In this document: positions 1-64,000 of the stretch, one piece after another
Layout of the letters: each line of letters starts with the position of its first letter
How positions within the stretch are numbered: position 1 is the stretch's first letter
From: Bacteroidota bacterium
Lineage (GTDB): Bacteria; Bacteroidota; Bacteroidia; Bacteroidales; Lentimicrobiaceae
NCBI GenBank assembly: GCA_009773455.1
Contig: WSXU01000001.1
Span: forward strand, 312,073-376,072
Reading direction: 5' to 3'
Length of the DNA stretch: 64,000 nucleotides
The notes under the pieces: generated by a model
Database searches by the model: none
What the model was told of the DNA's origin: nothing
Seen by the model: only the letters and a program-made list of their open reading frames with translations
Position numbers and translations under genes: made by a program

Positions 1-1701
1 ATCGAGTTTTAAAGCCGGAATCTCAAGTTTAAGTTTTTTGCGCAAACCACCCAAATCGTTGAGCAGTTTATTGGGGTTGGCCGCTTTTAGCTCGGCAACT
101 GTTTTGAATCCATACTTCCTCAGGGCGGGAACCCATGCCTCCGGAACACCTATGGCAACAAAGGCTTCGTCAGGATCTCCGGCAGGTGTGGCTTTTTTTT
201 CAGGCCGCATCTGCGGGAAGAAAAGCACATCCTGAATCGAAGGCTGGTTGGTCATAAACATCGTAAGCCGATCGATACCTATGCCCATGCCCGAGCAGGT
301 GGGCATGCCATACTCCAGTGCACGCACAAAGTCCATATCTATAAACATGGCTTCATCGTCTCCTTTCTTCGAGAGATTCAGCTGTTCCTGGAAACGGCCA
401 AGCTGATCGATCGGGTCGTTGAGCTCTGAATAGGCATTACACAACTCTTTGCCATTGACAAACAATTCGAAACGCTCGGTCAGTTCCGGATTGGAACGGT
501 GTCGCTTGCAGAGCGGCGACATCTCAATCGGGTAATCCATGATAAAGGTCGGCTGTATGAGATGCTCTTCGCACTTCTCACCAAAAATGGCATCGATCAG
601 TTTACCTGTACCCATACTCGGATCGGTCTCAATGCCAAGCTGTTTGCAAAATACCCTCAACTCTTTCTCTGATTTACCGGCAATATCCACACCTGCATAC
701 AGTTTGATTGCATCAGTCATGGTAAGCCTGAGGAAAGGCTTTTTGAAGTCTATTTCACGATCCCCTACCTGAAGGGCTGTCCTTTTATGCAATCCTAAAG
801 CTACCCGTTCAAGCATCTCCTCCACAAATTCCATCATCCAGAAATAATCCTTATAGGCTACGTAGATTTCAAGCACCGTAAATTCAGGGTTATGGGTGCG
901 GTCCATGCCTTCGTTGCGGAAATCCTTGGCAAATTCATACACACCATCAAAACCTCCCACAATCAGTTTCTTAAGATACAACTCGTTGGCTATGCGCAGG
1001 TAAAGCGGCATGTCGAGCGCATTGTGGTGGGTGATAAACGGCCGTGCTGCTGCTCCGCCGGGAATGGGTTGAAGGATGGGTGTTTCTACTTCGAGATAGC
1101 CTTTTGAATTGAAGAATTCACGCATGTTGTTGATAATCTGACTGCGCCTGATGAAAATATCGCGCACTTCAGGATTAACGATGAGATCAACATAACGCTG
1201 ACGATAACGGGCTTCCGGATCGCTGAAAGCATCAAATACCTGATCATCCTTTTCCTTCACCACAGGCAGTACCCTCAAGGATTTGCTCAGTAGTTTCAAC
1301 GATTTTACATGGATGGATATTTCACCCATCTGGGTAATAAATACAAACCCGGTAATACCAATGATGTCACCAATATCGAGCAGTCTTTTGAAAACTGTAT
1401 TATAGAGGGTTTTATCCTCGCCTGCGCAGATATCATCGCGTTTGATGTAGAGCTGAATGCGGCCTGAAGAATCCTGGAGATCAACAAAGGAGGCGGCACC
1501 CATGATACGGCGGGTCATAATCCGCCCGGCAAGGCTGACTTCCTGGTATAGGTTATGATTGTCCGGAAAATTCCGGTGAATTTCGGAAGTAGAAACATTC
1601 ACTTCGAAAGCTTCGGCCGGGTAGGCATTGATCCCGAGATTCCCGAGTTCTTTAAGTGATTCCCTGCGGATGGCTTCCTGTTCGCTGAGGTCCTGTAACA
1701 T
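1..1701 (-). CDS. lysS: Lysyl-tRNA synthetase, class II (C-terminus cut by window edge)
   Basis: Charges tRNA-Lys with lysine in the cytoplasm. The frame is open from an ATG at 1701 to base 1, giving 567 codons. An N-terminal OB-fold anticodon-binding domain covers roughly residues 50-160. The class II core shows motif 2 ([20 protein letters not shown]) and motif 3 ([12 protein letters not shown]). After the core there is an extension (near [19 protein letters not shown]) of the kind known from Bacteroidota LysS, so only a few residues should be missing. The gene reads out of the window and is separated from recO by 138 bp. A TATCTTTG -7 element lies just upstream. The identification is secure; the true C-terminus is not visible. 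Confidence 0.97.
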
Positions 1702-1717
1702 AAAATGAAATTTTCGG

Positions 1718-1725
1718 CAAAGATA
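1718..1725 (-). promoter_or_regulatory. -7 promoter element of lysS (TATCTTTG)
   Basis: On the minus strand this reads TATCTTTGCCG, a perfect match to the Bacteroidota -7 consensus TAnnTTTG, about 16 nt before the lysS ATG. No TTTG -33 box is visible at the usual 19-nt spacing, so the call rests on the -7 element alone. Nearly the same sequence precedes pgi and the T9SS gene at 21921. Confidence 0.5.
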
Positions 1726-1839
1726 TGGATTTTGGCTTTAGAGCGGGGAATGGGGATATACCGCCATACAGAACATCGTTCGGAAAATGATTTGCATTAA
1801 ATCAGGATGTATCCGGAAAACTGACCGGTGTTTCATCTG

Positions 1840-2565
1840 CTATGCCAGCAACTCCTGCAATACTTTCAGTGATTTCAGTTCTCCCATTTCAGGAAGATGC
1901 AGGCGGTAATAGTCGAGCAGACGGTCGAGCAATTCATCGCGTACCTTCCTGTTGATCTGGAAATCCTTCAGATCAGGATAATCCATCAATTGAAGCTGTT
2001 CGAGCGCTGCTGCCGGTTCACCGGAAATAAAGTACCGGTGAAGTGGTTCTGAATCGAGAAACAACCCTTCTTCCATATCAAAGTAACTGCCCGCATCCGT
2101 TTTGGCCAATCGCGGGTAGAAGCCGAGAAAGCGCGTGAGTCTGAGCATAAAAAGCAGGTGAAAAGCCTGAACCGGGATCTCCCTGTTGCTGAGAAACTGC
2201 AGCGCACTGCTGATAAATTCAAACAACGGACGGTTGCTCTCTTCCTCCTTCACACATTTATACAGCAGCTCATTGATGTACAACAGCACAGCGCTTCTGG
2301 ATATGCTGTCCTGAACATCAGTGGAAGACCGGCTGACACTGATCTCCCTTATGTAATGCAGCGACTTGTGTTCCCTTGTTTCTATAATGAGGTCAAGCAT
2401 GGAAAGATGGCCGAACATTGCGGAACGGATTTTGGATTTCCTGCTGTAGAGGCCTTTGACCAGGAATGACAACAACCCCGATTCCTCCGTGAATATCTTT
2501 ACAATGGCGCTTGTATCGGAATAGCGGGTTGTGTGAAATACGATGCCGCGGGTTGCCTGGATCAT
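1840..2565 (-). CDS. recO: DNA repair protein RecO
   Basis: RecO loads RecA onto SSB-covered single-stranded DNA together with RecR during recombinational repair. The 241-residue protein has the family length. Its N-terminus (TRGIVFHTTRYSDTSAIVKI, then FVKGLYSRKSKIRS) is the typical RecO OB fold, followed by the helical domain. The Cys4 zinc site of some RecO proteins is not obvious here. It lies between lysS and porZ on the same strand, with gaps of more than 130 bp on each side. A TAAATTTG element sits only 4 nt upstream of the ATG. Confidence 0.93.
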   Translation of the reverse strand: MIQATRGIVFHTTRYSDTSAIVKIFTEESGLLSFLVKGLYSRKSKIRSAMFGHLSMLDLIIETREHKSLHYIREISVSRSSTDVQDSISRSAVLLYINELLYKCVKEEESNRPLFEFISSALQFLSNREIPVQAFHLLFMLRLTRFLGFYPRLAKTDAGSYFDMEEGLFLDSEPLHRYFISGEPAAALEQLQLMDYPDLKDFQINRKVRDELLDRLLDYYRLHLPEMGELKSLKVLQELLA

Positions 2566-2569
2566 TCTA

Positions 2570-2577
2570 CAAATTTA
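2570..2577 (-). promoter_or_regulatory. Possible -7 element upstream of recO (TAAATTTG)
   Basis: The minus strand reads TAAATTTG, matching TAnnTTTG, but the ATG follows after only 4 nt. If used, the mRNA would be leaderless or nearly so. No -33 box was found. It may be chance in an AT-rich stretch. Confidence 0.3.
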
Positions 2578-2631
2578 ATGAAAATGGCAACGGAATCTCA
2601 CCGGGGGGCTGCACGTAAATCAGGGTTATGA

Positions 2632-2714
2632 TCCGGAAAAGTTTCAAGTTACGGGCAGAAGACTGAAAAACAAAGATACTCCCCCGAAGGTGTATTATAG
2701 TTAACTTTTCCGGA
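2632..2714. repeat. 12-bp perfect inverted repeat between porZ and recO
   Basis: TCCGGAAAAGTT at 2632-2643 is mirrored by AACTTTTCCGGA at 2703-2714 with a 59-nt spacer. It fills most of the porZ-recO gap. It could be a long-loop transcription end signal or the remains of a small palindromic element. No T-run follows either arm directly. Confidence 0.5.
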
Positions 2715-2733
2715 GGATCCGCCAGAACATCTG

Positions 2734-5061
2734 TTAATTCACGAACATAATCTTGGTCACGGTGGTTTTTGAACCATCTTCATTGGTGACATAGACCAGG
2801 TATACCCCGGTCTTCACCTTTTCTCCGTCAAAATTCTGCCCATTCCACAACGCCTGTCCACCTTCGCTGATGGCAGTATAAACCAGTGTTCCTGAAATGT
2901 CGGTAATTTTTACACTTGAGTTTTCAACCAGTCCCCTGATGGCGATGCTTCCGTTATAACTTTCGCGAACCGGGTTTGGGAATACAACCACTTCGTCAAG
3001 TGTTTGCTGGGGAGGGACCGATTCACTACGGTAAGAAATAATGCCTTTCGCTGTCCCGATAAACACTTCCCCGCTTTCAGCTATGGTGATGTCTGAAATG
3101 GAATTACTCAGGAGCGGGCTGTTTTCTTCGGTAAAATGCAATATCTCCTCTGTTCCGTCGGCAGACATCAGAAACACGCCTGCGCGATCGGTTCCGAACC
3201 ATTTACGGTTTGATCCATCCACCGCAATGGCAGTAACTGCTTCTGCTTCAAGCAGATATTGACCGTATCCATCCTGCTCTATCAGGATTCGCTGAGCATC
3301 AAAATTCTGATTTGCGAAGATATTGGCCGGAGAGTAGAACACGGCCACACCGGCGTCGGTGCCGATCCATACCTGGCCGTCACGGTCGGTGGCCATACTG
3401 AGGATGAATGTACCCGGCAGTGCCCCGTTGCCGGCAGCAGCGGTCAATCGTCTTACATTGTCGTCGCTTACATCATCAATGGTATTGTTATCATTGAAAA
3501 CGATCATGGCATGGTCGCGTACCATCATCCACTTCTGCCCTGAGCCATCGACCATTACATCCCCGATATCGACCCCGGTTGCAGCAGAACCCAGATTGAA
3601 TGATTTCCAGTTTCCATCGCTCTTCCTCACTGACAATACTGAAGCAGCACTTGAATTGGTCACCCAAAGGTTATTGTTTTCATCAAACGTGAGGCCGCCG
3701 ACACCAATCCAGCCACCACCATAGGTAGAAACTTCAAGTGTACTGTTCTGTTCGGTGTAATGATTGGTACGGCTTCCATCTGTGAATTCAAACAAACCGT
3801 AACCCCAGGTCCCGAAAAATACCCTTTTGGTATTTGAGGGATCAACAGCCACACTCAGGATATCCCTGACATCGTCCAGTATGGTATCGTTTTCCTTATC
3901 AAGGGTCACCCATTTATTGTCGGTGAAACCTGCCACCCGTGCTTGCCTGAACAGACTTCCGAACGAGGAATTACGGCCTCCGGGGACCACCCACACTTCG
4001 TTTTTGCCCGCTGACATAGCGAAAACGTCAGGAAATCCGGGACCGTCGGGAAGGTTCTTTTCAGAAGTCCATACCCTGATAACCCTGACCAGTCCCTCAA
4101 ATTCATCACCTACCCATACATCGCCGTTCACATCAAGAATGGCGTCCTGCGGCCTGAGGTTTCCGGGATTGTAGGTATAAATGTTGTAATCCTTGGTTCC
4201 TTCCTCATTATAAACATCCACTGCCAGGTTGCTTGCAATGACCAGTTTATTGTAATGAACCTCCATGCTGAAGCGGGTGGATGTGTTTCCCTGTTCAAAT
4301 GCTGACCATTCCCCGTTGATTTTAACATACATGGCATCCGTTGAATAGGAAGGCCCTTTTTTATTCAGGTAAATCCGGTTATTTAAAACAGCCACATGGT
4401 TAAAGGGACCGGTAGGCAGCACCACAGAGAAATCATGTGTCCAATCAGCGTAGTTGGCCAGATTTGATCCATAAAAATCTGCATAAAAGATTCCTGCATC
4501 CGAGGCAGCATATATCAATGAATCAACCGGGTTATAGGCTATGTCGTTCACATTCACAGCACTGCCATCGGGACCAATGTAATAAATCGGTTCAGGAAAT
4601 TCTTCCTTTTCGATGTCAAGTACAACGATGCCAAATCCGCATGCCAGGTAGGCCCGTTTCCCGATAAAGACAATTCTGTTAATGGTTTTATTACCGAGTA
4701 TCGGCTTCCGCTTGATGTCTGACAGGTTGATTATTTTGCCATCCTTCAGAAGGTCAATATTGGCATTGGAATAGGCAATCACCAGAATATCAAGTTCAGG
4801 ATGATACTTAATGCTGCTGATTCCCACATCGCTCAGGCCATTGATTTTACTCAGCCTGCTGATGCTGTTGTCTTCGGTGTTAAGGAAAAAGATGCTGTAT
4901 GGGGTGGCTGCATAAATGATTTTACCGGCTTCTGCAACCGCAATCACTTTCCTGTAAGGCAGATGATCACGCCATTCACCAATGCCTATTTCCTGGGAAA
5001 ACACAGATGTAAAAAATGAGGAAAATGCCAGAAACAGAAATAGTAAACCTGAATGTTTCAT
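2734..5061 (-). CDS. porZ: T9SS component PorZ-like propeller protein
   Basis: In Porphyromonas gingivalis, PorZ is a surface protein of the type IX secretion attachment complex and helps deliver A-LPS to cargo. This 775-residue protein has a signal peptide ending FTSVFSQ. Propeller domains follow with the family's conserved opening (IGEWRDHLPYRKVIAVAEAG, SRLSKINGLSDVGIS, KRKPILGNKTINRI, FGIVVLDIE). Further propeller blades follow (VWIGTDAGVAVF, KWFGTDRAGVF, VFIGTAKGIIS). The last 80 or so residues are a T9SS sorting domain (VVFPNPVRESYNGSIAI to VTKIMFVN). The sequence match to PorZ is strong over the first 180 residues. It supports a working T9SS for the cargo proteins in this window. Confidence 0.85.
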   Translation of the reverse strand: MKHSGLLFLFLAFSSFFTSVFSQEIGIGEWRDHLPYRKVIAVAEAGKIIYAATPYSIFFLNTEDNSISRLSKINGLSDVGISSIKYHPELDILVIAYSNANIDLLKDGKIINLSDIKRKPILGNKTINRIVFIGKRAYLACGFGIVVLDIEKEEFPEPIYYIGPDGSAVNVNDIAYNPVDSLIYAASDAGIFYADFYGSNLANYADWTHDFSVVLPTGPFNHVAVLNNRIYLNKKGPSYSTDAMYVKINGEWSAFEQGNTSTRFSMEVHYNKLVIASNLAVDVYNEEGTKDYNIYTYNPGNLRPQDAILDVNGDVWVGDEFEGLVRVIRVWTSEKNLPDGPGFPDVFAMSAGKNEVWVVPGGRNSSFGSLFRQARVAGFTDNKWVTLDKENDTILDDVRDILSVAVDPSNTKRVFFGTWGYGLFEFTDGSRTNHYTEQNSTLEVSTYGGGWIGVGGLTFDENNNLWVTNSSAASVLSVRKSDGNWKSFNLGSAATGVDIGDVMVDGSGQKWMMVRDHAMIVFNDNNTIDDVSDDNVRRLTAAAGNGALPGTFILSMATDRDGQVWIGTDAGVAVFYSPANIFANQNFDAQRILIEQDGYGQYLLEAEAVTAIAVDGSNRKWFGTDRAGVFLMSADGTEEILHFTEENSPLLSNSISDITIAESGEVFIGTAKGIISYRSESVPPQQTLDEVVVFPNPVRESYNGSIAIRGLVENSSVKITDISGTLVYTAISEGGQALWNGQNFDGEKVKTGVYLVYVTNEDGSKTTVTKIMFVN

Positions 5062-5310
5062 TAATAACGGATTAACTTTGAATAATGGATACCGGTTAAA
5101 AATTTAATCATTGATAAACAAGGGGTAAAAGGGCTCAATAAAAACTGCAATTTTAACAATTTATTGCAGGTTTGGTTATAAATAGTCCAAACTAAATTAA
5201 AATACTGGTATAAAGAGCAGGATACGGTGGATTAATGTGTCAAAAACTTTATCCCGTAGAATAATGCAATTGCGGAAACAGCATTTTTTATATCATTGTC
5301 AGCCACGTTT

Positions 5311-5925
5311 ATGAACGAACACCCATACACAGGTCTTGCTTATTGCCGGATAAGGCTGAAAAACATGGTAAGCAGCAGCTGTGTGAAATATATCAGGCTG
5401 CTGCTCAGCAATGCCGGAGCAGAGGTAAGCATGATCAGGCTGGGGGAGGTCGAATTCGGATACGATCCGTTGCTGCACAGTGAATCCTATTTCACCGAAC
5501 TCATGGCCTCAGAGGGATATGAACCCATTGTCAGCAGGGAAGAACACATCATTGAAAAGACCAAGGCGGCTGTCATTGAGCTGATTCATCATGCAGGCAA
5601 TGTCAACTCCCTGATCCGGAATTCAGATTACCTTGTTGAAAGGCTGGGAATGTCTTATACTTATCTTTCGGCACTTTTTTCCAAATATGAACACATAACG
5701 CTTGAAAAGTTTATCATTCTTCACAAAATTGAAAAAGTAAAGGAGCAACTGGAGTACGGCGAATTTACTTTAAGTGAGATAGCCCTTCAGCTTGGATACA
5801 GCTCGGTGCAGTATCTCTCAAACCAGTTTAAACTGGTAACCGGTATTTCTGTCAGTGATTACAAGAAATCTGAAAGTACCCGGATACCACTGGAACTCCT
5901 GGGAAAAATCAATCAGGATATATAG
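5311..5925 (+). CDS. AraC-family regulator with degenerate HMA-like N-domain
   Basis: A 204-residue transcription factor. The C-terminal half is an AraC/XylS double helix-turn-helix (LVERLGMSYTYLSALFSKYE, then LSEIALQLGYSSVQYLSNQF). The N-terminal 75 residues resemble a ferredoxin-like HMA domain found in a Bacteroidota AraC subfamily whose usual motif is NMVCxxC. Here the motif is NMVSSSC (residues 18-24), so the first metal-ligand cysteine is serine and only Cys24 remains. The ATG at 5311 is preferred over a TTG five codons earlier. It stands alone, 155 bp before the PqqD-like cluster on the same strand, and might regulate it. Function is inferred from family. Confidence 0.85.
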   Translation: MNEHPYTGLAYCRIRLKNMVSSSCVKYIRLLLSNAGAEVSMIRLGEVEFGYDPLLHSESYFTELMASEGYEPIVSREEHIIEKTKAAVIELIHHAGNVNSLIRNSDYLVERLGMSYTYLSALFSKYEHITLEKFIILHKIEKVKEQLEYGEFTLSEIALQLGYSSVQYLSNQFKLVTGISVSDYKKSESTRIPLELLGKINQDI

Positions 5926-6080
5926 CAACAAGGGAATACACGGCTTGTCAGATTTTGCAGAAAAATCAACTGACCTGAAATTTTATAACCTTTTCGAGTA
6001 AAAGTATAACAACATTTTTTACCACAATCGTTTAATTTGCAACCAATATTCCAACTACCGTCTCAGAAAAATACTGAATT

Positions 6081-6341
6081 ATGAAAATAAATGAGAACCT
6101 TGCCATCAGCGAGAGTGGATTTCTTTTCAATCCATCTACGGGTGAATCCTTTACCGTAAACCCGATCGGGGCTGAGATTATCGAGTTGATGAAGGAAGGA
6201 AAAACCGAAGCGGAAATCTCAGAAAAAATAATCAAATCCTACGAAGTGGATATTAAAACCCTTCAGAAAGACCTGCATGATTTCTCCGAAATATTAAGGC
6301 ATCACCAGCTGCTTGATCAGTATGAAGAAACAAAGAATTAA
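6081..6341 (+). CDS. PqqD-family small peptide-binding protein
   Basis: An 86-residue cytoplasmic protein with the PqqD/RRE pattern: a short beta hairpin (ISESGFLFNPSTGESFTVNP) followed by helices (GAEIIELMKEGKTEAEISEK). Known PqqD-like domains bind leader segments of peptides and pass them to modifying enzymes. It overlaps the ATP-grasp gene by 20 bp, and the PLP decarboxylase follows, so the three are almost certainly co-transcribed and translationally coupled. No radical SAM enzyme and no short precursor gene is seen beside it, unlike PQQ or most RiPP loci. The fold assignment is good. Its partner is unknown and could be the N-terminus of the decarboxylase. Confidence 0.82.
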   Translation: MKINENLAISESGFLFNPSTGESFTVNPIGAEIIELMKEGKTEAEISEKIIKSYEVDIKTLQKDLHDFSEILRHHQLLDQYEETKN

Positions 6342-7368
6342 TATAGGGGTAACCGGCCTGAATGCCATCGATAGTCCCGGCCCCGGAATTGCCGTGATCA
6401 GAGGCCTGCGCGAAGCCAAATCCTTCGATGTCAGAATCATCGGCTTTGCCTATGAATCTATGGAGCCCGGCATATATATGCATGATCTGATCGATAAAAC
6501 CTACCAGATTCCCTATCCTTCTGCCGGAACGGATGTGCTGCTTGCGAGGCTCGCCTATATTCAGGAACAGGAGAAACTTGATGTGATTATTCCAAATTTT
6601 GATGCAGAGCTGTATTCTTTCATGAAGCTGGAAGACAAGCTCAGGCAGATGGGAATTCATATGTTTCTGCCTACCATCAGTCAGTTTGAAGAACGTCATA
6701 AAGTGAACCTTTCTGATTTTGGTGAGAAGTACGAAATTGATGTACCGCTTGGAAAAGCCATTTACGATTCATCCGAGATTTTCGGATTACAAAAGGAATT
6801 TGACTTTCCCCTTATGGTTAAAGGGAAATGGTATGATGCCTACATTGCCTATAACATGGAGCAGGCCCGTACTTACTTTAATAAAATCAGTGCAAAATGG
6901 GGACTTCCTGTGGTATTACAGCGTTTCGTGCATGGTACTGAGTATAATGTGACCGGATTGGGTGATGGTAACGGAAATACAATTGCGGCAGTTCCCATGC
7001 GCAAGCAGTTTATCACGGATAAAGGGAAAGCCTGGGCTGGTATCAGCATCGACGATAAAAAGCTGCTGGCCATTACCGAGAAGTTTGTGAGCGCTACCAA
7101 ATGGAGAGGAGCTTTTGAACTTGAGATGATGAAATCGAATGACAACACTTACTATCTGATGGAGATCAATCCACGCATTCCTGCCTGGGTCTATCTGGCA
7201 GTCGGCGTTGGTCAGAATATTCCGGAAGCGCTCACCAACCTTGCTCTTGGAAACGATGTTGAGCCTTTCAGGACCTATGAAGTCGGCAAACTCTTCATAA
7301 GGTATTCGTACGATATGATTGTCGACAGGTCTGAATTTGAAAAAATATCAATAAACGGAGAACTCTGA
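6322..7368 (+). CDS. ATP-grasp ligase
   Basis: A 348-residue ATP-grasp enzyme, a family that joins a carboxylate to an amine, thiol or other acceptor through an acyl-phosphate. The N-domain starts with a nucleotide-binding-like strand (INIGVTGLNAIDSPGPGIAV) similar to carbamoyl-phosphate-synthase-type proteins. The ATP-binding lysine is in PLMVKGKWYDAYIA (about residue 164), and the Mg/ATP site is FELEMM...YLMEINPRIPAW (about 264-285). The ATG at 6322 overlaps the PqqD-like gene; a TTG three codons earlier is possible. The stop lies 16 bp before the decarboxylase start. The substrate is unknown. The context suggests an amino acid or peptide carboxylate. Confidence 0.88.
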   Translation: MKKQRINIGVTGLNAIDSPGPGIAVIRGLREAKSFDVRIIGFAYESMEPGIYMHDLIDKTYQIPYPSAGTDVLLARLAYIQEQEKLDVIIPNFDAELYSFMKLEDKLRQMGIHMFLPTISQFEERHKVNLSDFGEKYEIDVPLGKAIYDSSEIFGLQKEFDFPLMVKGKWYDAYIAYNMEQARTYFNKISAKWGLPVVLQRFVHGTEYNVTGLGDGNGNTIAAVPMRKQFITDKGKAWAGISIDDKKLLAITEKFVSATKWRGAFELEMMKSNDNTYYLMEINPRIPAWVYLAVGVGQNIPEALTNLALGNDVEPFRTYEVGKLFIRYSYDMIVDRSEFEKISINGEL

Positions 7369-7384
7369 AAATAATAATCTGCAC

Positions 7385-8740
7385 ATGGAAAAGAAAAGAT
7401 ATGAACGTCCGCACATTGTGAAACTTGATTCGGGAATGCCCGGTAAGTTTGGTATGCGTAACGATTCACCCCCTACTACCCACATTGACGGGGTAGCTGT
7501 TACGGAACTGGTTGAAAAGTACGGTTCTCCCCTGTTCGTCATTTCGGAGCATACCATCCGTTCCACTTATCGCAAGGCTTACAAAGCCTTCAGTACCCGC
7601 TATCCGAAAGTACAGTTTGCCTGGTCATACAAAACAAACTATTTACCGGCCGTATGCAACGTATTTCACCAGGAAGGATCCTGGGCTGAGGTTGTCTCGG
7701 GCTTTGAGTATGACAAAGCACTTGCCAACGGCGTTGATCCCGGGAAAATCATTTTTAACGGTCCGGGGAAGACAGCATCAGAACTGATGAAAGCGGCAGA
7801 AAACGGGTCACTGATCCACATTGACCACCTGGATGAACTTTATTTGCTTACTGACCTGGCCGGGGAGATGAAAAGAAAACCACTGGTCGCCATCAGGGTT
7901 AATATGGATACGGGAATATATCCGATGTGGGACCGTTTCGGATTTAACTATGAGAACGGACAAGCCTGGGATGCCCTCAATAAGATTATGCTGAGCGGCA
8001 AACTTGAACTGGTGGGCCTGCATACGCACATCGGGACTTTTATCCTCGGAGCCAATGCCTACGGAGTGGCTGCGTCGAAGCTGGCCGATCTGGCGCTCGG
8101 ACTGCAGCAGAAGTTCAACCATACCATCCGGTATATCGATATGGGCGGAGGTTTTGCTTCGAAAAACACCCTGAAAGGATCGTATCTGCCGGGGGCCGAC
8201 ACCAACCCGACCTTTGATGATTATGCTGAAGCCATTACCACGGCACTGGTCAACAGCGGGTTCAAGCCGGAAAGTCTTCCTTTGCTTATTCTCGAAACAG
8301 GCAGGGCCCTGATTGATGAAGCGGGTTACATCATCACCTCCGTACTGGCCAATAAAAGACTATCGACAGGACGCAGGGCGACCATCATCGATGCAGGAGT
8401 CAATCTGCTCTTTACAGCTTTCTGGTACCAGCACCCGGTTACTCCTGCACAGGGTTTCTCACAGTACCGGGAGGAGAACACCATTTACGGGCCACTCTGT
8501 ATGAACATAGATTGTGTAAGGGAAAGCATCAACCTTCCCTTGTTGAACAAGGGGGATAAACTGGTGATTCATTATACAGGGGCCTATAACCTGACCCAAT
8601 GGATGCAGTTTATTACGCTCAGGCCAAATGTAGTCATCATTGATCCTGATGGAACGGCTCACCTGATTCGACAGAACGAAAGCAATGACTCCGTTTCATC
8701 ACTCGAGAAAACCCCTGATTACCTGATAGGTATAAAATAA
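7385..8740 (+). CDS. Fold-III PLP-dependent decarboxylase (DAP/ornithine decarboxylase-like)
   Basis: A 451-residue alanine-racemase-fold decarboxylase. The PLP Schiff-base lysine is Lys83 in FAWSYKTN (compare YAVKAN in LysA). The PLP phosphate loop is DMGGGF (near 253), the substrate/PLP region ETGRALIDEAG, and the dimer-contributed cysteine is in GPLCMNID (near 371). These mark an L-amino-acid or amino-acid-derived decarboxylase, not a racemase. The first 23 residues precede the barrel and read Y6-E-R-P9-H-I11...L14, similar to the YxxPxL motif of RRE-recognised leader peptides. It is the third gene of the PqqD/ATP-grasp cluster. It is unlikely to be the housekeeping LysA, given this context and the divergent lysine motif. 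The substrate is unknown. Confidence 0.88.
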   Translation: MEKKRYERPHIVKLDSGMPGKFGMRNDSPPTTHIDGVAVTELVEKYGSPLFVISEHTIRSTYRKAYKAFSTRYPKVQFAWSYKTNYLPAVCNVFHQEGSWAEVVSGFEYDKALANGVDPGKIIFNGPGKTASELMKAAENGSLIHIDHLDELYLLTDLAGEMKRKPLVAIRVNMDTGIYPMWDRFGFNYENGQAWDALNKIMLSGKLELVGLHTHIGTFILGANAYGVAASKLADLALGLQQKFNHTIRYIDMGGGFASKNTLKGSYLPGADTNPTFDDYAEAITTALVNSGFKPESLPLLILETGRALIDEAGYIITSVLANKRLSTGRRATIIDAGVNLLFTAFWYQHPVTPAQGFSQYREENTIYGPLCMNIDCVRESINLPLLNKGDKLVIHYTGAYNLTQWMQFITLRPNVVIIDPDGTAHLIRQNESNDSVSSLEKTPDYLIGIK

Positions 8741-8897
8741 ATGTATTAAATCTATTGCAGACTCATACAAAATTTATACTTTTATGAACTCAAATTTAAA
8801 TATTTCGATACCTGGCCGCATAAAAAGCGGGTTTCCCTAAATTAAAAAGGGCGTTCCGGGTATTGATTGAAAATATCAGAATATAAACCAGGGCTGG

Positions 8898-9473
8898 ATG
8901 ATACATTTTTCCGATCGGGCTATCGTCGAAGGGCTTAAGCTAAATAGTGATTTCATCATCAAGCACGTTTATCAGGAATTTTTTCCAACCATCAGATACC
9001 TGATCAAGAAGAATACCGGCAATGATGAAGATGCCGAAGACATTTTCCAGGAATCGCTGATTGTTATTCTTAAAAATGTCCAGAAAGATGATTTTTATCT
9101 GACCTGCTCCTTCCTCACTTACCTCTATTCTATCAGCCGCAATCTCTGGATGCAGCGGTTAAAGGTCAAAAGAAAAGGTGTAACCAGTTTCGATCTGATT
9201 GAGAAATTCTTCAACATACCCGAATCGGCTACAAGAGAAGCCGCTGAAAATGAGCAGACAAAGTATCGCATCTATCGGGAGCATTTCAACGCGATGGAAA
9301 AAGACTGCCAGCGTATACTTCTCCTCTCCCTTCAGAAATTCTCTTCCAAAGAAATAGCCGACACTATGGGCTATGGGTCTGAAAATTATGCCAAAACCAA
9401 GAAGTACAATTGCAAAGAGCGGTTAAAAAAGGCAATCATGAGCGACCCCAGGATGCGGGACTTCATCGAATAA
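8898..9473 (+). CDS. ECF-type RNA polymerase sigma factor
   Basis: A 191-residue sigma-70 family protein of extracytoplasmic-function size. Region 2 shows DAEDIFQESLIVILKN and SFLTYLYSISRNLWMQRL. Region 4 shows KEIADTMGYGSENYAKTKKY followed by CKERL. There is no anti-sigma factor gene next to it. The next gene starts 36 bp downstream and encodes the urea-channel/M23 fusion, so sigma, channel, YaiO-like and TPR genes look like one operon. The sigma factor probably controls its own operon, though no matching promoter pair was found. In Bacteroidota such factors without an adjacent anti-sigma are common. Confidence 0.9.
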   Translation: MIHFSDRAIVEGLKLNSDFIIKHVYQEFFPTIRYLIKKNTGNDEDAEDIFQESLIVILKNVQKDDFYLTCSFLTYLYSISRNLWMQRLKVKRKGVTSFDLIEKFFNIPESATREAAENEQTKYRIYREHFNAMEKDCQRILLLSLQKFSSKEIADTMGYGSENYAKTKKYNCKERLKKAIMSDPRMRDFIE

Positions 9474-9509
9474 TTACAACATCTGATTTTTTTCCTGAAC
9501 CAACCTGTC

Positions 9510-11702
9510 ATGCTTAAATCGGAAAAGCTGCTAAACGAAATATTTACCAGTTCCCTGAACAGCTATTCGATGGTTTTCTTCTCGAAAAACCATCTGCTGG
9601 CTGTAATTCTGATTCTGGTTTCGTTTTTTGACATTTATTCGGGACTGGCCGGGTTACTGTCTGTATTGTCAGCCAATCTGATGGCCCGGTTCCTGGGCCT
9701 TAACCACTATAACATAGCCAGCGGCTTTTATGGTTTTAATGCCCTGCTGGTTGGTCTGGGTCTGGGCATCGCCATTCAGCCGTCGCTGCACTTTTTTGCC
9801 ATTTTATTGTTTGTTGCCATTACCACGCTGTTTTTATCCATTGCATTTGAAGGGATTATGGGCAAATACGGGCTCCCATACCTCACCATTCCCTTTCTCC
9901 TGTCCATCTGGCTGGCTGAACTTGCCATCAGAAGTTATACGAAACTCCAACCAAGTGAAGCCGGTATATATACCATGAATACCATGTATGCCCGCGGCGG
10001 GGATACAATCCTGCAGATCTACAACTGGTTCGGCGATGTTGGCTGGCCTCTGGCAATAAAGACATATTTCAAGTCACTTGGCGCCATCTTTTTCCAGTAC
10101 CACTTACTTGCCGGCCTGCTGATTGCTGCCGGTCTGCTGATTTATTCAAGGATTGCCTTCCTGCTTTCATTGCTTGGTTTTGGTGCTGCCTGGCTGTTCT
10201 ATCTCCTGATTGGTGCCAATATGCATGAACTTGATTATGGTTTTATCGGATTTAACCACATTCTCACAGCAATTGCACTGGGTGGGTTTTTTATGATAGC
10301 CTCAAAGTGGTCAATGCTTTGGGTGCTGGTGCTCACCCCGATTGTCTCTGTTGTTATCACCGGGACGTCGGCTTTACTCTTACCCTATCAGCTTACCGTT
10401 TATTCTTTACCCTTTAATGCCGTAGTGCTGGTATTCCTTTATGCCATGAAATTCAGGGAACGCATGCTGCTTAAACCCGAAACGGTTGTTGTCCAGCATT
10501 TTTCACCTGAAGAGAATCTCTATTCGGGTATGAATGCCCGTGAGAGATTCAGAAATCAGCTATACATGCAATTCGGCCTTCCTTTCTATGGTGTCTGGCA
10601 GGTCAGTCAGGGCCACAACGGAGAACACACACACCGCGATGACTGGAAAGAAGCCTGGGACTTCGTGGTTTGTGACGAAAATAATTCTGAATTCAGCGGA
10701 GATGGCTCCAAAACAGAGGACTATTTCTGTTTTGGCAAACCTGTGCTGGCTCCGGCCGATGGCTGGATTGAAGAGGTGGTTGATATGATTGAGGATAATG
10801 AGCCGGGAGATTACAATCTCGATCAGAACTGGGGAAATACAATCATCATTAAACACGCGGAAGGCCTGTATACAAAACTGTGCCACCTGAAAAAACAAAG
10901 CGTCCTATTCCCAAGGGGAACCTTTGTATATAAAGGTCAGATCATTGCCTTATGCGGGAATTCAGGCCGGTCACCTTTCCCTCACCTGCACTTCCAGTTT
11001 CAGTCAACGCCGTTTATCGGCTCGCGTACTTTGAATTACCCCTTCGCACAATACATCATCAGCAACATCAATTATTCTCTCCGCTTGATCGGTATTCCCG
11101 AGGAAAGACAACTTGTTCAGAACATTGAACCAGACCCGGCCCTGACAGAAGCTTTTAATTTCGTACCCGGGGAAGTTATCACCTATACCATCGATGACTC
11201 TGATGAAATAAAAGGCTCGTGGAGCATCCAGACCGATATGCTGAACAACCGTTACCTTGAATGCAGAACAACCGGAGCAAAAGCCTATTTCAGGTATGAA
11301 GGCAGGCTTTTCTACTTCACTCATTTTAAAGGTTCCAAAAAAAGCCTCCTCTTCAACTTTTATATGGCAGCCTATAAAGTACCGCTGGGATTTTATAAAG
11401 ATATGCCCGTTGAAGATGTTTTTCCACCTACTATATTGAAAACAGGTTTACTCAGGTTGCTACAGGATGTTGTTTCACCTTTTGTTTTATTCCTGAAACC
11501 GACATACAAACTGACCTACCGTGATCGTGATTTACTGATTTCCGGCAGCAGGATCAATCTTCAATCGGCTTGCAAACTGAGGGTAGCTGGCAATGAAATT
11601 GCCAACTGGTCGTTTAATCTCGGTATATCAGACAATAAGCTGCAATCGCTGGATATAAAAACAGGCAATACCCGGCACAAGGCCATCTTTAAATACCGCT
11701 GA
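9510..11702 (+). CDS. Urea-transporter-like channel fused to M23 metallopeptidase
   Basis: A 730-residue two-domain membrane protein. Residues about 20-320 contain at least nine hydrophobic segments and two mirrored motifs, GFYGFNALLVGLGLG and GFIGFNHILTAIALGG, as expected for the internally duplicated urea transporter (UT) fold. Residues about 355-500 are a lysostaphin-type M23 endopeptidase: EHTHRDDW...AWDF, KPVLAPADGWIEEV, GQIIALCGNSG, and the zinc motif HLHFQF. The last 200 residues are beta-rich and not recognised. M23 enzymes cut peptidoglycan cross-links, so this half should face the periplasm. Seven bases separate it from the YaiO-like gene. The transported solute is unknown; UT relatives pass urea and similar small amides. 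Confidence 0.85.
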   Translation: MLKSEKLLNEIFTSSLNSYSMVFFSKNHLLAVILILVSFFDIYSGLAGLLSVLSANLMARFLGLNHYNIASGFYGFNALLVGLGLGIAIQPSLHFFAILLFVAITTLFLSIAFEGIMGKYGLPYLTIPFLLSIWLAELAIRSYTKLQPSEAGIYTMNTMYARGGDTILQIYNWFGDVGWPLAIKTYFKSLGAIFFQYHLLAGLLIAAGLLIYSRIAFLLSLLGFGAAWLFYLLIGANMHELDYGFIGFNHILTAIALGGFFMIASKWSMLWVLVLTPIVSVVITGTSALLLPYQLTVYSLPFNAVVLVFLYAMKFRERMLLKPETVVVQHFSPEENLYSGMNARERFRNQLYMQFGLPFYGVWQVSQGHNGEHTHRDDWKEAWDFVVCDENNSEFSGDGSKTEDYFCFGKPVLAPADGWIEEVVDMIEDNEPGDYNLDQNWGNTIIIKHAEGLYTKLCHLKKQSVLFPRGTFVYKGQIIALCGNSGRSPFPHLHFQFQSTPFIGSRTLNYPFAQYIISNINYSLRLIGIPEERQLVQNIEPDPALTEAFNFVPGEVITYTIDDSDEIKGSWSIQTDMLNNRYLECRTTGAKAYFRYEGRLFYFTHFKGSKKSLLFNFYMAAYKVPLGFYKDMPVEDVFPPTILKTGLLRLLQDVVSPFVLFLKPTYKLTYRDRDLLISGSRINLQSACKLRVAGNEIANWSFNLGISDNKLQSLDIKTGNTRHKAIFKYR

Positions 11703-11709
11703 TCTGATT

Positions 11710-13056
11710 ATGAAAAAGCTATGGGCCCTGTGCATACAATTTAATCTGCTGCTTTTGGTGATGGTATCGTTTGAAGCATCCGCGGGTGAATTGAATTACG
11801 AGACCCTCACATTACGCCTATACAACGAACAGAAGTGGGACAGCCTGATTTTGGTTGGTGAAGAGGCCATCGGTAAAGGATTTGACTATTATTATATGCG
11901 GGTGAGGGTTGGCACTGCTGCATTCGAAAAACAACGTTATATAAAGGCCATACGGCATCTTGAAAAGGCCATTCAGTTCAATAGTTTTGATCCTTATCCT
12001 TACCGGTTGCTATATAAGGCTTATCAATACAGCAGCAGGAATAATGAAGCCCGGCTATTGCTGAAGAAGATGCCTGCGGGATCAGGAATAACCGACCACC
12101 GGCCATTGCTGTACATTGAAGCGGGACCAGCGTTCACCAATCATGTAGCGGCATATAACGAAAATAAACAAACAGACCCGGGAACCTATTCAGAGGTATA
12201 CCTGAACCGTAATTCACAGTATTTCCTGGCCGGAATTGCCCAGCCCATCGGCCGCCGATACCAGGTTCAGGCTGCTGCGGCCCGGCTCAATTTCAATAAA
12301 CGAAGAATTGTTAACATCAATTATTATGATCCGAACACCGGAACTCTTTATCCCATTGACTCCCTCTTGGGAGATTACAACGTTTCGGAATGGGAATTTT
12401 ATCTTTCACCAACGGTAATCCTGAATAAGCATTTCAGCATCAGCCCTGCCTTCAGACTGGTTAACGTAACCCTGGAAAACCCACTGGTAAGTGAGGATTC
12501 TATAGTAAGCCGGCTGATCGGCCCTGCCGGAAAAATGGATTACAACGATTACGCCGGAGGCGGAGAGGTAAGTTACCAAAACGCCTATGGTTCACTGTCG
12601 GCAGGTGTATGGTGGATTCATGTCGATAAATTGGATTTTACCCAGATTTCAGGAACACTTTTTTTAACACCGTTTGGTAACCTGAATCTCTATTCTTCAA
12701 GCACCCTGAGCCAGAAAACCGGTGAGTCGGAAAGCACATACACATTTAACCAGATGATCGGCGGGAGGGTATTCCGTAAATTGTGGGCAGAGGTATTTTA
12801 TACCTGGGGCGACTTGTCGGAAAGTACTGAACAAAATGCCCAGGTAATCTACAATGCCTTTGACGTCACAACAAGCCGCACGGGTTCAAAGTTAATACTC
12901 AACATCAGTGATTATCTGAAATTCAGCATAAGATACCAGGTTTTTTTCAGGGAAGGAACCGAACTCTTTTACCCGGCAGAGGGCCCGCCTGCTATTTTTA
13001 CCTACAATTACATCAATCAAAGCATCACAGGAGGAATCACATGGAAATTACAATGA
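11710..13056 (+). CDS. YaiO-like outer membrane beta-barrel protein with TPR N-domain
   Basis: A 448-residue exported protein. The signal peptide is roughly residues 1-25 (LLLLVMVSFEASAG). Residues 30-125 form TPR-like helices (YIKAIRHLEKAIQFNSFDPY). From about 140 on the sequence alternates in short amphipathic strands rich in Y, N, S and T and ends in an aromatic strand (SITGGITWKLQ), as in outer membrane barrels of the YaiO family. It sits 7 bp after the channel/M23 gene, and its stop overlaps the next start by 4 bp (ATGA). The barrel call comes from pattern, not from a strong motif. The function is unknown; a structural or export role in the envelope fits the operon. Confidence 0.72.
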   Translation: MKKLWALCIQFNLLLLVMVSFEASAGELNYETLTLRLYNEQKWDSLILVGEEAIGKGFDYYYMRVRVGTAAFEKQRYIKAIRHLEKAIQFNSFDPYPYRLLYKAYQYSSRNNEARLLLKKMPAGSGITDHRPLLYIEAGPAFTNHVAAYNENKQTDPGTYSEVYLNRNSQYFLAGIAQPIGRRYQVQAAAARLNFNKRRIVNINYYDPNTGTLYPIDSLLGDYNVSEWEFYLSPTVILNKHFSISPAFRLVNVTLENPLVSEDSIVSRLIGPAGKMDYNDYAGGGEVSYQNAYGSLSAGVWWIHVDKLDFTQISGTLFLTPFGNLNLYSSSTLSQKTGESESTYTFNQMIGGRVFRKLWAEVFYTWGDLSESTEQNAQVIYNAFDVTTSRTGSKLILNISDYLKFSIRYQVFFREGTELFYPAEGPPAIFTYNYINQSITGGITWKLQ

Positions 13057-13670
13057 AAAAAACCAAATCAGCACTGGCAGTGTTGCTGATTATCATAAGT
13101 CAAAGCCTCTACGCCCAGGATAAATCATCGCTTTCAGATATATTCAGCGCATCCTACACTTATGAAACCAGCGGAGAATATACGAAAGCTGCTGAAGTTA
13201 TTAAAAAGGTTTATGATGAATCATCCTACGAGATTAACCTCCGCCTGGGCTGGCTTACCTACAAGGCAGGCTTGTTCTCTGAATCCACCGCCTATTATAA
13301 CAAGGCCATTGATCTGCTTCCCCTTTCCATCGAAGCTCGGCTGGGATATGTAATGCCTGCCTCCTCTGCAGGAAACTGGGACCAGGTGGTAACCAGGTAC
13401 AATGAGGTCCTGAAACTTGATCCGAACCATTACACTGTCAATTACAGGATGGGTCTGATATACTACGGGCGGAAAGACTACCAGGCAGCTTTCAGGTATT
13501 TTGAAAAAATTGCCAACCTTTATCCGTTTGATTACGATGCCCTGCTGATGCTGGGCTGGACGGAATACCAGATGGGGAAACTGAGAGAAGCCAAGGTATT
13601 GTTTCAAAAAGCCCTGCTGAACAGGCCGGGCGATAGTTCTGCTCTTGAAGGAATAAGCCTGATCAAGTAG
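13053..13670 (+). CDS. Periplasmic TPR-repeat protein
   Basis: A 205-residue protein with a signal peptide (MKKTKSALAVLLIIISQSLY, cut after AQ). It has four to five TPR units (ASYTYETSGEYTKAAEVIKK, LDPNHYTVNYRMGLIYYGRK, PFDYDALLMLGWTEYQMGK). The ATG at 13053 overlaps the previous stop as ATGA and puts the signal peptide at the very N-terminus; an ATG four codons earlier is less likely. It is the last gene of the sigma/channel/YaiO operon. TPR proteins usually bind other proteins, so a scaffold for the envelope complex is plausible but inferred. Confidence 0.88.
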   Translation: MKKTKSALAVLLIIISQSLYAQDKSSLSDIFSASYTYETSGEYTKAAEVIKKVYDESSYEINLRLGWLTYKAGLFSESTAYYNKAIDLLPLSIEARLGYVMPASSAGNWDQVVTRYNEVLKLDPNHYTVNYRMGLIYYGRKDYQAAFRYFEKIANLYPFDYDALLMLGWTEYQMGKLREAKVLFQKALLNRPGDSSALEGISLIK

Positions 13671-13769
13671 TTTACAGGCATTTTAAGTTCTTCATCAATA
13701 TTTTAGCTGTTGAATTAACAGTTTATATTGAAAAATCTGTTAGCTTTAAGGTCATTATATCCACCCTTT

Positions 13770-13798
13770 CACTATTTCCTTTCTGGTAACAAATAGTG
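13770..13798 (+). promoter_or_regulatory. Hairpin directly before the start codon of the metal efflux operon
   Basis: CACTATTT (13770-13777) and AAATAGTG (13791-13798) are perfect 8-bp arms around a 13-nt loop. The czcA-like ATG begins at 13800, one base after the second arm. In RNA this would fold over the ribosome landing site; in DNA it could be a dimeric repressor site. No metal regulator gene lies beside the operon. Confidence 0.4.
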
Positions 13799-13799
13799 T

Positions 13800-16700
13800 A
13801 TGTTAAACAGAATTATCCGGTTCAGTATAAGTAATAAACTGATCATTGTACTCTTTACTTTATCTGTTTCTGCCTTTGGTATTTATGCACTATTAAATAT
13901 ACCTGTCGGTGCTGTTCCTGACATCACAAACAATCAGGTACAAGTTATTACCACTTCCGGCAATCTTTCAACCCAGGATGTTGAACAGTTTATTACGTAC
14001 CCGGTTGAACTTGAGATGGCTAACCTACCTGGTGTTAAAGAGATCAGGTCGGTTTCAAAGTTTGGGCTTTCGGTAGTCACCATCGTTTTTGACGACAAAT
14101 TGGGCACGTACCTGCCCCGGCAACTCATTGCTGAAAAGATTAAGAATGCCTCGGCAAATATCCCCGAAGGATTTGGCACTCCGGAAATGGGACCAATTAC
14201 AACAGGACTTGGCGAAATATATCAGTATATACTCGATACAAAACCCGGTTATGAAACCCTTTACAGTCCGATGGAATTACGCACAATTCAGGATTGGGTT
14301 GTCAAACGGCAATTGTCTGGTATCTCCGGTGTAGTTGAAATTAATACCTGGGGCGGCTATCTGAAACAATATGAAGTGGCAGTAAATCCATCAACGCTTA
14401 ACGCTGCCGGAATCAGCATAGGTGATGTTTATGAAGCCATCTCCAAAAACAACAGTGTAGCAGGAGGTGCCTACATCGAAAAACAGCAGGAGGTCTATTT
14501 TGTCAGGGGTGAAGGTTTGATAAAATCGATCGGTGATATTGAAGCAATTGTTGTGAAAAACAAGAATGGCATACCTGTTTTGGTTGGGGATATTGCGAAA
14601 GTTCAATTCGGGCATGCCAACCGTTTTGGCGCCATCACCGGCAATGGCCAGGGAGAAAAGGTGTTGGGTCAGATTATGATGTTGAAAAATGCCAATTCAA
14701 ACATTGTAATCACTGAAGTTAAGGACAGGGTTGCCGAAATACAAAAAACCCTGCCAGAAGGTGTTTTTATCAATCCCGTGCTTGAACGCAGTGAGCTCAT
14801 TGCAAAAACAACTTTTACTGTATCAGAAAACCTGATCCTGGGTTGTCTGATTGTGATTTTTGTAGTTGTATTGCTACTGGGCAATATCCGGTCAGGGATG
14901 GTCATTGCATCCCTCATTCCGCTATCCCTGCTGTTTACCATTTCCTTGATGTATATCTTCGGTATTGATGCCAACCTGATGAGTCTGGGAGCCATTGACT
15001 TTGGGATTATTATTGACGGTGCCGTGATTATTGTTGAATTTATTGCTTTGCGCCTGACGGTTGCCAGTGATGAACTGGCCGCTACGGCAGGAGAAAACAG
15101 GCAACAACTGATCGATAAAGTAACTTTTGAAGGCGCATCCAAAATGATGAATTCAGCTATTTTCGGGCAGTTTATTATCCTTCTGGTTTTCATTCCAATC
15201 CTTTCATTAAGTGGTGTTGAAGGTAAAATGTTCAGGCCAATGGCGCTCTCGTTCAGTTTTGCCCTGGCAGGTGCTATACTTTTCTGCCTAACCTGGCTTC
15301 CCGTTGCAGCCTCCTTGTTTCTGAAACCTGAAAAAGAGGGAAAAAGAAACATATCAAAATGGATCATGAATGTTGCATACCGGAGTTACAGACCTGTTAT
15401 CGCATGGTCGTATGATCATAAATCAATCATCTTTGGCAGTGCATTGGCATCCCTGGTGCTGGTCGGGGTTTTGTATGCGCGAATGGGTGGCGAATTTGTT
15501 CCAACCCTGGATGAAGGCGACTTCGTAATACAGCCGGTACTGAAGACCGGGACATCGCTTTCCAGAACCATTGAACTTACCACTCAGATGGAAAAAATTC
15601 TGATTGAGAAATTCCCTGAAGTTGACCAGATTGTAAGTCGTATCGGAGCAGCAGAGGTACCTACTGATCCTATGTCGATGGAGGAAAGTGACATCATTAT
15701 TAAATTAAAACCAAAAAAGGAATGGGTATCAGCCGGTAGTAAAGATGAACTGGCCGATCAGTTCAAAGAGGCCCTCTCGGTTATTCCCGGAATTGAATAC
15801 GAATTCACCCAACCGATAGAAATGCGGTTCAACGAACTGATTACAGGTGTCAGAGCCGATGTGGCTATAAAGATTTTCGGAGATGATCTGAAAGTGCTAA
15901 ACGAAAAAGCTTATGAAGTAAAACGGCTTATTGAAAATGTGGATGGAGCTGCAGATGTAATTGTAGAAAAAACAGACGGACTGCCACAGATGAGTGTTAA
16001 GTATAAGCGCGGGAAACTGGCCCGTTATGGTTTGAATGCCGAAGATCTCAACAGTATAGTATCGGCCGGATTTGGTGGTGCGGTTGCGGGAACAGTTTTT
16101 GAAGGAGAGAAACGGTTCGACCTTGTACTTCGTATTCAGAAAGACCTGCGAAAAGGCATTGAGAATCTCGAAAACCTCAGGATTAACCTTTCTGACGGTC
16201 AGCTGGTCCCATTGAATGAACTTGCCGATATTACTTATACAACCGGCCCTGCAAAGATATCACGCGACAATACTCACCGTCGGGTAGTAGTTAGCATCAA
16301 CGTAAGAAACCGGGATATGGAATCAGTTGTTAAAGATATAGAAAGCATTCTGGATAAAAAACTAAAACTACCTCCCGGTTATTCTGTTGCCTATGGTGGG
16401 CAATTCGAAAATCTGCGCACCGCCACATCCAGACTTAAGATTGCTGTTCCGGTCGCATTACTCCTGATTTTTGTTTTCCTTCACTTTGCTTTTGGTTCAT
16501 TTAAAGAAGCTGCCATGGTATTCTCGGCCATTCCGCTGGCAACTGTTGGCGGAGTGCTCCTGCTCTGGATAAGGGGAATGCCATTTAGTATTTCGGCCGG
16601 GGTTGGCTTTATTGCCCTTTTTGGAATTGCTGTATTAAATGGAATTGTATTGATAGAACACCTGAAAGAATTAAAAGCAAATGGCATCATCGATATGCGT

Positions 16701-18140
16701 GAACGAATCATGACCGGCACTCTGCAGCGCCTGAGACCAGTCATTTTGACTGCAGCGTCTGCAGCGCTTGGATTTCTTCCGATGGCCTTATCCACATCAG
16801 CTGGTGCTGAAGTACAGCGACCATTGGCTACCGTCGTAATCGGAGGCCTGATAACATCAACAATGCTTACTATGCTCGCGCTACCTTTACTTTACGCTGT
16901 ATTTGATCAGTTCTCCGGAATACGCAGGTGGCCTTTCAGGTTAAAAAGAAACACCAGTGTATTATTACTGCTCATCTTTCCCGGCATCGGCACTTTTGCT
17001 CAGAATCTGGCCGTAAGTCCTGATAAGGCAGTGGCTATTGCTCTGCACAATAACCGTGAACTTAAAGCCGATAGTCTGCGGGCTGTTCAGTTTAAAACTG
17101 CTTTACCCGGAGCTGGTTCACTTGGAAAAACAAATATCTATTATGGCTACGACAAGAACAATGTCGCAGAAAACGGGAAACCACTCCACATCATCGGCGC
17201 AGAGCAATCTTTCGGTTTCCCTTCATTGCTGCTGGCACAACGCAAAACCGGAAAAGCTGAATTACGACTTGCCGAAGCCAGGTACAATCTTGCAAAGCTT
17301 CGGCTGAGCAAATTGGTCCTTCAGACCAGCTATCAACTGCTCTATCTGCAAAACAAGCAACAGCGGTATCAGTATCTCGATAGTATTTATTCCGGCTTTT
17401 CATATGCAGCCAGACAACGATACGAAAAAGGTGAAAGCAATTACCTTGAAATGCTCAACGCACAGTCGAAACATGAGCAACTCCGAATCCGGTTAAAACA
17501 GATAGAAATTGAAACAAATCAGGCTCTGTCGGCACTTCAGCAATTGTTACAATGCGATACCACTGTAACGCTCACTTTCACTAACCTTCCTCAATTGATT
17601 TTAACAGATAAATCATTGAGCCCAAACCCTATGGCAGAGTTATATGCCTCTTCCACACAGGTTCAGAAATCAAAACTCAGCGAAGAACGTAACACTCTTA
17701 TGCCTGATATCACCCTTTCAATATTCAACGGAACAAATACTTACGCGGGCTCAAAAAACTATATGGGTTATCAGGCTGGCTTTACATTACCACTCATCTA
17801 TAGTGGGCAGAGGTCAAAAATCAAAACAGCCAGAATAGGCTATGAACTGGCCCTTTCAGAGGAAGAGAGCTCCTCACGACAGCTTGCTGCCAGAAAAGCA
17901 TCCCTTCAATTCGAATTGGAAAAATACAGCACATCAGTAAACTACTTTAAACAAAGTGGGAGCAAACTCGCTTCCGAGATTTACCGGACAGCCCGGCATA
18001 GCTATCAACAAGGAGAAATCGACTTGTTTCAATTAATCATGAGTATTGAGACAGCCACAGAAACAGAACTGAATTATCTGGATAATCTTGCCGAGTACAA
18101 CCGTATTGTACTGGATATAAATTTTTTAATCATCAATTGA
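13800..18140 (+). CDS. CzcA-type heavy metal RND pump fused to TolC/CzcC-like domain
   Basis: A 1446-residue fusion. Residues 1-1040 are an HME-RND pump that exports divalent metal using the proton gradient. The TM4 signature DFGIIIDGAVIIVE matches the HME1 (Zn/Co/Cd, CzcA) pattern, apart from phenylalanine where the usual asparagine follows. At about 1045-1067 a hydrophobic stretch ending in a signal-peptidase-like GTFAQ leads into a TolC/CzcC-like outer membrane factor domain (1068-1446; KAVAIALHNNRELKADSL, RLSKLVLQTSYQLLYLQ). Such fusions are known in Bacteroidota. The leftover signal-peptide-like segment may act as a cleavage site or as an extra membrane helix. The adaptor gene follows 6 bp later. 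Confidence 0.92.
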   Translation: MLNRIIRFSISNKLIIVLFTLSVSAFGIYALLNIPVGAVPDITNNQVQVITTSGNLSTQDVEQFITYPVELEMANLPGVKEIRSVSKFGLSVVTIVFDDKLGTYLPRQLIAEKIKNASANIPEGFGTPEMGPITTGLGEIYQYILDTKPGYETLYSPMELRTIQDWVVKRQLSGISGVVEINTWGGYLKQYEVAVNPSTLNAAGISIGDVYEAISKNNSVAGGAYIEKQQEVYFVRGEGLIKSIGDIEAIVVKNKNGIPVLVGDIAKVQFGHANRFGAITGNGQGEKVLGQIMMLKNANSNIVITEVKDRVAEIQKTLPEGVFINPVLERSELIAKTTFTVSENLILGCLIVIFVVVLLLGNIRSGMVIASLIPLSLLFTISLMYIFGIDANLMSLGAIDFGIIIDGAVIIVEFIALRLTVASDELAATAGENRQQLIDKVTFEGASKMMNSAIFGQFIILLVFIPILSLSGVEGKMFRPMALSFSFALAGAILFCLTWLPVAASLFLKPEKEGKRNISKWIMNVAYRSYRPVIAWSYDHKSIIFGSALASLVLVGVLYARMGGEFVPTLDEGDFVIQPVLKTGTSLSRTIELTTQMEKILIEKFPEVDQIVSRIGAAEVPTDPMSMEESDIIIKLKPKKEWVSAGSKDELADQFKEALSVIPGIEYEFTQPIEMRFNELITGVRADVAIKIFGDDLKVLNEKAYEVKRLIENVDGAADVIVEKTDGLPQMSVKYKRGKLARYGLNAEDLNSIVSAGFGGAVAGTVFEGEKRFDLVLRIQKDLRKGIENLENLRINLSDGQLVPLNELADITYTTGPAKISRDNTHRRVVVSINVRNRDMESVVKDIESILDKKLKLPPGYSVAYGGQFENLRTATSRLKIAVPVALLLIFVFLHFAFGSFKEAAMVFSAIPLATVGGVLLLWIRGMPFSISAGVGFIALFGIAVLNGIVLIEHLKELKANGIIDMRERIMTGTLQRLRPVILTAASAALGFLPMALSTSAGAEVQRPLATVVIGGLITSTMLTMLALPLLYAVFDQFSGIRRWPFRLKRNTSVLLLLIFPGIGTFAQNLAVSPDKAVAIALHNNRELKADSLRAVQFKTALPGAGSLGKTNIYYGYDKNNVAENGKPLHIIGAEQSFGFPSLLLAQRKTGKAELRLAEARYNLAKLRLSKLVLQTSYQLLYLQNKQQRYQYLDSIYSGFSYAARQRYEKGESNYLEMLNAQSKHEQLRIRLKQIEIETNQALSALQQLLQCDTTVTLTFTNLPQLILTDKSLSPNPMAELYASSTQVQKSKLSEERNTLMPDITLSIFNGTNTYAGSKNYMGYQAGFTLPLIYSGQRSKIKTARIGYELALSEEESSSRQLAARKASLQFELEKYSTSVNYFKQSGSKLASEIYRTARHSYQQGEIDLFQLIMSIETATETELNYLDNLAEYNRIVLDINFLIIN

Positions 18141-18146
18141 TGAGCC

Positions 18147-19274
18147 ATGAATAAAAAATATTTCTCAATAGTCCTCGTGATTGGCGGGTTACTGCTTGTC
18201 GGTTGCGGTTCTAAAAAAACGGTCATCGATGAAACTGAAACTAATGTTAGCGAAGAAATAACTATAACCAAAAGCCAGTTCACCAACGCAGGGATGAAAG
18301 TCGGGAACCCTGAACCAACCAAATTCCTGATGTATTTAAAGGCAAGCGGATATATCGCGGCTTCACCATCAGGCACCGCGCAGGTTTCAGTCCTGATCCC
18401 TGGGCGGATTAAAGAAATTACTGTGAATACCGGTATCAGAGTTAGTAAAGGTCAGATGCTCTGCATCATTGAAAGCACTGAATTTATCCGCCTTCAGCAG
18501 ACTTATGCTGAGTTGTGTGGCAGGTTGAAAGCAGTTGAATCTGAATATGAAAGGCAAAAGGCACTTGCAGGAGAAAACATTGCATCGCAAAAAACCTATC
18601 AGAATGCTGAAAGCGAGTACAACAGCCTTAAGGCCAGCTGTGAAGGGTTAAAAACACAATTGGGTTTGCTTGGACTGAAAACAGAAAAGACCGCCAATGG
18701 CCTGATTGTTCAGGATCTGATCATCACTGCACCCATTGATGGTTATGTAAGCGCTTTACACTCCGAGAACGGCGCATATGCTGATCCGCAAAAAATTCTA
18801 TTTGAATTGGTTGACCTGAACCAACTCCAGCTAAAACTCGCTGTATTTGAAAAGGACTTTGCCAGTTTAACAAAAGGACTGAACATCGATTTCTATAGTC
18901 CTAATAATCCGGATAAAGTATACCGCGGCACCCTGACCTCATACGGGCGTTCAATTAATCCGGAAACAAGGGCCATTACTGTAATTGGAAGTATTTTACC
19001 TGAAGACAGGGCAGGTTTGATAAATGGAATGTATCTGGAAGCAAAAATCCTTACCGGAGAAAGGGAGGTCATGGCACTGCCAGACGAAGCCATTCTGAAA
19101 TCCGGTGATGCTCATTTGGTTTTGGTTCAAAAAGCCTCCGGAAACAATAACCTGACTTTTATAAGGAAGGAAGTAAATACCGGCATCAGCATTAATGGAT
19201 TTACTGAAATACTAAACCCTGAAGGGCTTAAGCAGGTTCTTGTAAAAGGGGGGGTTAACCTGGTGATGGATTAG
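18147..19274 (+). CDS. RND efflux periplasmic adaptor lipoprotein (CzcB-like)
   Basis: A 375-residue membrane fusion protein that bridges the inner membrane pump and the outer membrane channel. The lipobox is LLLVGC, so it is a lipoprotein. The order is a barrel-sandwich half (VSVLIPGRIKEITVNTGIRV), a coiled-coil hairpin (about residues 110-180; LCGRLKAVESEYERQKALAG), the second barrel-sandwich half (LIITAPIDGYVSALHSENGA), then the beta-barrel and membrane-proximal parts. It starts 6 bp after the CzcA fusion and forms an operon with it. There is no separate CzcC gene, consistent with the fusion. The metal specificity is not visible in this subunit. Confidence 0.92.
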   Translation: MNKKYFSIVLVIGGLLLVGCGSKKTVIDETETNVSEEITITKSQFTNAGMKVGNPEPTKFLMYLKASGYIAASPSGTAQVSVLIPGRIKEITVNTGIRVSKGQMLCIIESTEFIRLQQTYAELCGRLKAVESEYERQKALAGENIASQKTYQNAESEYNSLKASCEGLKTQLGLLGLKTEKTANGLIVQDLIITAPIDGYVSALHSENGAYADPQKILFELVDLNQLQLKLAVFEKDFASLTKGLNIDFYSPNNPDKVYRGTLTSYGRSINPETRAITVIGSILPEDRAGLINGMYLEAKILTGEREVMALPDEAILKSGDAHLVLVQKASGNNNLTFIRKEVNTGISINGFTEILNPEGLKQVLVKGGVNLVMD

Positions 19275-19367
19275 CTGGAAGATATCCATCATTTACCATT
19301 CAGGCATAGAACAATGAAATGCAATAAGGTTTTCAAACAAAAAATTTGTGTAACATCGATCACTGTA

Positions 19368-19396
19368 AATCAGCCGGGATGGCCTGATTATTCTTT
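19368..19396 (+). terminator. Possible terminator after the metal efflux operon
   Basis: AATCAGCC and GGCCTGATT form a short stem with one C-C mismatch, followed by ATTCTTTC. It is weak but well placed about 95 bp after the adaptor stop and before an unrelated secreted-protein gene. Confidence 0.35.
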
Positions 19397-19480
19397 CAAC
19401 CAGTCAATATCAGCATTGGGTTTAGTCCTGACAAGCAACAACAAAGGAAGCATACAAATCTCCATGAATACCAGTTTCAG

Positions 19481-21100
19481 ATGAAAAAAATATTATTAAT
19501 ATTAGCTATGTTTTCATTTTTTGGAAGCAAGTCCTATTGCCAATCAACTTTCGGGTACGCTCTGGAACTTATTCCTGTTGTAGTTCCCGGGCTTCCCGGC
19601 CTGCATTCATATGCATTCGGTCAATACGATGGAAAATGGCTGATCATTGGTGGAAGGAAAGACGGACTACATGCCCGTCAGCCATTCAATGCATTTCCTG
19701 AATCGCAGAACAATACTGACATTTATGTGATCGATATCAATACACCACAATTCTGGACCGCATCGGTCAATTTTCTGCCATCAGGGATAAGCGAACAATT
19801 GCAGTCAACCAATATGAATTTTTATCAGGATAGCGACACACTCTACATCATTGGAGGGTATGCTTATTCCGCGTCAGTCCAGGACCACATCACATTTCCA
19901 AACCTTACCAGTATCAATGTACCGGCAACCATTCATGCCATCATTGAAGGAAATTCAATCCTTCCGTTTTTCAAGCAGATCACCGGTGAAAACTTCGCTG
20001 TAACAGGCGGTCAGCTTGGCAAAATTGACGACATGTTTTATCTGGTTGGCGGGCAGCGGTTTGATGGAAGGTATAATCCAATGGGCAACCCAACCTATAC
20101 CCAGATCTATTCGGATCAGATAAAGAAATTCAGGATCAACAACCAGGGTTCTCAATTGAGTTATTCTGATTTTTCAACCATTGTTGATCCAATCCATTTA
20201 CGAAGAAGGGATTATAATTTACTCCCACAGATTTTTACTGATGGGACCAAAGGTTATACGATTTCATCCGGTGTTTTTCAGCCTGATTCTGATCTGCCTT
20301 TCTTATATCCGGTAGACATAACAGCCGAAGGCTATACCCCTGTAACAACCTTTAATCAATATTTAAGCAACTACCACAGTGCAAAATCCTGTCTTTATGA
20401 TAGTATCAACAACAGAATGCATACCCTGTTCTTTGGTGGCATGAGTTTATATTTTTATGAGAATGGTATTCTCATGCAGGATGAGAATGTCCCCTTTGTA
20501 AAAACCATCTCTTTGCTTACAAGAAACTCCGAAAATTTGCTCAACGAATTTCAACTGCCCGTTGAAATGCCGGGATATAATGGAGCAAGTGCTGAATTTA
20601 TCCCAAATCATCATTTACCCCATTACCCCGGAGAGATCATTAAATTAAGCGAAATATCAGAAAATGATTTTATTATCGGACATATATATGGTGGCATTTC
20701 CAGCCCTTCTATGAACCCATTTACAATAAACCAGACGAATACAACCAGTGCCGACCCGACCATCTATGCTGTGAAATTAACGAACAACATTCCTCTGATT
20801 GTACAGGAGATAAATGGAAGTAATCCCTATTCAATACACATCTATCCAAACCCTGCTTCCTCAGAAATTACGTTCGAATCAAATACGGGCATACCTGAGA
20901 ATTCGTACTATCTTATCACGAATACCAAAGGACAAATTATTGACAAAGCCCCGCTAAGAACCATTCGAACCGGCACAAATAAGTATCAGGTGAAAACAGG
21001 ACTTTCAGAATTCAACCAAACCCTGATACTGACTATAGTAATTGATAATAAATACTTTATAAGTAAAAAAGTCGTAATCAATAATACAAGTCAACGGTGA
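19481..21100 (+). CDS. Kelch-repeat secreted protein with T9SS sorting domain
   Basis: A 539-residue exported protein. The signal peptide ends KSYCQ. Kelch-type blades are visible as GKWLIIGGRKDG, DTLYIIGGYAY and DMFYLVGGQRFDG, indicating a beta propeller over about residues 20-430. The C-terminal 75 residues (IYPNPASSEITFES ... TKGQIID ... FISKKVVIN) are a T9SS type A sorting domain, so it should be released or attached at the cell surface. No catalytic motif was recognised. It is monocistronic, convergent with the next gene 50 bp away. Confidence 0.8.
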   Translation: MKKILLILAMFSFFGSKSYCQSTFGYALELIPVVVPGLPGLHSYAFGQYDGKWLIIGGRKDGLHARQPFNAFPESQNNTDIYVIDINTPQFWTASVNFLPSGISEQLQSTNMNFYQDSDTLYIIGGYAYSASVQDHITFPNLTSINVPATIHAIIEGNSILPFFKQITGENFAVTGGQLGKIDDMFYLVGGQRFDGRYNPMGNPTYTQIYSDQIKKFRINNQGSQLSYSDFSTIVDPIHLRRRDYNLLPQIFTDGTKGYTISSGVFQPDSDLPFLYPVDITAEGYTPVTTFNQYLSNYHSAKSCLYDSINNRMHTLFFGGMSLYFYENGILMQDENVPFVKTISLLTRNSENLLNEFQLPVEMPGYNGASAEFIPNHHLPHYPGEIIKLSEISENDFIIGHIYGGISSPSMNPFTINQTNTTSADPTIYAVKLTNNIPLIVQEINGSNPYSIHIYPNPASSEITFESNTGIPENSYYLITNTKGQIIDKAPLRTIRTGTNKYQVKTGLSEFNQTLILTIVIDNKYFISKKVVINNTSQR

Positions 21101-21150
21101 AAACATCCTGATAGCCGGAAGAAGGATAAAACTAAACAAATTAAAACCAT

Positions 21151-21921
21151 TTATTTGGCAACCACAAAACTACCATTCCCACTACCTCCCACTACCTGAT
21201 ACAAATACAAACCATCAGGAAAATCACCAACAAAAACCTTTAAGGAACTGAAATCCGGTCCGATAGCAATGCTACGGACAATCCTTCCGTTAATATCAGT
21301 GATCAGAAGTTCACCGTCACTACCGGCCTGAAGATCATAATTCAGCGTAATCACATTTTTTGTCGGGTTTGGATAAGGAAACTTCATCCACTTTTGTTCA
21401 GAAATATCTCTGATTGTTGTCACTAAATGCCCGGGCAACGAGTATACCTTGGTATCGGCCAGTGCAGGTGTGGCTGAATAATCATAGATCCAGGCGATAA
21501 ATTTCCATGAATCACCGATGTGATCAACAAAGGCAGCACTGGCGCCGCTTACCGTTACCAGCACCTGCCCATTTTCGTTAGCAACCCGGGTTTCATAAAC
21601 AACGGAGCTACCCGAAATGAGATAATAGGTGTATGAAAATTCTATCAAAGCATCCGTATTGAACAAACCATCTGTAACATGCTGCAGGTTGTTGATGGTT
21701 ACTCCTCCTGAGGGAACCTGGAGGTTCACCGTTTTGTAAAGCGAGTGATCAGCATTGTAAAGCCTGCAACGATAGTTTGAAGCCTCCAGAAGGGCATATT
21801 TTTCATCCTGAAATTCGAGGTGTGCAACAACGCCCTGCCCGTCATAGGAATGTTCAAGGGTAACCTGGGCTCCGGCCCGCAGAAAACCCAGTACTGCAAT
21901 GAGGAAAATGACTTTTTTCAT
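21151..21921 (-). CDS. Small T9SS-secreted protein, unknown function
   Basis: A 256-residue exported protein. The start at 21921 places a clean signal peptide (MKKVIFLIAVLGFLRAGAQ) at the N-terminus; the frame is open 19 codons further upstream, but that would bury it. The middle has no recognised domain. The last 75 residues (FPYPNPTKNVITLNYDLQAG ... LLITDINGRIVRSI ... GLYLYQVVGG) are a T9SS type A sorting domain. A TATCTTTG promoter element is positioned 17 nt before the chosen ATG, which supports it. Confidence 0.82.
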   Translation of the reverse strand: MKKVIFLIAVLGFLRAGAQVTLEHSYDGQGVVAHLEFQDEKYALLEASNYRCRLYNADHSLYKTVNLQVPSGGVTINNLQHVTDGLFNTDALIEFSYTYYLISGSSVVYETRVANENGQVLVTVSGASAAFVDHIGDSWKFIAWIYDYSATPALADTKVYSLPGHLVTTIRDISEQKWMKFPYPNPTKNVITLNYDLQAGSDGELLITDINGRIVRSIAIGPDFSSLKVFVGDFPDGLYLYQVVGGSGNGSFVVAK

Positions 21922-21937
21922 ACAAGTGGAATTCGGG

Positions 21938-21945
21938 CAAAGATA
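21938..21945 (-). promoter_or_regulatory. -7 element (TATCTTTG) of the T9SS gene at 21921
   Basis: The minus strand reads TATCTTTGCCCGAATTC, close to the lysS and pgi upstream sequences (TATCTTTGCCG-). It matches TAnnTTTG and sits 17 nt before the start codon. No -33 box was found. Confidence 0.48.
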
Positions 21946-22121
21946 AAAAAGCTTCAATATCTGACGCCGGATTTCCAACCCTATTTAAGGGTACAATGAA
22001 AAGGTTTGTCAGTGATATAATAGATATATTCCGGGATTTTGCTAATTCAGAACAATCATCCCTTGTTCGTCTGACATTCCCGGTCTTCCACAATTACCTT
22101 CAATAAATAGGTTGTCAATGA

Positions 22122-23045
22122 TTACCGGGTCTGCAAATCCCTGAGCAGCATTTTAACTGCCTCTTCGGGCGTGAGAGGCTGATAACCGAAACGGGTGTTG
22201 AATTTACTACTGTTGAAGAAATAATCCCTGTCGTATTGGTAAGCCATTTCCTTCAGTTCCTTCATTACCGGAATAAAAAGTCCGAGCAATCCAAGCATCC
22301 AATCGGGCAACGCGGTGATCCCGGGTTTAACGTTCATTTCTTTGGCGAAAAGACCAATCCAGTCCTTACCGGTAAGCCTTTCGGCGGAAGTCGGCAGATG
22401 CCATACTTCACCATAGGCATCCGGTGTATTGCCGAGCATGGCTGTACCCCTGGCAGCATCCAGGGTATGCGTAAAACTGTGTATTTTATCTGTCCTTGAA
22501 AACCAGTTGGCTTTTTTGCCCTTTAAAAAGTTCTTATAAACCACTTCAACAAGGGTACTATTGGTTGTACCGATAAAGTCCGCTGAACGGGCGATCAGTG
22601 CTTTCAGCCGGCCTGATTCCATTTCCTTTTTCAACATGGCTTCAATCCTTGCCCTCACCTCTCCTTTTTTACTGGTAGGCCTAATGGGAGTGTCCTCGGT
22701 CATATTGCCCATGTAGTCACGGTCGTACATATAAACATTATCGAAAAACACCAGGCTGGCATTGTGCCTCTTACAGCTATCCGTTACATTTCGCATAATG
22801 ACCGGCCATTGGGCCTGCCATACCTTTATATTATATTCCAGACCTACGGTCAGGTAAACGATTTCAGATCCGGCCACAGCGAGGTCAACCTGTTCAGGAT
22901 TGGTCAGATCGGCCTTCATAAGCTGGTCAGAGGGATTCACTGCTTTGGGATTCCTGCCAACCAGCCGAATTTCGCTGGTATATGCTTTGAGTTCGGAGGC
23001 GAGGCTTTTACCAACGGCACCACCGGCACCAAGGATTGTTTGCAT
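22122..23045 (-). CDS. NAD(P)-dependent epimerase/SDR-type protein
   Basis: A 307-residue extended short-chain-dehydrogenase-like protein. The N-terminal dinucleotide loop is ILGAGGAVGKSLASEL (GxxGxxG), then a basic residue after the second strand (LVGRNPK) that may favour NADP, and VYLTVGLEYNIKVWQAQWPV. The classical YxxxK catalytic pair is not clear: the region FFDNVYMYDRDYMG stands in its place. It may therefore be an atypical (NmrA-like) redox sensor or reductase. It is monocistronic on the minus strand. The substrate is unknown. Confidence 0.78.
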   Translation of the reverse strand: MQTILGAGGAVGKSLASELKAYTSEIRLVGRNPKAVNPSDQLMKADLTNPEQVDLAVAGSEIVYLTVGLEYNIKVWQAQWPVIMRNVTDSCKRHNASLVFFDNVYMYDRDYMGNMTEDTPIRPTSKKGEVRARIEAMLKKEMESGRLKALIARSADFIGTTNSTLVEVVYKNFLKGKKANWFSRTDKIHSFTHTLDAARGTAMLGNTPDAYGEVWHLPTSAERLTGKDWIGLFAKEMNVKPGITALPDWMLGLLGLFIPVMKELKEMAYQYDRDYFFNSSKFNTRFGYQPLTPEEAVKMLLRDLQTR

Positions 23046-23248
23046 TTTTGAATGATTTTAATTTAATAAACAATCAATTTCCAATCAGGTTTTCAAATGT
23101 TCTAAAGAGTTTTGATTTTACCTGATGGTGCAAAACTGCAACCCATCTTGCTGAATAACAATTGAAAAATGGCAAACAAACGATTTAAGGGGATGAACAG
23201 AAGAAAAAACCGGATAAGTGGTGAATTCACATTATTTACCATGAAAAC

Positions 23249-23280
23249 AAAAAAAGAGACTGCCTTATTCCGACAGTCTC
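23249..23280 (-). terminator. Rho-independent terminator of the metallopeptidase gene
   Basis: On the minus strand GAGACTG (23280-23274) pairs with CAGTCTC (23262-23256), followed by seven Ts. It lies 21 bp after the stop of the gene ending at 23302. Confidence 0.87.
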
Positions 23281-23301
23281 CGTGATTATATTGCAACCTG
23301 A

Positions 23302-25353
23302 TTATTTCAACGCCTTCAACGCCTCTGTTGCAGCATTCAGGGTTGGTTCAATGGAAATTTCCCTGCCCACAGCACCTTTCATCCATTGCTGGGGGATCAG
23401 CCGGCCCTGGGTGTACATCCTGTCAAATTCGGCTGCCAGTGGTTTTCCCTTGACCTGCTGCTCAACCTGGAACTCGATGAGGTGACCCATCGGATAGTTT
23501 GAGAGGTAAAGCGGATTATCGATCATGTGTGAATAAATGGCCAGGATCGGCTCATCCTTTCCGCCCATGATACCAGCGTAATACTTATTCCAGACCTCTT
23601 TGGCTGCTGAAATTACGGCTTCTTTCAGCTGTGCCGGGGTAGCTTCCGGATTTTCGTACATCCATTTCCACACTTTCATGTCGACCAGTGAAACTCCCAT
23701 AATTTCGTAACATGACCAGAAATTATCAAGCGCCATCATGTAATCCTTTTTAGGATCGGCATTGGGCATGCCCAGCAGTTCAAGATCGCGTTTCTGAAAA
23801 AGGAAAGCTACAGCTTCGGTAAATGAAGTATTGGGAACACCCTGAAGCATAAAGTAATCCACATCGTTCATAGTTACTGTCTGCTCAACGTTGTGTCCGA
23901 ATTCATGAACAGCAATGTTATACCCTTTGTAATCCATCCCTTTTTCGTTGATGCGGGTACGCAAATGGGCGAAGTCGTTGCGCATCTCAGCACCCCAGGC
24001 ATGACCTGAACCCCGGGCAGGATCAACTTTAATCAGGGAAGTGATGGCGACAGCCTTTTCTTTTGTCCAGCCAAGCTTTACCAGGATATTGGAAAGATCA
24101 GCCTCAAAGGCTTTGGGGTTGGGATATTTTTTCGAAGTAATCGCTGTAAGTTGTTCCTCAGGAACGCCTCCGCGTGATTTGAATCCATTATACCAGATAT
24201 CAAAAGGTTCCAGTGGCCTGCCCAACTGCTGGCTGATATAGGCTGCGACTTCCTTCACCTTTGGTGATGACACAAATTCGGTAAACAGGCGCTCAACGTC
24301 CTCCTGAGGAATTTCCATGCCACCTTCAAATGCGCGTTGGATAAATGTGGGTAAATTGGGACTGTATGCATCAACGGATTTCATTACATGAAAATTCCCG
24401 AGCAGTACTTCGTAGCGCTTGTCGGGTTCCGGTGTAGCAGATACTTCTTTTCCATCTTTGAATATCTTGTTATCAACCGGATTCCAGGCATATTCATCCT
24501 TGTTGATGACCTGCTGAGGAATGCTCTGATCAATAATGTGTTTCATTACACTGTAGATCATGCGCTGCTTCTCGATTCCTTTCTCTCCTGCATAGTTAGA
24601 TTTCAGTTCATCGCGCAGACCCCAGTGGGTGATCAGTTTCATATCAGCAGGGAATGGAAACTGGCCGTCAGCTGTCATCAATTTGCCCATATAAATATTA
24701 TAGTCCGAAATATAGGCATCGGCTTCTGTCAATGTCTGGGATACCCTGAGATTGATATCCGCCGGAATCCTGGAAGTAAAAAGATCACCCATCCTTGCAT
24801 AGGCCCATTCCAGTCTGCTCCATGTTTCACCTTTCTCTGTTTTCTCTTTCAGCGAATAATACGGGAAATTCAGGACAGTAAGAAAGGCAATTTTATTGTT
24901 AAAGAAATCATCATCGAGATGAGCTGAAGCATCGTAACTGCCGAACATCATATCCACCGGTTCAATTTCGGGGCCGGTAATCTGAATCGGTTCCTTCAGC
25001 AATAAGTCCATTTTATTAAAATAACCCCTGAAAATCTCAAAATTACGTTCCAGTTTACTATAAAGTGTCTTTAATGCTGAATCACTTGCGACAAAATTCT
25101 CTTTACAGAATTTTTCAAAGTCAGCCGCAGTGCCATCACTTTCGCGCCAGAGGGCAGCTACCTGGCCAACACCCCTTTCGATACGGAATCTGGCAGACTC
25201 ACCGAGAGAGTCGGTCAGGGCTTTGGTTACTTTTTCCACGGTCGGATTTTCGATGAATAGTTTAACGGTTTCAGTGGCAGCCGGTTGTTTTTTACCGCAG
25301 CCACCAACAGCAATCAGAGTTGCCATTGTCATGATAATGATGGATTTACGCAT
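23302..25353 (-). CDS. HEFGH-type zinc metallopeptidase, lipoprotein
   Basis: A 683-residue lipoprotein (lipobox LIAVGGC). The zinc site is HEFGHNVEQ, followed about 35 residues later by TEAVAFLFQ, the glutamate third ligand of a gluzincin, as in M3-like peptidases. The N-terminal 450 residues are mostly helical, like the long channel-forming part of M3 oligopeptidases. It is probably an envelope-anchored oligopeptidase. The gene is monocistronic with a strong terminator. A TACATTTG element precedes it, divergent from ubiE. The family assignment beyond gluzincin is uncertain. Confidence 0.83.
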   Translation of the reverse strand: MRKSIIIMTMATLIAVGGCGKKQPAATETVKLFIENPTVEKVTKALTDSLGESARFRIERGVGQVAALWRESDGTAADFEKFCKENFVASDSALKTLYSKLERNFEIFRGYFNKMDLLLKEPIQITGPEIEPVDMMFGSYDASAHLDDDFFNNKIAFLTVLNFPYYSLKEKTEKGETWSRLEWAYARMGDLFTSRIPADINLRVSQTLTEADAYISDYNIYMGKLMTADGQFPFPADMKLITHWGLRDELKSNYAGEKGIEKQRMIYSVMKHIIDQSIPQQVINKDEYAWNPVDNKIFKDGKEVSATPEPDKRYEVLLGNFHVMKSVDAYSPNLPTFIQRAFEGGMEIPQEDVERLFTEFVSSPKVKEVAAYISQQLGRPLEPFDIWYNGFKSRGGVPEEQLTAITSKKYPNPKAFEADLSNILVKLGWTKEKAVAITSLIKVDPARGSGHAWGAEMRNDFAHLRTRINEKGMDYKGYNIAVHEFGHNVEQTVTMNDVDYFMLQGVPNTSFTEAVAFLFQKRDLELLGMPNADPKKDYMMALDNFWSCYEIMGVSLVDMKVWKWMYENPEATPAQLKEAVISAAKEVWNKYYAGIMGGKDEPILAIYSHMIDNPLYLSNYPMGHLIEFQVEQQVKGKPLAAEFDRMYTQGRLIPQQWMKGAVGREISIEPTLNAATEALKALK

Positions 25354-25377
25354 GATACTTTAGGTTTAAAAGTGATA

Positions 25378-25385
25378 CAAATGTA
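25378..25385 (-). promoter_or_regulatory. -7 element (TACATTTG) of the metallopeptidase gene
   Basis: The minus strand reads TACATTTG, matching TAnnTTTG, 25 nt before the ATG at 25353. It lies in the divergent gap shared with ubiE. No -33 box is visible. Confidence 0.45.
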
Positions 25386-25525
25386 TGGTAAAAAAGAACG
25401 AATGGTATAATGGTGTGATGGATTGTTATCAAATGAGGAAAAATTCCCATAACCTTTAAAAACCAAGCCCAGGCAGGATTGCTAAAGATTTGAAATATTG
25501 GAACTTTGTTACTTTGGAACTTCCT

Positions 25526-25533
25526 TATCTTTG
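25526..25533 (+). promoter_or_regulatory. -7 element (TATCTTTG) of ubiE
   Basis: TATCTTTG matches the consensus, and a TTTG at 25505-25508 lies 17 nt upstream, slightly short of the usual 19. The ATG follows after only 8 nt, so the transcript would be nearly leaderless. Confidence 0.5.
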
Positions 25534-25541
25534 CAAGTCCT

Positions 25542-26276
25542 ATGAAAAACGAGACCATGTTCCGCGACGAGACGGGCTTCCGCCCCACCCAGAAAATATT
25601 TACCGATGTTCCGCCCAGATACGACATACTTAACCGCATTCTTACCCTGAATATGGATGAGGGCTGGCGCAGAAAAACAGCCGTCCGGGTGCTTGAGAAA
25701 AATCCTTCACGTATACTGGATCTTTGCTGTGGAACAGCCGATCTTACCATGCACATTGCCCGGAATGCCGAAACATCGGCCGAGATTTACGGACTAGATT
25801 TTAGTCACACCATGCTGGAGCGTGCCCGTGAAAAGGTAGCTGTTTTCGGGGAAGGAAGGGTCAGACTGGTACAGGGTGATGCAGGCAATATGCCTTTTGA
25901 GGATAATTTTTTCGACGCCATCGGCATTTCGTTCGGATTCCGTAACCTCACCTTTGAGAATCCTGACGCACAGCTCCACATCAGTGAAATATTCAGGGTA
26001 CTGAAACCCGGAGGAAGGTTTGTCATCGTTGAAACCAGCCAGCCATCGAACAGTTTTATCCGGTGGGGCTATCATCAGTACATGAAATACTTTACTGCCC
26101 CCTTGGGCGGTCTGGTCTCGGGCAACCGTCCGGCATATGATTACCTCGCCTATTCGGGTAATCATTACTGGTCGATACCTGAGCTATCGGATATCCTGTT
26201 GAAGGCAGGTTTCAGCAAAGCTACAGGCACCCCTTTGCTCATGGGGGTGTCGGCAATTATGGTTGCGGAAAAATGA
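25542..26276 (+). CDS. ubiE: Demethylmenaquinone methyltransferase (UbiE/MenG)
   Basis: A 244-residue SAM-dependent methyltransferase that makes menaquinone from demethylmenaquinone in the last step of quinone synthesis. The family N-terminus is FTDVPPRYDILNRILTLNMD and the SAM motif I is ILDLCCGTADL. Later motifs are DAIGISFGFRNL and EIFRVLKPGGRFVIVE. The ATG at 25542 matches the family's usual start (just before the FRDETGFRPTQKIF segment); an upstream in-frame alternative at 25506 would overlap the promoter. In Bacteroidota the menaquinone role is expected. Convergent with the next gene. Confidence 0.95.
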   Translation: MKNETMFRDETGFRPTQKIFTDVPPRYDILNRILTLNMDEGWRRKTAVRVLEKNPSRILDLCCGTADLTMHIARNAETSAEIYGLDFSHTMLERAREKVAVFGEGRVRLVQGDAGNMPFEDNFFDAIGISFGFRNLTFENPDAQLHISEIFRVLKPGGRFVIVETSQPSNSFIRWGYHQYMKYFTAPLGGLVSGNRPAYDYLAYSGNHYWSIPELSDILLKAGFSKATGTPLLMGVSAIMVAEK

Positions 26277-26332
26277 GCGCTGACAGAAACCGATCCCTGA
26301 ACTACCGGAAAGATGTGTTCCGGACAAGAGTA

Positions 26333-27019
26333 CTATACCAATTTCCGTTCTGACACCAGGTTCATGATCATCCCGACCATTTCATGGTGAGACACTGTGC
26401 TGCAGTTAAAGGTAAGATCAAACAACTGTTCGATGGGTTCTGCCCACTTCACGTAATCCCTGAAAATCTTATACCGTTTGTGGTCGATCTCGGTAAGTTG
26501 TTTAAAGGCTTCTTCCCTTTTCAGGCTGTGACGCTGCATTAAAGAATTCAGACGCCATTCGATGGGTGCAATCAGATGAATATGAATGGCCGGGGTCAGC
26601 CCGTGTGTAATGGCGGCTCCTCCCCGTCCAACAATGATGGCATGGCCGCTTTGAGCGGCATTGGTTACAACCGACGCGACAGTCTGACGGATTTTCCGGT
26701 CGCTTTTGTAGTATTTTGAAGACAGGGCACTCATTACTTCATCAATTTGTGTCCTGTCAATGGCTCCGGAGATGTTGCTGATGATTTCAGGATCCATATT
26801 CAGTTCCTTTGCAGCATCAAAAATGATCTCCTTGTTCATAATCCGCCATTGTTTTCCACTCATATCAAGCTCCTTTTTCAGCATATCAGCCAAAAGGTTG
26901 GCCTGACAACCAAATTCCCGGGAGATTGTAATAAAAGGATCAGTTCCCATGGGCCTGACAATTCCGGCCTGTTTTCTGTCGAAACTCTCAGCCATTAATT
27001 TAAGCAGAAGATTATCCAT
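26333..27019 (-). CDS. Cytidylate kinase-like family protein
   Basis: A 228-residue protein of the cytidylate-kinase-like family (AAA-type NMP kinase relatives). It starts ITISREFGCQANLLADMLKK, where the typical ITISREFGSGG P-loop is altered to GCQAN. It then shows a lid-like region (SDRKIRQTVASVV) and IIVGRGGAAIT. Because the P-loop is changed, kinase activity on CMP is doubtful, and it is distinct from housekeeping Cmk. It is monocistronic, next to pgi on the same strand but separated from it by pgi's terminator. Confidence 0.83.
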   Translation of the reverse strand: MDNLLLKLMAESFDRKQAGIVRPMGTDPFITISREFGCQANLLADMLKKELDMSGKQWRIMNKEIIFDAAKELNMDPEIISNISGAIDRTQIDEVMSALSSKYYKSDRKIRQTVASVVTNAAQSGHAIIVGRGGAAITHGLTPAIHIHLIAPIEWRLNSLMQRHSLKREEAFKQLTEIDHKRYKIFRDYVKWAEPIEQLFDLTFNCSTVSHHEMVGMIMNLVSERKLV

Positions 27020-27086
27020 GGTTTTCGGTTTTATAATTGGTTAAATATAGGAATTTTTATATAGAAATCAAAATTATAAAACACAA

Positions 27087-27126
27087 TAAAAAACAAAATC
27101 CTGTCTGTTGATCTCAGACAGGATTT
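27087..27126 (-). terminator. Rho-independent terminator of pgi
   Basis: Perfect 12-bp arms AAATCCTGTCTG and CAGACAGGATTT (27096-27107 and 27115-27126) with a 7-nt loop. On the minus strand they are followed by TGTTTTTT. It lies 20 bp after the pgi stop. Confidence 0.9.
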
Positions 27127-27145
27127 CGGATAATATAAATAAATA

Positions 27146-28495
27146 CTAAATACGGCTTCTCAGAATGGCCGTCTGTTCTTCAAAACCAGGTTTGCCGAGC
27201 AGGGCGAACATATTCTTTTTATAAGCCTCTACACCGGGTTGATCAAATGGGTTGACATCCAGGATGTAGCCTGATAATGCACAGCCGAATTCATAGAAGT
27301 ACAGTAGCTGTCCGAGTGTATTTTCATCCACACGGGGAAGGCTGATCACCATGTTGGGGACATTTCCGTCAACATGTGCCAAAAGTGTCCCGAGTTCAGC
27401 CTGACGGTTGACCTCATGAATCCTGCGTCCGGAAACAAAATTCAGCCCATCGGCATCATCGGCTTCCAGTGGAACGGAAAGTTCCCTCTTTGGTTTTTCA
27501 ATGCTGAGCACGGTTTCAAAAATCACCCGCAATCCTTCCTGCACGTACTGCCCCATCGAGTGAAGGTCGGTCGTAAAACTGACCCCGGCCGGGAAAATCC
27601 CCCTGTTCTGCTTTCCTTCACTTTCTCCGTAAAGCTGCTTCCACCATTCAGTAATGTAGATCAGTGATGGCTGATAATTGACCATGATTTCTATGGGTTT
27701 GCCTGCTGCATAAAGGGCATTCCGGGCGGCAGCATATTTAAAGGCCGGATTCTCATCAATGGTCCGGGCGGAAGTAACAAGATGTTTCATTGCCAGGGCT
27801 CCTTTAACAAACTCACGGATGTCAAACCCTGCAACTGCGATGGGAAGCAACCCCACCGGAGTGAGAACTGAATACCTTCCCCCGACATCATCGGGAACAA
27901 TATAGGTTTTATATCCTTCTTTGTTTGCCAGTTTCTTCAATGCTCCCTTCGAACCATCGGTAATCGCTATAATTCTTTTCCGGGCCTCTTCCAACCCGTA
28001 TTTCTGCTCCAGATGACGGCGCAAAATACGGAAGGCTATGGCAGGTTCAGTGGTGGTTCCCGACTTGGAGATAACGGTAAGCGCATAATCACGCTCGTCA
28101 AGGATGTCGATCAGATCGGCCAGGTAATCTTCAGAAATGTTATTTCCGGCATAAACCACCAATGGGGCTTTTCTCCCTGATTTTCCCTGAAGGCCGGCAA
28201 AATTGTGCTGAAGGGCTTCGATCACTGCCCTGGCTCCCAGGTATGAACCACCGATACCTATCACAACATAAATATCGGCTTGCGCAGCGATATCCTGCGC
28301 ATCCTTTTCGAGGGATGCAAGCATGGCTTCATCTATTTCATCGGGTAAGGTAATCCACCCTAGAAAATCATTGCCTTTACCTGTTTTATTGAGTAATGAG
28401 CCCTGATGAAGCAGGAGTTGCTGCTCAAACGAATAAATGGATTCCTTACTGACAAATCCTTCCAGTTTATCAATATTTACTTTTAGATCAATCAT
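27146..28495 (-). CDS. pgi: Glucose-6-phosphate isomerase
   Basis: Interconverts glucose 6-phosphate and fructose 6-phosphate in glycolysis and gluconeogenesis. 449 residues, the size of the short bacterial form. The phosphate-binding region is VVIGIGGSYLGARAV and VISKSGTTTEPAIAF. The catalytic region is GESEGKQNRGIFPA with the C-terminal active-site stretch QPGVEAYKKNMFALLGKPGF. The ATG at 28495 starts MIDLKVNIDKLEGFV; the frame is open for 29 more codons upstream, but that stretch overlaps the TATCTTTG promoter element and contains no family sequence. Ends in a strong terminator. Confidence 0.96.
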   Translation of the reverse strand: MIDLKVNIDKLEGFVSKESIYSFEQQLLLHQGSLLNKTGKGNDFLGWITLPDEIDEAMLASLEKDAQDIAAQADIYVVIGIGGSYLGARAVIEALQHNFAGLQGKSGRKAPLVVYAGNNISEDYLADLIDILDERDYALTVISKSGTTTEPAIAFRILRRHLEQKYGLEEARKRIIAITDGSKGALKKLANKEGYKTYIVPDDVGGRYSVLTPVGLLPIAVAGFDIREFVKGALAMKHLVTSARTIDENPAFKYAAARNALYAAGKPIEIMVNYQPSLIYITEWWKQLYGESEGKQNRGIFPAGVSFTTDLHSMGQYVQEGLRVIFETVLSIEKPKRELSVPLEADDADGLNFVSGRRIHEVNRQAELGTLLAHVDGNVPNMVISLPRVDENTLGQLLYFYEFGCALSGYILDVNPFDQPGVEAYKKNMFALLGKPGFEEQTAILRSRI

Positions 28496-28529
28496 ATCTG
28501 TTTTCTGGTTTTGGGTCTGAATTTTCCGG

Positions 28530-28537
28530 CAAAGATA
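28530..28537 (-). promoter_or_regulatory. -7 element (TATCTTTG) of pgi
   Basis: The minus strand reads TATCTTTGCCGGAAAATTC, matching TAnnTTTG, 34 nt before the pgi ATG. It resembles the element before lysS. No -33 box was found. Confidence 0.5.
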
Positions 28538-28548
28538 AGGAACTAACC

Positions 28549-28680
28549 ATAAAAAGAATGCAGCCCTGTGGGGAGGCTGCACTCTTCAACACAACAAACC
28601 TGTTAAACACATTACACACACAAAACACACCTTACTGAAAACATTCCTTATCAGGCGACGATCAGCAGTATATTTCTGAT
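28549..28680 (-). ncRNA. Candidate small RNA between pgi and the histidine kinase gene
   Basis: On the minus strand a TAATTTTG element (28692-28685) is followed by about 120 nt without a credible reading frame. Then come a stem TGCAGCC / GGCTGCA (28581-28575 and 28565-28559) and TTCTTTTT. The stem lies upstream of the pgi promoter, so it is not pgi's own terminator, and the only annotated genes around it read away from it or start after it. No RNA family was recognised. The -33 box is missing, so this is a candidate only. Confidence 0.33.
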
Positions 28681-28778
28681 GCAGCAAAATTAAGCCGCCG
28701 CGGTAGTGTGGGGTGTTAACGAACCCTAACAAACGTTAAAAGTTGTTAATCAGAAACATCAAAATGAGGTCAGGCACT

Positions 28779-28786
28779 TACCTTTG
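28779..28786 (+). promoter_or_regulatory. -7 element (TACCTTTG) of the histidine kinase gene
   Basis: A perfect TAnnTTTG match ending 5 nt before the ATG at 28792, which would make the mRNA leaderless. The hydrophobic N-terminus of the kinase argues against a later start. No -33 box. Confidence 0.35.
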
Positions 28787-28791
28787 CAATC

Positions 28792-30354
28792 ATGAACCGC
28801 CGCCTGATCTTATTTATAGCCATACTTGTCAGTTCTGCCCTGATTGTTCTTACCGGTATTCAGGCCTACTGGATACGTAGTGCTGTGAAACTCCGTGAAG
28901 CCAATTTTCAGCGAAGCGTGGCCGATGCGGCCGGTGAAGTGATGATGAGGCTTGAGAAAGCGGAAGTCGCCAGGCAGATCAGAAAAAGCCAGGAATACAA
29001 CAGCCTGCTTCATACCATTGATTCGCTCGATTACCTGATCTATCTCGAATCGAAAAAATCAGGTATCAAACCGGATACAGCAGGTTCATTCAATTATCAG
29101 CGCCAGCAGGAATGGAGTGAGGTATTTGAAAACAATCAGTGGAAACTGGTGAAGAAATCCGATTCAGCCAATCTGATTTACCCGGGATCGGGGAAAAACA
29201 GTAACAATACCGAAAACCTGAGTGAAAGGGCAAGGCAGTTAAACCGGAAAAAGGCCTTCCTTCTCGATCAGATGTTCGACGAAATGTTTAATTCACCATT
29301 TATTCCCAACATCGAAAACCGGATCACCAAAGGCCAGCTCGATACCCTGCTGCATCAGACCCTGAGCGACAAAGGCATCAAAGCGAAGTATGAATTCGGT
29401 GTTTTCAGCGAAGGCCGCAACATCATGGTGATTGAAAAGAACCCGGGATTTAACAGGGAACTGATGGAAAAAGGCATGTTTTTCCAGTTGTTTCCGGGCA
29501 ACAATTATTCAGCGCCCGATTACCTGCTGATATGGTTCCCCGAACAGACGCGTTATCTGCTTGTACAAATGAGCGGTATGCTGATTATTTCCGGAACCCT
29601 CATGCTCATCATCATCATCGCCTTTGTGGTTGTCATGATCGCCATCATCAGGCAAAAGAAGCTTACAGAGATGAAAAATGATTTCATCAACAACATGACG
29701 CATGAATTCAAAACACCCATCTCAACGGTCTCATTGGCCTGTGAAGTGCTGAATGATCCTGAAGTGAGCAAAACCGATGAACTGGTCTATTCCTACATCG
29801 ATATCATCAGCCAGGAGAACAAGCGACTTGGTGTGCTGGCTGAGAAAATCCTGCAGACAGCCATACTCGAAAAAGGACAGCTTATTCTGAGGAAGGAAAA
29901 CATCGACCTCCATTCGGTCATTTCGGATGTCATCAGAAAAATAGCCATACAGGTGGAGATCAGGGACGGAAACATAACGACTGATTTCAGGGCAACGAAA
30001 CCCGAAATTCTGGCAGATAAGGTTCATATAACCAATGTGATCAACAACCTGCTCGATAATGCCAATAAGTACACCCCGAAAAAACCGGCAATTGTGGTCG
30101 CAACAGAAGATCAGGGAAACGGACTGCTGATCAGCATTACCGATAACGGAACCGGAATCAGCAAGAACAATCAGAAAAAGATTTTTGATAAACTTTACCG
30201 GGTACCTACCGGTGATGTCCACAATGTAAAAGGCTTCGGACTGGGCCTGAGTTATGTGAAATTTATTGCTGAAAAGCATGGCGGACAGGTGAGTGTTGAG
30301 AGCGAACCGGGAAAGGGTTCTACTTTCAGGGTGTGGTTGCCCTCCGGGCTGTAA
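28792..30354 (+). CDS. Sensor histidine kinase
   Basis: A 520-residue membrane sensor kinase. TM1 is about residues 5-27 (LILFIAILVSSALIVLTGIQ), then a periplasmic domain of about 230 residues with no recognised ligand motif, TM2 about 260-284 (MLIISGTLMLIIIIAFVVVM). HisKA follows with the phospho-accepting His in NNMTHEFKTPIS. The ATPase domain shows NVINNLLDNANKYTP, ITDNGTGI and GFGLGLSY. It pairs with the OmpR-type regulator at 30771, although a 416-bp low-complexity gap separates them. The signal is unknown. Confidence 0.93.
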   Translation: MNRRLILFIAILVSSALIVLTGIQAYWIRSAVKLREANFQRSVADAAGEVMMRLEKAEVARQIRKSQEYNSLLHTIDSLDYLIYLESKKSGIKPDTAGSFNYQRQQEWSEVFENNQWKLVKKSDSANLIYPGSGKNSNNTENLSERARQLNRKKAFLLDQMFDEMFNSPFIPNIENRITKGQLDTLLHQTLSDKGIKAKYEFGVFSEGRNIMVIEKNPGFNRELMEKGMFFQLFPGNNYSAPDYLLIWFPEQTRYLLVQMSGMLIISGTLMLIIIIAFVVVMIAIIRQKKLTEMKNDFINNMTHEFKTPISTVSLACEVLNDPEVSKTDELVYSYIDIISQENKRLGVLAEKILQTAILEKGQLILRKENIDLHSVISDVIRKIAIQVEIRDGNITTDFRATKPEILADKVHITNVINNLLDNANKYTPKKPAIVVATEDQGNGLLISITDNGTGISKNNQKKIFDKLYRVPTGDVHNVKGFGLGLSYVKFIAEKHGGQVSVESEPGKGSTFRVWLPSGL

Positions 30355-30770
30355 GTTTTTTTGGGCGAGAGAGTGAGAGAACGAAAGAGCGAAGGAGCGA
30401 CTTAGGCGAAGTTGGGCGTTGGGCGTTGGGCGTTAGAAGTTTGGAGTTAGGAGTTAAGGTGTTCAATTGGTAGACGGGCTAAATATTTTCATTTTAGTGA
30501 CTAAAATGTGACCTATTCCCGGCAAAGTGGCCGGGACAAGTTGTGCCTACTGTGGTGAATAAATTGAGGAAGCGAGTGGGCGATAGTGCGAAAGAGCGAG
30601 GGAGCGAAAACAGCGGGAGAGCAAGAAAAAGCGAACTAGGCGACTTCAGCGGCGAGTTGGATGTTGTGCGCTAAAGGTTTGAAAAGAGATTTAATAAGCC
30701 GGGTACCTGAATCCCGGGAATTTGTGTGGTATAGTCCTTGATAGAAACAAACAACAATAATGACTGAATA
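30355..30770. repeat. Low-complexity spacer with 7-bp tandem repeats
   Basis: No credible gene. From 30414 the sequence has a 7-bp period: GGGCGTT three times, then AGAAGTT, TGGAGTT, AGGAGTT. Either side are purine-rich stretches with repeated GAGCGA/GAAAGAGCGA words (30361-30405 and 30590-30660). The unit relates in period and composition to the repeats at 53706 and 56713. It separates the sensor kinase from its likely response regulator. Confidence 0.7.
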
Positions 30771-31463
30771 ATGGAAAAAGAGAAAACGAGGGTACTGCTG
30801 GCCGAAGATGACCGCAACCTGGGCAATATCCTTAAATCATACCTTGAAGCCAAGGGCTACGCTACTAAATTGTGCGTGAACGGTCAGGAAGCTTACGACC
30901 TTTTCAGCAAGGAACAGTTTGATTTCTGCATTGTTGATGTGATGATGCCGGTAAAAGACGGGTTCACCCTCGCAAAAGAGATCAGGTTGCACGACAGAAG
31001 CATCCCCATACTCTTTCTCACCGCCAAGTCGCTTGAGGAGGACAAACTGAGAGGGTTCCAGGCAGGTGCCGATGATTACCTGACCAAACCCTTCAGCATG
31101 GAGGAACTCCTGCTCAGGATGGAAGCCATCCTCAGGCGTTCCGGTCACACGGTGCAGGGAGGCAAAACATTCACCATCGGCAACTATTCTTTCGATTATA
31201 ACCTGCAGATGCTGAGATGGGAAGGCGGAGAACAACGGATGACCTCCAAAGAAAACGAGCTCCTGCGCCTGCTGTGCGAGAATAAAAACGATGTGCTCGA
31301 CCGCAGCTATGCCCTGAATAAAATCTGGCAGGACGATTCCTATTTCAATGCCCGCAGCATGGATGTCTATATTGCCAAACTTCGCAAATACCTAAAGGCC
31401 GACGACAATGTTGAACTGATTAACGTTCACGGCGTGGGATTCAAACTGGTGGTAAAAGAATGA
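30771..31463 (+). CDS. OmpR-family response regulator
   Basis: A 230-residue DNA-binding regulator. The receiver domain has acidic pocket EDD (12-14), phospho-acceptor Asp56 (CIVDVMMPVKDG) and conserved Lys in YLTKPFS. The C-terminal winged helix is OmpR-type (LTSKENELLRLLCENKN-like; RSMDVYIAKLRKYLKADD; INVHGVGFKL). The most likely partner is the kinase at 28792, upstream on the same strand. Several short inverted repeats follow its stop (for example CTGTCTC / GAGACAG at 31476 and 31505), possibly ending transcription. Confidence 0.94.
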   Translation: MEKEKTRVLLAEDDRNLGNILKSYLEAKGYATKLCVNGQEAYDLFSKEQFDFCIVDVMMPVKDGFTLAKEIRLHDRSIPILFLTAKSLEEDKLRGFQAGADDYLTKPFSMEELLLRMEAILRRSGHTVQGGKTFTIGNYSFDYNLQMLRWEGGEQRMTSKENELLRLLCENKNDVLDRSYALNKIWQDDSYFNARSMDVYIAKLRKYLKADDNVELINVHGVGFKLVVKE

Positions 31464-31605
31464 TTGAAGATCGGGCTGTCTCCGGGGTCAGAGGTCGGAC
31501 CTAAGAGACAGGAGGCAGGAATCTGTGAATCCCAGTCCCGGACTACTGTCAGACAGGTTGCCTGAAGGTTGCCCTGCAATCAGGTCTGAAAACTGCAATC
31601 CGAAA

Positions 31606-32838
31606 TTACTTCTTCTTCCCTTTTTTCTTTCTCCTGGCTTCATCGGCCTCCGCTTCAGCCACGAGTGATTTCCAGTCGGCCTTAGTCTCCGAAGAATTAT
31701 CTACCGTCATCTGGTAATCGTTTTTTCCGATCAGCATGGTATTGATCTCGTTTCCGGTATACTCTTCAATGGCTTCCAGTAAAGGTTTTTCTTCAGGACT
31801 GCAGAATGCAATGGCAATACCCCGCTTGTTTCCCCGGCCGGTGCGTCCCACGCGGTGAACATAATTCTCAGGTTGCTCCGGAAGGTCATAATTGACCACA
31901 TATTCCACCCCGGCAATATCGATCCCCCTGGCACTGACATCGGTGGCAATCAGCACTTTCACCAGGCCATCACGGAATTGTTTCAGGGCGCTGATTCTTT
32001 CTTTCTGTTCCTTATCGCCATGAATGGTCAGGCTTTTAATACCGACCCTTTCCATGGCTTCACTCACCCTGCCGGCCCTGATCTTTGTCCTGACAAACAC
32101 GAGGATCCTGCTGTCGGGATGCTCCTTCACAAGCCGTTCCAGGAAAAACCGTTTATCGTCCATACCGATGTAAGCCACCGAATGGTCAACATTTTTCGAG
32201 ACCGGATCCTTGGGTGAAATCTGTATGCGGATGGCATCCTTAACCATCGAATAAGCCAGCTTCTTGATATCCGAATCAATGGTTGCGGAAAAGAATAGTG
32301 TCTGCCTTTTCTGTGGTATGATCCTGATCAGTTGCCTGATGTCGTGAATAAAGCCAAGATCAAGCATATGATCGGCTTCATCCAGCACCAGAATACGAAC
32401 CTGGCCGGTATCAATGTGCCCCTGACTTACAAGGTCGAACATCCGCCCGGGGGTTGCCACTACAATATCAACCCCCTTTTCAAGCCGTTGTATCTGCGGA
32501 TCCTGCTCCACCCCGCCATGTACACACAAAGTCTTTACCCTGCTCCCTTTCCCGAGTGAATTGAACACATCGGTGATCTGCAGGGCCAGCTCACGTGTGG
32601 GCTCCATCACCATACAACGGATACCCGGTCCGGCCTCCCGGTCGGATATCAGCATATCAAGTATCGGAATGACAAATGCGGCCGTTTTGCCGGTTCCTGT
32701 CTGGGCAATGGCAAGCACATCCTCACCCTTCAGGATTGGAAAAATGGCTTTGTATTGAATATCGGTGGGCCTGGTGAAACCGGCAAGCGCCAGGTTTTTC
32801 TTGATGACAGGTGAAAAGGAATAGTCTTCGAATCTCAT
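31606..32838 (-). CDS. DEAD-box ATP-dependent RNA helicase
   Basis: A 410-residue RhlE/DbpA-like RNA helicase that unwinds RNA duplexes with ATP, usually in ribosome assembly or RNA decay. All motifs are present: Q motif (GFTRPTDIQ), I (AQTGTGKT), Ia (PTRELALQ), Ib (TPGR), II (DEAD in VLDEADHM), III (SAT), V (ATDVSARGIDI) and VI (HRVGRTGR). It ends in a lysine-rich tail (RRKKKGKKK) that may bind RNA. It has a TAATTTTG element about 75 nt upstream. Monocistronic. Confidence 0.94.
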   Translation of the reverse strand: MRFEDYSFSPVIKKNLALAGFTRPTDIQYKAIFPILKGEDVLAIAQTGTGKTAAFVIPILDMLISDREAGPGIRCMVMEPTRELALQITDVFNSLGKGSRVKTLCVHGGVEQDPQIQRLEKGVDIVVATPGRMFDLVSQGHIDTGQVRILVLDEADHMLDLGFIHDIRQLIRIIPQKRQTLFFSATIDSDIKKLAYSMVKDAIRIQISPKDPVSKNVDHSVAYIGMDDKRFFLERLVKEHPDSRILVFVRTKIRAGRVSEAMERVGIKSLTIHGDKEQKERISALKQFRDGLVKVLIATDVSARGIDIAGVEYVVNYDLPEQPENYVHRVGRTGRGNKRGIAIAFCSPEEKPLLEAIEEYTGNEINTMLIGKNDYQMTVDNSSETKADWKSLVAEAEADEARRKKKGKKK

Positions 32839-32910
32839 TGATGTGTGGCTTGGTAACTGAATCTTAATGCAGCGGAAATGCTTTGGGTGGCAAAAAAATT
32901 ACAGGCGGTG

Positions 32911-32918
32911 CAAAATTA
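32911..32918 (-). promoter_or_regulatory. -7 element (TAATTTTG) of the DEAD-box helicase gene
   Basis: The minus strand reads TAATTTTG, matching TAnnTTTG, leaving a leader of about 65-70 nt before the ATG at 32838. Long leaders are common for cold-inducible helicases. No -33 box was found. Confidence 0.42.
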
Positions 32919-33015
32919 ACCAAATTCAGCAGCCCGGACTTTTAAAGATAAAAGTGTTGCCCGCCGGGGGGATAAAATTCAACAACTTATTCTGAAAAGC
33001 AGAAGTGCCTTCCTG

Positions 33016-33828
33016 CTATGTTTTAATTTCGAACATATCCCAATCCGGCCCTACGGCAAATCTTTCCCTGAATTCCTGAAGCTGGCTGTAATCAAGGACT
33101 ACTGTATGGATGAAAGCTTCACCAACCGGAGCCTTCACCAGTTCTCTCCCTTTGAAGTCGAGCACACAGGAATCGCCGGTATGTGGCAGTCCATGTCCGT
33201 CATCCCCGATGCGGTTCACCCCGGCACAATAGGCCATGTTTTCGATGGCCCTTGCCGTAAGCAGTGATTTCCACACAAAACTTCTGCTGGCAGGCCAGTT
33301 TGCAACATACAACAGCACATCGTACTCATATTTCCCTTCGGTATATCGGTTCTTGCTCCAGACCGGGAAACGGAGGTCGTAACAGACAAGGGGTTTGAAT
33401 TTCCATCCTTTAAGTTCTGTAATCATGGGTCTGGAACCAGCGGTAAACCTGAGGTGTTCATTCCCCATTGTAAAAAGGTGGCGTTTATCAGCAGCCGAAT
33501 AACTGCCATCGGGCCGCATCCAGATATGGCGGTTATAGTATTTACCCTTTTCAGCAATGGTGATGCTGCCGGTAACCACACAACCCAGACCTACAGCAGT
33601 GGATGCCATCCATTGCATCACCGGACCGTTAATTGGTTCCGAGACTTCATGGGGTTCTGTAACAAAACCGGTAGCAAACATTTCCGGGAGAACGATAAGA
33701 TCCGTTTTCCCCTTCAGGGATGCCAGATTTTTTGAAAAATAATCCAGATTGGCCTTTTTATCAGCCCAGACAAGCGGCGCCTGAACGATGGTCAGGTTCA
33801 AAGGTGGAGGGGTGTCTGCCTTCTTCAT
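33016..33828 (-). CDS. Nitrilase-superfamily omega-amidase-like hydrolase
   Basis: A 270-residue carbon-nitrogen hydrolase. The catalytic triad Glu-Lys-Cys is visible in VLPEMFATGF, ADKRHLF and LVCYDLRFPVW. This set and the length fit the YafV/NIT2 omega-amidases, which clear alpha-ketoglutaramate-type metabolites. The ATG at 33828 (MKKADTPPP) is preferred over the start 24 codons upstream, whose extra residues are a hydrophobic stretch foreign to the family. The next gene upstream on the strand ends 80 bp away. Confidence 0.9.
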   Translation of the reverse strand: MKKADTPPPLNLTIVQAPLVWADKKANLDYFSKNLASLKGKTDLIVLPEMFATGFVTEPHEVSEPINGPVMQWMASTAVGLGCVVTGSITIAEKGKYYNRHIWMRPDGSYSAADKRHLFTMGNEHLRFTAGSRPMITELKGWKFKPLVCYDLRFPVWSKNRYTEGKYEYDVLLYVANWPASRSFVWKSLLTARAIENMAYCAGVNRIGDDGHGLPHTGDSCVLDFKGRELVKAPVGEAFIHTVVLDYSQLQEFRERFAVGPDWDMFEIKT

Positions 33829-33908
33829 AAATGTTGATTTTTTGAGCAATTTAAGAAATAAAATAATCCCAAACCAACTCAGGGTGGAGAAGTTTACCAA
33901 AAACCAGC

Positions 33909-35117
33909 TCAGCTGGTTGTTGGGGTTTTCACCGTCATCAGCCCAAAATATCCGGCAATCAATCCCAGTCCGAAGACCATGGCTTCGTTCAGCCCGCGTG
34001 TCTCTATCGAAAACCCGATCAGCACAATGCCGAGTCCCCAGTAGGCAAAGGCAGCTATCAGTCCGAAGATACTGCCCAAAGCGATGGAACGTACGGCAAT
34101 TTTCTTCCTGCCCAGCAGATTTTTCCCCAAACCACCGATCAGCCCGCCAAAGATGGCCAGCAAAAGAAACAGCCAGGGGAAAACGGCTTCTATGGTAATG
34201 GAATTACTACGGTAACTGGCATTGACCACCTTTACCTCAATCGTTCCCAGACTCTCTGACCGTAGGATTATCTTCCCCGGTTTGTCTCCGGTAAGCACCA
34301 GGTTTGCCGAATCAAGGGTTCCCAGTGAGCTTTCGATTCCGACATGTACAGGAGTGTATTTTGATACTCCTTTCAGGGTAATATGTAAAGGTAAAGTCTG
34401 AATACCCATTCCCTGGATGGTGGTACGTACCGATGAAATCAGGATGGCGGGTTCGATGCGCAGGCTCTTATAATACCCGGCCGGGTTGCTCATGGTAATG
34501 ATTCTTACCTCCAGCGAATCCCTTGGATCACGGGCTTTGATGCTCACTTCGCGGGGCGGCCAGTTCACTTCGCTGATGCTCAGCGGAATAGATTCAGGGT
34601 CAAATGAAACAATGATTTCCTCAGGAACTGAAAGTGTTTTCTTTACCGGTTTTATCTTCCCCGAGTCGGTCACTTCGACTGGCAGAAAACGGACGTTTCC
34701 TTCGAACAGCGCTGATTCAAAATTATACCTCAGGGGACCAGCATCAATAAAGAGGATACGGTAAGATATCTGCTCATCAGTGCCCGCCACCCTTGCATAA
34801 TAGAGTTCCGGCAGCATAAATACTTCACTCCTGTCGGGGACAACCTGACCCGGATGCACTGCCGGTGAATCAATCCTGGAGATGATGTCGCCTGTGCGGA
34901 CCACCGCCTTTCGCTCATCCGGTTTCAGTTGGAAATACTCAAGTGTTGCTTTCCTTGAAGTAGTATCCTTTACCTCATTGAACACCTGTATATCGGCCTG
35001 AAGCTGCATATTCTGCTTTGGAATGACCAGTTTATCCAGAACCGGAAACTTCTTTTGTGCAATCCCGGACAAGGTCAGGAACAGAAAAACGGAAAGAAAT
35101 GTCAGGATTTTTTTCAT
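33909..35117 (-). CDS. Exported membrane-anchored protein of unknown function
   Basis: A 402-residue protein with a signal peptide (MKKILTFLSVFLFLTLSGIAQ), about 290 residues of beta-rich extracytoplasmic sequence, then three or four C-terminal membrane segments (AVFPWLFLLLAIFGGLIGG; SIALGSIFGLIAAFAYW; AMVFGLGLIAGYFGL). The exported part contains Ig-like stretches (PLHITLKGVSKYTPVHVGIE). I do not recognise the family. It precedes the nitrilase on the same strand, but 80 bp apart, so a shared transcript is possible. A sensor, anchor or envelope-assembly role cannot be told apart. Confidence 0.75.
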   Translation of the reverse strand: MKKILTFLSVFLFLTLSGIAQKKFPVLDKLVIPKQNMQLQADIQVFNEVKDTTSRKATLEYFQLKPDERKAVVRTGDIISRIDSPAVHPGQVVPDRSEVFMLPELYYARVAGTDEQISYRILFIDAGPLRYNFESALFEGNVRFLPVEVTDSGKIKPVKKTLSVPEEIIVSFDPESIPLSISEVNWPPREVSIKARDPRDSLEVRIITMSNPAGYYKSLRIEPAILISSVRTTIQGMGIQTLPLHITLKGVSKYTPVHVGIESSLGTLDSANLVLTGDKPGKIILRSESLGTIEVKVVNASYRSNSITIEAVFPWLFLLLAIFGGLIGGLGKNLLGRKKIAVRSIALGSIFGLIAAFAYWGLGIVLIGFSIETRGLNEAMVFGLGLIAGYFGLMTVKTPTTS

Positions 35118-35703
35118 ATCATTTCGCTTTTGTTAAGATCGGTTAACCCAAGCAGAGACCAGCCTCTTCAGGCAGCCAGGGGACTTCCTGTGTTTCTAAG
35201 TTATAACAATCGGGCCTGCGCTTTGATTGAGATATAATCATCTGAATTCATGCAAAAAACCCACCTTTGACTGTCAGATGCATAGCCTCTCATTTACCGG
35301 TTTACAATGAATGAACATAAAAAGTCAACAGCATTTTAATGTTATTATAAAATTATAAACCCGGAACACCTAAACATAAATGTGATTAGGAAATCAAGTT
35401 TCCTATGGTTACCCGGTTCAGATGACTTTGAAATCTGATCTTTAAAACAATGCAATTTTAGTTCCGGCGTATCCATTACAAAATCATAATACCTTATTTA
35501 CTAGTCCCCGCCTTTTGGATTATTTTCTTGCTTTTTTCGTTTTTTTTATCTAAATTTATAGGTTAATATTGAATATCCAACACGCTGATCCTGAATATTT
35601 CAGGTGTTACCTCCTTTATTGCTCCACTGCACTGGTTTATTAGGTTTAAAAGTATTGACTTTCAAGGTCGGAACTGAGTATTCACCATATAAACCTGTAT
35701 GTC
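35118..35703. other. 586-bp AT-rich gap between divergent genes
   Basis: No credible gene on either strand. It contains a 7-bp inverted repeat TAGGAAA / TTTCCTA (35387-35393 and 35399-35405) and T-rich runs around 35520-35550. It must hold the promoters of the two divergent flanking genes, but no full TTTG/TAnnTTTG pair was found. Confidence 0.6.
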
Positions 35704-37977
35704 ATGAAAACAAAATGCCTGATTTTTTTGATCCTGGGATTTGCATTGCTGGCGATCCCGCCAGGTCATGCCCAGGAAGTCCTTTATGATGGCAGCTTTT
35801 CTGCGACAACTGCCATTGAAGTATATCCTTATGATCCACCACCCATGAATGTCTGGTGTTCGTTTCAGAATTACGGTATCATTGCTAACCCCCAGGTTGT
35901 TGATGGCGTGTGTTATTACCCGATTGAAGCCGCTGGATATGAAGCCTGGGAGGTTCAGCTAACCCAGTACGGGTTTATTTTGTTACCGCAGCACACGTAC
36001 CGTCTCTCCTTCGATGTCAAGGCTGATGCCGATCGCTCTTTCGGCCTGTTTCTCGGTGAGTTCTGGGGTAACTGGACACCCTTGCTTGGTTGGGACAGGT
36101 ATATCCAGTATGCAACAACCGAGTGGCAAACTATCACGCTCGACTTTAATGCAACCTGCATATTTGACATTAACAAAATAAGTTTTGAGTTGGGTGGAAT
36201 CAACATCGGTATGTATTTCGACAATATAACACTGGAAGACCTCGGTGTGTATGAACCCACCATCGGAATCCTGGGAAGCTCCATCTCCGGATGGGATGTT
36301 GATGTTGATATGGCTACTGAAGATGGCGTAATTTACTCACTTCCGGCATATCCACTGGTAAGCGGACGGGTAAAATTCAGACAGGATGATATGTGGTGTG
36401 TAAACTGGGGAGGAAGTACATTCCCGAATGGTTATGCAACCTTATATGGCCAGGATATCCCTGTTTCAAATGCGGGCACATATGATGTGCTTTTTAATCG
36501 TGAAACCGGGGAATATTCCTTTACCTGCGTCAGTAACTGCCTGCCGTTCATTGGTATCACAGGAACCGCTGTACCCCCTGACTTTGGCTCCGGGCCGGAT
36601 GTTGATATGTCAACCAACGATGGTATAATCTATACATTGCCAGGATACAATTTTAACGATGGGGAAGCGGTGTTCAGGCTGAATGACGACCCGGATTTAA
36701 CCCTGGGAGGCTCCACCTTTCCGGATGGTTTGGCTATTTCAGGAGGAGGACCAATCCCGGTTGCTGCCGGAACATACACTGTATCATTTAATTCAACTAC
36801 AGGTGAATACAGTTTTGTCTATCCTGAAATCGGCATTCTTGGCACTGCATTGGCCGGATGGATGGATGACATTGATATGCTTACAACCGACGGGGTAAAT
36901 TATACCTTGCCTGAGTACTATTTTTCAAATGGAGAGGTAAAATTCAGGCAAAATAACAACTGGGATGTTAACTGGGGCGGTTACGGCTTTCCTTCAGGGT
37001 GGAGCTGGCAGAACGGGCCAAATATCTTTGTTCCTGAAGGAACTTATAATGTGAATTTTAACCGCGTGACCGGAGAATATAATTTCGCGGCAACCACCTG
37101 CCCCTTCCCGGGTATTCAATGCCCTGAATATATCTATGTCGGAGCAGATCCCGGCGAATGTGGCGCCTATGTTTACTATCCGGATGTTGTACCTTCTCTG
37201 AACTGTGGGGGTGACGGTCTGGTGATCACTCAGACTGAAGGCCTGTCCAGTGGCGCTTTCTTCCCGTTAGGTCTTACGATGAATACCTTTTTACTGACAA
37301 ATGCTGAAGGAAACACAGCAGAATGCAGCTTTGGCGTGTATGTGTTTGATTTTGCTCCTCCCGTTATCAGCGGAGTCAGCGACTATTTTGAACCACTTTG
37401 GCCACCCAATCACAGGATGGTGCCAGTTGAAATTGATTACAGTGTATCTGACGATTGCGGAACTACATGGTGTGAACTCTATGTGTTCAGCAATGAGCCG
37501 GAAGAAGGATTGGGTGACGGCGACCTCGCTCCGGACTGGAAGATCATTGACCCGCACAATGTGCTCCTGAGGGCTGAAAGGGCAGGTAACGGACCCGGAC
37601 GAGTGTATACCATTGTAATTGTTTGTTTCGATGAATCCGGAAATGCATCAATGGATAATGCATTGGTAACAGTACCTCATGATATGAGAAAAAAGAAAAC
37701 TGAAATTCAGTCTGCCGTTCCTCCTGAAAAGACTGCTGAATTTCAGGTTGACATCTGGCCCAATCCAACAGCTCAACACTTTAACCTGAAGGTTGAATCT
37801 GTTTCGGATGAACCTGTCAATATCAGGATATACGATATCACCGACAGGATAATTTTTTCATCTGAGGCGATGAATAAAGAAACGGTCCGTCTCGGAGAAA
37901 ATCTATCACCGGGGATTTACATCATCAAGTTAAAACAAGCGGAGAATTTTAAAACTATAAAAGTGGTGAAACAATAA
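35704..37977 (+). CDS. Secreted multi-domain protein: CBM-like, three SusE/F-like repeats, HYR, T9SS tail
   Basis: A 757-residue exported protein with a signal peptide ending GHAQ. Residues about 25-180 form a jelly-roll carbohydrate-binding-like domain (YRLSFDVKADADRSFGLFLG). Three repeats of about 93 residues start near 186, 282 and 375, each opening IGI(L/T)G and containing VKFRQ..WxVNWGG and GTYxVxFN..TGEYxF, the pattern of SusE/SusF starch-binding modules. A HYR-like domain (about 457-560) and a T9SS type A sorting domain (IWPNPTAQHFNLKV ... IKVVKQ) follow. It probably binds glycans at the surface; no catalytic site was seen. No SusC/D pair lies nearby. Confidence 0.82.
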   Translation: MKTKCLIFLILGFALLAIPPGHAQEVLYDGSFSATTAIEVYPYDPPPMNVWCSFQNYGIIANPQVVDGVCYYPIEAAGYEAWEVQLTQYGFILLPQHTYRLSFDVKADADRSFGLFLGEFWGNWTPLLGWDRYIQYATTEWQTITLDFNATCIFDINKISFELGGINIGMYFDNITLEDLGVYEPTIGILGSSISGWDVDVDMATEDGVIYSLPAYPLVSGRVKFRQDDMWCVNWGGSTFPNGYATLYGQDIPVSNAGTYDVLFNRETGEYSFTCVSNCLPFIGITGTAVPPDFGSGPDVDMSTNDGIIYTLPGYNFNDGEAVFRLNDDPDLTLGGSTFPDGLAISGGGPIPVAAGTYTVSFNSTTGEYSFVYPEIGILGTALAGWMDDIDMLTTDGVNYTLPEYYFSNGEVKFRQNNNWDVNWGGYGFPSGWSWQNGPNIFVPEGTYNVNFNRVTGEYNFAATTCPFPGIQCPEYIYVGADPGECGAYVYYPDVVPSLNCGGDGLVITQTEGLSSGAFFPLGLTMNTFLLTNAEGNTAECSFGVYVFDFAPPVISGVSDYFEPLWPPNHRMVPVEIDYSVSDDCGTTWCELYVFSNEPEEGLGDGDLAPDWKIIDPHNVLLRAERAGNGPGRVYTIVIVCFDESGNASMDNALVTVPHDMRKKKTEIQSAVPPEKTAEFQVDIWPNPTAQHFNLKVESVSDEPVNIRIYDITDRIIFSSEAMNKETVRLGENLSPGIYIIKLKQAENFKTIKVVKQ

Positions 37978-37995
37978 TCATTTTAAGACAATTTT

Positions 37996-38032
37996 CCCGG
38001 GAAGCTGTCTGTTTATCAGTCGGTTTCCCGGG
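37996..38032 (+). terminator. Likely terminator of the 35704 gene
   Basis: CCCGGGAA (37996-38003) and TTCCCGGG (38025-38032) form a GC-rich 8-bp stem 18 bp after the stop codon, followed by ATTATAATT. There is no clean T-run. Confidence 0.5.
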
Positions 38033-38188
38033 ATTATAATTGGTACCCGGAAGTGGGAAGTTTTTTTGTATAGCATTGTTAAACTACTATGGCTCTTGCT
38101 TGGTTTTACATAATGTCAGAAAATATCGTCAGGATCAAAGCACGATTTAAGTAACCAATCCTTCAGGTAATTAAATTTCTATTTCTGA

Positions 38189-38246
38189 TTTGGAAAGTTT
38201 CCAAAGCCGGATAGACATAAAGGTTGTTACTAACAACCCTATCCGG
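38189..38246. other. Two adjoining palindromes in an intergenic region
   Basis: TTTGGAAA-G-TTTCCAAA (38189-38205) is directly followed by CCGGATAG (38207-38214), a 7-nt bulge, GGTTGTTA-C-TAACAACC (38222-38238) and CTATCCGG (38239-38246). All arms are perfect 8-mers. They lie in the 505-bp gap 37978-38482, which has no gene. The role is unknown: structured RNA, protein-binding site or mobile-element remnant. Confidence 0.6.
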
Positions 38247-38482
38247 TTTGTTCATAAAGGGAGGGAACATTCGCTGATCAAATCAGGAACGCCCGTTGTA
38301 ATTCTTAAAAATGTATCAGGGAAATAAACCCAAAAATTTTTTCCGACACACGAAAATCAAAATTTATAGCTTGTTTGGCATAAAGGATTTACAGGATATC
38401 CGAAAAAAGTGACTAATTTATTTTGTACTGATAAATCCTGATATCTCCGACCTCCGGGGTTTGCCGTTGGCACAATTTGATT

Positions 38483-39418
38483 TTATGAATCGTTGCCCGC
38501 ATGATTGCCAAGAAACCGGCAGATATCCTTTAATGCCTCTTCCGATTCCCTGAACAGGCTGCCAAAAACCGGATAACAATGGCACATTCCTTCTCCAATG
38601 ATCAGGGTAACATCTGTCCCTGCCTTTTCTGCTTTTCCGGCAAACCTTACCGCATCGTCAAGCAGGGTCTCATTGCTCCCGGCACTGATGTGAAGCGGTG
38701 GCAAGCCGTTTAAATCTCCGTACAGGGGGGATATCTTTGGATCTGCCTTATCATGGTTGCCTGCATAATAAGTTGAGGCGCTTTCGGCACAACCTTCCGG
38801 GGAGAAACAGCGCCGCTTGTTGGTTTGGTGTGACTGACCTGTCAGTAACAGGTCTGTCCAGGGCGAAAGCACTGCTGCCGCTGCAGGCAGAGCCAGACCT
38901 TTTTCTTTAAGTGCAAGCAGCGTTGCCAGACACAAACCACCACCGGCCGAATCACCGGCGAACACAATGTCCCGGGGTTGAAATCCTGATGCGATCAGGA
39001 AACTGTAAGCTGAAAGGGCATCATCGAGCGCAGCTGGAAAAGGATGCTCCGGAGCCAGCCGGTAGTCGAAAACCAGGGCATTCAATCCACTCCCTTTTAC
39101 AAATTTAGCCACATGCAACCGATGCGACTGAGGCGAACCAATCATGTAGAATCCGCCGTGGAACCACAGGATCGCCTTCGATGATGAGTTTTCGGGAAGG
39201 GTTACCCATTCGGTATATCGTCCGCTGACCGGCGCCTCAGGTTTGATGATGATGTCTTCAGGCAGTTTACCGAACATTCCCGCCGCCTTTTCCGTCTTTT
39301 TACGATATTTCAGAATGCCTTCAAGGGATGAATCGAACGGGGGCTTTTTTATCCTGAAACGGAAATAGTGGCTGTGGATAAGCAATCCAAGAATGATTTT
39401 GCTTTTCAGGCTTTGCAT
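38483..39418 (-). CDS. Alpha/beta hydrolase (HSL-type esterase)
   Basis: A 311-residue esterase/lipase of the hormone-sensitive-lipase family. The oxyanion-hole motif is WFHGGFYMIGS (HGGG-like). The nucleophile Ser is in GDSAGG. The catalytic Asp is near SNETLLDDAV and the His is in GMCHCYPVF. It lacks a signal peptide, so it acts in the cytoplasm on small acyl esters. The TetR gene ends 11 bp upstream on the same strand, so the two form an operon with the palindromic operator at 40048. The natural substrate is unknown. Confidence 0.9.
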   Translation of the reverse strand: MQSLKSKIILGLLIHSHYFRFRIKKPPFDSSLEGILKYRKKTEKAAGMFGKLPEDIIIKPEAPVSGRYTEWVTLPENSSSKAILWFHGGFYMIGSPQSHRLHVAKFVKGSGLNALVFDYRLAPEHPFPAALDDALSAYSFLIASGFQPRDIVFAGDSAGGGLCLATLLALKEKGLALPAAAAVLSPWTDLLLTGQSHQTNKRRCFSPEGCAESASTYYAGNHDKADPKISPLYGDLNGLPPLHISAGSNETLLDDAVRFAGKAEKAGTDVTLIIGEGMCHCYPVFGSLFRESEEALKDICRFLGNHAGNDS

Positions 39419-39429
39419 GGAGACAGTCT

Positions 39430-40038
39430 TTATGGTTCGACAAGAAAAATTCCCAGTACGGGCTTCAGGTCAGGCAATTGAAATTGTTCCCTGTAATAGG
39501 CTTTGTTCAAAGCAAGACCGTTTACCAGCGAAAACAAAATGGTGGCCAGTTCTTCGGCAGGGACCTGTTTTACACTTCCTTCAACCTGCCCCTGGCTGAA
39601 GATCCTGGTCATTACATTATATTTGACATCATTCTCCTTCCTGATCATTTCCCTGGCTTCTGCCGGAAAGGATTCAGACAGGGCGGTCTGCGTCATCAGG
39701 AAGTAGTAATCGGAAGCGGCAGGTGAGTGAATCAACCCTTCCATCAGACCTTTAACTGCCAGACGAACTTTCATCTCTGCCGGAATCTCCATCTTTTCAA
39801 GATTCAGTGCAGCTTCATTCATCTTTGCTAGGGCATCGCCAATCAGCTTCACAAAAATGTCTTCTTTCGAAGGGAAGTAATGATAAACGAGCCCCTGTGA
39901 CATCCCGGTTTTTACAGATATATCGCTGATCCGGGTGGCCGAAAGGCCTTTGTTCGCAAAAAGACTGAGAGCCCCGGCCAGAATCTTTTCACGGCGCTCA
40001 TCCTTTACCTTTTCGTTTTGGGTTTTGCTTCTGGGCAT
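39430..40038 (-). CDS. TetR/AcrR-family transcriptional regulator
   Basis: A 202-residue one-component regulator. The N-terminal helix-turn-helix reads ILAGALSLFANKGLSATRIS, DISVKTGMSQGLVYHYFPSK, the TetR signature. The C-terminal ligand domain is variable. A perfect 8-bp-arm palindrome (40048-40065) starts 10 bp upstream of its ATG, so it most likely represses itself and the downstream esterase until it binds a ligand, perhaps an ester or its product. Confidence 0.93.
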   Translation of the reverse strand: MPRSKTQNEKVKDERREKILAGALSLFANKGLSATRISDISVKTGMSQGLVYHYFPSKEDIFVKLIGDALAKMNEAALNLEKMEIPAEMKVRLAVKGLMEGLIHSPAASDYYFLMTQTALSESFPAEAREMIRKENDVKYNVMTRIFSQGQVEGSVKQVPAEELATILFSLVNGLALNKAYYREQFQLPDLKPVLGIFLVEP

Positions 40039-40047
40039 TTCAGGTTG

Positions 40048-40065
40048 ATTGAATATTTATTCAAT
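40048..40065. promoter_or_regulatory. TetR-type operator palindrome
   Basis: ATTGAATA-TT-TATTCAAT: perfect 8-bp arms with a 2-bp centre, directly upstream of the tetR start codon. Size and the TTGAAT/ATTCAA core are typical of TetR-family operators. Confidence 0.72.
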
Positions 40066-40204
40066 GCAAAAATACACGATTTCCGTTCCAAAACAATATC
40101 TTGTTATAAAAATTTGTGTGTTGCCTTCAGGGCTGATCATCAGCACAAAGGGTGAAGGCCCGATATCTGAAGGGGAAATGAAACTGTCAGAAATTTTTGA
40201 TCAG

Positions 40205-40636
40205 TTAATCGTTAACCGCCCTGATCAATGCCGCGATGTCGAACTTTTTCATCTGCATAAATGCCTGTACCACCTTCTCTCCTTTTTCAGGATCGCTCAT
40301 CAGTGATGGCAGTATGGCCGGAACGATCTGCCAGGAAACACCGTAACGGTCCTTCAGCCAGCCGCACCTGCTCTCCTCCCCGCCTTTGGTAAGCCTTTCC
40401 CAGTAATGGTCAATTTCGTTCTGAGTTTCGCAATCAACCACGAAAGAGATGGCCTCATTGAATTTAAACAAAGGGCCGCCATTCAGACCCATAAATTTCC
40501 TGCCGTTCAGCTCAAAGGTCACCACCATAGGTGTACTTTCGGTTATTTTCGAATTTTTAAATACAGAACAGTAAAATTCAGCGGCTTCCAGAGCCTGGTT
40601 ATCAAACCATAGACAAGGGTAAATCGGGTTTTTCAT
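40205..40636 (-). CDS. VOC-family (PhnB/3-dmu-9-3-mt-like) protein
   Basis: A 143-residue glyoxalase-fold protein. It starts KNPIYPCLWFDNQALEAAEF-like and continues with YCSVFKNSKI, FMGLNGGP, ISFVVDCETQNEIDHYWERL and CGWLKDRYGVSWQIVP, all hallmarks of the PhnB-type VOC subfamily. The ATG at 40636 gives the family start; an in-frame stretch 27 codons upstream is not family-like. It belongs to a run of small minus-strand proteins (to 42937) but gaps of 70-240 bp suggest separate transcripts. No substrate is known. Confidence 0.88.
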   Translation of the reverse strand: MKNPIYPCLWFDNQALEAAEFYCSVFKNSKITESTPMVVTFELNGRKFMGLNGGPLFKFNEAISFVVDCETQNEIDHYWERLTKGGEESRCGWLKDRYGVSWQIVPAILPSLMSDPEKGEKVVQAFMQMKKFDIAALIRAVND

Positions 40637-40873
40637 GGTGGTGAATTTTTTAATGGCTGTAGTGAATAAATAAGCGACATCATGGCACATTGACACCAAA
40701 TGCAAAATACTGGTCATCGTAAATTTGAAACGTCTTGTTGTAAAATAAAATTAAAGGACCATTATTTTTTACAAAAGAAGTGTTGTTCAATTCTACGCGT
40801 AACCATGAAACTATTCATTCAACCGGGAATTGACCGGGATTAAAAATCAAGCTTCAATGCTTTTAGGGTGTTA

Positions 40874-41428
40874 TCACCTGGGTACATAACTCAGCATAAC
40901 AACCCCGCTTTTAAACGACTGCATACCGGTCAGCTTCAGTTCCAGATTCTGCCCAATCCCTTTAAACAAAGGAACTCCACTACCGATGGCAACCGGGTCG
41001 ATCATGATCTGATATTCATCGATCAGCCCATGCCTTGCCAATTGTGACAGGATGCTGCCACTACCCAGTATGGTCATATCAGGGCCGGGCTGGTTCTTCA
41101 TTACCTTAACCGCCTCCACCAGGTTGCTGCTGATGATCCGGGTATTTTCCCAGCCGGCAGATTTCATTGTTGTTGAGAAAACGATTTTCAGGGCCCTGTT
41201 CATCCATGCTGCCACCAACGGGTCATTTTCCACAGCCATAGGGGTTGGCCAATAGGAGGCCATCATTTCGTAAGTCACCCTGCCAAACAGCAGTACATTG
41301 CCCGGTTTCAGGCTTTCGGAGGCATGGCTGTTTTCCTCTTCGCCATGACGGTGCCAGCTGATATCGCCGTCAGAGCTATGCGTGAAACCATTGAGGGTGA
41401 TAAAACTGAAGGCAGATAATTTTCTCAT
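40874..41428 (-). CDS. Dihydrofolate-reductase-like protein (RibD C-terminal family)
   Basis: A 184-residue member of the RibD C-terminal/DHFR-like family that includes YwjB and YyaP. Visible features are FITLNGFTHSSDGDISWH (start strand), LLFGRVTYEMMASYWP (NADPH-binding), LKIVFSTTMKSAGWEN, and DMTILGSGSILSQLARHGLI. The family reduces pyrimidine- or pterin-like substrates, but most members are uncharacterised. It lies among VOC and SRPBCC genes, a combination often seen in accessory detoxification-like clusters. Confidence 0.9.
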   Translation of the reverse strand: MRKLSAFSFITLNGFTHSSDGDISWHRHGEEENSHASESLKPGNVLLFGRVTYEMMASYWPTPMAVENDPLVAAWMNRALKIVFSTTMKSAGWENTRIISSNLVEAVKVMKNQPGPDMTILGSGSILSQLARHGLIDEYQIMIDPVAIGSGVPLFKGIGQNLELKLTGMQSFKSGVVMLSYVPR

Positions 41429-41498
41429 GTTTCAACAATGTATTAAAGTAAAAATGTTATTTCAATCCGATACTGACTTCCGGCTCAACCCGTGAGAA

Positions 41499-41939
41499 TC
41501 AGGCCTTTTCAGCACAGGCAAACATCCACTGTATACCAAAGCGGTCCCTGCAGCTTCCGTAGTAATCGCCCCAGAACATATCCTGAAGTTCCTGTTCAAT
41601 GGTGCCCCCTTCCGAAAGCGCGTTGAACAGCCTCCTGGTCTCCTCACGGGTATCAGGCATCAGGTTGATGTAAACATTGTTACCCTGAATCACCTTAAAT
41701 CCCATAGATCCGGGCGCATCCGTTCCCATCAGCAGGTGTCCGCCCGTTATGATAAGGGAAACATGCATCACCATATCTTTCTCCTCTTCGCTGAGCGGTG
41801 GCATATGATCCGAAGGCGGAACATCCCTGAAACGCATGATCCCATTTCCGGCAAATTCTCCTTTGAAAACGGTTTTATAAAAATTGAAAACTTCCTCCGT
41901 ATTGCCGGGAAAGTTCAGATAGGTTGCTACACTGGCCAT
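41499..41939 (-). CDS. VOC-family (PhnB-like) protein
   Basis: A 146-residue glyoxalase-fold protein related to the one at 40205. Typical stretches are TYLNFPGNTEEVFNFYKTVF, MHVSLIITGGHLLMGTDAPG and WGDYYGSCRDRFGIQWMF. Two PhnB-like proteins within 2 kb suggest an old duplication. Metal-binding residues of true glyoxalases are not all obvious, so the activity is open. It lies 70 bp upstream of the RibD-like gene. Confidence 0.9.
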   Translation of the reverse strand: MASVATYLNFPGNTEEVFNFYKTVFKGEFAGNGIMRFRDVPPSDHMPPLSEEEKDMVMHVSLIITGGHLLMGTDAPGSMGFKVIQGNNVYINLMPDTREETRRLFNALSEGGTIEQELQDMFWGDYYGSCRDRFGIQWMFACAEKA

Positions 41940-42058
41940 TATGATTGTTTTTAAAAAGTGGTTAATTGGGTGAAGTAAAAAGTAAAAATACTACACACAA
42001 GAAAATAAGTGCATTAGCTGCTGGTCGTTCAATGATTAACGGCTTCAGGAATAAATGG

Positions 42059-42937
42059 TTAACGTTCACAAATTTCCTTGAGTTTGTTCAGTGCCAGCGG
42101 CCAGATATCCTCAAAATAGGACCTGTATTTCTCTGTGGAATCTGTATCGACCGAAACCAGGGTCATGCCATCCTTCGATGTAAAGGTATAATCCTCCCGG
42201 GCACCGGCCCATTCTTCCACCTCTTCTCCGATGGTGATTTCCTTCCCGCTTTTGATCATACCCAGGTGCTCAATACTGATATATGAACCCTGGATATTCT
42301 CCCTGATCCTGCTGATCATCCCACCTTCATTTCCATCCTGGTCGGTCCCGAAAAATTTCATCACCGACCCCTTTGCCCATGATCCCGAAAAACGTGAAGT
42401 AGGATTAAACACCGAAGTCCACTCTGAATAATGCTTTTCTCCAATCATCGCTATATATACTTTATTAGCGTCGGCATTAATCGTGATTTCAAAGTGTAGT
42501 TTTATCAGGACACCGAAGGCTTCCGCATACTTTTTGAAATTGTCAAGTATCGCCTGCCAACCGGTCCGCTGCAATTCAAGAGTATTGACATCCTCCGCCT
42601 CAAACGATTCTTCAATTGTGGTTATTTCTCCCGCAGAAATGAAGGAAATCTGAACCTTCCGGCCGTCATCAAGCAGATACTCAATCCTTCGGGTGGGTTC
42701 CACAAGGGTGAACTGCCCGCTGAAATCAAATCCCACACTACCATCCCGGGCTTCCATCCTAGACATAAACCGTCCTCCTTTTCGGAGGTCGCTTTCTGCC
42801 CTGGTGGTATGCCAGTCGTCAGAGGCATGGTTCCATTCCCTGATGTGATCGGGACCCGTCCAGAGATTCCATACCCTGCCCACAGGGACCGCGATGCTGG
42901 TCTTTATGGTAATTATTTTTCGTGCTGTTGCTTCCAT
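42059..42937 (-). CDS. Tandem SRPBCC (AHSA1-like) domain protein
   Basis: A 292-residue protein made of two fused START/AHSA1-type domains. The first (1-140) has TSIAVPVGRVWNLWTGPDHI, FDFSGQFTLVEPTRRIEY and GWQAILDNFKKYAE. The second (about 145-292) has FEITINADANKVYIAMIGEK, EWTSVFNPTSRF, GMISRIRENIQGSYISIEHL. Single-domain AHSA1-like proteins are usually about 140-160 residues, so this is a head-to-tail fusion. They bind hydrophobic ligands in a deep cavity. The ligand is unknown. Confidence 0.88.
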   Translation of the reverse strand: MEATARKIITIKTSIAVPVGRVWNLWTGPDHIREWNHASDDWHTTRAESDLRKGGRFMSRMEARDGSVGFDFSGQFTLVEPTRRIEYLLDDGRKVQISFISAGEITTIEESFEAEDVNTLELQRTGWQAILDNFKKYAEAFGVLIKLHFEITINADANKVYIAMIGEKHYSEWTSVFNPTSRFSGSWAKGSVMKFFGTDQDGNEGGMISRIRENIQGSYISIEHLGMIKSGKEITIGEEVEEWAGAREDYTFTSKDGMTLVSVDTDSTEKYRSYFEDIWPLALNKLKEICER

Positions 42938-43314
42938 TATAATGAATATTATGGATTCTAAATTATCCGGGGTGACCTGTAAAAGCAGATTCTACTGCAA
43001 TTTAATCAGCATTACCCGGTTAAAGCAGTTTACTGTTTAACCGGGCTTGCCGAATCGATATTATATAACCATTCCCGTTTCTGAAAGTTCAGTTTTTCAA
43101 CCCCGGAGAATCATAAGATTTTGTTAAATCCGAAAGATCACCCTACATATAATTCAAGCCTGTTTTACGAAAGTTTTACCAGGACAAAAACTCTATTTTC
43201 CGGTTTTCAGCCGGGAGCCGGCTTCTTGAAATTACGACATGGAAGAATATTCCGAAAATCGGACAGGTTCTTTCATGGATGGTGAAAGTTGTCAATAGCC
43301 GGTGAGAATAATTC
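42938..43314. other. 377-bp gap with a strong hairpin
   Basis: No gene. CCCGGTTAAA (43015-43024) and TTTAACCGGG (43036-43045) are perfect 10-bp arms, and the inner CAG/CTG extends the stem. No T-run follows. It may end transcription of the upstream kinase on the minus strand, but it lies about 270 bp after that stop codon. Confidence 0.55.
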
Positions 43315-45018
43315 CTATTTGCTGAAGTATTTATTAATCAGGGCCAGCAAAATCTCCTTTTTAATTGGTTTGGAAATATAATCGTTGCATCCTGCATTGA
43401 TCGATTTTTCGCGGTCACCTGTTAACCCGAAGGCAGTCTGGGATATGATGACCACCTTGTTATTGAACTGTCGTATCTGTCGGGTTGCTTCATATCCATT
43501 CAATAATGGAAGCTGAACATCCATCAGAATAAGATCCAGGTCGGGATTAATCCGGCTGGCTTCAACGGCTTCCAATCCGTCACCGGCTTTGATCAGCTCG
43601 CGGCACACATCGGCAACCACAATGGAAATAAGCTTTCCCGAGGTTTCATCATCGTCAACGATCAAAATTTTCAGTTTCAGACCTGGCTCTTCAGGACGCT
43701 GCTCAAGAACCTCTTTTCCGGTGATGGCTTTTTCTGTGATAAACGGATGGTAAGGAATGGTAAAGTAAAATACAGAACCCTTGCCCAACTGGCTCTCCAC
43801 CCAAATTTTTCCACCCAACATCTGGACATAGGCCTTTGATATGGACAATCCGAGTCCGGCCCCTTGATTGGCCTGAATATCGCTGATATCAGCCTGAACA
43901 AACCGCTCAAATATGGCCTGTTGCCTATCGGCCGGAATACCCATACCGGTATCCTTCACAAAGAACTCCAGCCAGGCGGCATTTTCGACTATTTTTTTAA
44001 CGTAACCAATTTCGATGGAACCCGCAGGTGTGTATTTTATTGCATTTTTAACCAGGTTGGTCAGTATGGCATATAGTTTTTCGTGGTCGGTCCGTACAAT
44101 GGCTTCCTTTGAGGGCAGCGGGATTTTCATCGAAATATCCAACCTTTTCTTTAATGCCTCGGGCTTAAAAAAAGTGTAGATGTATTCTATCTGCCCGTTC
44201 ACATTGGTCTCCCCGATGTCTATCTTCATCAGTCCAGCCTCAATTTTCGAAATATCAACGATATCATTGATGATATTCAGCATCCGGGCTCCGCTTTTCT
44301 CAATAATACCAATGTACTCCTGCTGTTGTGCGCCTGAAAGGCCGGGTTCCTTCAGCAGTGAAGCAAATCCGAGGATACCGTTCATCGGAGTCCTGATTTC
44401 ATGACTCATATTGGCCAGGAAGGCCGATTTAAGTTTATCGGCCTGTTGCGCCTTTTCCCTCTGGCTGATGTAAAATTTCATGGCCATATTCAGCAGCATG
44501 ATGCTAAGAAGCAGGTAAATCAGCATCCCGGTATAAACATCGAGCAGCCGGATTTCGCGGCTGGTGTATTCGCCGAAAAGGCCGGGATAGAAGTACTCGG
44601 CTAAAAACAATACAGAAACGTTCACAAAAACAAGCAGGGTGAAAAGGAACTTCTCAAGTTTCACAAAAAATATGATGATAAACGACTCAAGTACCACGAA
44701 AAGATAGAGTACCGGACCGTAAGAACCATAATTGATAAACCACTGTAAATTGAGCAGGGCAAGCGACAGGATTACCATCACATATTTCGAGAGGATAAAT
44801 TTCCGTTTGATCCTGCTGTAGAAATAGAGCCCTGAAAAGGTTACTGTGGGAATCAGTGTTGAAATGATTAAATACCAGCCAAGCTGTAAAACAATGTTAA
44901 TCAGCGTTCCCACAAATCCAACAGCAGCAATCAGGAGGCACAAGGCCAGAATCAGGTAGTTGTTGAACCCGATTTCATCGGCCTCAATAAATAAATACTT
45001 TTTGATTTTTCCCCACAT
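43315..45018 (-). CDS. Hybrid sensor histidine kinase/response regulator
   Basis: A 567-residue membrane protein. Residues 1-175 contain about six membrane helices with little outside sequence (NYLILALCLLIAAVGFVGTL; VLFLAEYFYPGLFGEY between helices). A HisKA domain follows (His in FLANMSHEIRTPMNG), the ATPase domain (LYAILTNLVKNAIKYTP; FVKDTGMGIP; GAGLGLSI) and a C-terminal receiver (ILIVDDD; Asp in LILMDVQLPLLNGYE; YISKPIKKEI). With no DNA-binding output, it may pass phosphate to a separate protein. The signal is unknown. Monocistronic. Confidence 0.93.
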   Translation of the reverse strand: MWGKIKKYLFIEADEIGFNNYLILALCLLIAAVGFVGTLINIVLQLGWYLIISTLIPTVTFSGLYFYSRIKRKFILSKYVMVILSLALLNLQWFINYGSYGPVLYLFVVLESFIIIFFVKLEKFLFTLLVFVNVSVLFLAEYFYPGLFGEYTSREIRLLDVYTGMLIYLLLSIMLLNMAMKFYISQREKAQQADKLKSAFLANMSHEIRTPMNGILGFASLLKEPGLSGAQQQEYIGIIEKSGARMLNIINDIVDISKIEAGLMKIDIGETNVNGQIEYIYTFFKPEALKKRLDISMKIPLPSKEAIVRTDHEKLYAILTNLVKNAIKYTPAGSIEIGYVKKIVENAAWLEFFVKDTGMGIPADRQQAIFERFVQADISDIQANQGAGLGLSISKAYVQMLGGKIWVESQLGKGSVFYFTIPYHPFITEKAITGKEVLEQRPEEPGLKLKILIVDDDETSGKLISIVVADVCRELIKAGDGLEAVEASRINPDLDLILMDVQLPLLNGYEATRQIRQFNNKVVIISQTAFGLTGDREKSINAGCNDYISKPIKKEILLALINKYFSK

Positions 45019-45434
45019 AGCATTTCCGCTTTACATCACCACTGAAACTGTTTCACTTTTCGCTTGCGGACTTCATCTGATTAATCGGTTACTGGGTTAA
45101 TTGTAACCAAATGTTATGCAACTATCTGACAAACTGATCAAATATAGGATTTTTCAGGATACCTGAAACCCAAAATCCAAAAGGAATAGAAAAAATACTG
45201 GCTTACTATAATCCATTAAACCCTTCGGTCTAACACAAACAGGCAGGCAGAAATGCTACTATAGCAGCAAAAGACAAATTTGTATCTTTTTCCCGGTACG
45301 TTTCGGTAAAAGTCAGGATAGCTTTTAACCAACATGTGCTCATTGCTTCACCTGAAAGGAGGTTGGATTTTCAAAGGCTGGACTTATTGTGGAAATAGGA
45401 CTGTATTCTGGTGAATTGTCCTGGATCATCCCCC
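45019..45434. other. 416-bp gap, no gene recognised
   Basis: Nothing coding is supported. It holds a bulged hairpin at 45147-45178 (outer GGATTTT / AAAATCC, inner TCAGG / CCTGA), which could be a transcription end signal, and a small TGCTA/TAGCA palindrome near 45254. The upstream region of the kinase at 45018 is AT-rich around 45100-45240. Confidence 0.5.
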
Positions 45435-47399
45435 CTATCCGAAAACCAGTCGTTCACCCTGTTTGATAAACTCCCTGAGCTGCCCTTTCACCTCTTTCTC
45501 ACTCAACATTCTCCCTGAAACTCCGGCCTGATCCGGCAGACAGTCGTCTGGTCTCCCTTTTGCTTTCGCTGTAATCCGCTTCAACTCAGCCACCAGCGTT
45601 TCAACATCGGCTTCGTTGTTTTGTATTCCGAAGCTGGCACGGATAATGCCCTGAAGGTTAAGAACAGGAACCAGTTTCACGATCAACCGCTGGAATTTTT
45701 CCTGGAAAGGAGTAAAACCACTGAGCTGTTTTATGATCAGGTGCGAACACAGGCAGCCAAAGCGTACACCCATACCGCCCGACAAAGCCAGTTTCCGGGC
45801 AACCGTGGCAGGCATCATCGATTTTACACTGAAGCCGATCACCCCGGTTTTCCCAACCTGTCCATCCGGATTTGCAGACAACATCCCGTGTAATTGAATT
45901 GCAGGAATACCGGAGATCTCTTTCAGCGCCTGGTTGGTGAGGCTTCGCTCCTCCATTTCAATCAGATCAAAGCCAATCCGTTGAAGCAGCAACATTGCTT
46001 TTCCCATGGCCGCTATTCCACCGGGGTTGGCTTCACCTGAAGCATTGATCCGGTCCGTTTCGGTTTCATCAAAATGCAGCAGACCCCGGCGGGCAACAAG
46101 CACACCCGTCCCAAAAGGGGCATACATCTTATGGGCCGACAAGGCAAGCAGATCAATGCCGGTAGCAACCATACTGATCTTCCGGTGGGCAGCCAGCTGT
46201 GCGGCATCCACCATCAGCAAAGCGCCATGGCGATGAACCAGATTGCTGATGGCCTGAAGGTCATTGCAGGTACCCAACACATTGGATGCTCCACTCACCG
46301 TCACCAGTCTGATCCTCTTTCGTCCGTGCAGCCCCTTTTCATTGTAGTCCGAGAGATGTGAATCCAATCTGCTCAGGTCAAGAATGCCATCGTTGCCCGC
46401 CTCCAGCCTGATTACGCTATGCCCGGGCACCATTCGCCAGGGGAGATCGTTCGATGAATGTTCAAGCACAGTGGTCAGGATTACAGGATCTATATCCCCG
46501 GCAGGCTGATTTCCAAGTCCGGCAGCAGCCAGATTGATAGACTCCGTGGTATTGGAGGTGAAAAGGATTTCGAAATCTGATGACGGGGCACCGAGAAAGC
46601 CGGCACAAACCTGACGAACTTCATCAGCCATCACTTTTGCAGCCCGGGCATCCTGCCGCAACGACAGACGGAATGCCTCCCAGCAAGGCCTGAACGCCGG
46701 GGTACTGGCACTGCTGTCGAGGTTGATGAAGGGCCGGAGGCCTGTGGTCGTCGGCACCTGCACATTTAAGCCAACCATAGTCTCACGGAGAGCCTTCAGC
46801 AGCCCGGCTCCTTCCAGACCGGAAAACTCACCGGAATAGAGGATTTCACGCGGTTCGGGACCTTCTTTAAGGCAGGCAGAAAAAACATCCCTGCCATAGC
46901 GCTTCATCAGCTGAAGCGCCCTGGCAAAGGCGATAACGTTGATGATGGCAGGGGTGCCAGCTTCAAACCGGTCGGGCTGGCCGGCCCATATTACCCAATC
47001 GGCCCCATATAATTTGGTGGTACCACCGCCGGTTTCGAAAGGCACGCCTTCGGGCAGGGCAGCCTTTTCAGCAATGACGGCATCCACACCCAGTGAAAGT
47101 CCTGTCTCCCGGCCTGAAAGTATCTGGTAACTTCCCGGTTTCAGCATCCCTGAAAAAACTTCAGCGCGTCGGGGCGAAAGGAAGATTACCTGGTACCTGT
47201 TTTTCTCCAGTCCCAGGAATTCAAGCACAATTTCCCTGGCTTTTTCGTAAAGATGGGTTGATACTTTTGAGAAATGGCCGCTGCCGCGGTGTACGTTTGA
47301 GTAGCGTTCAAGGGCGGCATGGATGCTTTTTTCAAGTTGGGAAAAGGCCTGTCCGCCGTTTCCTGATGGGTTGATGCCGGTTGTGTTTGATTGGTTCAT
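45435..47399 (-). CDS. Tandem class V aminotransferase (cysteine desulfurase-like) with a degenerate N-terminal copy
   Basis: A 654-residue protein. From about residue 220 it is a complete class V PLP enzyme: NLDSSASTPAF, SNTTESINLAA, VLEHSSNDLPW, MVDAAQLAAH, the PLP lysine in LSAHKMYAPFG (near 421), and GVRFGCLCSH near the C-terminus. Residues about 20-205 look like a second, shrunken copy: YSNVHRGSGHFSKVSTHLYE (family N-terminus), FETGGGTTKL and DRFEAGTPAIINVIAFARAL (family C-terminal half). This copy lacks the middle part with the lysine. The intact half could be a cysteine desulfurase/selenocysteine-lyase-like enzyme. The first half may serve dimer contacts. Confidence 0.85.
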   Translation of the reverse strand: MNQSNTTGINPSGNGGQAFSQLEKSIHAALERYSNVHRGSGHFSKVSTHLYEKAREIVLEFLGLEKNRYQVIFLSPRRAEVFSGMLKPGSYQILSGRETGLSLGVDAVIAEKAALPEGVPFETGGGTTKLYGADWVIWAGQPDRFEAGTPAIINVIAFARALQLMKRYGRDVFSACLKEGPEPREILYSGEFSGLEGAGLLKALRETMVGLNVQVPTTTGLRPFINLDSSASTPAFRPCWEAFRLSLRQDARAAKVMADEVRQVCAGFLGAPSSDFEILFTSNTTESINLAAAGLGNQPAGDIDPVILTTVLEHSSNDLPWRMVPGHSVIRLEAGNDGILDLSRLDSHLSDYNEKGLHGRKRIRLVTVSGASNVLGTCNDLQAISNLVHRHGALLMVDAAQLAAHRKISMVATGIDLLALSAHKMYAPFGTGVLVARRGLLHFDETETDRINASGEANPGGIAAMGKAMLLLQRIGFDLIEMEERSLTNQALKEISGIPAIQLHGMLSANPDGQVGKTGVIGFSVKSMMPATVARKLALSGGMGVRFGCLCSHLIIKQLSGFTPFQEKFQRLIVKLVPVLNLQGIIRASFGIQNNEADVETLVAELKRITAKAKGRPDDCLPDQAGVSGRMLSEKEVKGQLREFIKQGERLVFG

Positions 47400-47940
47400 A
47401 TTTTATGCTTTTTTAGTTCAAATCTGGCTGGAAAAATTAGAACCGTAATTGTATCCCCCTTGTAACCCGCTTTGTTCAAGGGGGGACAATCACTTTTAAG
47501 ATTACTTATGCTTTGTGATTTCAATTTCAAATTTTGTTGGAATCTTATTTTAGGAACATTAAATTAAAACTCTCCACCAATCCCGAGCTAATTACTTAAT
47601 ATCAAACTGTTGTGTATTTCTTTATCCTTGTTCTTTTTGCAAGATCAAAAAGAACCAAAAAATCTCGGCTTACTAAAAATGGCTAAAAACAAGCGAGCGA
47701 TTTTGGCTGGAAGAAATGAGGTTGAACCTTTGTATCTCTTCTTTATACCGTTGTACACTAATCACTTGAGCTTTTCTACACATTATCGGTTGCATTTCTT
47801 CTTTATTTGTCCGCTGCTTGTTTTTTTTACGCCATTTTTAGAATGCCGGTCCTTTACCCTTAATCTCAGCTAATTCTCCTTCAGTTAGGTAGATCATAAA
47901 TGCGTCTGATATCTAAAGAAAGAAAGGTTTGTAATTGATT
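47400..47940. other. 541-bp gap with a C-rich hairpin and a degenerate ORF-like stretch
   Basis: CCCCCTTG (47455-47462) and CAAGGGGG (47477-47484) form a perfect 8-bp stem. The AT-rich stretch 47610-47873 can be read as an 87-codon frame (LFFLQDQKEPKNLG...), but its composition is low-complexity, it has no domain, and similar non-coding frames recur in Bacteroidota intergenic DNA in my recollection. I treat it as a repeat-derived remnant, not a gene. Confidence 0.45.
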
Positions 47941-48186
47941 TCATTTTTCCCGTGACTTCTTTTCCATTTCGGGTGGCAGTTCAAAGGAGAACACCTCATC
48001 CAGTGGAACCTTGAAGACCAGGGCGATCCTGAAGGCCAGTTCGAGCGTCGGGAAGTACTTGCCGTTTTCGATGGCGACAATGGTCTGGCGCGAAACACCG
48101 GTTTTATCGGCCAGTTCCTGCTGGGTCATTTCATTGGCGAAAAACCGCAGCCTGCGGATGTTGTTGCTGATGATTGCCTTACCCAT
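47941..48186 (-). CDS. XRE-family helix-turn-helix regulator
   Basis: An 81-residue DNA-binding protein that is almost only a Cro/CI-type HTH (IRRLRFFANEMTQQELADKT, GVSRQTIVAIENGKYFPTLE). It starts 1 bp after the membrane protein stop, so the two are co-transcribed from the promoter at 48682-48711. Two 13-bp direct repeats over that promoter are the probable binding sites, implying autoregulation. Small XRE regulators paired with a multi-helix membrane protein are common. No toxin partner was seen. Confidence 0.92.
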   Translation of the reverse strand: MGKAIISNNIRRLRFFANEMTQQELADKTGVSRQTIVAIENGKYFPTLELAFRIALVFKVPLDEVFSFELPPEMEKKSREK

Positions 48187-48187
48187 A

Positions 48188-48634
48188 TCAGACTCCCTTT
48201 CTGTAATACCACAACCTCAATAACTCATTTACCACACTTGCCACAAAGCCGGAGGCTATCAGCACGAAAATCATGATCCGGGTGTGCATGCCCATGGCCA
48301 GGCAACCCATGGCCAACATAAACCCCAGGATAAAAATATAGTGGGAGATCTTGATGGATTTCAACTCAATCAGCTTATCCCGCTCATCATCAATGGGGTC
48401 AATATCGTCATGACCAGCCATTTTAAATGCGATGGCCAGTACAATCTGGATGACGATCTGTGCCCCTATGGCTACCGGTATCATAATCAGAAACGCCTTG
48501 CCCAGAAACCTCATGTCGTTCAGCAGTGCGGGGTTTCCTTCAATGAAATTGTAATATACATACAACCAATAGAATGCCATAATCAGCACCGAGCTGATCA
48601 GCGAAACGAGTATTCTTTTTTCTTTCAGATCCAT
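48188..48634 (-). CDS. Four-helix membrane protein paired with an XRE regulator
   Basis: A 148-residue inner membrane protein with four helices (LVSLISSVLIMAFYWLYVYY; AFLIMIPVAIGAQIVIQIVL; ISHYIFILGFMLAMGCLAMG; IMIFVLIASGFVASVVNELL) and a cytoplasmic loop DPIDDERDKLIELKSIKISH between helices 2 and 3. The ATG at 48634 is preferred over one 16 codons upstream because that stretch holds the leader. I do not know the exact family. DERDKLI-type loops recur in membrane proteins linked to XRE regulators. Its role is unknown. Confidence 0.82.
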   Translation of the reverse strand: MDLKEKRILVSLISSVLIMAFYWLYVYYNFIEGNPALLNDMRFLGKAFLIMIPVAIGAQIVIQIVLAIAFKMAGHDDIDPIDDERDKLIELKSIKISHYIFILGFMLAMGCLAMGMHTRIMIFVLIASGFVASVVNELLRLWYYRKGV

Positions 48635-48681
48635 ATTTCCTCTTTTAAAAATCGATGTTTTAAGGTCAATTAATTTCGACA

Positions 48682-48720
48682 CAAAGTTAAGTATTTTTAT
48701 CTTAATGTCAAGTATTTTTT
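48682..48720 (-). promoter_or_regulatory. Promoter with overlapping 13-bp direct repeats (XRE operator)
   Basis: Minus strand: CTTG (-33), 19 nt, TAACTTTG (-7; 48689-48682), a full Bacteroidota promoter. GTTAAGTATTTTT (48686-48698) and GTCAAGTATTTTT (48707-48719) are direct repeats with one mismatch, 21 bp apart, i.e. on the same helix face, one over each box. They are the probable XRE binding sites. Confidence 0.75.
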
Positions 48721-48815
48721 ACATTTAATTTTTAATATTTTCTAAAGCATTGAATTTCTGATATATGATAATGGTTGAAATCACCTTAAAAGGTTGGTTG
48801 ATATTTTACCCGAAA

Positions 48816-48899
48816 GGTTGGCCCGCATCTTACCCGCCAAAGGCGGGGAGCCCCTTTGATGCGAGCCCCTGAAACAGCACAAATAACAGGAGGGTGAAC
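48816..48899. repeat. Structured repeat, copy 1
   Basis: GGCCCGCATC (48820-48829) pairs with GATGCGAGCC (48858-48867) with one mismatch. The inner stem is CCCGCC-AAA-GGCGGG (48833-48847). A conserved tail (TGAAACAGC...) follows. The second copy at 50681 is in the same orientation with compensatory changes in the inner stem. A 23-bp imperfect duplication (AAGGTTGG...TTACCCG) leads into this copy from about 48790. Confidence 0.75.
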
Positions 48900-48988
48900 T
48901 TTTCAGATTTATGATTTATCCTGAAACCGGATTTATACTATCTTGGTTACTTCAAATTTTATCGCAGCCAATTTTAAAAACCTCTATT

Positions 48989-50059
48989 ATGAAAAAAAAT
49001 ATAAAATCTGACCCAACCCCTGTCTGTGGGCAGATGGTTTCCCGGATGTTCCTGTTGTTGCTGCTTTTACTTTCCGGCCCGGGACTTTTTTCCCAGGATA
49101 CCTTCTCTATTGTTGCCATCGATTCCATTACCGGGGAAATCGGCAGTGCCGGCGCCTCCTGTGTGGGATCAAGTTCAGGCTATCCGCACGGAGCGCAGAT
49201 TCTGAGCGATGTGATTCCCGGCATCGGGGCCATTCATACCCAGGCTTCCTGGCATGCCACCAATCAGCAGCGGGCCCACGACTGGATGATGCAGGGTTTA
49301 TCCCCACAGGAGATTATTGATTTACTTGTGGCCAATGATGTGGGCAATAACCCGACCATCCGCCAGTACGGTATTGTCGACTATAACAGCGGGCATCCCC
49401 GGAGTGCGGCCTACACCGGCGTGAACTGCATGGACTATAAGAACCATGTAGCGCACCTGAATTATTCCATCCAGGGGAATATTTTAATGGGACAGGAAAT
49501 CCTGGATTCCATGGAATCGCGCTTCCTTAATACCGGTGGAACGCTCGCCGACCGGCTGATGGCAGCGCTCCAGGGAGCAAAGGTTATAGGAGCTGACACC
49601 CGCTGCGGCATCCACAACACCTCCTCACAATCGTCCTTTCTGCGGGTGGCCCGGATGAACAACCAGCCCGATTCCCTTTACCTGGATCTGTATATGTCTT
49701 ACCCTTACAATCTCACAGGAATTTACCCGGTCGACCCGATCGATTCGCTCCAGACACTCTATGACGCGTGGAAAGTATATGTAAATGTCATTGATAATCC
49801 CGGTGGTTTTAATCCCTGTTTAAAGGTCTTCACCGAATCGTCAGGGACAACTACCTTCGACTTCGGTCTTTGTCATAACTATCCGGGTTCCCGGGTTGAG
49901 ATTTACGACATTACCGGTCGCCGGATCACCGGGTTTGAAGTGAACAGTCCGCTGGAGGGGATACAGCTAAAAAACCATGGTATTCTTATCTACAGAATAC
50001 TGGATAAGGAAAACCGGCAGATGGCGGAAGGGAAATTTATTCTGCCTGAGCACAGATAA
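48989..50059 (+). CDS. DUF1028 protein with signal peptide and T9SS-type tail
   Basis: A 356-residue exported protein. The ATG at 48989 is followed by a basic stretch and a hydrophobic core (FLLLLLLLSGPGLFSQ). Residues about 45-265 match DUF1028 (DTFSIVAIDSITGEIGSAGA; GIGAIHTQASWHATNQQRAH; RQYGIVDYNSG; FLNTGGTLADRLMAALQGAK; DTRCG), a family with an N-terminal-nucleophile-hydrolase-like fold and unknown substrate. The end (SRVEIYDITGRRITGFEV ... HGILIYRIL) is a T9SS type A sorting-like domain. It is flanked by two copies of a structured repeat. Confidence 0.85.
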   Translation: MKKNIKSDPTPVCGQMVSRMFLLLLLLLSGPGLFSQDTFSIVAIDSITGEIGSAGASCVGSSSGYPHGAQILSDVIPGIGAIHTQASWHATNQQRAHDWMMQGLSPQEIIDLLVANDVGNNPTIRQYGIVDYNSGHPRSAAYTGVNCMDYKNHVAHLNYSIQGNILMGQEILDSMESRFLNTGGTLADRLMAALQGAKVIGADTRCGIHNTSSQSSFLRVARMNNQPDSLYLDLYMSYPYNLTGIYPVDPIDSLQTLYDAWKVYVNVIDNPGGFNPCLKVFTESSGTTTFDFGLCHNYPGSRVEIYDITGRRITGFEVNSPLEGIQLKNHGILIYRILDKENRQMAEGKFILPEHR

Positions 50060-50393
50060 AAAACATAATTATTCCAAAGCGTTTCAGGTATTGTGTTTCT
50101 GCTCTGCAAGAACCGGTAGCATTCATCCGGAGCTACCCATTTGCATTCCAGCATCATGATTCCCTGGTTTTTCCGAAAACTTCAGGCTGGCTTAATCCGC
50201 CCTTGCCATCCGGCATGTACCCAAAGTTCTGAAATATAAATCGTCACGGCAGGTTGTTGCAATCAAAGACCTTTGCTTTCATTTTCAACCATTTCCCTAT
50301 TCAGGGGAATGTGTGAAACATGTAAGCAATTCTTTAAACTGTGTAATGATTCCTGTATTCAAGCACGCGAACTTTGTTTCAATATAAAAGGGT
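50060..50393. other. 334-bp gap with a short hairpin
   Basis: GGTAGC / GCTACC around 50110-50135 may form the end of the DUF1028 transcript. No gene or clear promoter box was found before the small lipoprotein at 50394. Confidence 0.4.
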
Positions 50394-50582
50394 ATGAAAA
50401 AAGTCAGGTTGTTTTTCTCTGTTTCATTGATATTGTTATATCTGCTTGGGTTTTCATCCTGCATAGTTGCTACCGGGGGATCTAAATCCAATGGAACCCC
50501 GAAAGGATGGTACAAGAATTCAAATAACCCTCATCATCCTCATTCCACAAACCCTGGAAAAGGGCATGGTAAACATAAATAA
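50394..50582 (+). CDS. Small basic, His/Pro-rich lipoprotein
   Basis: A 62-residue lipoprotein: signal sequence with lipobox LGFSSC, then a short polar tail (GTPKGWYKNSNNPHHPHSTN, PGKGHGKHK). Small lipoproteins with a similar GTPKGWYKN...NPxHP tail occur in Bacteroidota and are often named without evidence. No function is known. It lies between the DUF1028 gene and repeat copy 2. Confidence 0.7.
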   Translation: MKKVRLFFSVSLILLYLLGFSSCIVATGGSKSNGTPKGWYKNSNNPHHPHSTNPGKGHGKHK

Positions 50583-50680
50583 AGGAACCATTATGAAAAC
50601 CGAAAAAATCTCCGGAAAGAATACCGGCCTTGTTTACAGGAAAGATGGGAAAACTCCCGACCTGAGACACAAAAGTTTTT

Positions 50681-50766
50681 AGGTTGGCCCGCATCTTATC
50701 TGCCAAAGGCAGACAAGCCCTTTGATGCGAGCCTGAAACAGCAACAATAAAAGGCAGGCGGACTTT
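50681..50766. repeat. Structured repeat, copy 2
   Basis: GGCCCGCATC (50686-50695) and GATGCGAGCC (50724-50733) are identical to copy 1. The inner stem is TCTGCC-AAA-GGCAGA (50699-50713), versus CCCGCC-AAA-GGCGGG in copy 1: every change on one arm is matched on the other. The rest of the 50583-50929 gap has no gene. Confidence 0.75.
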
Positions 50767-50929
50767 GTATTCAGAACGGAATTTCCTGTTGCGGGGCCTG
50801 GCTTTATCCGGGTTGCATAACTCTGATCCGGATACCAATTTCTCTCCGCCTCTCTCCACCTCCTGACAGATTTGCAACCCGGGCTCTTCAAAGGAGTAAC
50901 TCTACGCTGATGCGCAATTCATTCTCCGG

Positions 50930-52243
50930 TCAATGGATGACAAACCACCGTCCCCATGAGAGTATAGTATTGCCAGAATACAAACCAACGAGATAACTGC
51001 CATTACGAAAGCAGGATGCATCCAGGTAGCTATAATCCTGTTCACGAACGGGAAAACAAACCACTTCCCTGCCTGTCATGTCAGAAATCCGGATTTCGTG
51101 GTTATTGAAATCCAGCCCTTCCGGAAGCTTAAGGACGGTTTGGCCGGAAGATGGATTCGGAATGATGGCCAGTTTCTGCTGTTGTCCGGCGGGCAATTCT
51201 CCAGTATTGAGTACCCAGCTGAATTTGTAAATCTCGTTTGTGCCGGATTCTCCGCCTCCGAGCCATCCGGTTGCCACATCATAAAATTCAACGGCCCCGT
51301 TTGAAAGGATAGCGGATTCAAGCACCGTAAGCGTATTGAACATATCCGGTGTGAAATAAACCCGCATTCCGGTTTTATAGGCTGTGACCACAAAGCCTCC
51401 ATCCCATCCCGGCACACGGCACATATCCTGAATAATGTAACCAACCGGGAACGATACCGTATTCCATGTGATGCCACCATCGGTCGTAACGACAAGGGGG
51501 TCGGGATTCGAACTTCTTCTCCAGATGGCCCCTTCCTGCGCTGATGAAAAACACACCCCAAGATCCTGATTCCCGCCGGAAAACAGTTGTGTGACCTCCC
51601 AGGTCTGGCCCCGGTTGACCGAGCGGAAACACCTTGCCTTGCTGGTGGTAAACCAGACGGAGTTACCCATAGCGGAATAACTGTGATTCAACCCCATTTC
51701 ACCCGGCAGGATAGCAGGAATAGCGGAGGAGGGAATCCTGGTCCAGTTAGCCCCGGCATCATCTGTAAGTTGTATTTCAAAGTATCCGTCCGTCGGGTCG
51801 CCAACGGCAATCCCTGTATCTGCGCTGAAGGCGTGATAGAAGTTGATAAAGCTACCGGTGAATTGTGTCGTAATCATGTTTGACCAGGAGGTGCCACCGT
51901 TTGTGGTTTTCCAGACAGATGGGTCAGTGTTTCCAGACATATCAGCGAATACAAAGAAACAGGTATTGATATCCCACCCGCAAACCGACACGCAACCCGG
52001 ATTGCCCGGGGCAGGGATGGTATCAAAGATCCAGGTATCACCTCCGTCGGTCGTTTTAACCGAAAAGGCGCAGGGTAACCCGCTCTCGTGGAATGTCCCG
52101 ACCCACAAATGATCTGGATCTATAATGGAGTAGTAAAATGGCCAGTAACCTGTACCGGGGTAATTCAATGGCTGTGGCACAAACTGACACTGACCGGACA
52201 ATGCCATGCAGAAAAGCATGCAGGAAAAAATCAACTGTTTCAT
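50930..52243 (-). CDS. BNR/Asp-box secreted protein with T9SS sorting domain
   Basis: A 437-residue exported protein with signal peptide MKQLIFSCMLFCMALSGQCQ. It has five Asp-box-like motifs (TTDGGDTWIF, TTNGGTSWSN, TDDAGANWTR, SVNRGQTWEV, TTDGGITWNT), indicating a sialidase-type or VPS10-like beta propeller. The catalytic residues of true sialidases are not evident. The last 80 residues (AIIPNPSSGQTVLKLPEG ... ISDMTGREVVCF ... GSYLVGLY) are a T9SS type A domain. It is probably a surface or released binding protein. Confidence 0.85.
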   Translation of the reverse strand: MKQLIFSCMLFCMALSGQCQFVPQPLNYPGTGYWPFYYSIIDPDHLWVGTFHESGLPCAFSVKTTDGGDTWIFDTIPAPGNPGCVSVCGWDINTCFFVFADMSGNTDPSVWKTTNGGTSWSNMITTQFTGSFINFYHAFSADTGIAVGDPTDGYFEIQLTDDAGANWTRIPSSAIPAILPGEMGLNHSYSAMGNSVWFTTSKARCFRSVNRGQTWEVTQLFSGGNQDLGVCFSSAQEGAIWRRSSNPDPLVVTTDGGITWNTVSFPVGYIIQDMCRVPGWDGGFVVTAYKTGMRVYFTPDMFNTLTVLESAILSNGAVEFYDVATGWLGGGESGTNEIYKFSWVLNTGELPAGQQQKLAIIPNPSSGQTVLKLPEGLDFNNHEIRISDMTGREVVCFPVREQDYSYLDASCFRNGSYLVGLYSGNTILSWGRWFVIH

Positions 52244-52458
52244 GGCCTTCTTTGTTTGGTTAATGAATATGTTCTGAACTCAAAGGAATCAGTTCATTAA
52301 ACCGGGTATGCTGCCAGGGAAGGAGACAGGCGGGAGTCAAAGGAAAGAGGAGAAACGACATCCATCTAAGGCAGTTCTCCAAAAATCAACCTAAATGTAC
52401 GAAAAAAGCCGGTAATAAGCAAATTTCAGCCTTGCTTTTATAGCACCACTGCTCCCCG

Positions 52459-52508
52459 ATGTCGGATATTGTTAAGAAATCCGACATGATCGGATGGAAA
52501 TGTCGGAT
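52459..52508. promoter_or_regulatory. Three copies of ATGTCGGAT, two as an inverted repeat
   Basis: ATGTCGGAT (52459-52467), its complement ATCCGACAT (52479-52487), and ATGTCGGAT again (52500-52508). The spacing from first to last is 41 bp. They lie about 215 bp upstream of the gene ending at 50930 (start 52243) in a 484-bp gap. This looks like a protein-binding site; a hairpin terminator is less likely because no T-run follows. The rest of the gap is AT-rich and gene-free, with a TTGTTTGTC direct repeat near 52660. Confidence 0.45.
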
Positions 52509-52684
52509 GGAATAAGAACATTGAATTTAATTGTCGTATGTGATTTACTATTGAATCAGTTGTAAGGCAGCACCTAACATGTAATTAGAATATTATATAA
52601 TTAATATTTCTGCTCTTGGCTGATAAAATATCTACAAAATAATACTCCACTTAATATTTGTTTGTCAAATTGTTTGTCGCAATT

Positions 52685-52717
52685 AAAAAAGCCACTCACA
52701 AATTAATGTAAATGGCT
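52685..52717 (-). terminator. Terminator of tRNA-Asn
   Basis: On the minus strand AGCCATTTACA and TGTGAGTGGCT form an 11-bp stem with two G-U pairs, followed by six Ts. It lies 10 bp after the tRNA 3' end. Confidence 0.85.
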
Positions 52718-52727
52718 GATTTTGAGG

Positions 52728-52801
52728 CTCCCTCTGCTGGACTTGAACCAGCGACCCTCTGATTAACAGTCAGATGCTCTAACCAACTGAGCTAAGAAGG
52801 A
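52728..52801 (-). tRNA. tRNA-Asn (anticodon GTT)
   Basis: 74 nt. Minus strand: acceptor TCCTTCT / AGAGGGA (one T-G pair), D-arm region TTAGCTCAGTTGGTTAGAGC, anticodon stem-loop CTGACTGTTAATCAG with GTT, T-arm GCTGGTTCAAGTCCAGC, discriminator G. The 3' CCA is not encoded (CCT follows), so it must be added after transcription. It has its own promoter and terminator. Confidence 0.97.
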
Positions 52802-52824
52802 GTATTTTCCCTCGTAAGGGACTG

Positions 52825-52855
52825 CAAAATTAATACATAATTTTAAATAAACAAA
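52825..52855 (-). promoter_or_regulatory. Consensus promoter of tRNA-Asn
   Basis: Minus strand: TTTG (52855-52852), exactly 19 nt, TAATTTTG (52832-52825). This is a perfect Bacteroidota promoter, about 20 nt before the mature tRNA 5' end, and it serves as an internal standard for the other promoter calls. Confidence 0.85.
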
Positions 52856-52872
52856 CGGGGGATAAAAAATTT

Positions 52873-53697
52873 CTATTCAATGATGAATAATTCCGACCGC
52901 GAACCCCGGGGCAATGCCCTCACAATGGTTTCAGGATGCAGTTGCTTGCCTTTGTTTTCAAAGGTTTTGCTCAGGGTCGAAAGGGCCGTGCCGGGAGTGT
53001 TGTTTTCGGCACTCAGGTGGCAAAGCAGGATGTGTGAAATGCCGGGATGATAATGATCTGACACAAAATCAGCGGTATGGGTGTTGCACATATGCCCCAT
53101 GTCGCTGTGAACCCGCTGTTTCAGTTGTTCAGGATATCGCCCCGTTAGCAGCATCTCTTCATCGTAGTTTGATTCAATCACCATCACATCAGCCTTTTTC
53201 AGGTAACGTGCGGCATGATCGCCGATGTGACCCAGATCGGTGGCAATGGTAATGCTCTTTGCCGTATTGGCGATGTGATAACCCACCGAATCGTGGGCAT
53301 CGTGCGAAACCGGGAAGGCGTCGATGGTGAATCCGGCCAATTGAAAGACTTCGCCCGGGTTGACCTGCACATGAAGGGTCGAATCCAGGTCGAAGGTGGT
53401 GCGGTTGCGCAGTATCCCCTTCCAGGTACCTTCGGTGCAATAAACCGGTATCCGGTGCTTGCGCGTGAGGATGGTCAGCGCCTGGATATGGTCGATGTGA
53501 TCGTGGGTGATCAGTATGCCCCGGATCAGCGGAAGTCCGACCCCAATCTCTTCCAGCGTCTTGCGGATACGGCGGGCACTGATGCCGGCATCGACCAGCA
53601 GGCCTTCGCTGCTGCTGCCAACAAAATAACAATTGCCGCTGCTGCCGCTGGAGAGGCTGCAGAACTGAAGCTGAACAGGGAAAAGAGACGGAGACAC
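52873..53697 (-). CDS. MBL-fold metallo-hydrolase (WalJ/YycJ-like)
   Basis: A 274-residue metallo-beta-lactamase-fold hydrolase. It has the characteristic LQFCSLSSGSSGNCYFVGS start, GLLVDAGISARRIRKTL, the metal motif ITHDHIDH, VSHDAHDSVGYHI, TDLGHIGDHA and ILLCHLSAENNT. This subfamily includes WalJ (YycJ), linked to DNA processing and cell wall control in Firmicutes. The only usable start is GTG at 53697, since an in-frame stop lies just upstream. It begins directly beside the heptad repeat at 53706. Confidence 0.92.
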   Translation of the reverse strand: MSPSLFPVQLQFCSLSSGSSGNCYFVGSSSEGLLVDAGISARRIRKTLEEIGVGLPLIRGILITHDHIDHIQALTILTRKHRIPVYCTEGTWKGILRNRTTFDLDSTLHVQVNPGEVFQLAGFTIDAFPVSHDAHDSVGYHIANTAKSITIATDLGHIGDHAARYLKKADVMVIESNYDEEMLLTGRYPEQLKQRVHSDMGHMCNTHTADFVSDHYHPGISHILLCHLSAENNTPGTALSTLSKTFENKGKQLHPETIVRALPRGSRSELFIIE

Positions 53698-53705
53698 TTG
53701 GGATC

Positions 53706-53758
53706 AGTTAATAACTAACAACTAACAATTAACAACTAACAGGTGACAACTAACAGTG
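53706..53758. repeat. 7-bp-period tandem repeat (ARYTAAC type), locus A
   Basis: Units: AGTTAAT, AACTAAC, AACTAAC, AATTAAC, AACTAAC, AGGTGAC, AACTAAC. About 7.5 copies of a 7-mer, starting 9 bp from the start codon of the metallo-hydrolase. The rest of the gap to 54050 has no gene. Confidence 0.85.
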
Positions 53759-53963
53759 AAAAAAGAGAGTAATTGAAACAAAAAACAAGCTAAGAAATTA
53801 TATCCTGGAAATCAGTCATCCATCCCCCTGTTATTGCTGCACAATCCCGGGGAAGGTGAAATCTGGGATCCGAACTCTGAGAGTTTTGCAAAGGTAGTCT
53901 AAATGATGACTCCATTTTGAAGGAATTCGCATCAACATGGATTCAACCATATCAGATTCTGGC

Positions 53964-54022
53964 AAAAAAAACCACCCCGGCAATATCAGCTGTATAAAGG
54001 CTCACATTGTGATCCGGGGCGG
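53964..54022 (-). terminator. Terminator of the His-tailed lipoprotein gene
   Basis: On the minus strand CCGCCCCGG (54022-54014) pairs with CCGGGGTGG (53980-53972) with one G-U pair, then eight Ts. The loop is long (33 nt). It lies 29 bp after the stop codon. Confidence 0.75.
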
Positions 54023-54050
54023 AATTTCCTCAAACACGGGATTGTCTTAA

Positions 54051-54800
54051 TTATCCTCCATGCCCGTGGCCATGTCCGTGGCCGTGTTCGCAGTGGTGGT
54101 CGCGACCGAGGTTGCGCATGAAAATGCGGTACAGGGCGGTATTGGATTGTGCTGATATGATCAGTTCACCATCGGTGAGAATGGCATTGTCAAGCTGTTC
54201 AGGGCTGATATCCATCATCAGCTGATCCAGATAGAGCTGAATGACGCTTGAAAACACGGAAATGTCGGCAGAAGTGATTTCAACACTGTTTTTTTCCGTC
54301 TTAAAAAGGATATCCTCATATACACGGACAGAAATGGGGATGATTTCGCTGTTCGTATTGGTGTATACTCCGGTCAACAAAAAGACAGGATCTGTCCCTG
54401 CATCACGTTTCAGCCCTTCGATTTTTATTTCAATCTCATCGTAGAAACCGGGTTGAAGAGTAATGTTGCCGATGGTAAAAGTCGTATCAAAAAGATTGAC
54501 CACTTCAGGTCCGCGCCATTTGTATTCAAATTCCACTGAGTCGTGGTGCGTGATCAGGCTTTTGAGTTCAGCCTCGAATTTCAGTCCTGACACAACCATG
54601 CGGGCTGTGTCCCAGGAAACAGCAGTTACCGTGGAAACTGATTTGGTGCCATTGACAGGTAAAGAATAGCTTTTGTTGAGCGCCTGTATCCGGATTCCGG
54701 CAACAGTCGTGGAGGGTTGATTTTCGTCTTTGCTGCACGATAGCATGACCACAGTGCTTAATACCAGCAGCAGGGCTGATTGAATGTTACTTTTCATCAT
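54051..54800 (-). CDS. Lipoprotein with His-rich C-terminal tail
   Basis: A 249-residue lipoprotein (lipobox VVMLSC). The body is beta-rich with stretches like DFxxGxxPVxL-type DUF4382 lipoproteins (VSWDTARMVVSGLKFEAELK, DTTFTIGNITLQPGFYDEIE), but the family match is only suggestive. It ends DHHCEHGHGHGHGHGG: one Cys and seven His in 16 residues, a likely Zn, Cu or Ni site or a metal buffer. The two leading ATG codons are equivalent starts. It is divergent from ispG and has its own terminator. Confidence 0.8.
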   Translation of the reverse strand: MMKSNIQSALLLVLSTVVMLSCSKDENQPSTTVAGIRIQALNKSYSLPVNGTKSVSTVTAVSWDTARMVVSGLKFEAELKSLITHHDSVEFEYKWRGPEVVNLFDTTFTIGNITLQPGFYDEIEIKIEGLKRDAGTDPVFLLTGVYTNTNSEIIPISVRVYEDILFKTEKNSVEITSADISVFSSVIQLYLDQLMMDISPEQLDNAILTDGELIISAQSNTALYRIFMRNLGRDHHCEHGHGHGHGHGG

Positions 54801-54954
54801 TTCAGTTTTAAATTAGTCATCGAATAGTAGGGTAATTGGAGGCAGATATTCATCTCCGGAGAAATATCATAGAAGCAACTATTATGCCTTTGCCTTATCC
54901 GGGTAGTTGGAACCCAATTCCGAAACTGATGAACGGGAAGAATCGGAAAGGCGC

Positions 54955-54962
54955 TACCTTTG
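54955..54962 (+). promoter_or_regulatory. -7 element (TACCTTTG) of ispG
   Basis: A perfect TAnnTTTG match 25 nt before the chosen ATG at 54988. It makes starts further upstream (54907) unlikely. No -33 box. Confidence 0.5.
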
Positions 54963-54987
54963 TATCGGAAAGCACAAAACACGGGCA

Positions 54988-56718
54988 ATGGAATATACTT
55001 CGCGTGAAATAAGCATCGGAAGCCTGAGGCTTGGCGGAAACCAGCCGATTCGTCTCCAGTCCATGACGAATACGAATACCATGGATACGGAAGCCACTGT
55101 GGCACAGGCGGTCCGTATGATTGAAGCCGGGTGTGAACTGGTTCGTATCACCGCTCCTGGGCCGAAGGAAGCAGCTCACCTGGAAGTGATCAAAAAAGAA
55201 CTGAAAAAAAGGGGATTTTCTGTTCCGCTGATTGCCGACATTCATTTTAATCCCACGGCAGCGGAAATCGCTGCCCGGATTGTGGAAAAAGTACGCATCA
55301 ATCCGGGGAATTACATTGACAGAAATGCCGTAACCGGAATTAACTATACCGAAGCGGAGTACCATGATGAACTGGAACGTACTGCCCTGCGGCTGAGGCC
55401 CCTGCTGGATATCTGCAGGGAACATGGCACCGCCATCCGCATCGGCACCAACCATGGTTCACTGAGCCGACGGATTGTAAACCGTTATGGAGACACCCCT
55501 GAAGGAATGGTACAATCGGCCTTTGAATTTACCCGGATCTGCCACGACCAGGGATTTCACAACCTGGTATTGTCGATGAAATCGAGCAATGTACGTGTGA
55601 TGGTGTCGGCCTACAGAATGCTGGCCGAAAAACTCCGGGAAGAAGGGCTGAATTATCCGCTCCACCTGGGCGTAACTGAAGCCGGTGACGGGGAAGACGG
55701 ACGCCTCAAATCCATTGCCGGCATCGGGGCAATGCTGGCCCGGGGTATCGGTGATACCATCCGGGTGTCGCTTACAGAAGATCCGGAGGCCGAACTTCCG
55801 GTGGCTTCCTCCATTGTTGAAAGATTTCAGCAAACCAACCCGGATGGCACCATCATTCGCCGGATCAGACCCGATCTGTGTATCGGGAGTGAACTGCCCT
55901 TTAAAAAGGAAGTTTCAGAAACTTCCGGTCACCTGGGTGGTAAAAATCCACCTGCCCTGCTGCTCGAATCAAAAGGGAATTATTATCAGGCGGAGGAAAA
56001 CGGGAAACTTTCAGTCCTACCCCACGCCATCATCCATATTTCAGATTTTCAAAACGACGGAAATACCCTCAGGATGCTGCACATCGGTGAAAGCCTGATT
56101 GAGACAAATCCTGATGATATTATAAAAATGCTGGGTTCTGATGTTACCATGGCTGTCATGGCTGAAGCCGGAGCAACAGGACTGAGAACCCTTGCCGGGC
56201 GCATGCGGGATGCCGGGCTGAAAAACCCGCTGATTCTGAAGAGTCCGGCAAACATTGACAATTCAGAAAACCTGCTGACAGAAAACAGCCTGAATCCGGG
56301 TAACCTGCTGCTCGATGGTATCGGCGACGGCCTCTGCCTCAATGCAGATGCGGTGGAGATAGATCAGGTCATCCGGATTGGTTTTGGCTTGCTCCAGGCC
56401 ACACGGATGAGGATGACAAAAACGGAATTTATTGCCTGCCCTTCCTGCGGGCGGACATTGTTCAACATACAGGAAGCCTTGCAGAAAGTGAAAGCGCGCA
56501 CCGGTCACCTGAAGGGCCTCAAGATCGGTGTCATGGGCTGCATCGTTAACGGACCGGGTGAAATGGCCGATGCCGATTACGGATATGTAGGCGCCGGAAA
56601 CGGGAAGGTCACCCTGTATAAAAGCAAAGAGGCTGTGAAGCGCGGGATTCCCGAAGACGAAGCAGTGGAAGCGTTGGTTGAACTGATAAAAGAAGGAGGA
56701 GACTGGAAAGAGAGTTAA
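54988..56718 (+). CDS. ispG: 4-hydroxy-3-methylbut-2-enyl diphosphate synthase (long form)
   Basis: Makes HMBPP from MEcPP in the non-mevalonate isoprenoid pathway, using a 4Fe-4S cluster. 576 residues: the long, plant-like form with an extra middle domain between the TIM barrel and the cluster domain, as is usual in Bacteroidota. The barrel starts REISIGSLRLGGNQPIRLQS and MTNTNTMDTEATVAQAVRM. The cluster cysteines are in IACPSCGRTLFN and GVMGCIVNGPGEMADADYG. The ATG at 54988 fits both the family N-terminus and the promoter. The stop codon overlaps the first unit of a heptad repeat. Confidence 0.96.
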   Translation: MEYTSREISIGSLRLGGNQPIRLQSMTNTNTMDTEATVAQAVRMIEAGCELVRITAPGPKEAAHLEVIKKELKKRGFSVPLIADIHFNPTAAEIAARIVEKVRINPGNYIDRNAVTGINYTEAEYHDELERTALRLRPLLDICREHGTAIRIGTNHGSLSRRIVNRYGDTPEGMVQSAFEFTRICHDQGFHNLVLSMKSSNVRVMVSAYRMLAEKLREEGLNYPLHLGVTEAGDGEDGRLKSIAGIGAMLARGIGDTIRVSLTEDPEAELPVASSIVERFQQTNPDGTIIRRIRPDLCIGSELPFKKEVSETSGHLGGKNPPALLLESKGNYYQAEENGKLSVLPHAIIHISDFQNDGNTLRMLHIGESLIETNPDDIIKMLGSDVTMAVMAEAGATGLRTLAGRMRDAGLKNPLILKSPANIDNSENLLTENSLNPGNLLLDGIGDGLCLNADAVEIDQVIRIGFGLLQATRMRMTKTEFIACPSCGRTLFNIQEALQKVKARTGHLKGLKIGVMGCIVNGPGEMADADYGYVGAGNGKVTLYKSKEAVKRGIPEDEAVEALVELIKEGGDWKES

Positions 56719-56760
56719 CAGTTAACAGTTAACAACTAACAGTTAATAGTTTACAGTTAA
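56713..56760. repeat. 7-bp-period tandem repeat (AGTTAAC type), locus B
   Basis: Units: AGTTAAC x3, AACTAAC, AGTTAAT, AGTTTAC, AGTTAA. The first unit supplies the ispG stop codon. The same unit family occurs at 53706, 3 kb away. The rest of the gap to 56946 is AT-rich with an ATTAATAAT / ATTATTAAT inverted repeat and no gene. Confidence 0.85.
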
Positions 56761-56946
56761 AGGTGATTTTATTATTAGTTCAGGGTGTCCAGTAATGAAA
56801 CAGGGCTGTGATATAACCGTACATATTTTCGTTGATTAATAATTATATAGTTCATTATTAATGACATACAAACTGGCATGATATTTTCAGCAAGGCAATT
56901 GTTGTCATCCGTAAGATGACCAACTCATCTTCTCTATTCTTATATC

Positions 56947-57546
56947 ATGGTAAAGAAAACAGCAGGGATTCCACTGAAGCTTTTATCCATTACCATAATT
57001 TTTGCCTGTAGCTTCAGGCCTGTGGTAGCGCAGGAAACCCGGGGAACTCATGACACATACATCATTGTACTTGATGTCCAGTCAGCTTTTTATAAACGAC
57101 CCTCCCTGCAATTGCAGGCTGCTGACATGGTCAGGCATATCAACAACCTCATTGCCACCGCCGATCCTGATAAAGTCATTTATATCTGGGCAGCCGGAAA
57201 AGCCCTGTCGCTCACGTCCATGGGCTTTTCGGTCGATACCCTGACGCCTGATCCCGATAGCAACCTTAACCTTGTGAGCAATCATATATTTACCAAAATG
57301 AGCGGTGATGCTTTTGCTGAAGCAAATTTCGCCGAATTTGTAAATAAAAACAAGGCCTGTGAGTTTATCCTGACAGGGATGATGGCCGAGAAATGCATCT
57401 ATGATACTGCAATCGGAGGTCTGAAACGTGGCTATAAAATCAGCATTTTACAAGATGCAGTCATTGGTTCGAACCCGGCAAAGAAGGAGAAAGCCCTGAA
57501 AAAACTTGAAGGGAAAGGCATTCAGATCATTCCGTCAATTATATAA
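56947..57546 (+). CDS. Exported isochorismatase-like cysteine hydrolase
   Basis: A 199-residue isochorismatase-superfamily protein with an N-terminal signal peptide (LLSITIIFACSFRPVVAQ). The catalytic triad is visible: Asp in IIVLDVQSAF, Lys in IFTKMSGDAF, Cys in TGMMAEKCIYDTAI. Most relatives (nicotinamidase, isochorismatase, ureidoacrylate hydrolase) are cytoplasmic, so export is unusual. An amide or similar in the periplasm is the likely substrate, which cannot be named. Monocistronic. Confidence 0.85.
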   Translation: MVKKTAGIPLKLLSITIIFACSFRPVVAQETRGTHDTYIIVLDVQSAFYKRPSLQLQAADMVRHINNLIATADPDKVIYIWAAGKALSLTSMGFSVDTLTPDPDSNLNLVSNHIFTKMSGDAFAEANFAEFVNKNKACEFILTGMMAEKCIYDTAIGGLKRGYKISILQDAVIGSNPAKKEKALKKLEGKGIQIIPSII

Positions 57547-57882
57547 ACGAATAAACAGAAATTACCTTAACCTGTTGTGTGGTTTAAAGGCTACTATAAT
57601 GATATTATGTCATATTGAGCCTGACTTCCGGGCATTCAGCCCGCCGGACTGTGTCAAGCAGACAGGGCAGGCGAACGAAATATGGCTTCGACGCTCAGTC
57701 TGACAAATGAAGAGGGTACAATATTTTATACTCAGCCAATAAGTTTTAAATAATTGATTTTCAGGATATTAAAAATACGAAATTGGATTTCTAAAATCAT
57801 CAAAATCAACTCATTGCGTCCCTTTAAGCCGGTTTAACCGCCGCAGGAGGGCAGGCTGGGTTGCGTGAGTGGCAAAAATCCT
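57547..57882. repeat. Degenerate intergenic inverted repeat (57608-57705) in a gene-free gap
   Basis: TGTCATATTGAGC (57608-57620) and GCTCAGTCTGACA (57693-57705) are 13-bp arms with two mismatches around about 72 nt. The pattern resembles the common Bacteroidota intergenic palindrome with TGTCAT-TGAGC ends and a CTTCGA-type inner part. The rest of the gap is AT-rich and holds no gene. Confidence 0.55.
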
Positions 57883-60800
57883 TTAATGCCGGTCAGCAGC
57901 CTTTATGAATCGCAGGTGCACCGGACCTTCAGCAGGATCCATAATTCTCATCAGGTAGACAGAAGGTGTCAGATTGCTGATGTTAATCGCCGTTTTGGTG
58001 TCCGATTCATGGATGATTCCCTCCTTCAGCAGATGGCCATTCATATCATACAGCGTGTAAACCGCTTCCTGATGTTTCAGGTTTGAAAGATAGATTACAT
58101 CTCCGGCTGGATTGGGATACAATGAGAATCCATCCTCTGCGGCGGCAAGTAGACCGGTACCCACGTGTTCTTCACCGAAATAAGCTGTAAAATCAATGGT
58201 TTCAGCGTTCAGGGTATCGAGGAAAACAGCATTCAGCGTATCGGCGATCAGCCCGTTGTTGCCCCAGTAACTGAAATAATACCCGAGTGCGGGTTCTGCA
58301 GTGATATTTACCGGAACTCCGTTAAAATAAACACCTTCCCAGGGGTAAGTATCCGGGGTAATGGTACTGATGTGAATGAATCCAGCTCCTTCCGGAACGA
58401 CTCTGAGGCTCAGGTTAACCTGGTTGGGAAGCCCTAAATTTGATACAATGTGATTTCTGACCTGCTCCGTTCTCATCTGGAATTGCTGCTGCAATGTGAG
58501 ATGATTGCCCGTAAATGCCATCATCTGCTCCGGAATGTTATTCGGGTCGCCCCAGCGCAAAAACTCATTGACCATTTCATCCCTGGTAAGTGCAAACATA
58601 TTCTGTTCGATGGCTGAGATATGCTCAAAAAGATAATTCGAGTTCATGAGGTCGGCAAACCGATTGATGAAGTAATTTCTGAAACGGCTGTTCTGCATCC
58701 CTTTGAGCCAGACGCTGATGTGGGGAATGGAAGGATCCTGGTCCAGCATAAACCTGATGTGGTCGTAATAGACATCGGTCCATCCATTGGGTTGCAGGGC
58801 CAGTTCCTGATCGATCAGGCAATATCTCCAGCGATTTCCGGTAACATCGGAACGGTATATTTTGATGTTGTTCCATGGCCAGTCGATGTTCGACATCCAT
58901 GACTCTCCAATGATGTAATCGGTGTACCAGGTGAGGTCAAAATGCCGGTCGGCCTGATTCCAGAAATCAGGATCTTCGGGATTCAGGTTGCCAAAGGCCT
59001 GCCAGGAAGCATAGAAGGGTTCAGCTTCTCCTTCCACAGCCCTCAGAATTCCTCCATACCAGGCACTTTGCGAAAGAATGGTGATCTCATCCTCATCTGC
59101 TCCGTCATGGATATTAAAGTATTCGGCATCCATTTTCTCGCGCAGTTCATATAAGCCGAAATATCCACCATTGATATAGACGGAAACCGGTCGCCAGGCC
59201 GAATAATAATTGTGGGTTCCCTTACCCATTGAAGTAACCTGTGTGGCATCCTTATAGGGAAGCGTCAGGTACTGATTGCTGCCGTTCCTGAGGTAAAATT
59301 TACTGTAAATGTTTCTGGCCGGCCTGTCAGGAATCAGGTTATACTCAACCGGACCGTCACCCAGCACACCATCGCCCGGTTCAAGCCGGAAAGAATGCTG
59401 TGGATGGTAACGGCTTCCACCCCATCCGCCATCAATCTGCATCCCTGCTCGCTGCGAAAAGATCAGTTGGCGAGTGGAATCAAAATAATCAATATACGCC
59501 GACCTCTCCCAATCAGTCCACCAGTTGTCGAAGATTCCGTTTGCCCCATAAAGGTTATCGTTGTCTGTAATCACCGACAGTACGGGCGTTGTGTGATCTA
59601 CCCCGAAAAGATAAGTGGCTGCCTTTAATGGCCCGGGCAATATCCCATCCTGGAATGCCCTTGCCTTTAACACGGTTGTTCCCATGATCTGAAGAGGAGT
59701 ACCATTGTAAACAGGCGATTCAACATCCGGATCACTGCCATCGGTGGTATAATGAACGGCCGAGTTTGTCCCGTTCGGGTTGCCGATTTCTATATTCAGA
59801 ACAGACTGATAATATCCGGAAGGGGCAGAAAAAGTTAACGGAAGCAGATAACCGGTGAAAACGGGTGACTGGTTATTGGTTGCCGAAGGTGTTCCATACT
59901 GAAAAAGGAAAATCTCAGGTGAACCGTCGGGGTGGGAACCACAGCTGACATCAAGGTCGCTGCAATTCACTTCAAGGCTGCTGAGCAGCACCTGTGCCGG
60001 AGAAAAAAGATAAACAGTCTCACCATCCTCTGATATCTTGAAATTTGTATGGAGGGTTTCGGTCGGTGTGCTGGCTTTAAAGGTCGATGTAACTGCTTCA
60101 TCGTAGGTTAACTTCATGCTGATGTCGATGTAATCATAAACGGTACTCGGATCGGTTGCTGCCACATCGAAGGCCAGGCTGGTAATATAACCCTCTGTCA
60201 GGCCGGCTTCGGTGAGTTCCGTTGCGGTGATCAGCATCTGATGGCGGGCACACCAGTACCAGTTGCCATAAGGAGCCGGGTATCCGGTATTTGAGTTCTG
60301 TACTTCACCTGTTCCGATGGTGATGCCGTTCAGCTGCATGTTTGGCCGCTGAAAAACAGGGGTCCCGTACATCGCTGAGCAGATATCATTCCCTCCGTCC
60401 TGAACGGCATAGATGGTTGAAAGGAAAGGTGTTGAAGTTTGACTGAATATTGAATTTGAAGTATAGCCTGCCGAACTGTAGGAACAGGTATTGACGAGGA
60501 TTCCAGACGTGCCATCCCAGTAAAACGGGGTAGTAAATACATGGGTATTCCATCCCAGCAGTGGCGAAAAGGTGGAGGTATTCAGCACAGCGACAAACCC
60601 GGGTTCCGGTCTCCGGTCCTTCCCGCTGCAAAAGACCGTGATAAACTGGCCGGGCTGGAGCTCAAACTCCGGGAAAACCCATTTTACCGGATTGTTCAGT
60701 TTATCCGTGATCGAATAATTCAGTAGGTTTACCGTCTCATCCCCGGCGTTGTAAAGTTCAACCCAATCGGGGTATTCTCCTTCTTCATCAGAAATGGTAA

Positions 60801-60903
60801 GGTAATTCCGGTTGCTACCCTCATTGATCACGACCTGGGCTGATGCCAGATAAGGTAGAAGAAGGGATGATAAGAACAGAAAACACATTTTTTTATACCA
60901 CAT
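57883..60903 (-). CDS. CotH-kinase-domain secreted protein with lamin-tail and T9SS domains
   Basis: A 1006-residue exported protein. Signal peptide ends ASAQ. A lamin-tail domain (about 22-110; VVINEGSNRNYLTISDEEGE, YPDWVELYNAG) is followed by a beta region and a chitobiase C-terminal-like domain (about 385-425; VHYTTDGSDPDVESPVYNG). The CotH domain (about 460-780) shows VSVYINGGYFGLYELREKMD, WNNIKIYR and WRYCLIDQELAL. A Bacteroidetes repeat (WGNNGLIADTLNAVF) and a T9SS sorting domain (SLYPNPAGDVIYLSNL) end it. CotH is an atypical protein kinase in Bacillus spores. The target here is unknown. Confidence 0.88.
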   Translation of the reverse strand: MWYKKMCFLFLSSLLLPYLASAQVVINEGSNRNYLTISDEEGEYPDWVELYNAGDETVNLLNYSITDKLNNPVKWVFPEFELQPGQFITVFCSGKDRRPEPGFVAVLNTSTFSPLLGWNTHVFTTPFYWDGTSGILVNTCSYSSAGYTSNSIFSQTSTPFLSTIYAVQDGGNDICSAMYGTPVFQRPNMQLNGITIGTGEVQNSNTGYPAPYGNWYWCARHQMLITATELTEAGLTEGYITSLAFDVAATDPSTVYDYIDISMKLTYDEAVTSTFKASTPTETLHTNFKISEDGETVYLFSPAQVLLSSLEVNCSDLDVSCGSHPDGSPEIFLFQYGTPSATNNQSPVFTGYLLPLTFSAPSGYYQSVLNIEIGNPNGTNSAVHYTTDGSDPDVESPVYNGTPLQIMGTTVLKARAFQDGILPGPLKAATYLFGVDHTTPVLSVITDNDNLYGANGIFDNWWTDWERSAYIDYFDSTRQLIFSQRAGMQIDGGWGGSRYHPQHSFRLEPGDGVLGDGPVEYNLIPDRPARNIYSKFYLRNGSNQYLTLPYKDATQVTSMGKGTHNYYSAWRPVSVYINGGYFGLYELREKMDAEYFNIHDGADEDEITILSQSAWYGGILRAVEGEAEPFYASWQAFGNLNPEDPDFWNQADRHFDLTWYTDYIIGESWMSNIDWPWNNIKIYRSDVTGNRWRYCLIDQELALQPNGWTDVYYDHIRFMLDQDPSIPHISVWLKGMQNSRFRNYFINRFADLMNSNYLFEHISAIEQNMFALTRDEMVNEFLRWGDPNNIPEQMMAFTGNHLTLQQQFQMRTEQVRNHIVSNLGLPNQVNLSLRVVPEGAGFIHISTITPDTYPWEGVYFNGVPVNITAEPALGYYFSYWGNNGLIADTLNAVFLDTLNAETIDFTAYFGEEHVGTGLLAAAEDGFSLYPNPAGDVIYLSNLKHQEAVYTLYDMNGHLLKEGIIHESDTKTAINISNLTPSVYLMRIMDPAEGPVHLRFIKAADRH

Positions 60904-61008
60904 GCCGGCAGATTTGATAAGCGAATGTAGTAATTAACAGGTAAACTCACAAACGGGTCCTGAATTTCAGGTAATCAGGAAACTATAGTTGTTCCTGAAA
61001 AGATAACA

Positions 61009-61731
61009 TCATATGAAATTCCTGTCAACGAAGCCCTGAAAAGAGTCTTTATACTGATCACTCACAGGAATATATACTTTTCCGAACACAATGCGGCTAC
61101 GCTCAATGATTTCGATCCGTTGGAGGTTAACGATAAAGGAACGGTGAACCCGCATAAAACGACCGGCAGGCAGTTTGCCCTCCATTTGTTTCATGGTCGC
61201 AAGGGTCAGTACCGGCTTGTCCTCACCCTGTAGATAGACTTTCACATAATCCTTCAGACCTTCGATATACTGAATATCTGAAAAATTAATCCGCCTCACC
61301 TTATAATCTGATTTTATAAACAGGAAGTCATTGTTGGCTTCAACCTGCTGATGGTCTGAAGATTGCTCCATATCAATCCGTTGCTTTGCACGGTTGGCCG
61401 ACTCAAGAAATTCTTCAAACGAAAATGGTTTCAAAAGGTAATCCACAGCGTTTAACCTGAACCCTTCCACGGCGTAATTTGTATAGGCCGTTGTAAAAAT
61501 GACGTGACTCAGCCCTTTGCTTAAACGGGCGAATTCAGTGCCCAGTAAATCGGGCATCTGGATATCAAGAAAAATGAGGTCCACAGCATTGGTTTCAAGA
61601 AAATCCATGGCACTGACCGGATTATCAAAACTCCCTGAAAGATCCAGAAACGGAGTTTTTTCAATATACCCCTTAATCAGCTTAAGCGCAAGCGGTTCGT
61701 CATCAATGGCGATGGTTCTGATTGTTTTCAT
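61009..61731 (-). CDS. LytTR-family response regulator
   Basis: A 240-residue regulator. Receiver: acidic pair in IAIDDEPLAL, phospho-acceptor Asp in LIFLDIQMPDLLG, Lys in YLLKPFSFEEFL. The C-terminal LytTR DNA-binding domain shows FLFIKSDYKVRRINFSDIQY and FMRVHRSFIVNLQRIE. The ATG at 61731 gives the usual family start; the frame is open 18 codons more. The gene follows its sensor kinase by 94 bp. Confidence 0.94.
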   Translation of the reverse strand: MKTIRTIAIDDEPLALKLIKGYIEKTPFLDLSGSFDNPVSAMDFLETNAVDLIFLDIQMPDLLGTEFARLSKGLSHVIFTTAYTNYAVEGFRLNAVDYLLKPFSFEEFLESANRAKQRIDMEQSSDHQQVEANNDFLFIKSDYKVRRINFSDIQYIEGLKDYVKVYLQGEDKPVLTLATMKQMEGKLPAGRFMRVHRSFIVNLQRIEIIERSRIVFGKVYIPVSDQYKDSFQGFVDRNFI

Positions 61732-61825
61732 CTGTTTCCTTTCCTTCCTGGTAATGAATACTTTGTTGATAATCTTTCTCCGCACGTTTGGCGGAATGCC
61801 TGTCTTGTTTCTGCCCCAAAATCGT

Positions 61826-62899
61826 TTAAACTGTTTCAGGTTGTTTCAGTTGCAGGGAAAGATTCACTTCAAACTCAGCGCCAGATTCCTTAATACTGAG
61901 CGTGTGCCGGCCAGGATAAAGCAATGCAAGACGTTTCCGGAGGTTCTCCAGTCCGATACCGGTGTGTACTTCTCCCTTATTCCCGTGTTTGCTGTTACTA
62001 CAGGTAAATATCAGTTCTTCCGGTGTCGACCGTATACCAATGTCAATATGGGATGGCTCACGGTAGCTGACCCCATGTTTGAAAGCATTCTCGATGAGTG
62101 AAATAAAGATCATCGGAGGGAGGCTGATTTCACCGGAATGCGGCCTGAAATCGACACTGACCTCAACTTTTTCGCTCAACCTTAGCCTCATCAGATCGAT
62201 GTAATGGTTCATAAAACTAATCTCCTGATCAAGTGTCGTGTTCTCAAAATCAGACTCATACAGTACATACCGCATCATTTTTGAGAGCTTCAGCACAGCA
62301 TTACCGGCCTCATGGTTTCCCGCTTCGGTGAGTGCGTATATGTTGTTCAGGGTATTGAAAAAGAAGTGAGGGCTGATCTGGCTTTTCAGCAGACTGAGAT
62401 CAGCAGCCAGTTTTTCCTTCTCCAGTTCCCTGTTCCTTTTATCTTTCTCCGAGTAAGCCTCCGTGATACGAATTCCTGTAGCCATAACTGCAATCATGAT
62501 GGATGCAAAAACAGAATTAGCATAACGCATCATTGGGGCAGGTCCCCCGAATTTCAGCCCTTCGCCGGCCATTTTCTCCCTGATCAGATCCAGACGCTGG
62601 ATAAGCAGATCATCGGGGAACAGCCAATTGCTCAGCAGTTCAGTTGCTCCGTAAAGGAGCCCGATGGCCAGAATAATCATCGAAAAGAAATATACTCTCC
62701 GGTTATTGAGATAAAAAACCGGAACCAGATAAAAGTAAGTCAGATAAAACACCAACCCACCATTGAGCAGTCTCAGATAATACCTGCCTTCGAAGAAACC
62801 CGGCTCCTCAAGGTTACCTGAAACCATAAACCAGGGAAGGGTAATCACGACGGCCCAGAAGGCCAGATGTAGAAGAACCTTAATCTTATTCCCTTTCAT
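61826..62899 (-). CDS. LytS-type sensor histidine kinase
   Basis: A 357-residue His_kinase-family (LytS/YehU) sensor. Four membrane segments lie in the first 165 residues (VLLHLAFWAVVITLPWFMVS; LLNGGLVFYLTYFYLVPVFY; VYFFSMIILAIGLLYGATEL; NSVFASIMIAVMATGIR). The phospho-accepting His region is LLKSQISPHFFFNTLNNIYA, and the ATPase part shows LPPMIFISLIENAFKHGVSY and GIGLENLRKRL. The ATG at 62899 is chosen over a TTG three codons earlier. It pairs with the LytTR regulator downstream. The permease gene ends 56 bp upstream. Confidence 0.93.
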   Translation of the reverse strand: MKGNKIKVLLHLAFWAVVITLPWFMVSGNLEEPGFFEGRYYLRLLNGGLVFYLTYFYLVPVFYLNNRRVYFFSMIILAIGLLYGATELLSNWLFPDDLLIQRLDLIREKMAGEGLKFGGPAPMMRYANSVFASIMIAVMATGIRITEAYSEKDKRNRELEKEKLAADLSLLKSQISPHFFFNTLNNIYALTEAGNHEAGNAVLKLSKMMRYVLYESDFENTTLDQEISFMNHYIDLMRLRLSEKVEVSVDFRPHSGEISLPPMIFISLIENAFKHGVSYREPSHIDIGIRSTPEELIFTCSNSKHGNKGEVHTGIGLENLRKRLALLYPGRHTLSIKESGAEFEVNLSLQLKQPETV

Positions 62900-62916
62900 A
62901 TTGCTCAATTTAAACT

Positions 62917-62924
62917 CAAAAGTA
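62917..62924 (-). promoter_or_regulatory. -7 element (TACTTTTG) before the LytS-type kinase gene
   Basis: The minus strand reads TACTTTTG, matching TAnnTTTG, 17 nt before the ATG at 62899, in the short gap after the permease gene. It may give the kinase/regulator pair its own transcript. No -33 box at the right distance. Confidence 0.35.
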
Positions 62925-62955
62925 AAGCATTATTGTCAAAGTTGTTGCTCACCCG

Positions 62956-64000
62956 TTATTCAAACCGCAAGGCATCAATCGGGTTGAGACCGGCGGCTTT
63001 TCTGGCCGGATACCACCCGAAAAAGACACCAATGGCTGTGCATACAAGAAACGATACAACGATTGCCAATGGCATCACAGCAATAGGCCAGCCGGTAAGG
63101 TTACCGATCACTGCAGAGGCTGTTACGCCCACCAGAATACCTATAATCCCCCCGATCACACTCAACAGTATACTTTCGATCAGAAACTGCATCAGGATAT
63201 CGAGACCACGACCGCCGATGCTCATGCGAAGGCCGATTTCACGTGTCCGTTCCGTCACCGAGACGTACATGATATTCATGATACCTATACCACCAACAAG
63301 CAGTGAAATGGCAGAAATGGCGCCCAGCAGTGTAGTAAGAATGTCGCTGATCGAACTGAAGGTGCTAACCAGTTCGGCCTGGGTCCTGATCTGAAAGTCA
63401 TCTTCCTCACCCTCCGAGAGTTTATGGGAGGTCCTCATCGCCGTTGTGATTTCAGTCACAGCCTGTGATGTAGCCTCTTCGTTTACGGCTGAACCAAGAA
63501 TGGCATTGATGTGGGTGACCGCAAGAATTCGTTTCTGAACCGTAGTAAACGGTCCGATCAGCAGGTCATCCTGATCCATACCAAACGTATTCTCCCCTTT
63601 TTCCTCCAGTAATCCGATGACACGGACAGGAATATTCTTGAAACGGATGGTCTGCCCGACAGGATCCACCTCTTTACCAAACAGATTATCGGCCACTGTT
63701 TGTCCGATCAGACAAACTTTGGCGGCAGAGGCTACTTCCTGTTCGCTAAACATACGGCCTGTTTTGACTTCCACTTTTTTTATGTCGAGGTAATTTACAT
63801 CCCCACCATAAAATGTGGTCGGCCAGTTATTTCCGCCTGCTACTACCTGTCCCCCACCCCTGACTTCCGGTGATACCGCTGAAACTGAAGGGCAATCCAG
63901 ACGTATGGCTTTCACATCTCTGACATCAAGCGCTTTTGATGACGCATTTCCCTGTTGTACACCCCCCATCATCTGGGTACCGGGCATTACGATCACAAGA
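62956..64000 (-). CDS. MacB-like ABC transporter permease (N-terminus beyond window)
   Basis: The reading frame runs to the window end without a start, so the N-terminal part is missing; 347 codons and one extra base are visible. The visible part is the periplasmic core domain (FSEQEVASAAKVCLIGQTVA, DPVGQTIRFKNIPVRVIGLL) followed by the FtsX-type domain with three membrane helices (LLGAISAISLLVGGIGIMNI; REIGLRMSIGGR; FLIESILLSVIGGIIGILVG; LAIVVSFLVCTAIGVFFGWY; KAAGLNPIDALRFE). MacB-type proteins work with a TolC-like channel to export peptides or drugs, or in mechanotransmission. It precedes the LytS/LytR pair on the same strand. Confidence 0.93.
   Translation of the reverse strand, partial: LVIVMPGTQMMGGVQQGNASSKALDVRDVKAIRLDCPSVSAVSPEVRGGGQVVAGGNNWPTTFYGGDVNYLDIKKVEVKTGRMFSEQEVASAAKVCLIGQTVADNLFGKEVDPVGQTIRFKNIPVRVIGLLEEKGENTFGMDQDDLLIGPFTTVQKRILAVTHINAILGSAVNEEATSQAVTEITTAMRTSHKLSEGEEDDFQIRTQAELVSTFSSISDILTTLLGAISAISLLVGGIGIMNIMYVSVTERTREIGLRMSIGGRGLDILMQFLIESILLSVIGGIIGILVGVTASAVIGNLTGWPIAVMPLAIVVSFLVCTAIGVFFGWYPARKAAGLNPIDALRFE

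Follow-up and report, generated by a model that had tools for sequence, protein, structure and literature searches.

RREs guide the discovery of peptide natural products via a nearby precursor, and an RRE whose partner is the tail of an enzyme would escape that logic. What such a protein binds is the question raised by a locus of a Bacteroidota bacterium where, in the 64,000-nucleotide stretch of DNA analysed here (the window), the gene of a PqqD-type RRE is followed by genes encoding an ATP-grasp ligase and a fold-III PLP decarboxylase. According to our analysis, these three genes are half of a conserved unit of six (window positions 6081-13670; Table 1). Judging by its sequence, this is probably a biosynthesis-and-export cassette, with the PqqD-like RRE gripping a leader-like tag at the N-terminus of the PLP decarboxylase and thereby docking this enzyme.

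Composition and spread of the cassette

A preliminary description of the DNA considered the three genes a compact unit, linked by a 20-bp overlap and a 16-bp gap. Both distances were confirmed, the overlap being 20 nt with the ATG at 6322 taken as the ATP-grasp start (the TTG at 6313 in the ORF list is a mechanical start). The unit was described correctly, but three more cassette genes were missed, namely those of the urea-transporter (UT)/M23 fusion, the TPR/outer-membrane protein and the TPR protein. The median gaps are 28 nt between the decarboxylase and UT genes (83 loci), -4 nt between the UT and outer-membrane protein genes (73 loci) and -13 nt between the latter and the TPR gene (67 loci). 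The TPR protein family was found at 70 of 101 loci, and some of the remaining loci stop at contig ends. The AraC-type regulator family occurs at 43/101 loci and is a possible local regulator of the cassette. The ECF sigma factor family is present at 9/101 loci, two of which are the same contig, all in the genus of the window. Apart from these families, there is no common further one, the next one being found at 12/101 loci.

Table 1. Features of the locus (positions in the window)
Feature	Position	Strand	Basis or remark
AraC-type regulator, upstream, frequent neighbour	5296..5925	+	HTH_18
PqqD-type discrete RRE, 86 aa, ATG start	6081..6341	+	PF05402
ATP-grasp ligase, 348 aa from ATG 6322	6322..7368	+	PF15632
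Fold-III PLP decarboxylase, putatively conjugate-type, 451 aa	7385..8740	+	PF02784/PF00278
N-terminal leader-like tail of the decarboxylase, residues 1-23 (Y6-E-R-P9-H-I11, K21, G23)	7385..7453	+	
ECF sigma factor between decarboxylase and transporter	8898..9473	+	Outside the general cassette
Urea-transporter fold + M23 metallopeptidase fusion, C-terminal region, 730 aa	9510..11702	+	PF03253, PF01551
TPR plus outer-membrane beta-barrel protein, 448 aa	11710..13056	+	AlphaFold2 model, Foldseek
TPR protein, 209 aa, last conserved cassette gene	13041..13670	+	TPR Pfam models

Open frames of PqqD, ATP-grasp and decarboxylase were found at 258 of the 278 loci fetched around the ATP-grasp gene (duplicates still included), so the three-gene linkage is not due to chance and the unit is real and tight. 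These 258 loci were reduced to 214 distinct ones, 213 of which had a readable decarboxylase tail (L086 was dropped). The decarboxylase frame was missing at 13 loci, seven of which were inspected, and the PqqD frame at seven, two of which were inspected: L094 is a contig end, and at L155 PqqD was found 1.9 kb away. The decarboxylase was not found in G576, which counts against the reading proposed above. Unlinked genes in nearly all relatives would have refuted the earlier interpretation, but nearly every locus examined shows the linkage. The ATP-grasp, decarboxylase and transporter-peptidase are present in the identical 27 of 296 Bacteroidota genomes, where they are adjacent by coordinates. A search of viral contigs revealed no relative of the ATP-grasp protein, and plasmid searches revealed distant relatives only, every one with less than 60% identity. 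Among the latter, a Streptomyces relative of the decarboxylase is located two genes away from an ATP-grasp gene, and the gene of a Rahnella relative is clustered with that of a phosphopantetheine protein.

Identity of the decarboxylase

The decarboxylase scored 106.8 bits with the Orn_Arg_deC_N model (Pfam, cut-off 23.4). Its best solved match is the N-citrylornithine decarboxylase FigC (263 bits versus 195 for the best diaminopimelate (DAP) decarboxylase). As in FigC, its catalytic Cys is followed by a Met (201/201 rows), but the FigC citrate contacts H357 and R387 correspond to I375 (201 rows) and Q405 (199 rows) in the cassette enzyme. With the NCBIfam model for FslC it reached 216.6 bits (cut-off 500), outside the N-citrylornithine decarboxylase family. 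By sequence, it is similar to decarboxylases whose substrates are conjugated amino acids, and presumably shares with FigC/FslC, SbnH, AcsE and MccE a type of decarboxylation that is unrelated to polyamines; it differs from all of these in its unique N-terminal tail.

It is extremely unlikely that the protein is a second DAP decarboxylase whose linkage reflects lysine metabolism. Its 221.1 bits with TIGR01048 (NCBIfam) and the presence of only two PF02784 proteins, neither evidently LysA, in five genomes from the same genus as the window would fit such a role. However, this score lies below the cut-off of 297.9, the cassette decarboxylases form one group in the tree apart from the LysA-like rows (99/99), and both the acidic neighbour of the catalytic Cys and the Arg of the DAP decarboxylase specificity helix are replaced, the latter by Thr344 (200/201). 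In addition, several of the genomes with the cassette encode a further, strong PF02784 protein whose size is that of LysA (neither is found in G019, which belongs to the same order). Housekeeping LysA was rejected on the basis of the TIGR01048 score, the separate tree group and the replaced specificity residues. The earlier suggestion that the decarboxylase is distinct from housekeeping ones thus held for the LysA-like and arginine-decarboxylase-like groups, which were named by size and sequence in a tree that contains no ornithine decarboxylases.

The PqqD-type protein and the decarboxylase tail

PqqD belongs to the RRE sequence family (PF05402, 50.3 bits, Pfam cut-off 23.4), and its closest solved chains are the lasso RREs TbiB1 (E 3e-13) and TfuB1 (1.7e-8). 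Partners of lasso RREs are described as carrying [Y/W]xxPx[L/V/I/F/A], with N33, D70 and F74 as contact residues of LppB (PMC13381572). These residues correspond to N27, D64 and F68 of PqqD; N27 is conserved in 213/213 and F68 in 209/213 distinct usable loci. Note that the equivalent of LppB V63 is an acidic residue in most PqqD rows, which counts against docking.

The N-terminal tail of the decarboxylase contains [Y/F]xxPx[I/L/V] and then an invariant Lys 12 residues on at all 213 usable distinct loci: P9, I/L/V11 and K21 are each found in 213/213 and G23 in 210/213, while position 6 is Tyr in 167 and Phe in 46. Lasso-peptide RREs, the nearest solved relatives of the cassette PqqD, bind this very motif in leader peptides. 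None of the 31 non-cassette homologues has [YF]xxPx[ILV] ahead of the catalytic domain; looser patterns beginning with W or L were found in four of them.

The two tail types are paired with different residues at PqqD position 64. With Tyr tails, this position is D150/N15/H2, i.e., Asp or Asn in 165/167 and His in the other two, and the published YxxP contact residues are kept. With Phe tails, it is Y29/S12/A4/H1, and Asp or Asn occurs in 0/46. Column 64 separates the tail types at 99.1%, the next of the 82 PqqD columns at 84.5%, and a guess of always Tyr gives 78.4%; tail position 6, in turn, ranks best among the decarboxylase columns tested (451 less the gappy ones). Four loci beyond the 213-locus set match the pairing as well. 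Other columns also track phylogeny: PqqD 64 can be predicted from the best ATP-grasp column with a balanced accuracy of 0.909, compared with 0.979 from the tail. On trees built from 105 or 104 of the 213 rows, there were 7-8 changes and four independent supported pairs, of which 2.9-3.9 agreed and none disagreed; with four pairs, the sign test is underpowered (median p 0.25 or 0.125).

Because the tail has the lasso-RRE leader motif, the binding residues are kept in PqqD and the residue at position 64 changes with the tail type, the decarboxylase is most likely docked by PqqD via the enzyme's own N-terminal tail. This likely target had escaped the preliminary description, in which the PqqD-like protein was tentatively given a carrier or recruiter role; the recruiter role fits. 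No leader family could be used to name the tail: NCBIfam models matched 0/10 tails, and PF19397, which we take to be a family of lasso-type leaders, matched 3/10 below its cut-off (E 0.045-0.053), two of these being the window's own tail. In a whole-genome profile search, the tail was third in rank (E 1.26).

The preliminary description also stated that a precursor peptide gene is absent nearby, and our search agrees with this. Inspection of the 900 nt that precede pqqD revealed no recognisable conserved small ORF; the larger small-ORF groups there appear to be out-of-frame shadows of araC or of a rodA/ftsW-like gene, and the within-cassette gaps are near zero and leave little room for one; a precursor adjoining pqqD was therefore rejected. 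An unlinked precursor, bound by the RRE, modified by the ATP-grasp and decarboxylase and trimmed by M23, with the likeness of the tail being incidental or a regulatory mimic, seems unlikely. Precursor peptides are the usual RRE ligands and the cassette does encode an M23 peptidase, but the lack of a recognised ORF in that region speaks against this explanation, and the invariant tail and its covariation with PqqD 64 would be left unexplained. Neither of the lasso cluster genes searched for (B2 peptidase and asparagine-synthetase-like cyclase) was among the eight window genes scanned. The cassette shares with the discrete RREs of lasso/LPP systems (TbiB1, TfuB1/FusB1, LppB) the RRE family, the [Y/W]xxPx[hydrophobic] motif, the Asn/Asp/Phe contacts and the pairing of Tyr with Asp (PMC13381572). 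In contrast, here a PLP enzyme of 450 aa, and not a short precursor, has the motif at its N-terminus, and no B2 peptidase or macrolactam synthetase is among its conserved gene families.

The carrier half of the earlier proposal fared worse. In butirosin synthesis, where BtrJ is an ATP-grasp enzyme, BtrI/BtrJ/BtrK likewise combine ATP-grasp with fold-III decarboxylation of a bound amino acid. BtrK is described as acting on the amino acid bound to the carrier BtrI (PMC7857480). That PqqD is a covalent carrier of the BtrI or LysW type, loaded by the ATP-grasp with an amino acid that is decarboxylated there, is very unlikely. Besides this precedent, the phosphopantetheine protein clustered with the Rahnella relative and the nearly invariant PqqD residues Ser10 (199/213) and Ser23 (198/213) are in its favour. 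However, Ser23 is replaced by Thr in 14/213, no Lys, Cys or Ser column of PqqD is invariant, and the C-terminal end differs among the proteins in both length and sequence, for which a LysW-like carrier was rejected. Unlike butirosin, the cassette has no acyl carrier protein with a phosphopantetheine Ser among its families, judged by the window's members, but it does encode an RRE, a fused transporter-peptidase and two outer-membrane-related proteins.

Envelope proteins and proposed pathway

The ATP-grasp protein scored 38.1 bits with PF15632 (Pfam, cut-off 29.1) and remained below the cut-offs of the carbamoyl-phosphate-synthase (CPS)-like NCBIfam models; among solved chains, the large chains of CPS are closest to it. 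The fusion protein combines a UT fold (residues 13-312) with an M23 domain (409-498), and both PF03253 and PF01551 were found in 26/26 aligned members, which places it in the UT fold family. H375, D384, H459, H492 and H494, presumably the M23 zinc and catalytic residues, are invariant in these 26 members. In the alignment, a Glu from the second repeat of the bacterial urea channel takes the position of Ala192, which is invariant, and a Thr that of Ser299; we assume both to be pore residues in known urea channels. The charge pattern and homology predict that the M23 side faces the cytoplasm. The AlphaFold2 model of the TPR/barrel protein (mean pLDDT 86.2) has a helical N-terminus followed by about 14 long strands, and FadL was its best Foldseek match (E 6.8e-12, TMq 0.44) among the 50 matches listed. 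TPR Pfam models were each found in at most 5/26 members of this family and in none for the window's own protein.

In the proposed pathway, the grip of the RRE on the tail would make the ATP-grasp and decarboxylase act as one complex. The former may couple an amino acid to an acceptor, and the latter would strip the alpha-carboxylate from the conjugate to give an amine. The M23 domain, predicted to be cytoplasmic beside the urea-channel-like pore, may then cut a peptide or amide bond and release the product, which would exit via this pore and then the TPR/outer-membrane barrel; the transporter or peptidase could also serve another step. The opposite direction, namely import of a small amide by the barrel and the urea-channel-like protein with subsequent hydrolysis, conjugation and decarboxylation, is improbable. 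UT proteins are channels and the barrel's top-ranked solved folds are the uptake channels FadL/TodX, but none of the 50 matches listed has a model-normalised TM-score above 0.44, exporters with TPR-plus-barrel architecture are known, and the RRE/ligase pair suggests biosynthesis.

A tentative and rather doubtful extension of the docking model is that the tail is itself the carrier: with the YxxP tail held by the RRE, the ATP-grasp would load an amino acid by its side-chain carboxylate onto Lys21, the PLP site of the enzyme itself or of its partner subunit would decarboxylate it, and M23 at the pore would clip the product for export. Lys21 has a fixed spacing from the motif and is near where a lasso core would start. 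If true, the catalyst would contain its own ribosomal carrier. Borosins are similarly described as having a RiPP precursor fused to a modifying enzyme; theirs is a methyltransferase with a C-terminal core, whereas the cassette has an N-terminal tag on a decarboxylase and a separate RRE. Daptides share RRE-assisted decarboxylation on a peptide but are described as having a genuine precursor peptide and an oxidative decarboxylase that depends on NAD(P) (PMC10036551).

On the whole, the earlier interpretation was partly supported: the compact unit, the non-housekeeping decarboxylase, the lack of a nearby precursor and the recruiter role stand, and the covalent carrier seems unlikely. Among the papers listed by open-access searches, no publication on the cassette was recognised, and the pathway, which appears to make a small product and transport it through the cell envelope, seems to be undescribed. 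If the docking model is true, the RRE-leader pair would be reusable as a docking device or a built-in carrier. Since the cassette's ATP-grasp was found in 154 of 393 genomes sampled from the window's order, this metabolite and envelope route may be widespread.

Gene content and distribution of the cassette

The preliminary description presented the PqqD-like, ATP-grasp and fold-III PLP decarboxylase genes as a compact unit, and this was confirmed, the first two genes overlapping by 20 nt and 16 nt separating the last two. The conserved unit extends beyond the three genes first reported and comprises six, the others encoding a urea-transporter/M23 fusion, a TPR/outer-membrane barrel protein and a TPR protein. 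All frames of at least 70 aa around 101 loci were clustered, some loci being duplicates of one genome and some ending at contig ends. The ATP-grasp family was found at 100 loci, followed by the decarboxylase (95), the transporter-peptidase (88), PqqD (84), the TPR/outer-membrane protein (75), the TPR protein (70) and AraC (43), with the next family at 12; the PqqD count was held down because the gene picker drops small genes. The median gap was 28 nt between the decarboxylase and transporter-peptidase genes (83 loci), -4 nt between the latter and the barrel gene (73 loci) and -13 nt between the barrel and TPR genes (67 loci). The eight widest gaps before the transporter gene were insertions of 0.95–3.1 kb.

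Positions in the window of the first three cassette genes and of other genes nearby
Feature	Position	Basis
AraC-type gene	5296–5925	
PqqD	6081–6341	Pfam, above curated cut-off
ATP-grasp	6322–7368	Pfam, above curated cut-off
Fold-III PLP decarboxylase	7385–8740	Pfam, both domains above curated cut-offs
ECF sigma factor	8898–9473	
CusA-like efflux fusion	13800–18140	By eye

No precursor peptide was recognised in the region preceding pqqD, of which up to 900 nt were covered. Where similar short frames formed larger groups, these appeared to be shadows, in another frame, of AraC or of a gene like rodA/ftsW; some small groups remain, including one with frames resembling IKFYTSF from four loci. A precursor could conceivably lie at a distance or after the last cassette gene.

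The ECF sigma factor gene is located between the decarboxylase and transporter-peptidase genes at 9 of the 101 loci, in the window's genus only, and is better conserved (83–96%) than the adjoining genes. At the same place, five cassettes (loci L066, L074, L080, L089 and L095) contain an ORF of 276–318 aa resembling the eIF2B/sugar-phosphate isomerase family, and loci L093 and L124 contain histidine-kinase-like and class I aminotransferase-like genes together; all of these were named by eye. Inspection by eye also indicated that an N-terminal segment of the AraC-type neighbour is similar, in some relatives, to an HMA (metal-binding) domain, and that the CusA-like gene further downstream is fused to an outer-membrane efflux part.

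The ATP-grasp protein had a match at E 1e-5 in 32 of 60 relatives, mostly with 58–92% identity over nearly the whole protein; atypical matches were a short end piece (genome G002), a split one (G009) and one of 27% only (G021). In one draw of 296 genomes of the phylum (completeness of at least 90%), ATP-grasp was found in 27. These 27 also had the decarboxylase and the transporter-peptidase, the latter with matches that were in some cases partial or contained a stop; the three adjoin by coordinates in 27/27. Five further genomes of this draw gave M23-only matches to the transporter-peptidase. Within the window's order, ATP-grasp occurs in 154 of 393 genomes. In genome G576 (99% complete), ATP-grasp and PqqD were present and the cassette decarboxylase was not found.

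The decarboxylase

Own-profile scores were at least 580 bits for 123 cassette decarboxylase frames and at most 170 bits for 31 other homologues. A tree of 49 rows united its 18 cassette rows in one group (99/99) apart from LysA-like and arginine-decarboxylase-like rows, which were named by size and sequence; the sister of this group is uncertain because the branches are long. The best solved match was the FigC/FslC N-citrylornithine decarboxylase (263 bits vs 195 for the best diaminopimelate enzyme). According to PMC7857480, which also names key residues, FigC, SbnH, AcsE, MccE and BtrK share with DAPDC and D-ODC a clade that has no polyamine role; several of its members act on conjugates. All 23 aligned cassette members share the PLP lysine K83, H215, the Gly loop, E304, R307 and C372. 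The specificity-helix Arg of DAPDC, probably R343 of PMC7857480, corresponds to Thr344 in 200 of 201 cassette rows, aligned with FigC T327. As in FigC, Met is next after Cys. The FigC citrate contacts H357 and R387 are replaced by Ile375 and Gln405. The cassette enzyme thus probably acts on a conjugated substrate other than a citryl one.

Five genomes of the window's genus, of 95–97% completeness (G000, G001, G011, G012 and G017), contain only two PF02784 proteins each, the cassette enzyme and a second one (468–492 aa) that looks like a short arginine decarboxylase; an evident LysA was not found among these proteins.

The N-terminal tail and its covariation with the RRE

In most alignments listed, decarboxylase residues 1 to 26–32 precede the region aligned to other decarboxylases. 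Across 213 usable distinct loci, tail position 6 is occupied by Tyr in 167 and by Phe in 46, positions 9, 11 and 21 are Pro, Ile/Leu/Val and Lys without exception, and position 23 is Gly in 210; there are zero gaps between positions 9 and 21. The motif [YF]xxPx[ILV] before the catalytic domain was found in 0 of 31 non-cassette homologues. The tail presumably resembles the fusilassin leader, and the closest solved chains to the cassette PqqD were TbiB1 and TfuB1. According to PMC13381572, discrete lasso RREs bind the motif [Y/W]xxPx[L/V/I/F/A]; in LppB, D70 and N33 form hydrogen bonds at the Tyr and in the vicinity of the Pro, against which F74 packs. PMC12710340 locates YxxP in the RRE cleft. 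A gap-free alignment places LppB N33, D70 and F74 at N27, D64 and F68 of the cassette PqqD. Eight of the ten other LppB hydrophobic pocket positions (T30 included) are hydrophobic in 198–213 of the 213 PqqD rows; the remaining two are positions 29 (162/213) and 57 (1/213).

At the 213 loci, PqqD residue 64 is Asp (150), Asn (15) or His (2) with Tyr tails and Tyr (29), Ser (12), Ala (4) or His (1) with Phe tails (Fisher p 9e-45, relatedness ignored). Column 64 tells Tyr from Phe tails at 99.1%, compared with 84.5% for the next best of 82 PqqD columns and 78.4% for always guessing Tyr. Tail position 6 is the best decarboxylase predictor of column 64 (balanced accuracy 0.979, next 0.887), and the best ATP-grasp column reaches 0.909. 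The tail residue changed 7–8 times on the trees, at least four of them on supported branches. In four supported independent pairs, column 64 agreed in 2.9 (3.9 with His as a hydrogen-bonding partner) and opposed in none; the median p was 0.25, or 0.125 with His counted, and the test stays above 0.05 because fewer than six pairs cannot get there. Five control columns changed in the same direction in 0.5–1.4 of the 4 pairs, three of them also in the opposite direction in 0.1–0.8. Four loci outside the 213 set, with the decarboxylase unlinked or genes inserted, obey the rule (G043, G369 and G314, Tyr/Asp; G407, Tyr/Asn).

The cassette, the tail, the RRE residues and the covariation are established at the sequence level; the RRE would dock the decarboxylase via this tail. 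More speculatively, Lys21 might be the acceptor for the ligated group, and any proposal on the nature of this group, the bond cleaved by M23 or the direction of transport would be speculative as well. Each part has a relative, but we know of no system in the open-access literature searched that shares the combination. Features that define the RiPP, lasso, LysA, FslC and BtrIJK families, as far as tested, were not found in the cassette, which may alternatively be viewed as a variant of RRE-guided biosynthesis.

Membrane parts

The 730-aa transporter-peptidase contains UT and M23 domains in 26 of 26 aligned members, with invariant M23 residues. Lys and Arg occur at its N-terminus, in alternate loops and directly past the last helix; this charge pattern suggests that both termini are on the cytoplasmic side, which places the M23 domain probably in the cytosol and argues against a wall hydrolase. 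Plasmid-borne matches at E 1e-15, which are to the M23 domain, comprised one M23 protein from Thermus and six from haloarchaea (records H51–H57); to our knowledge, haloarchaea have no murein. A Glu in the second repeat of the bacterial urea channel is replaced by Ala in the cassette protein, so the molecule transported may be something other than urea. The model of the barrel protein (pLDDT 86.2) has a predicted helical N-terminus followed by about 14 strands, and its nearest folds were FadL-type barrels, with a low TM-score.
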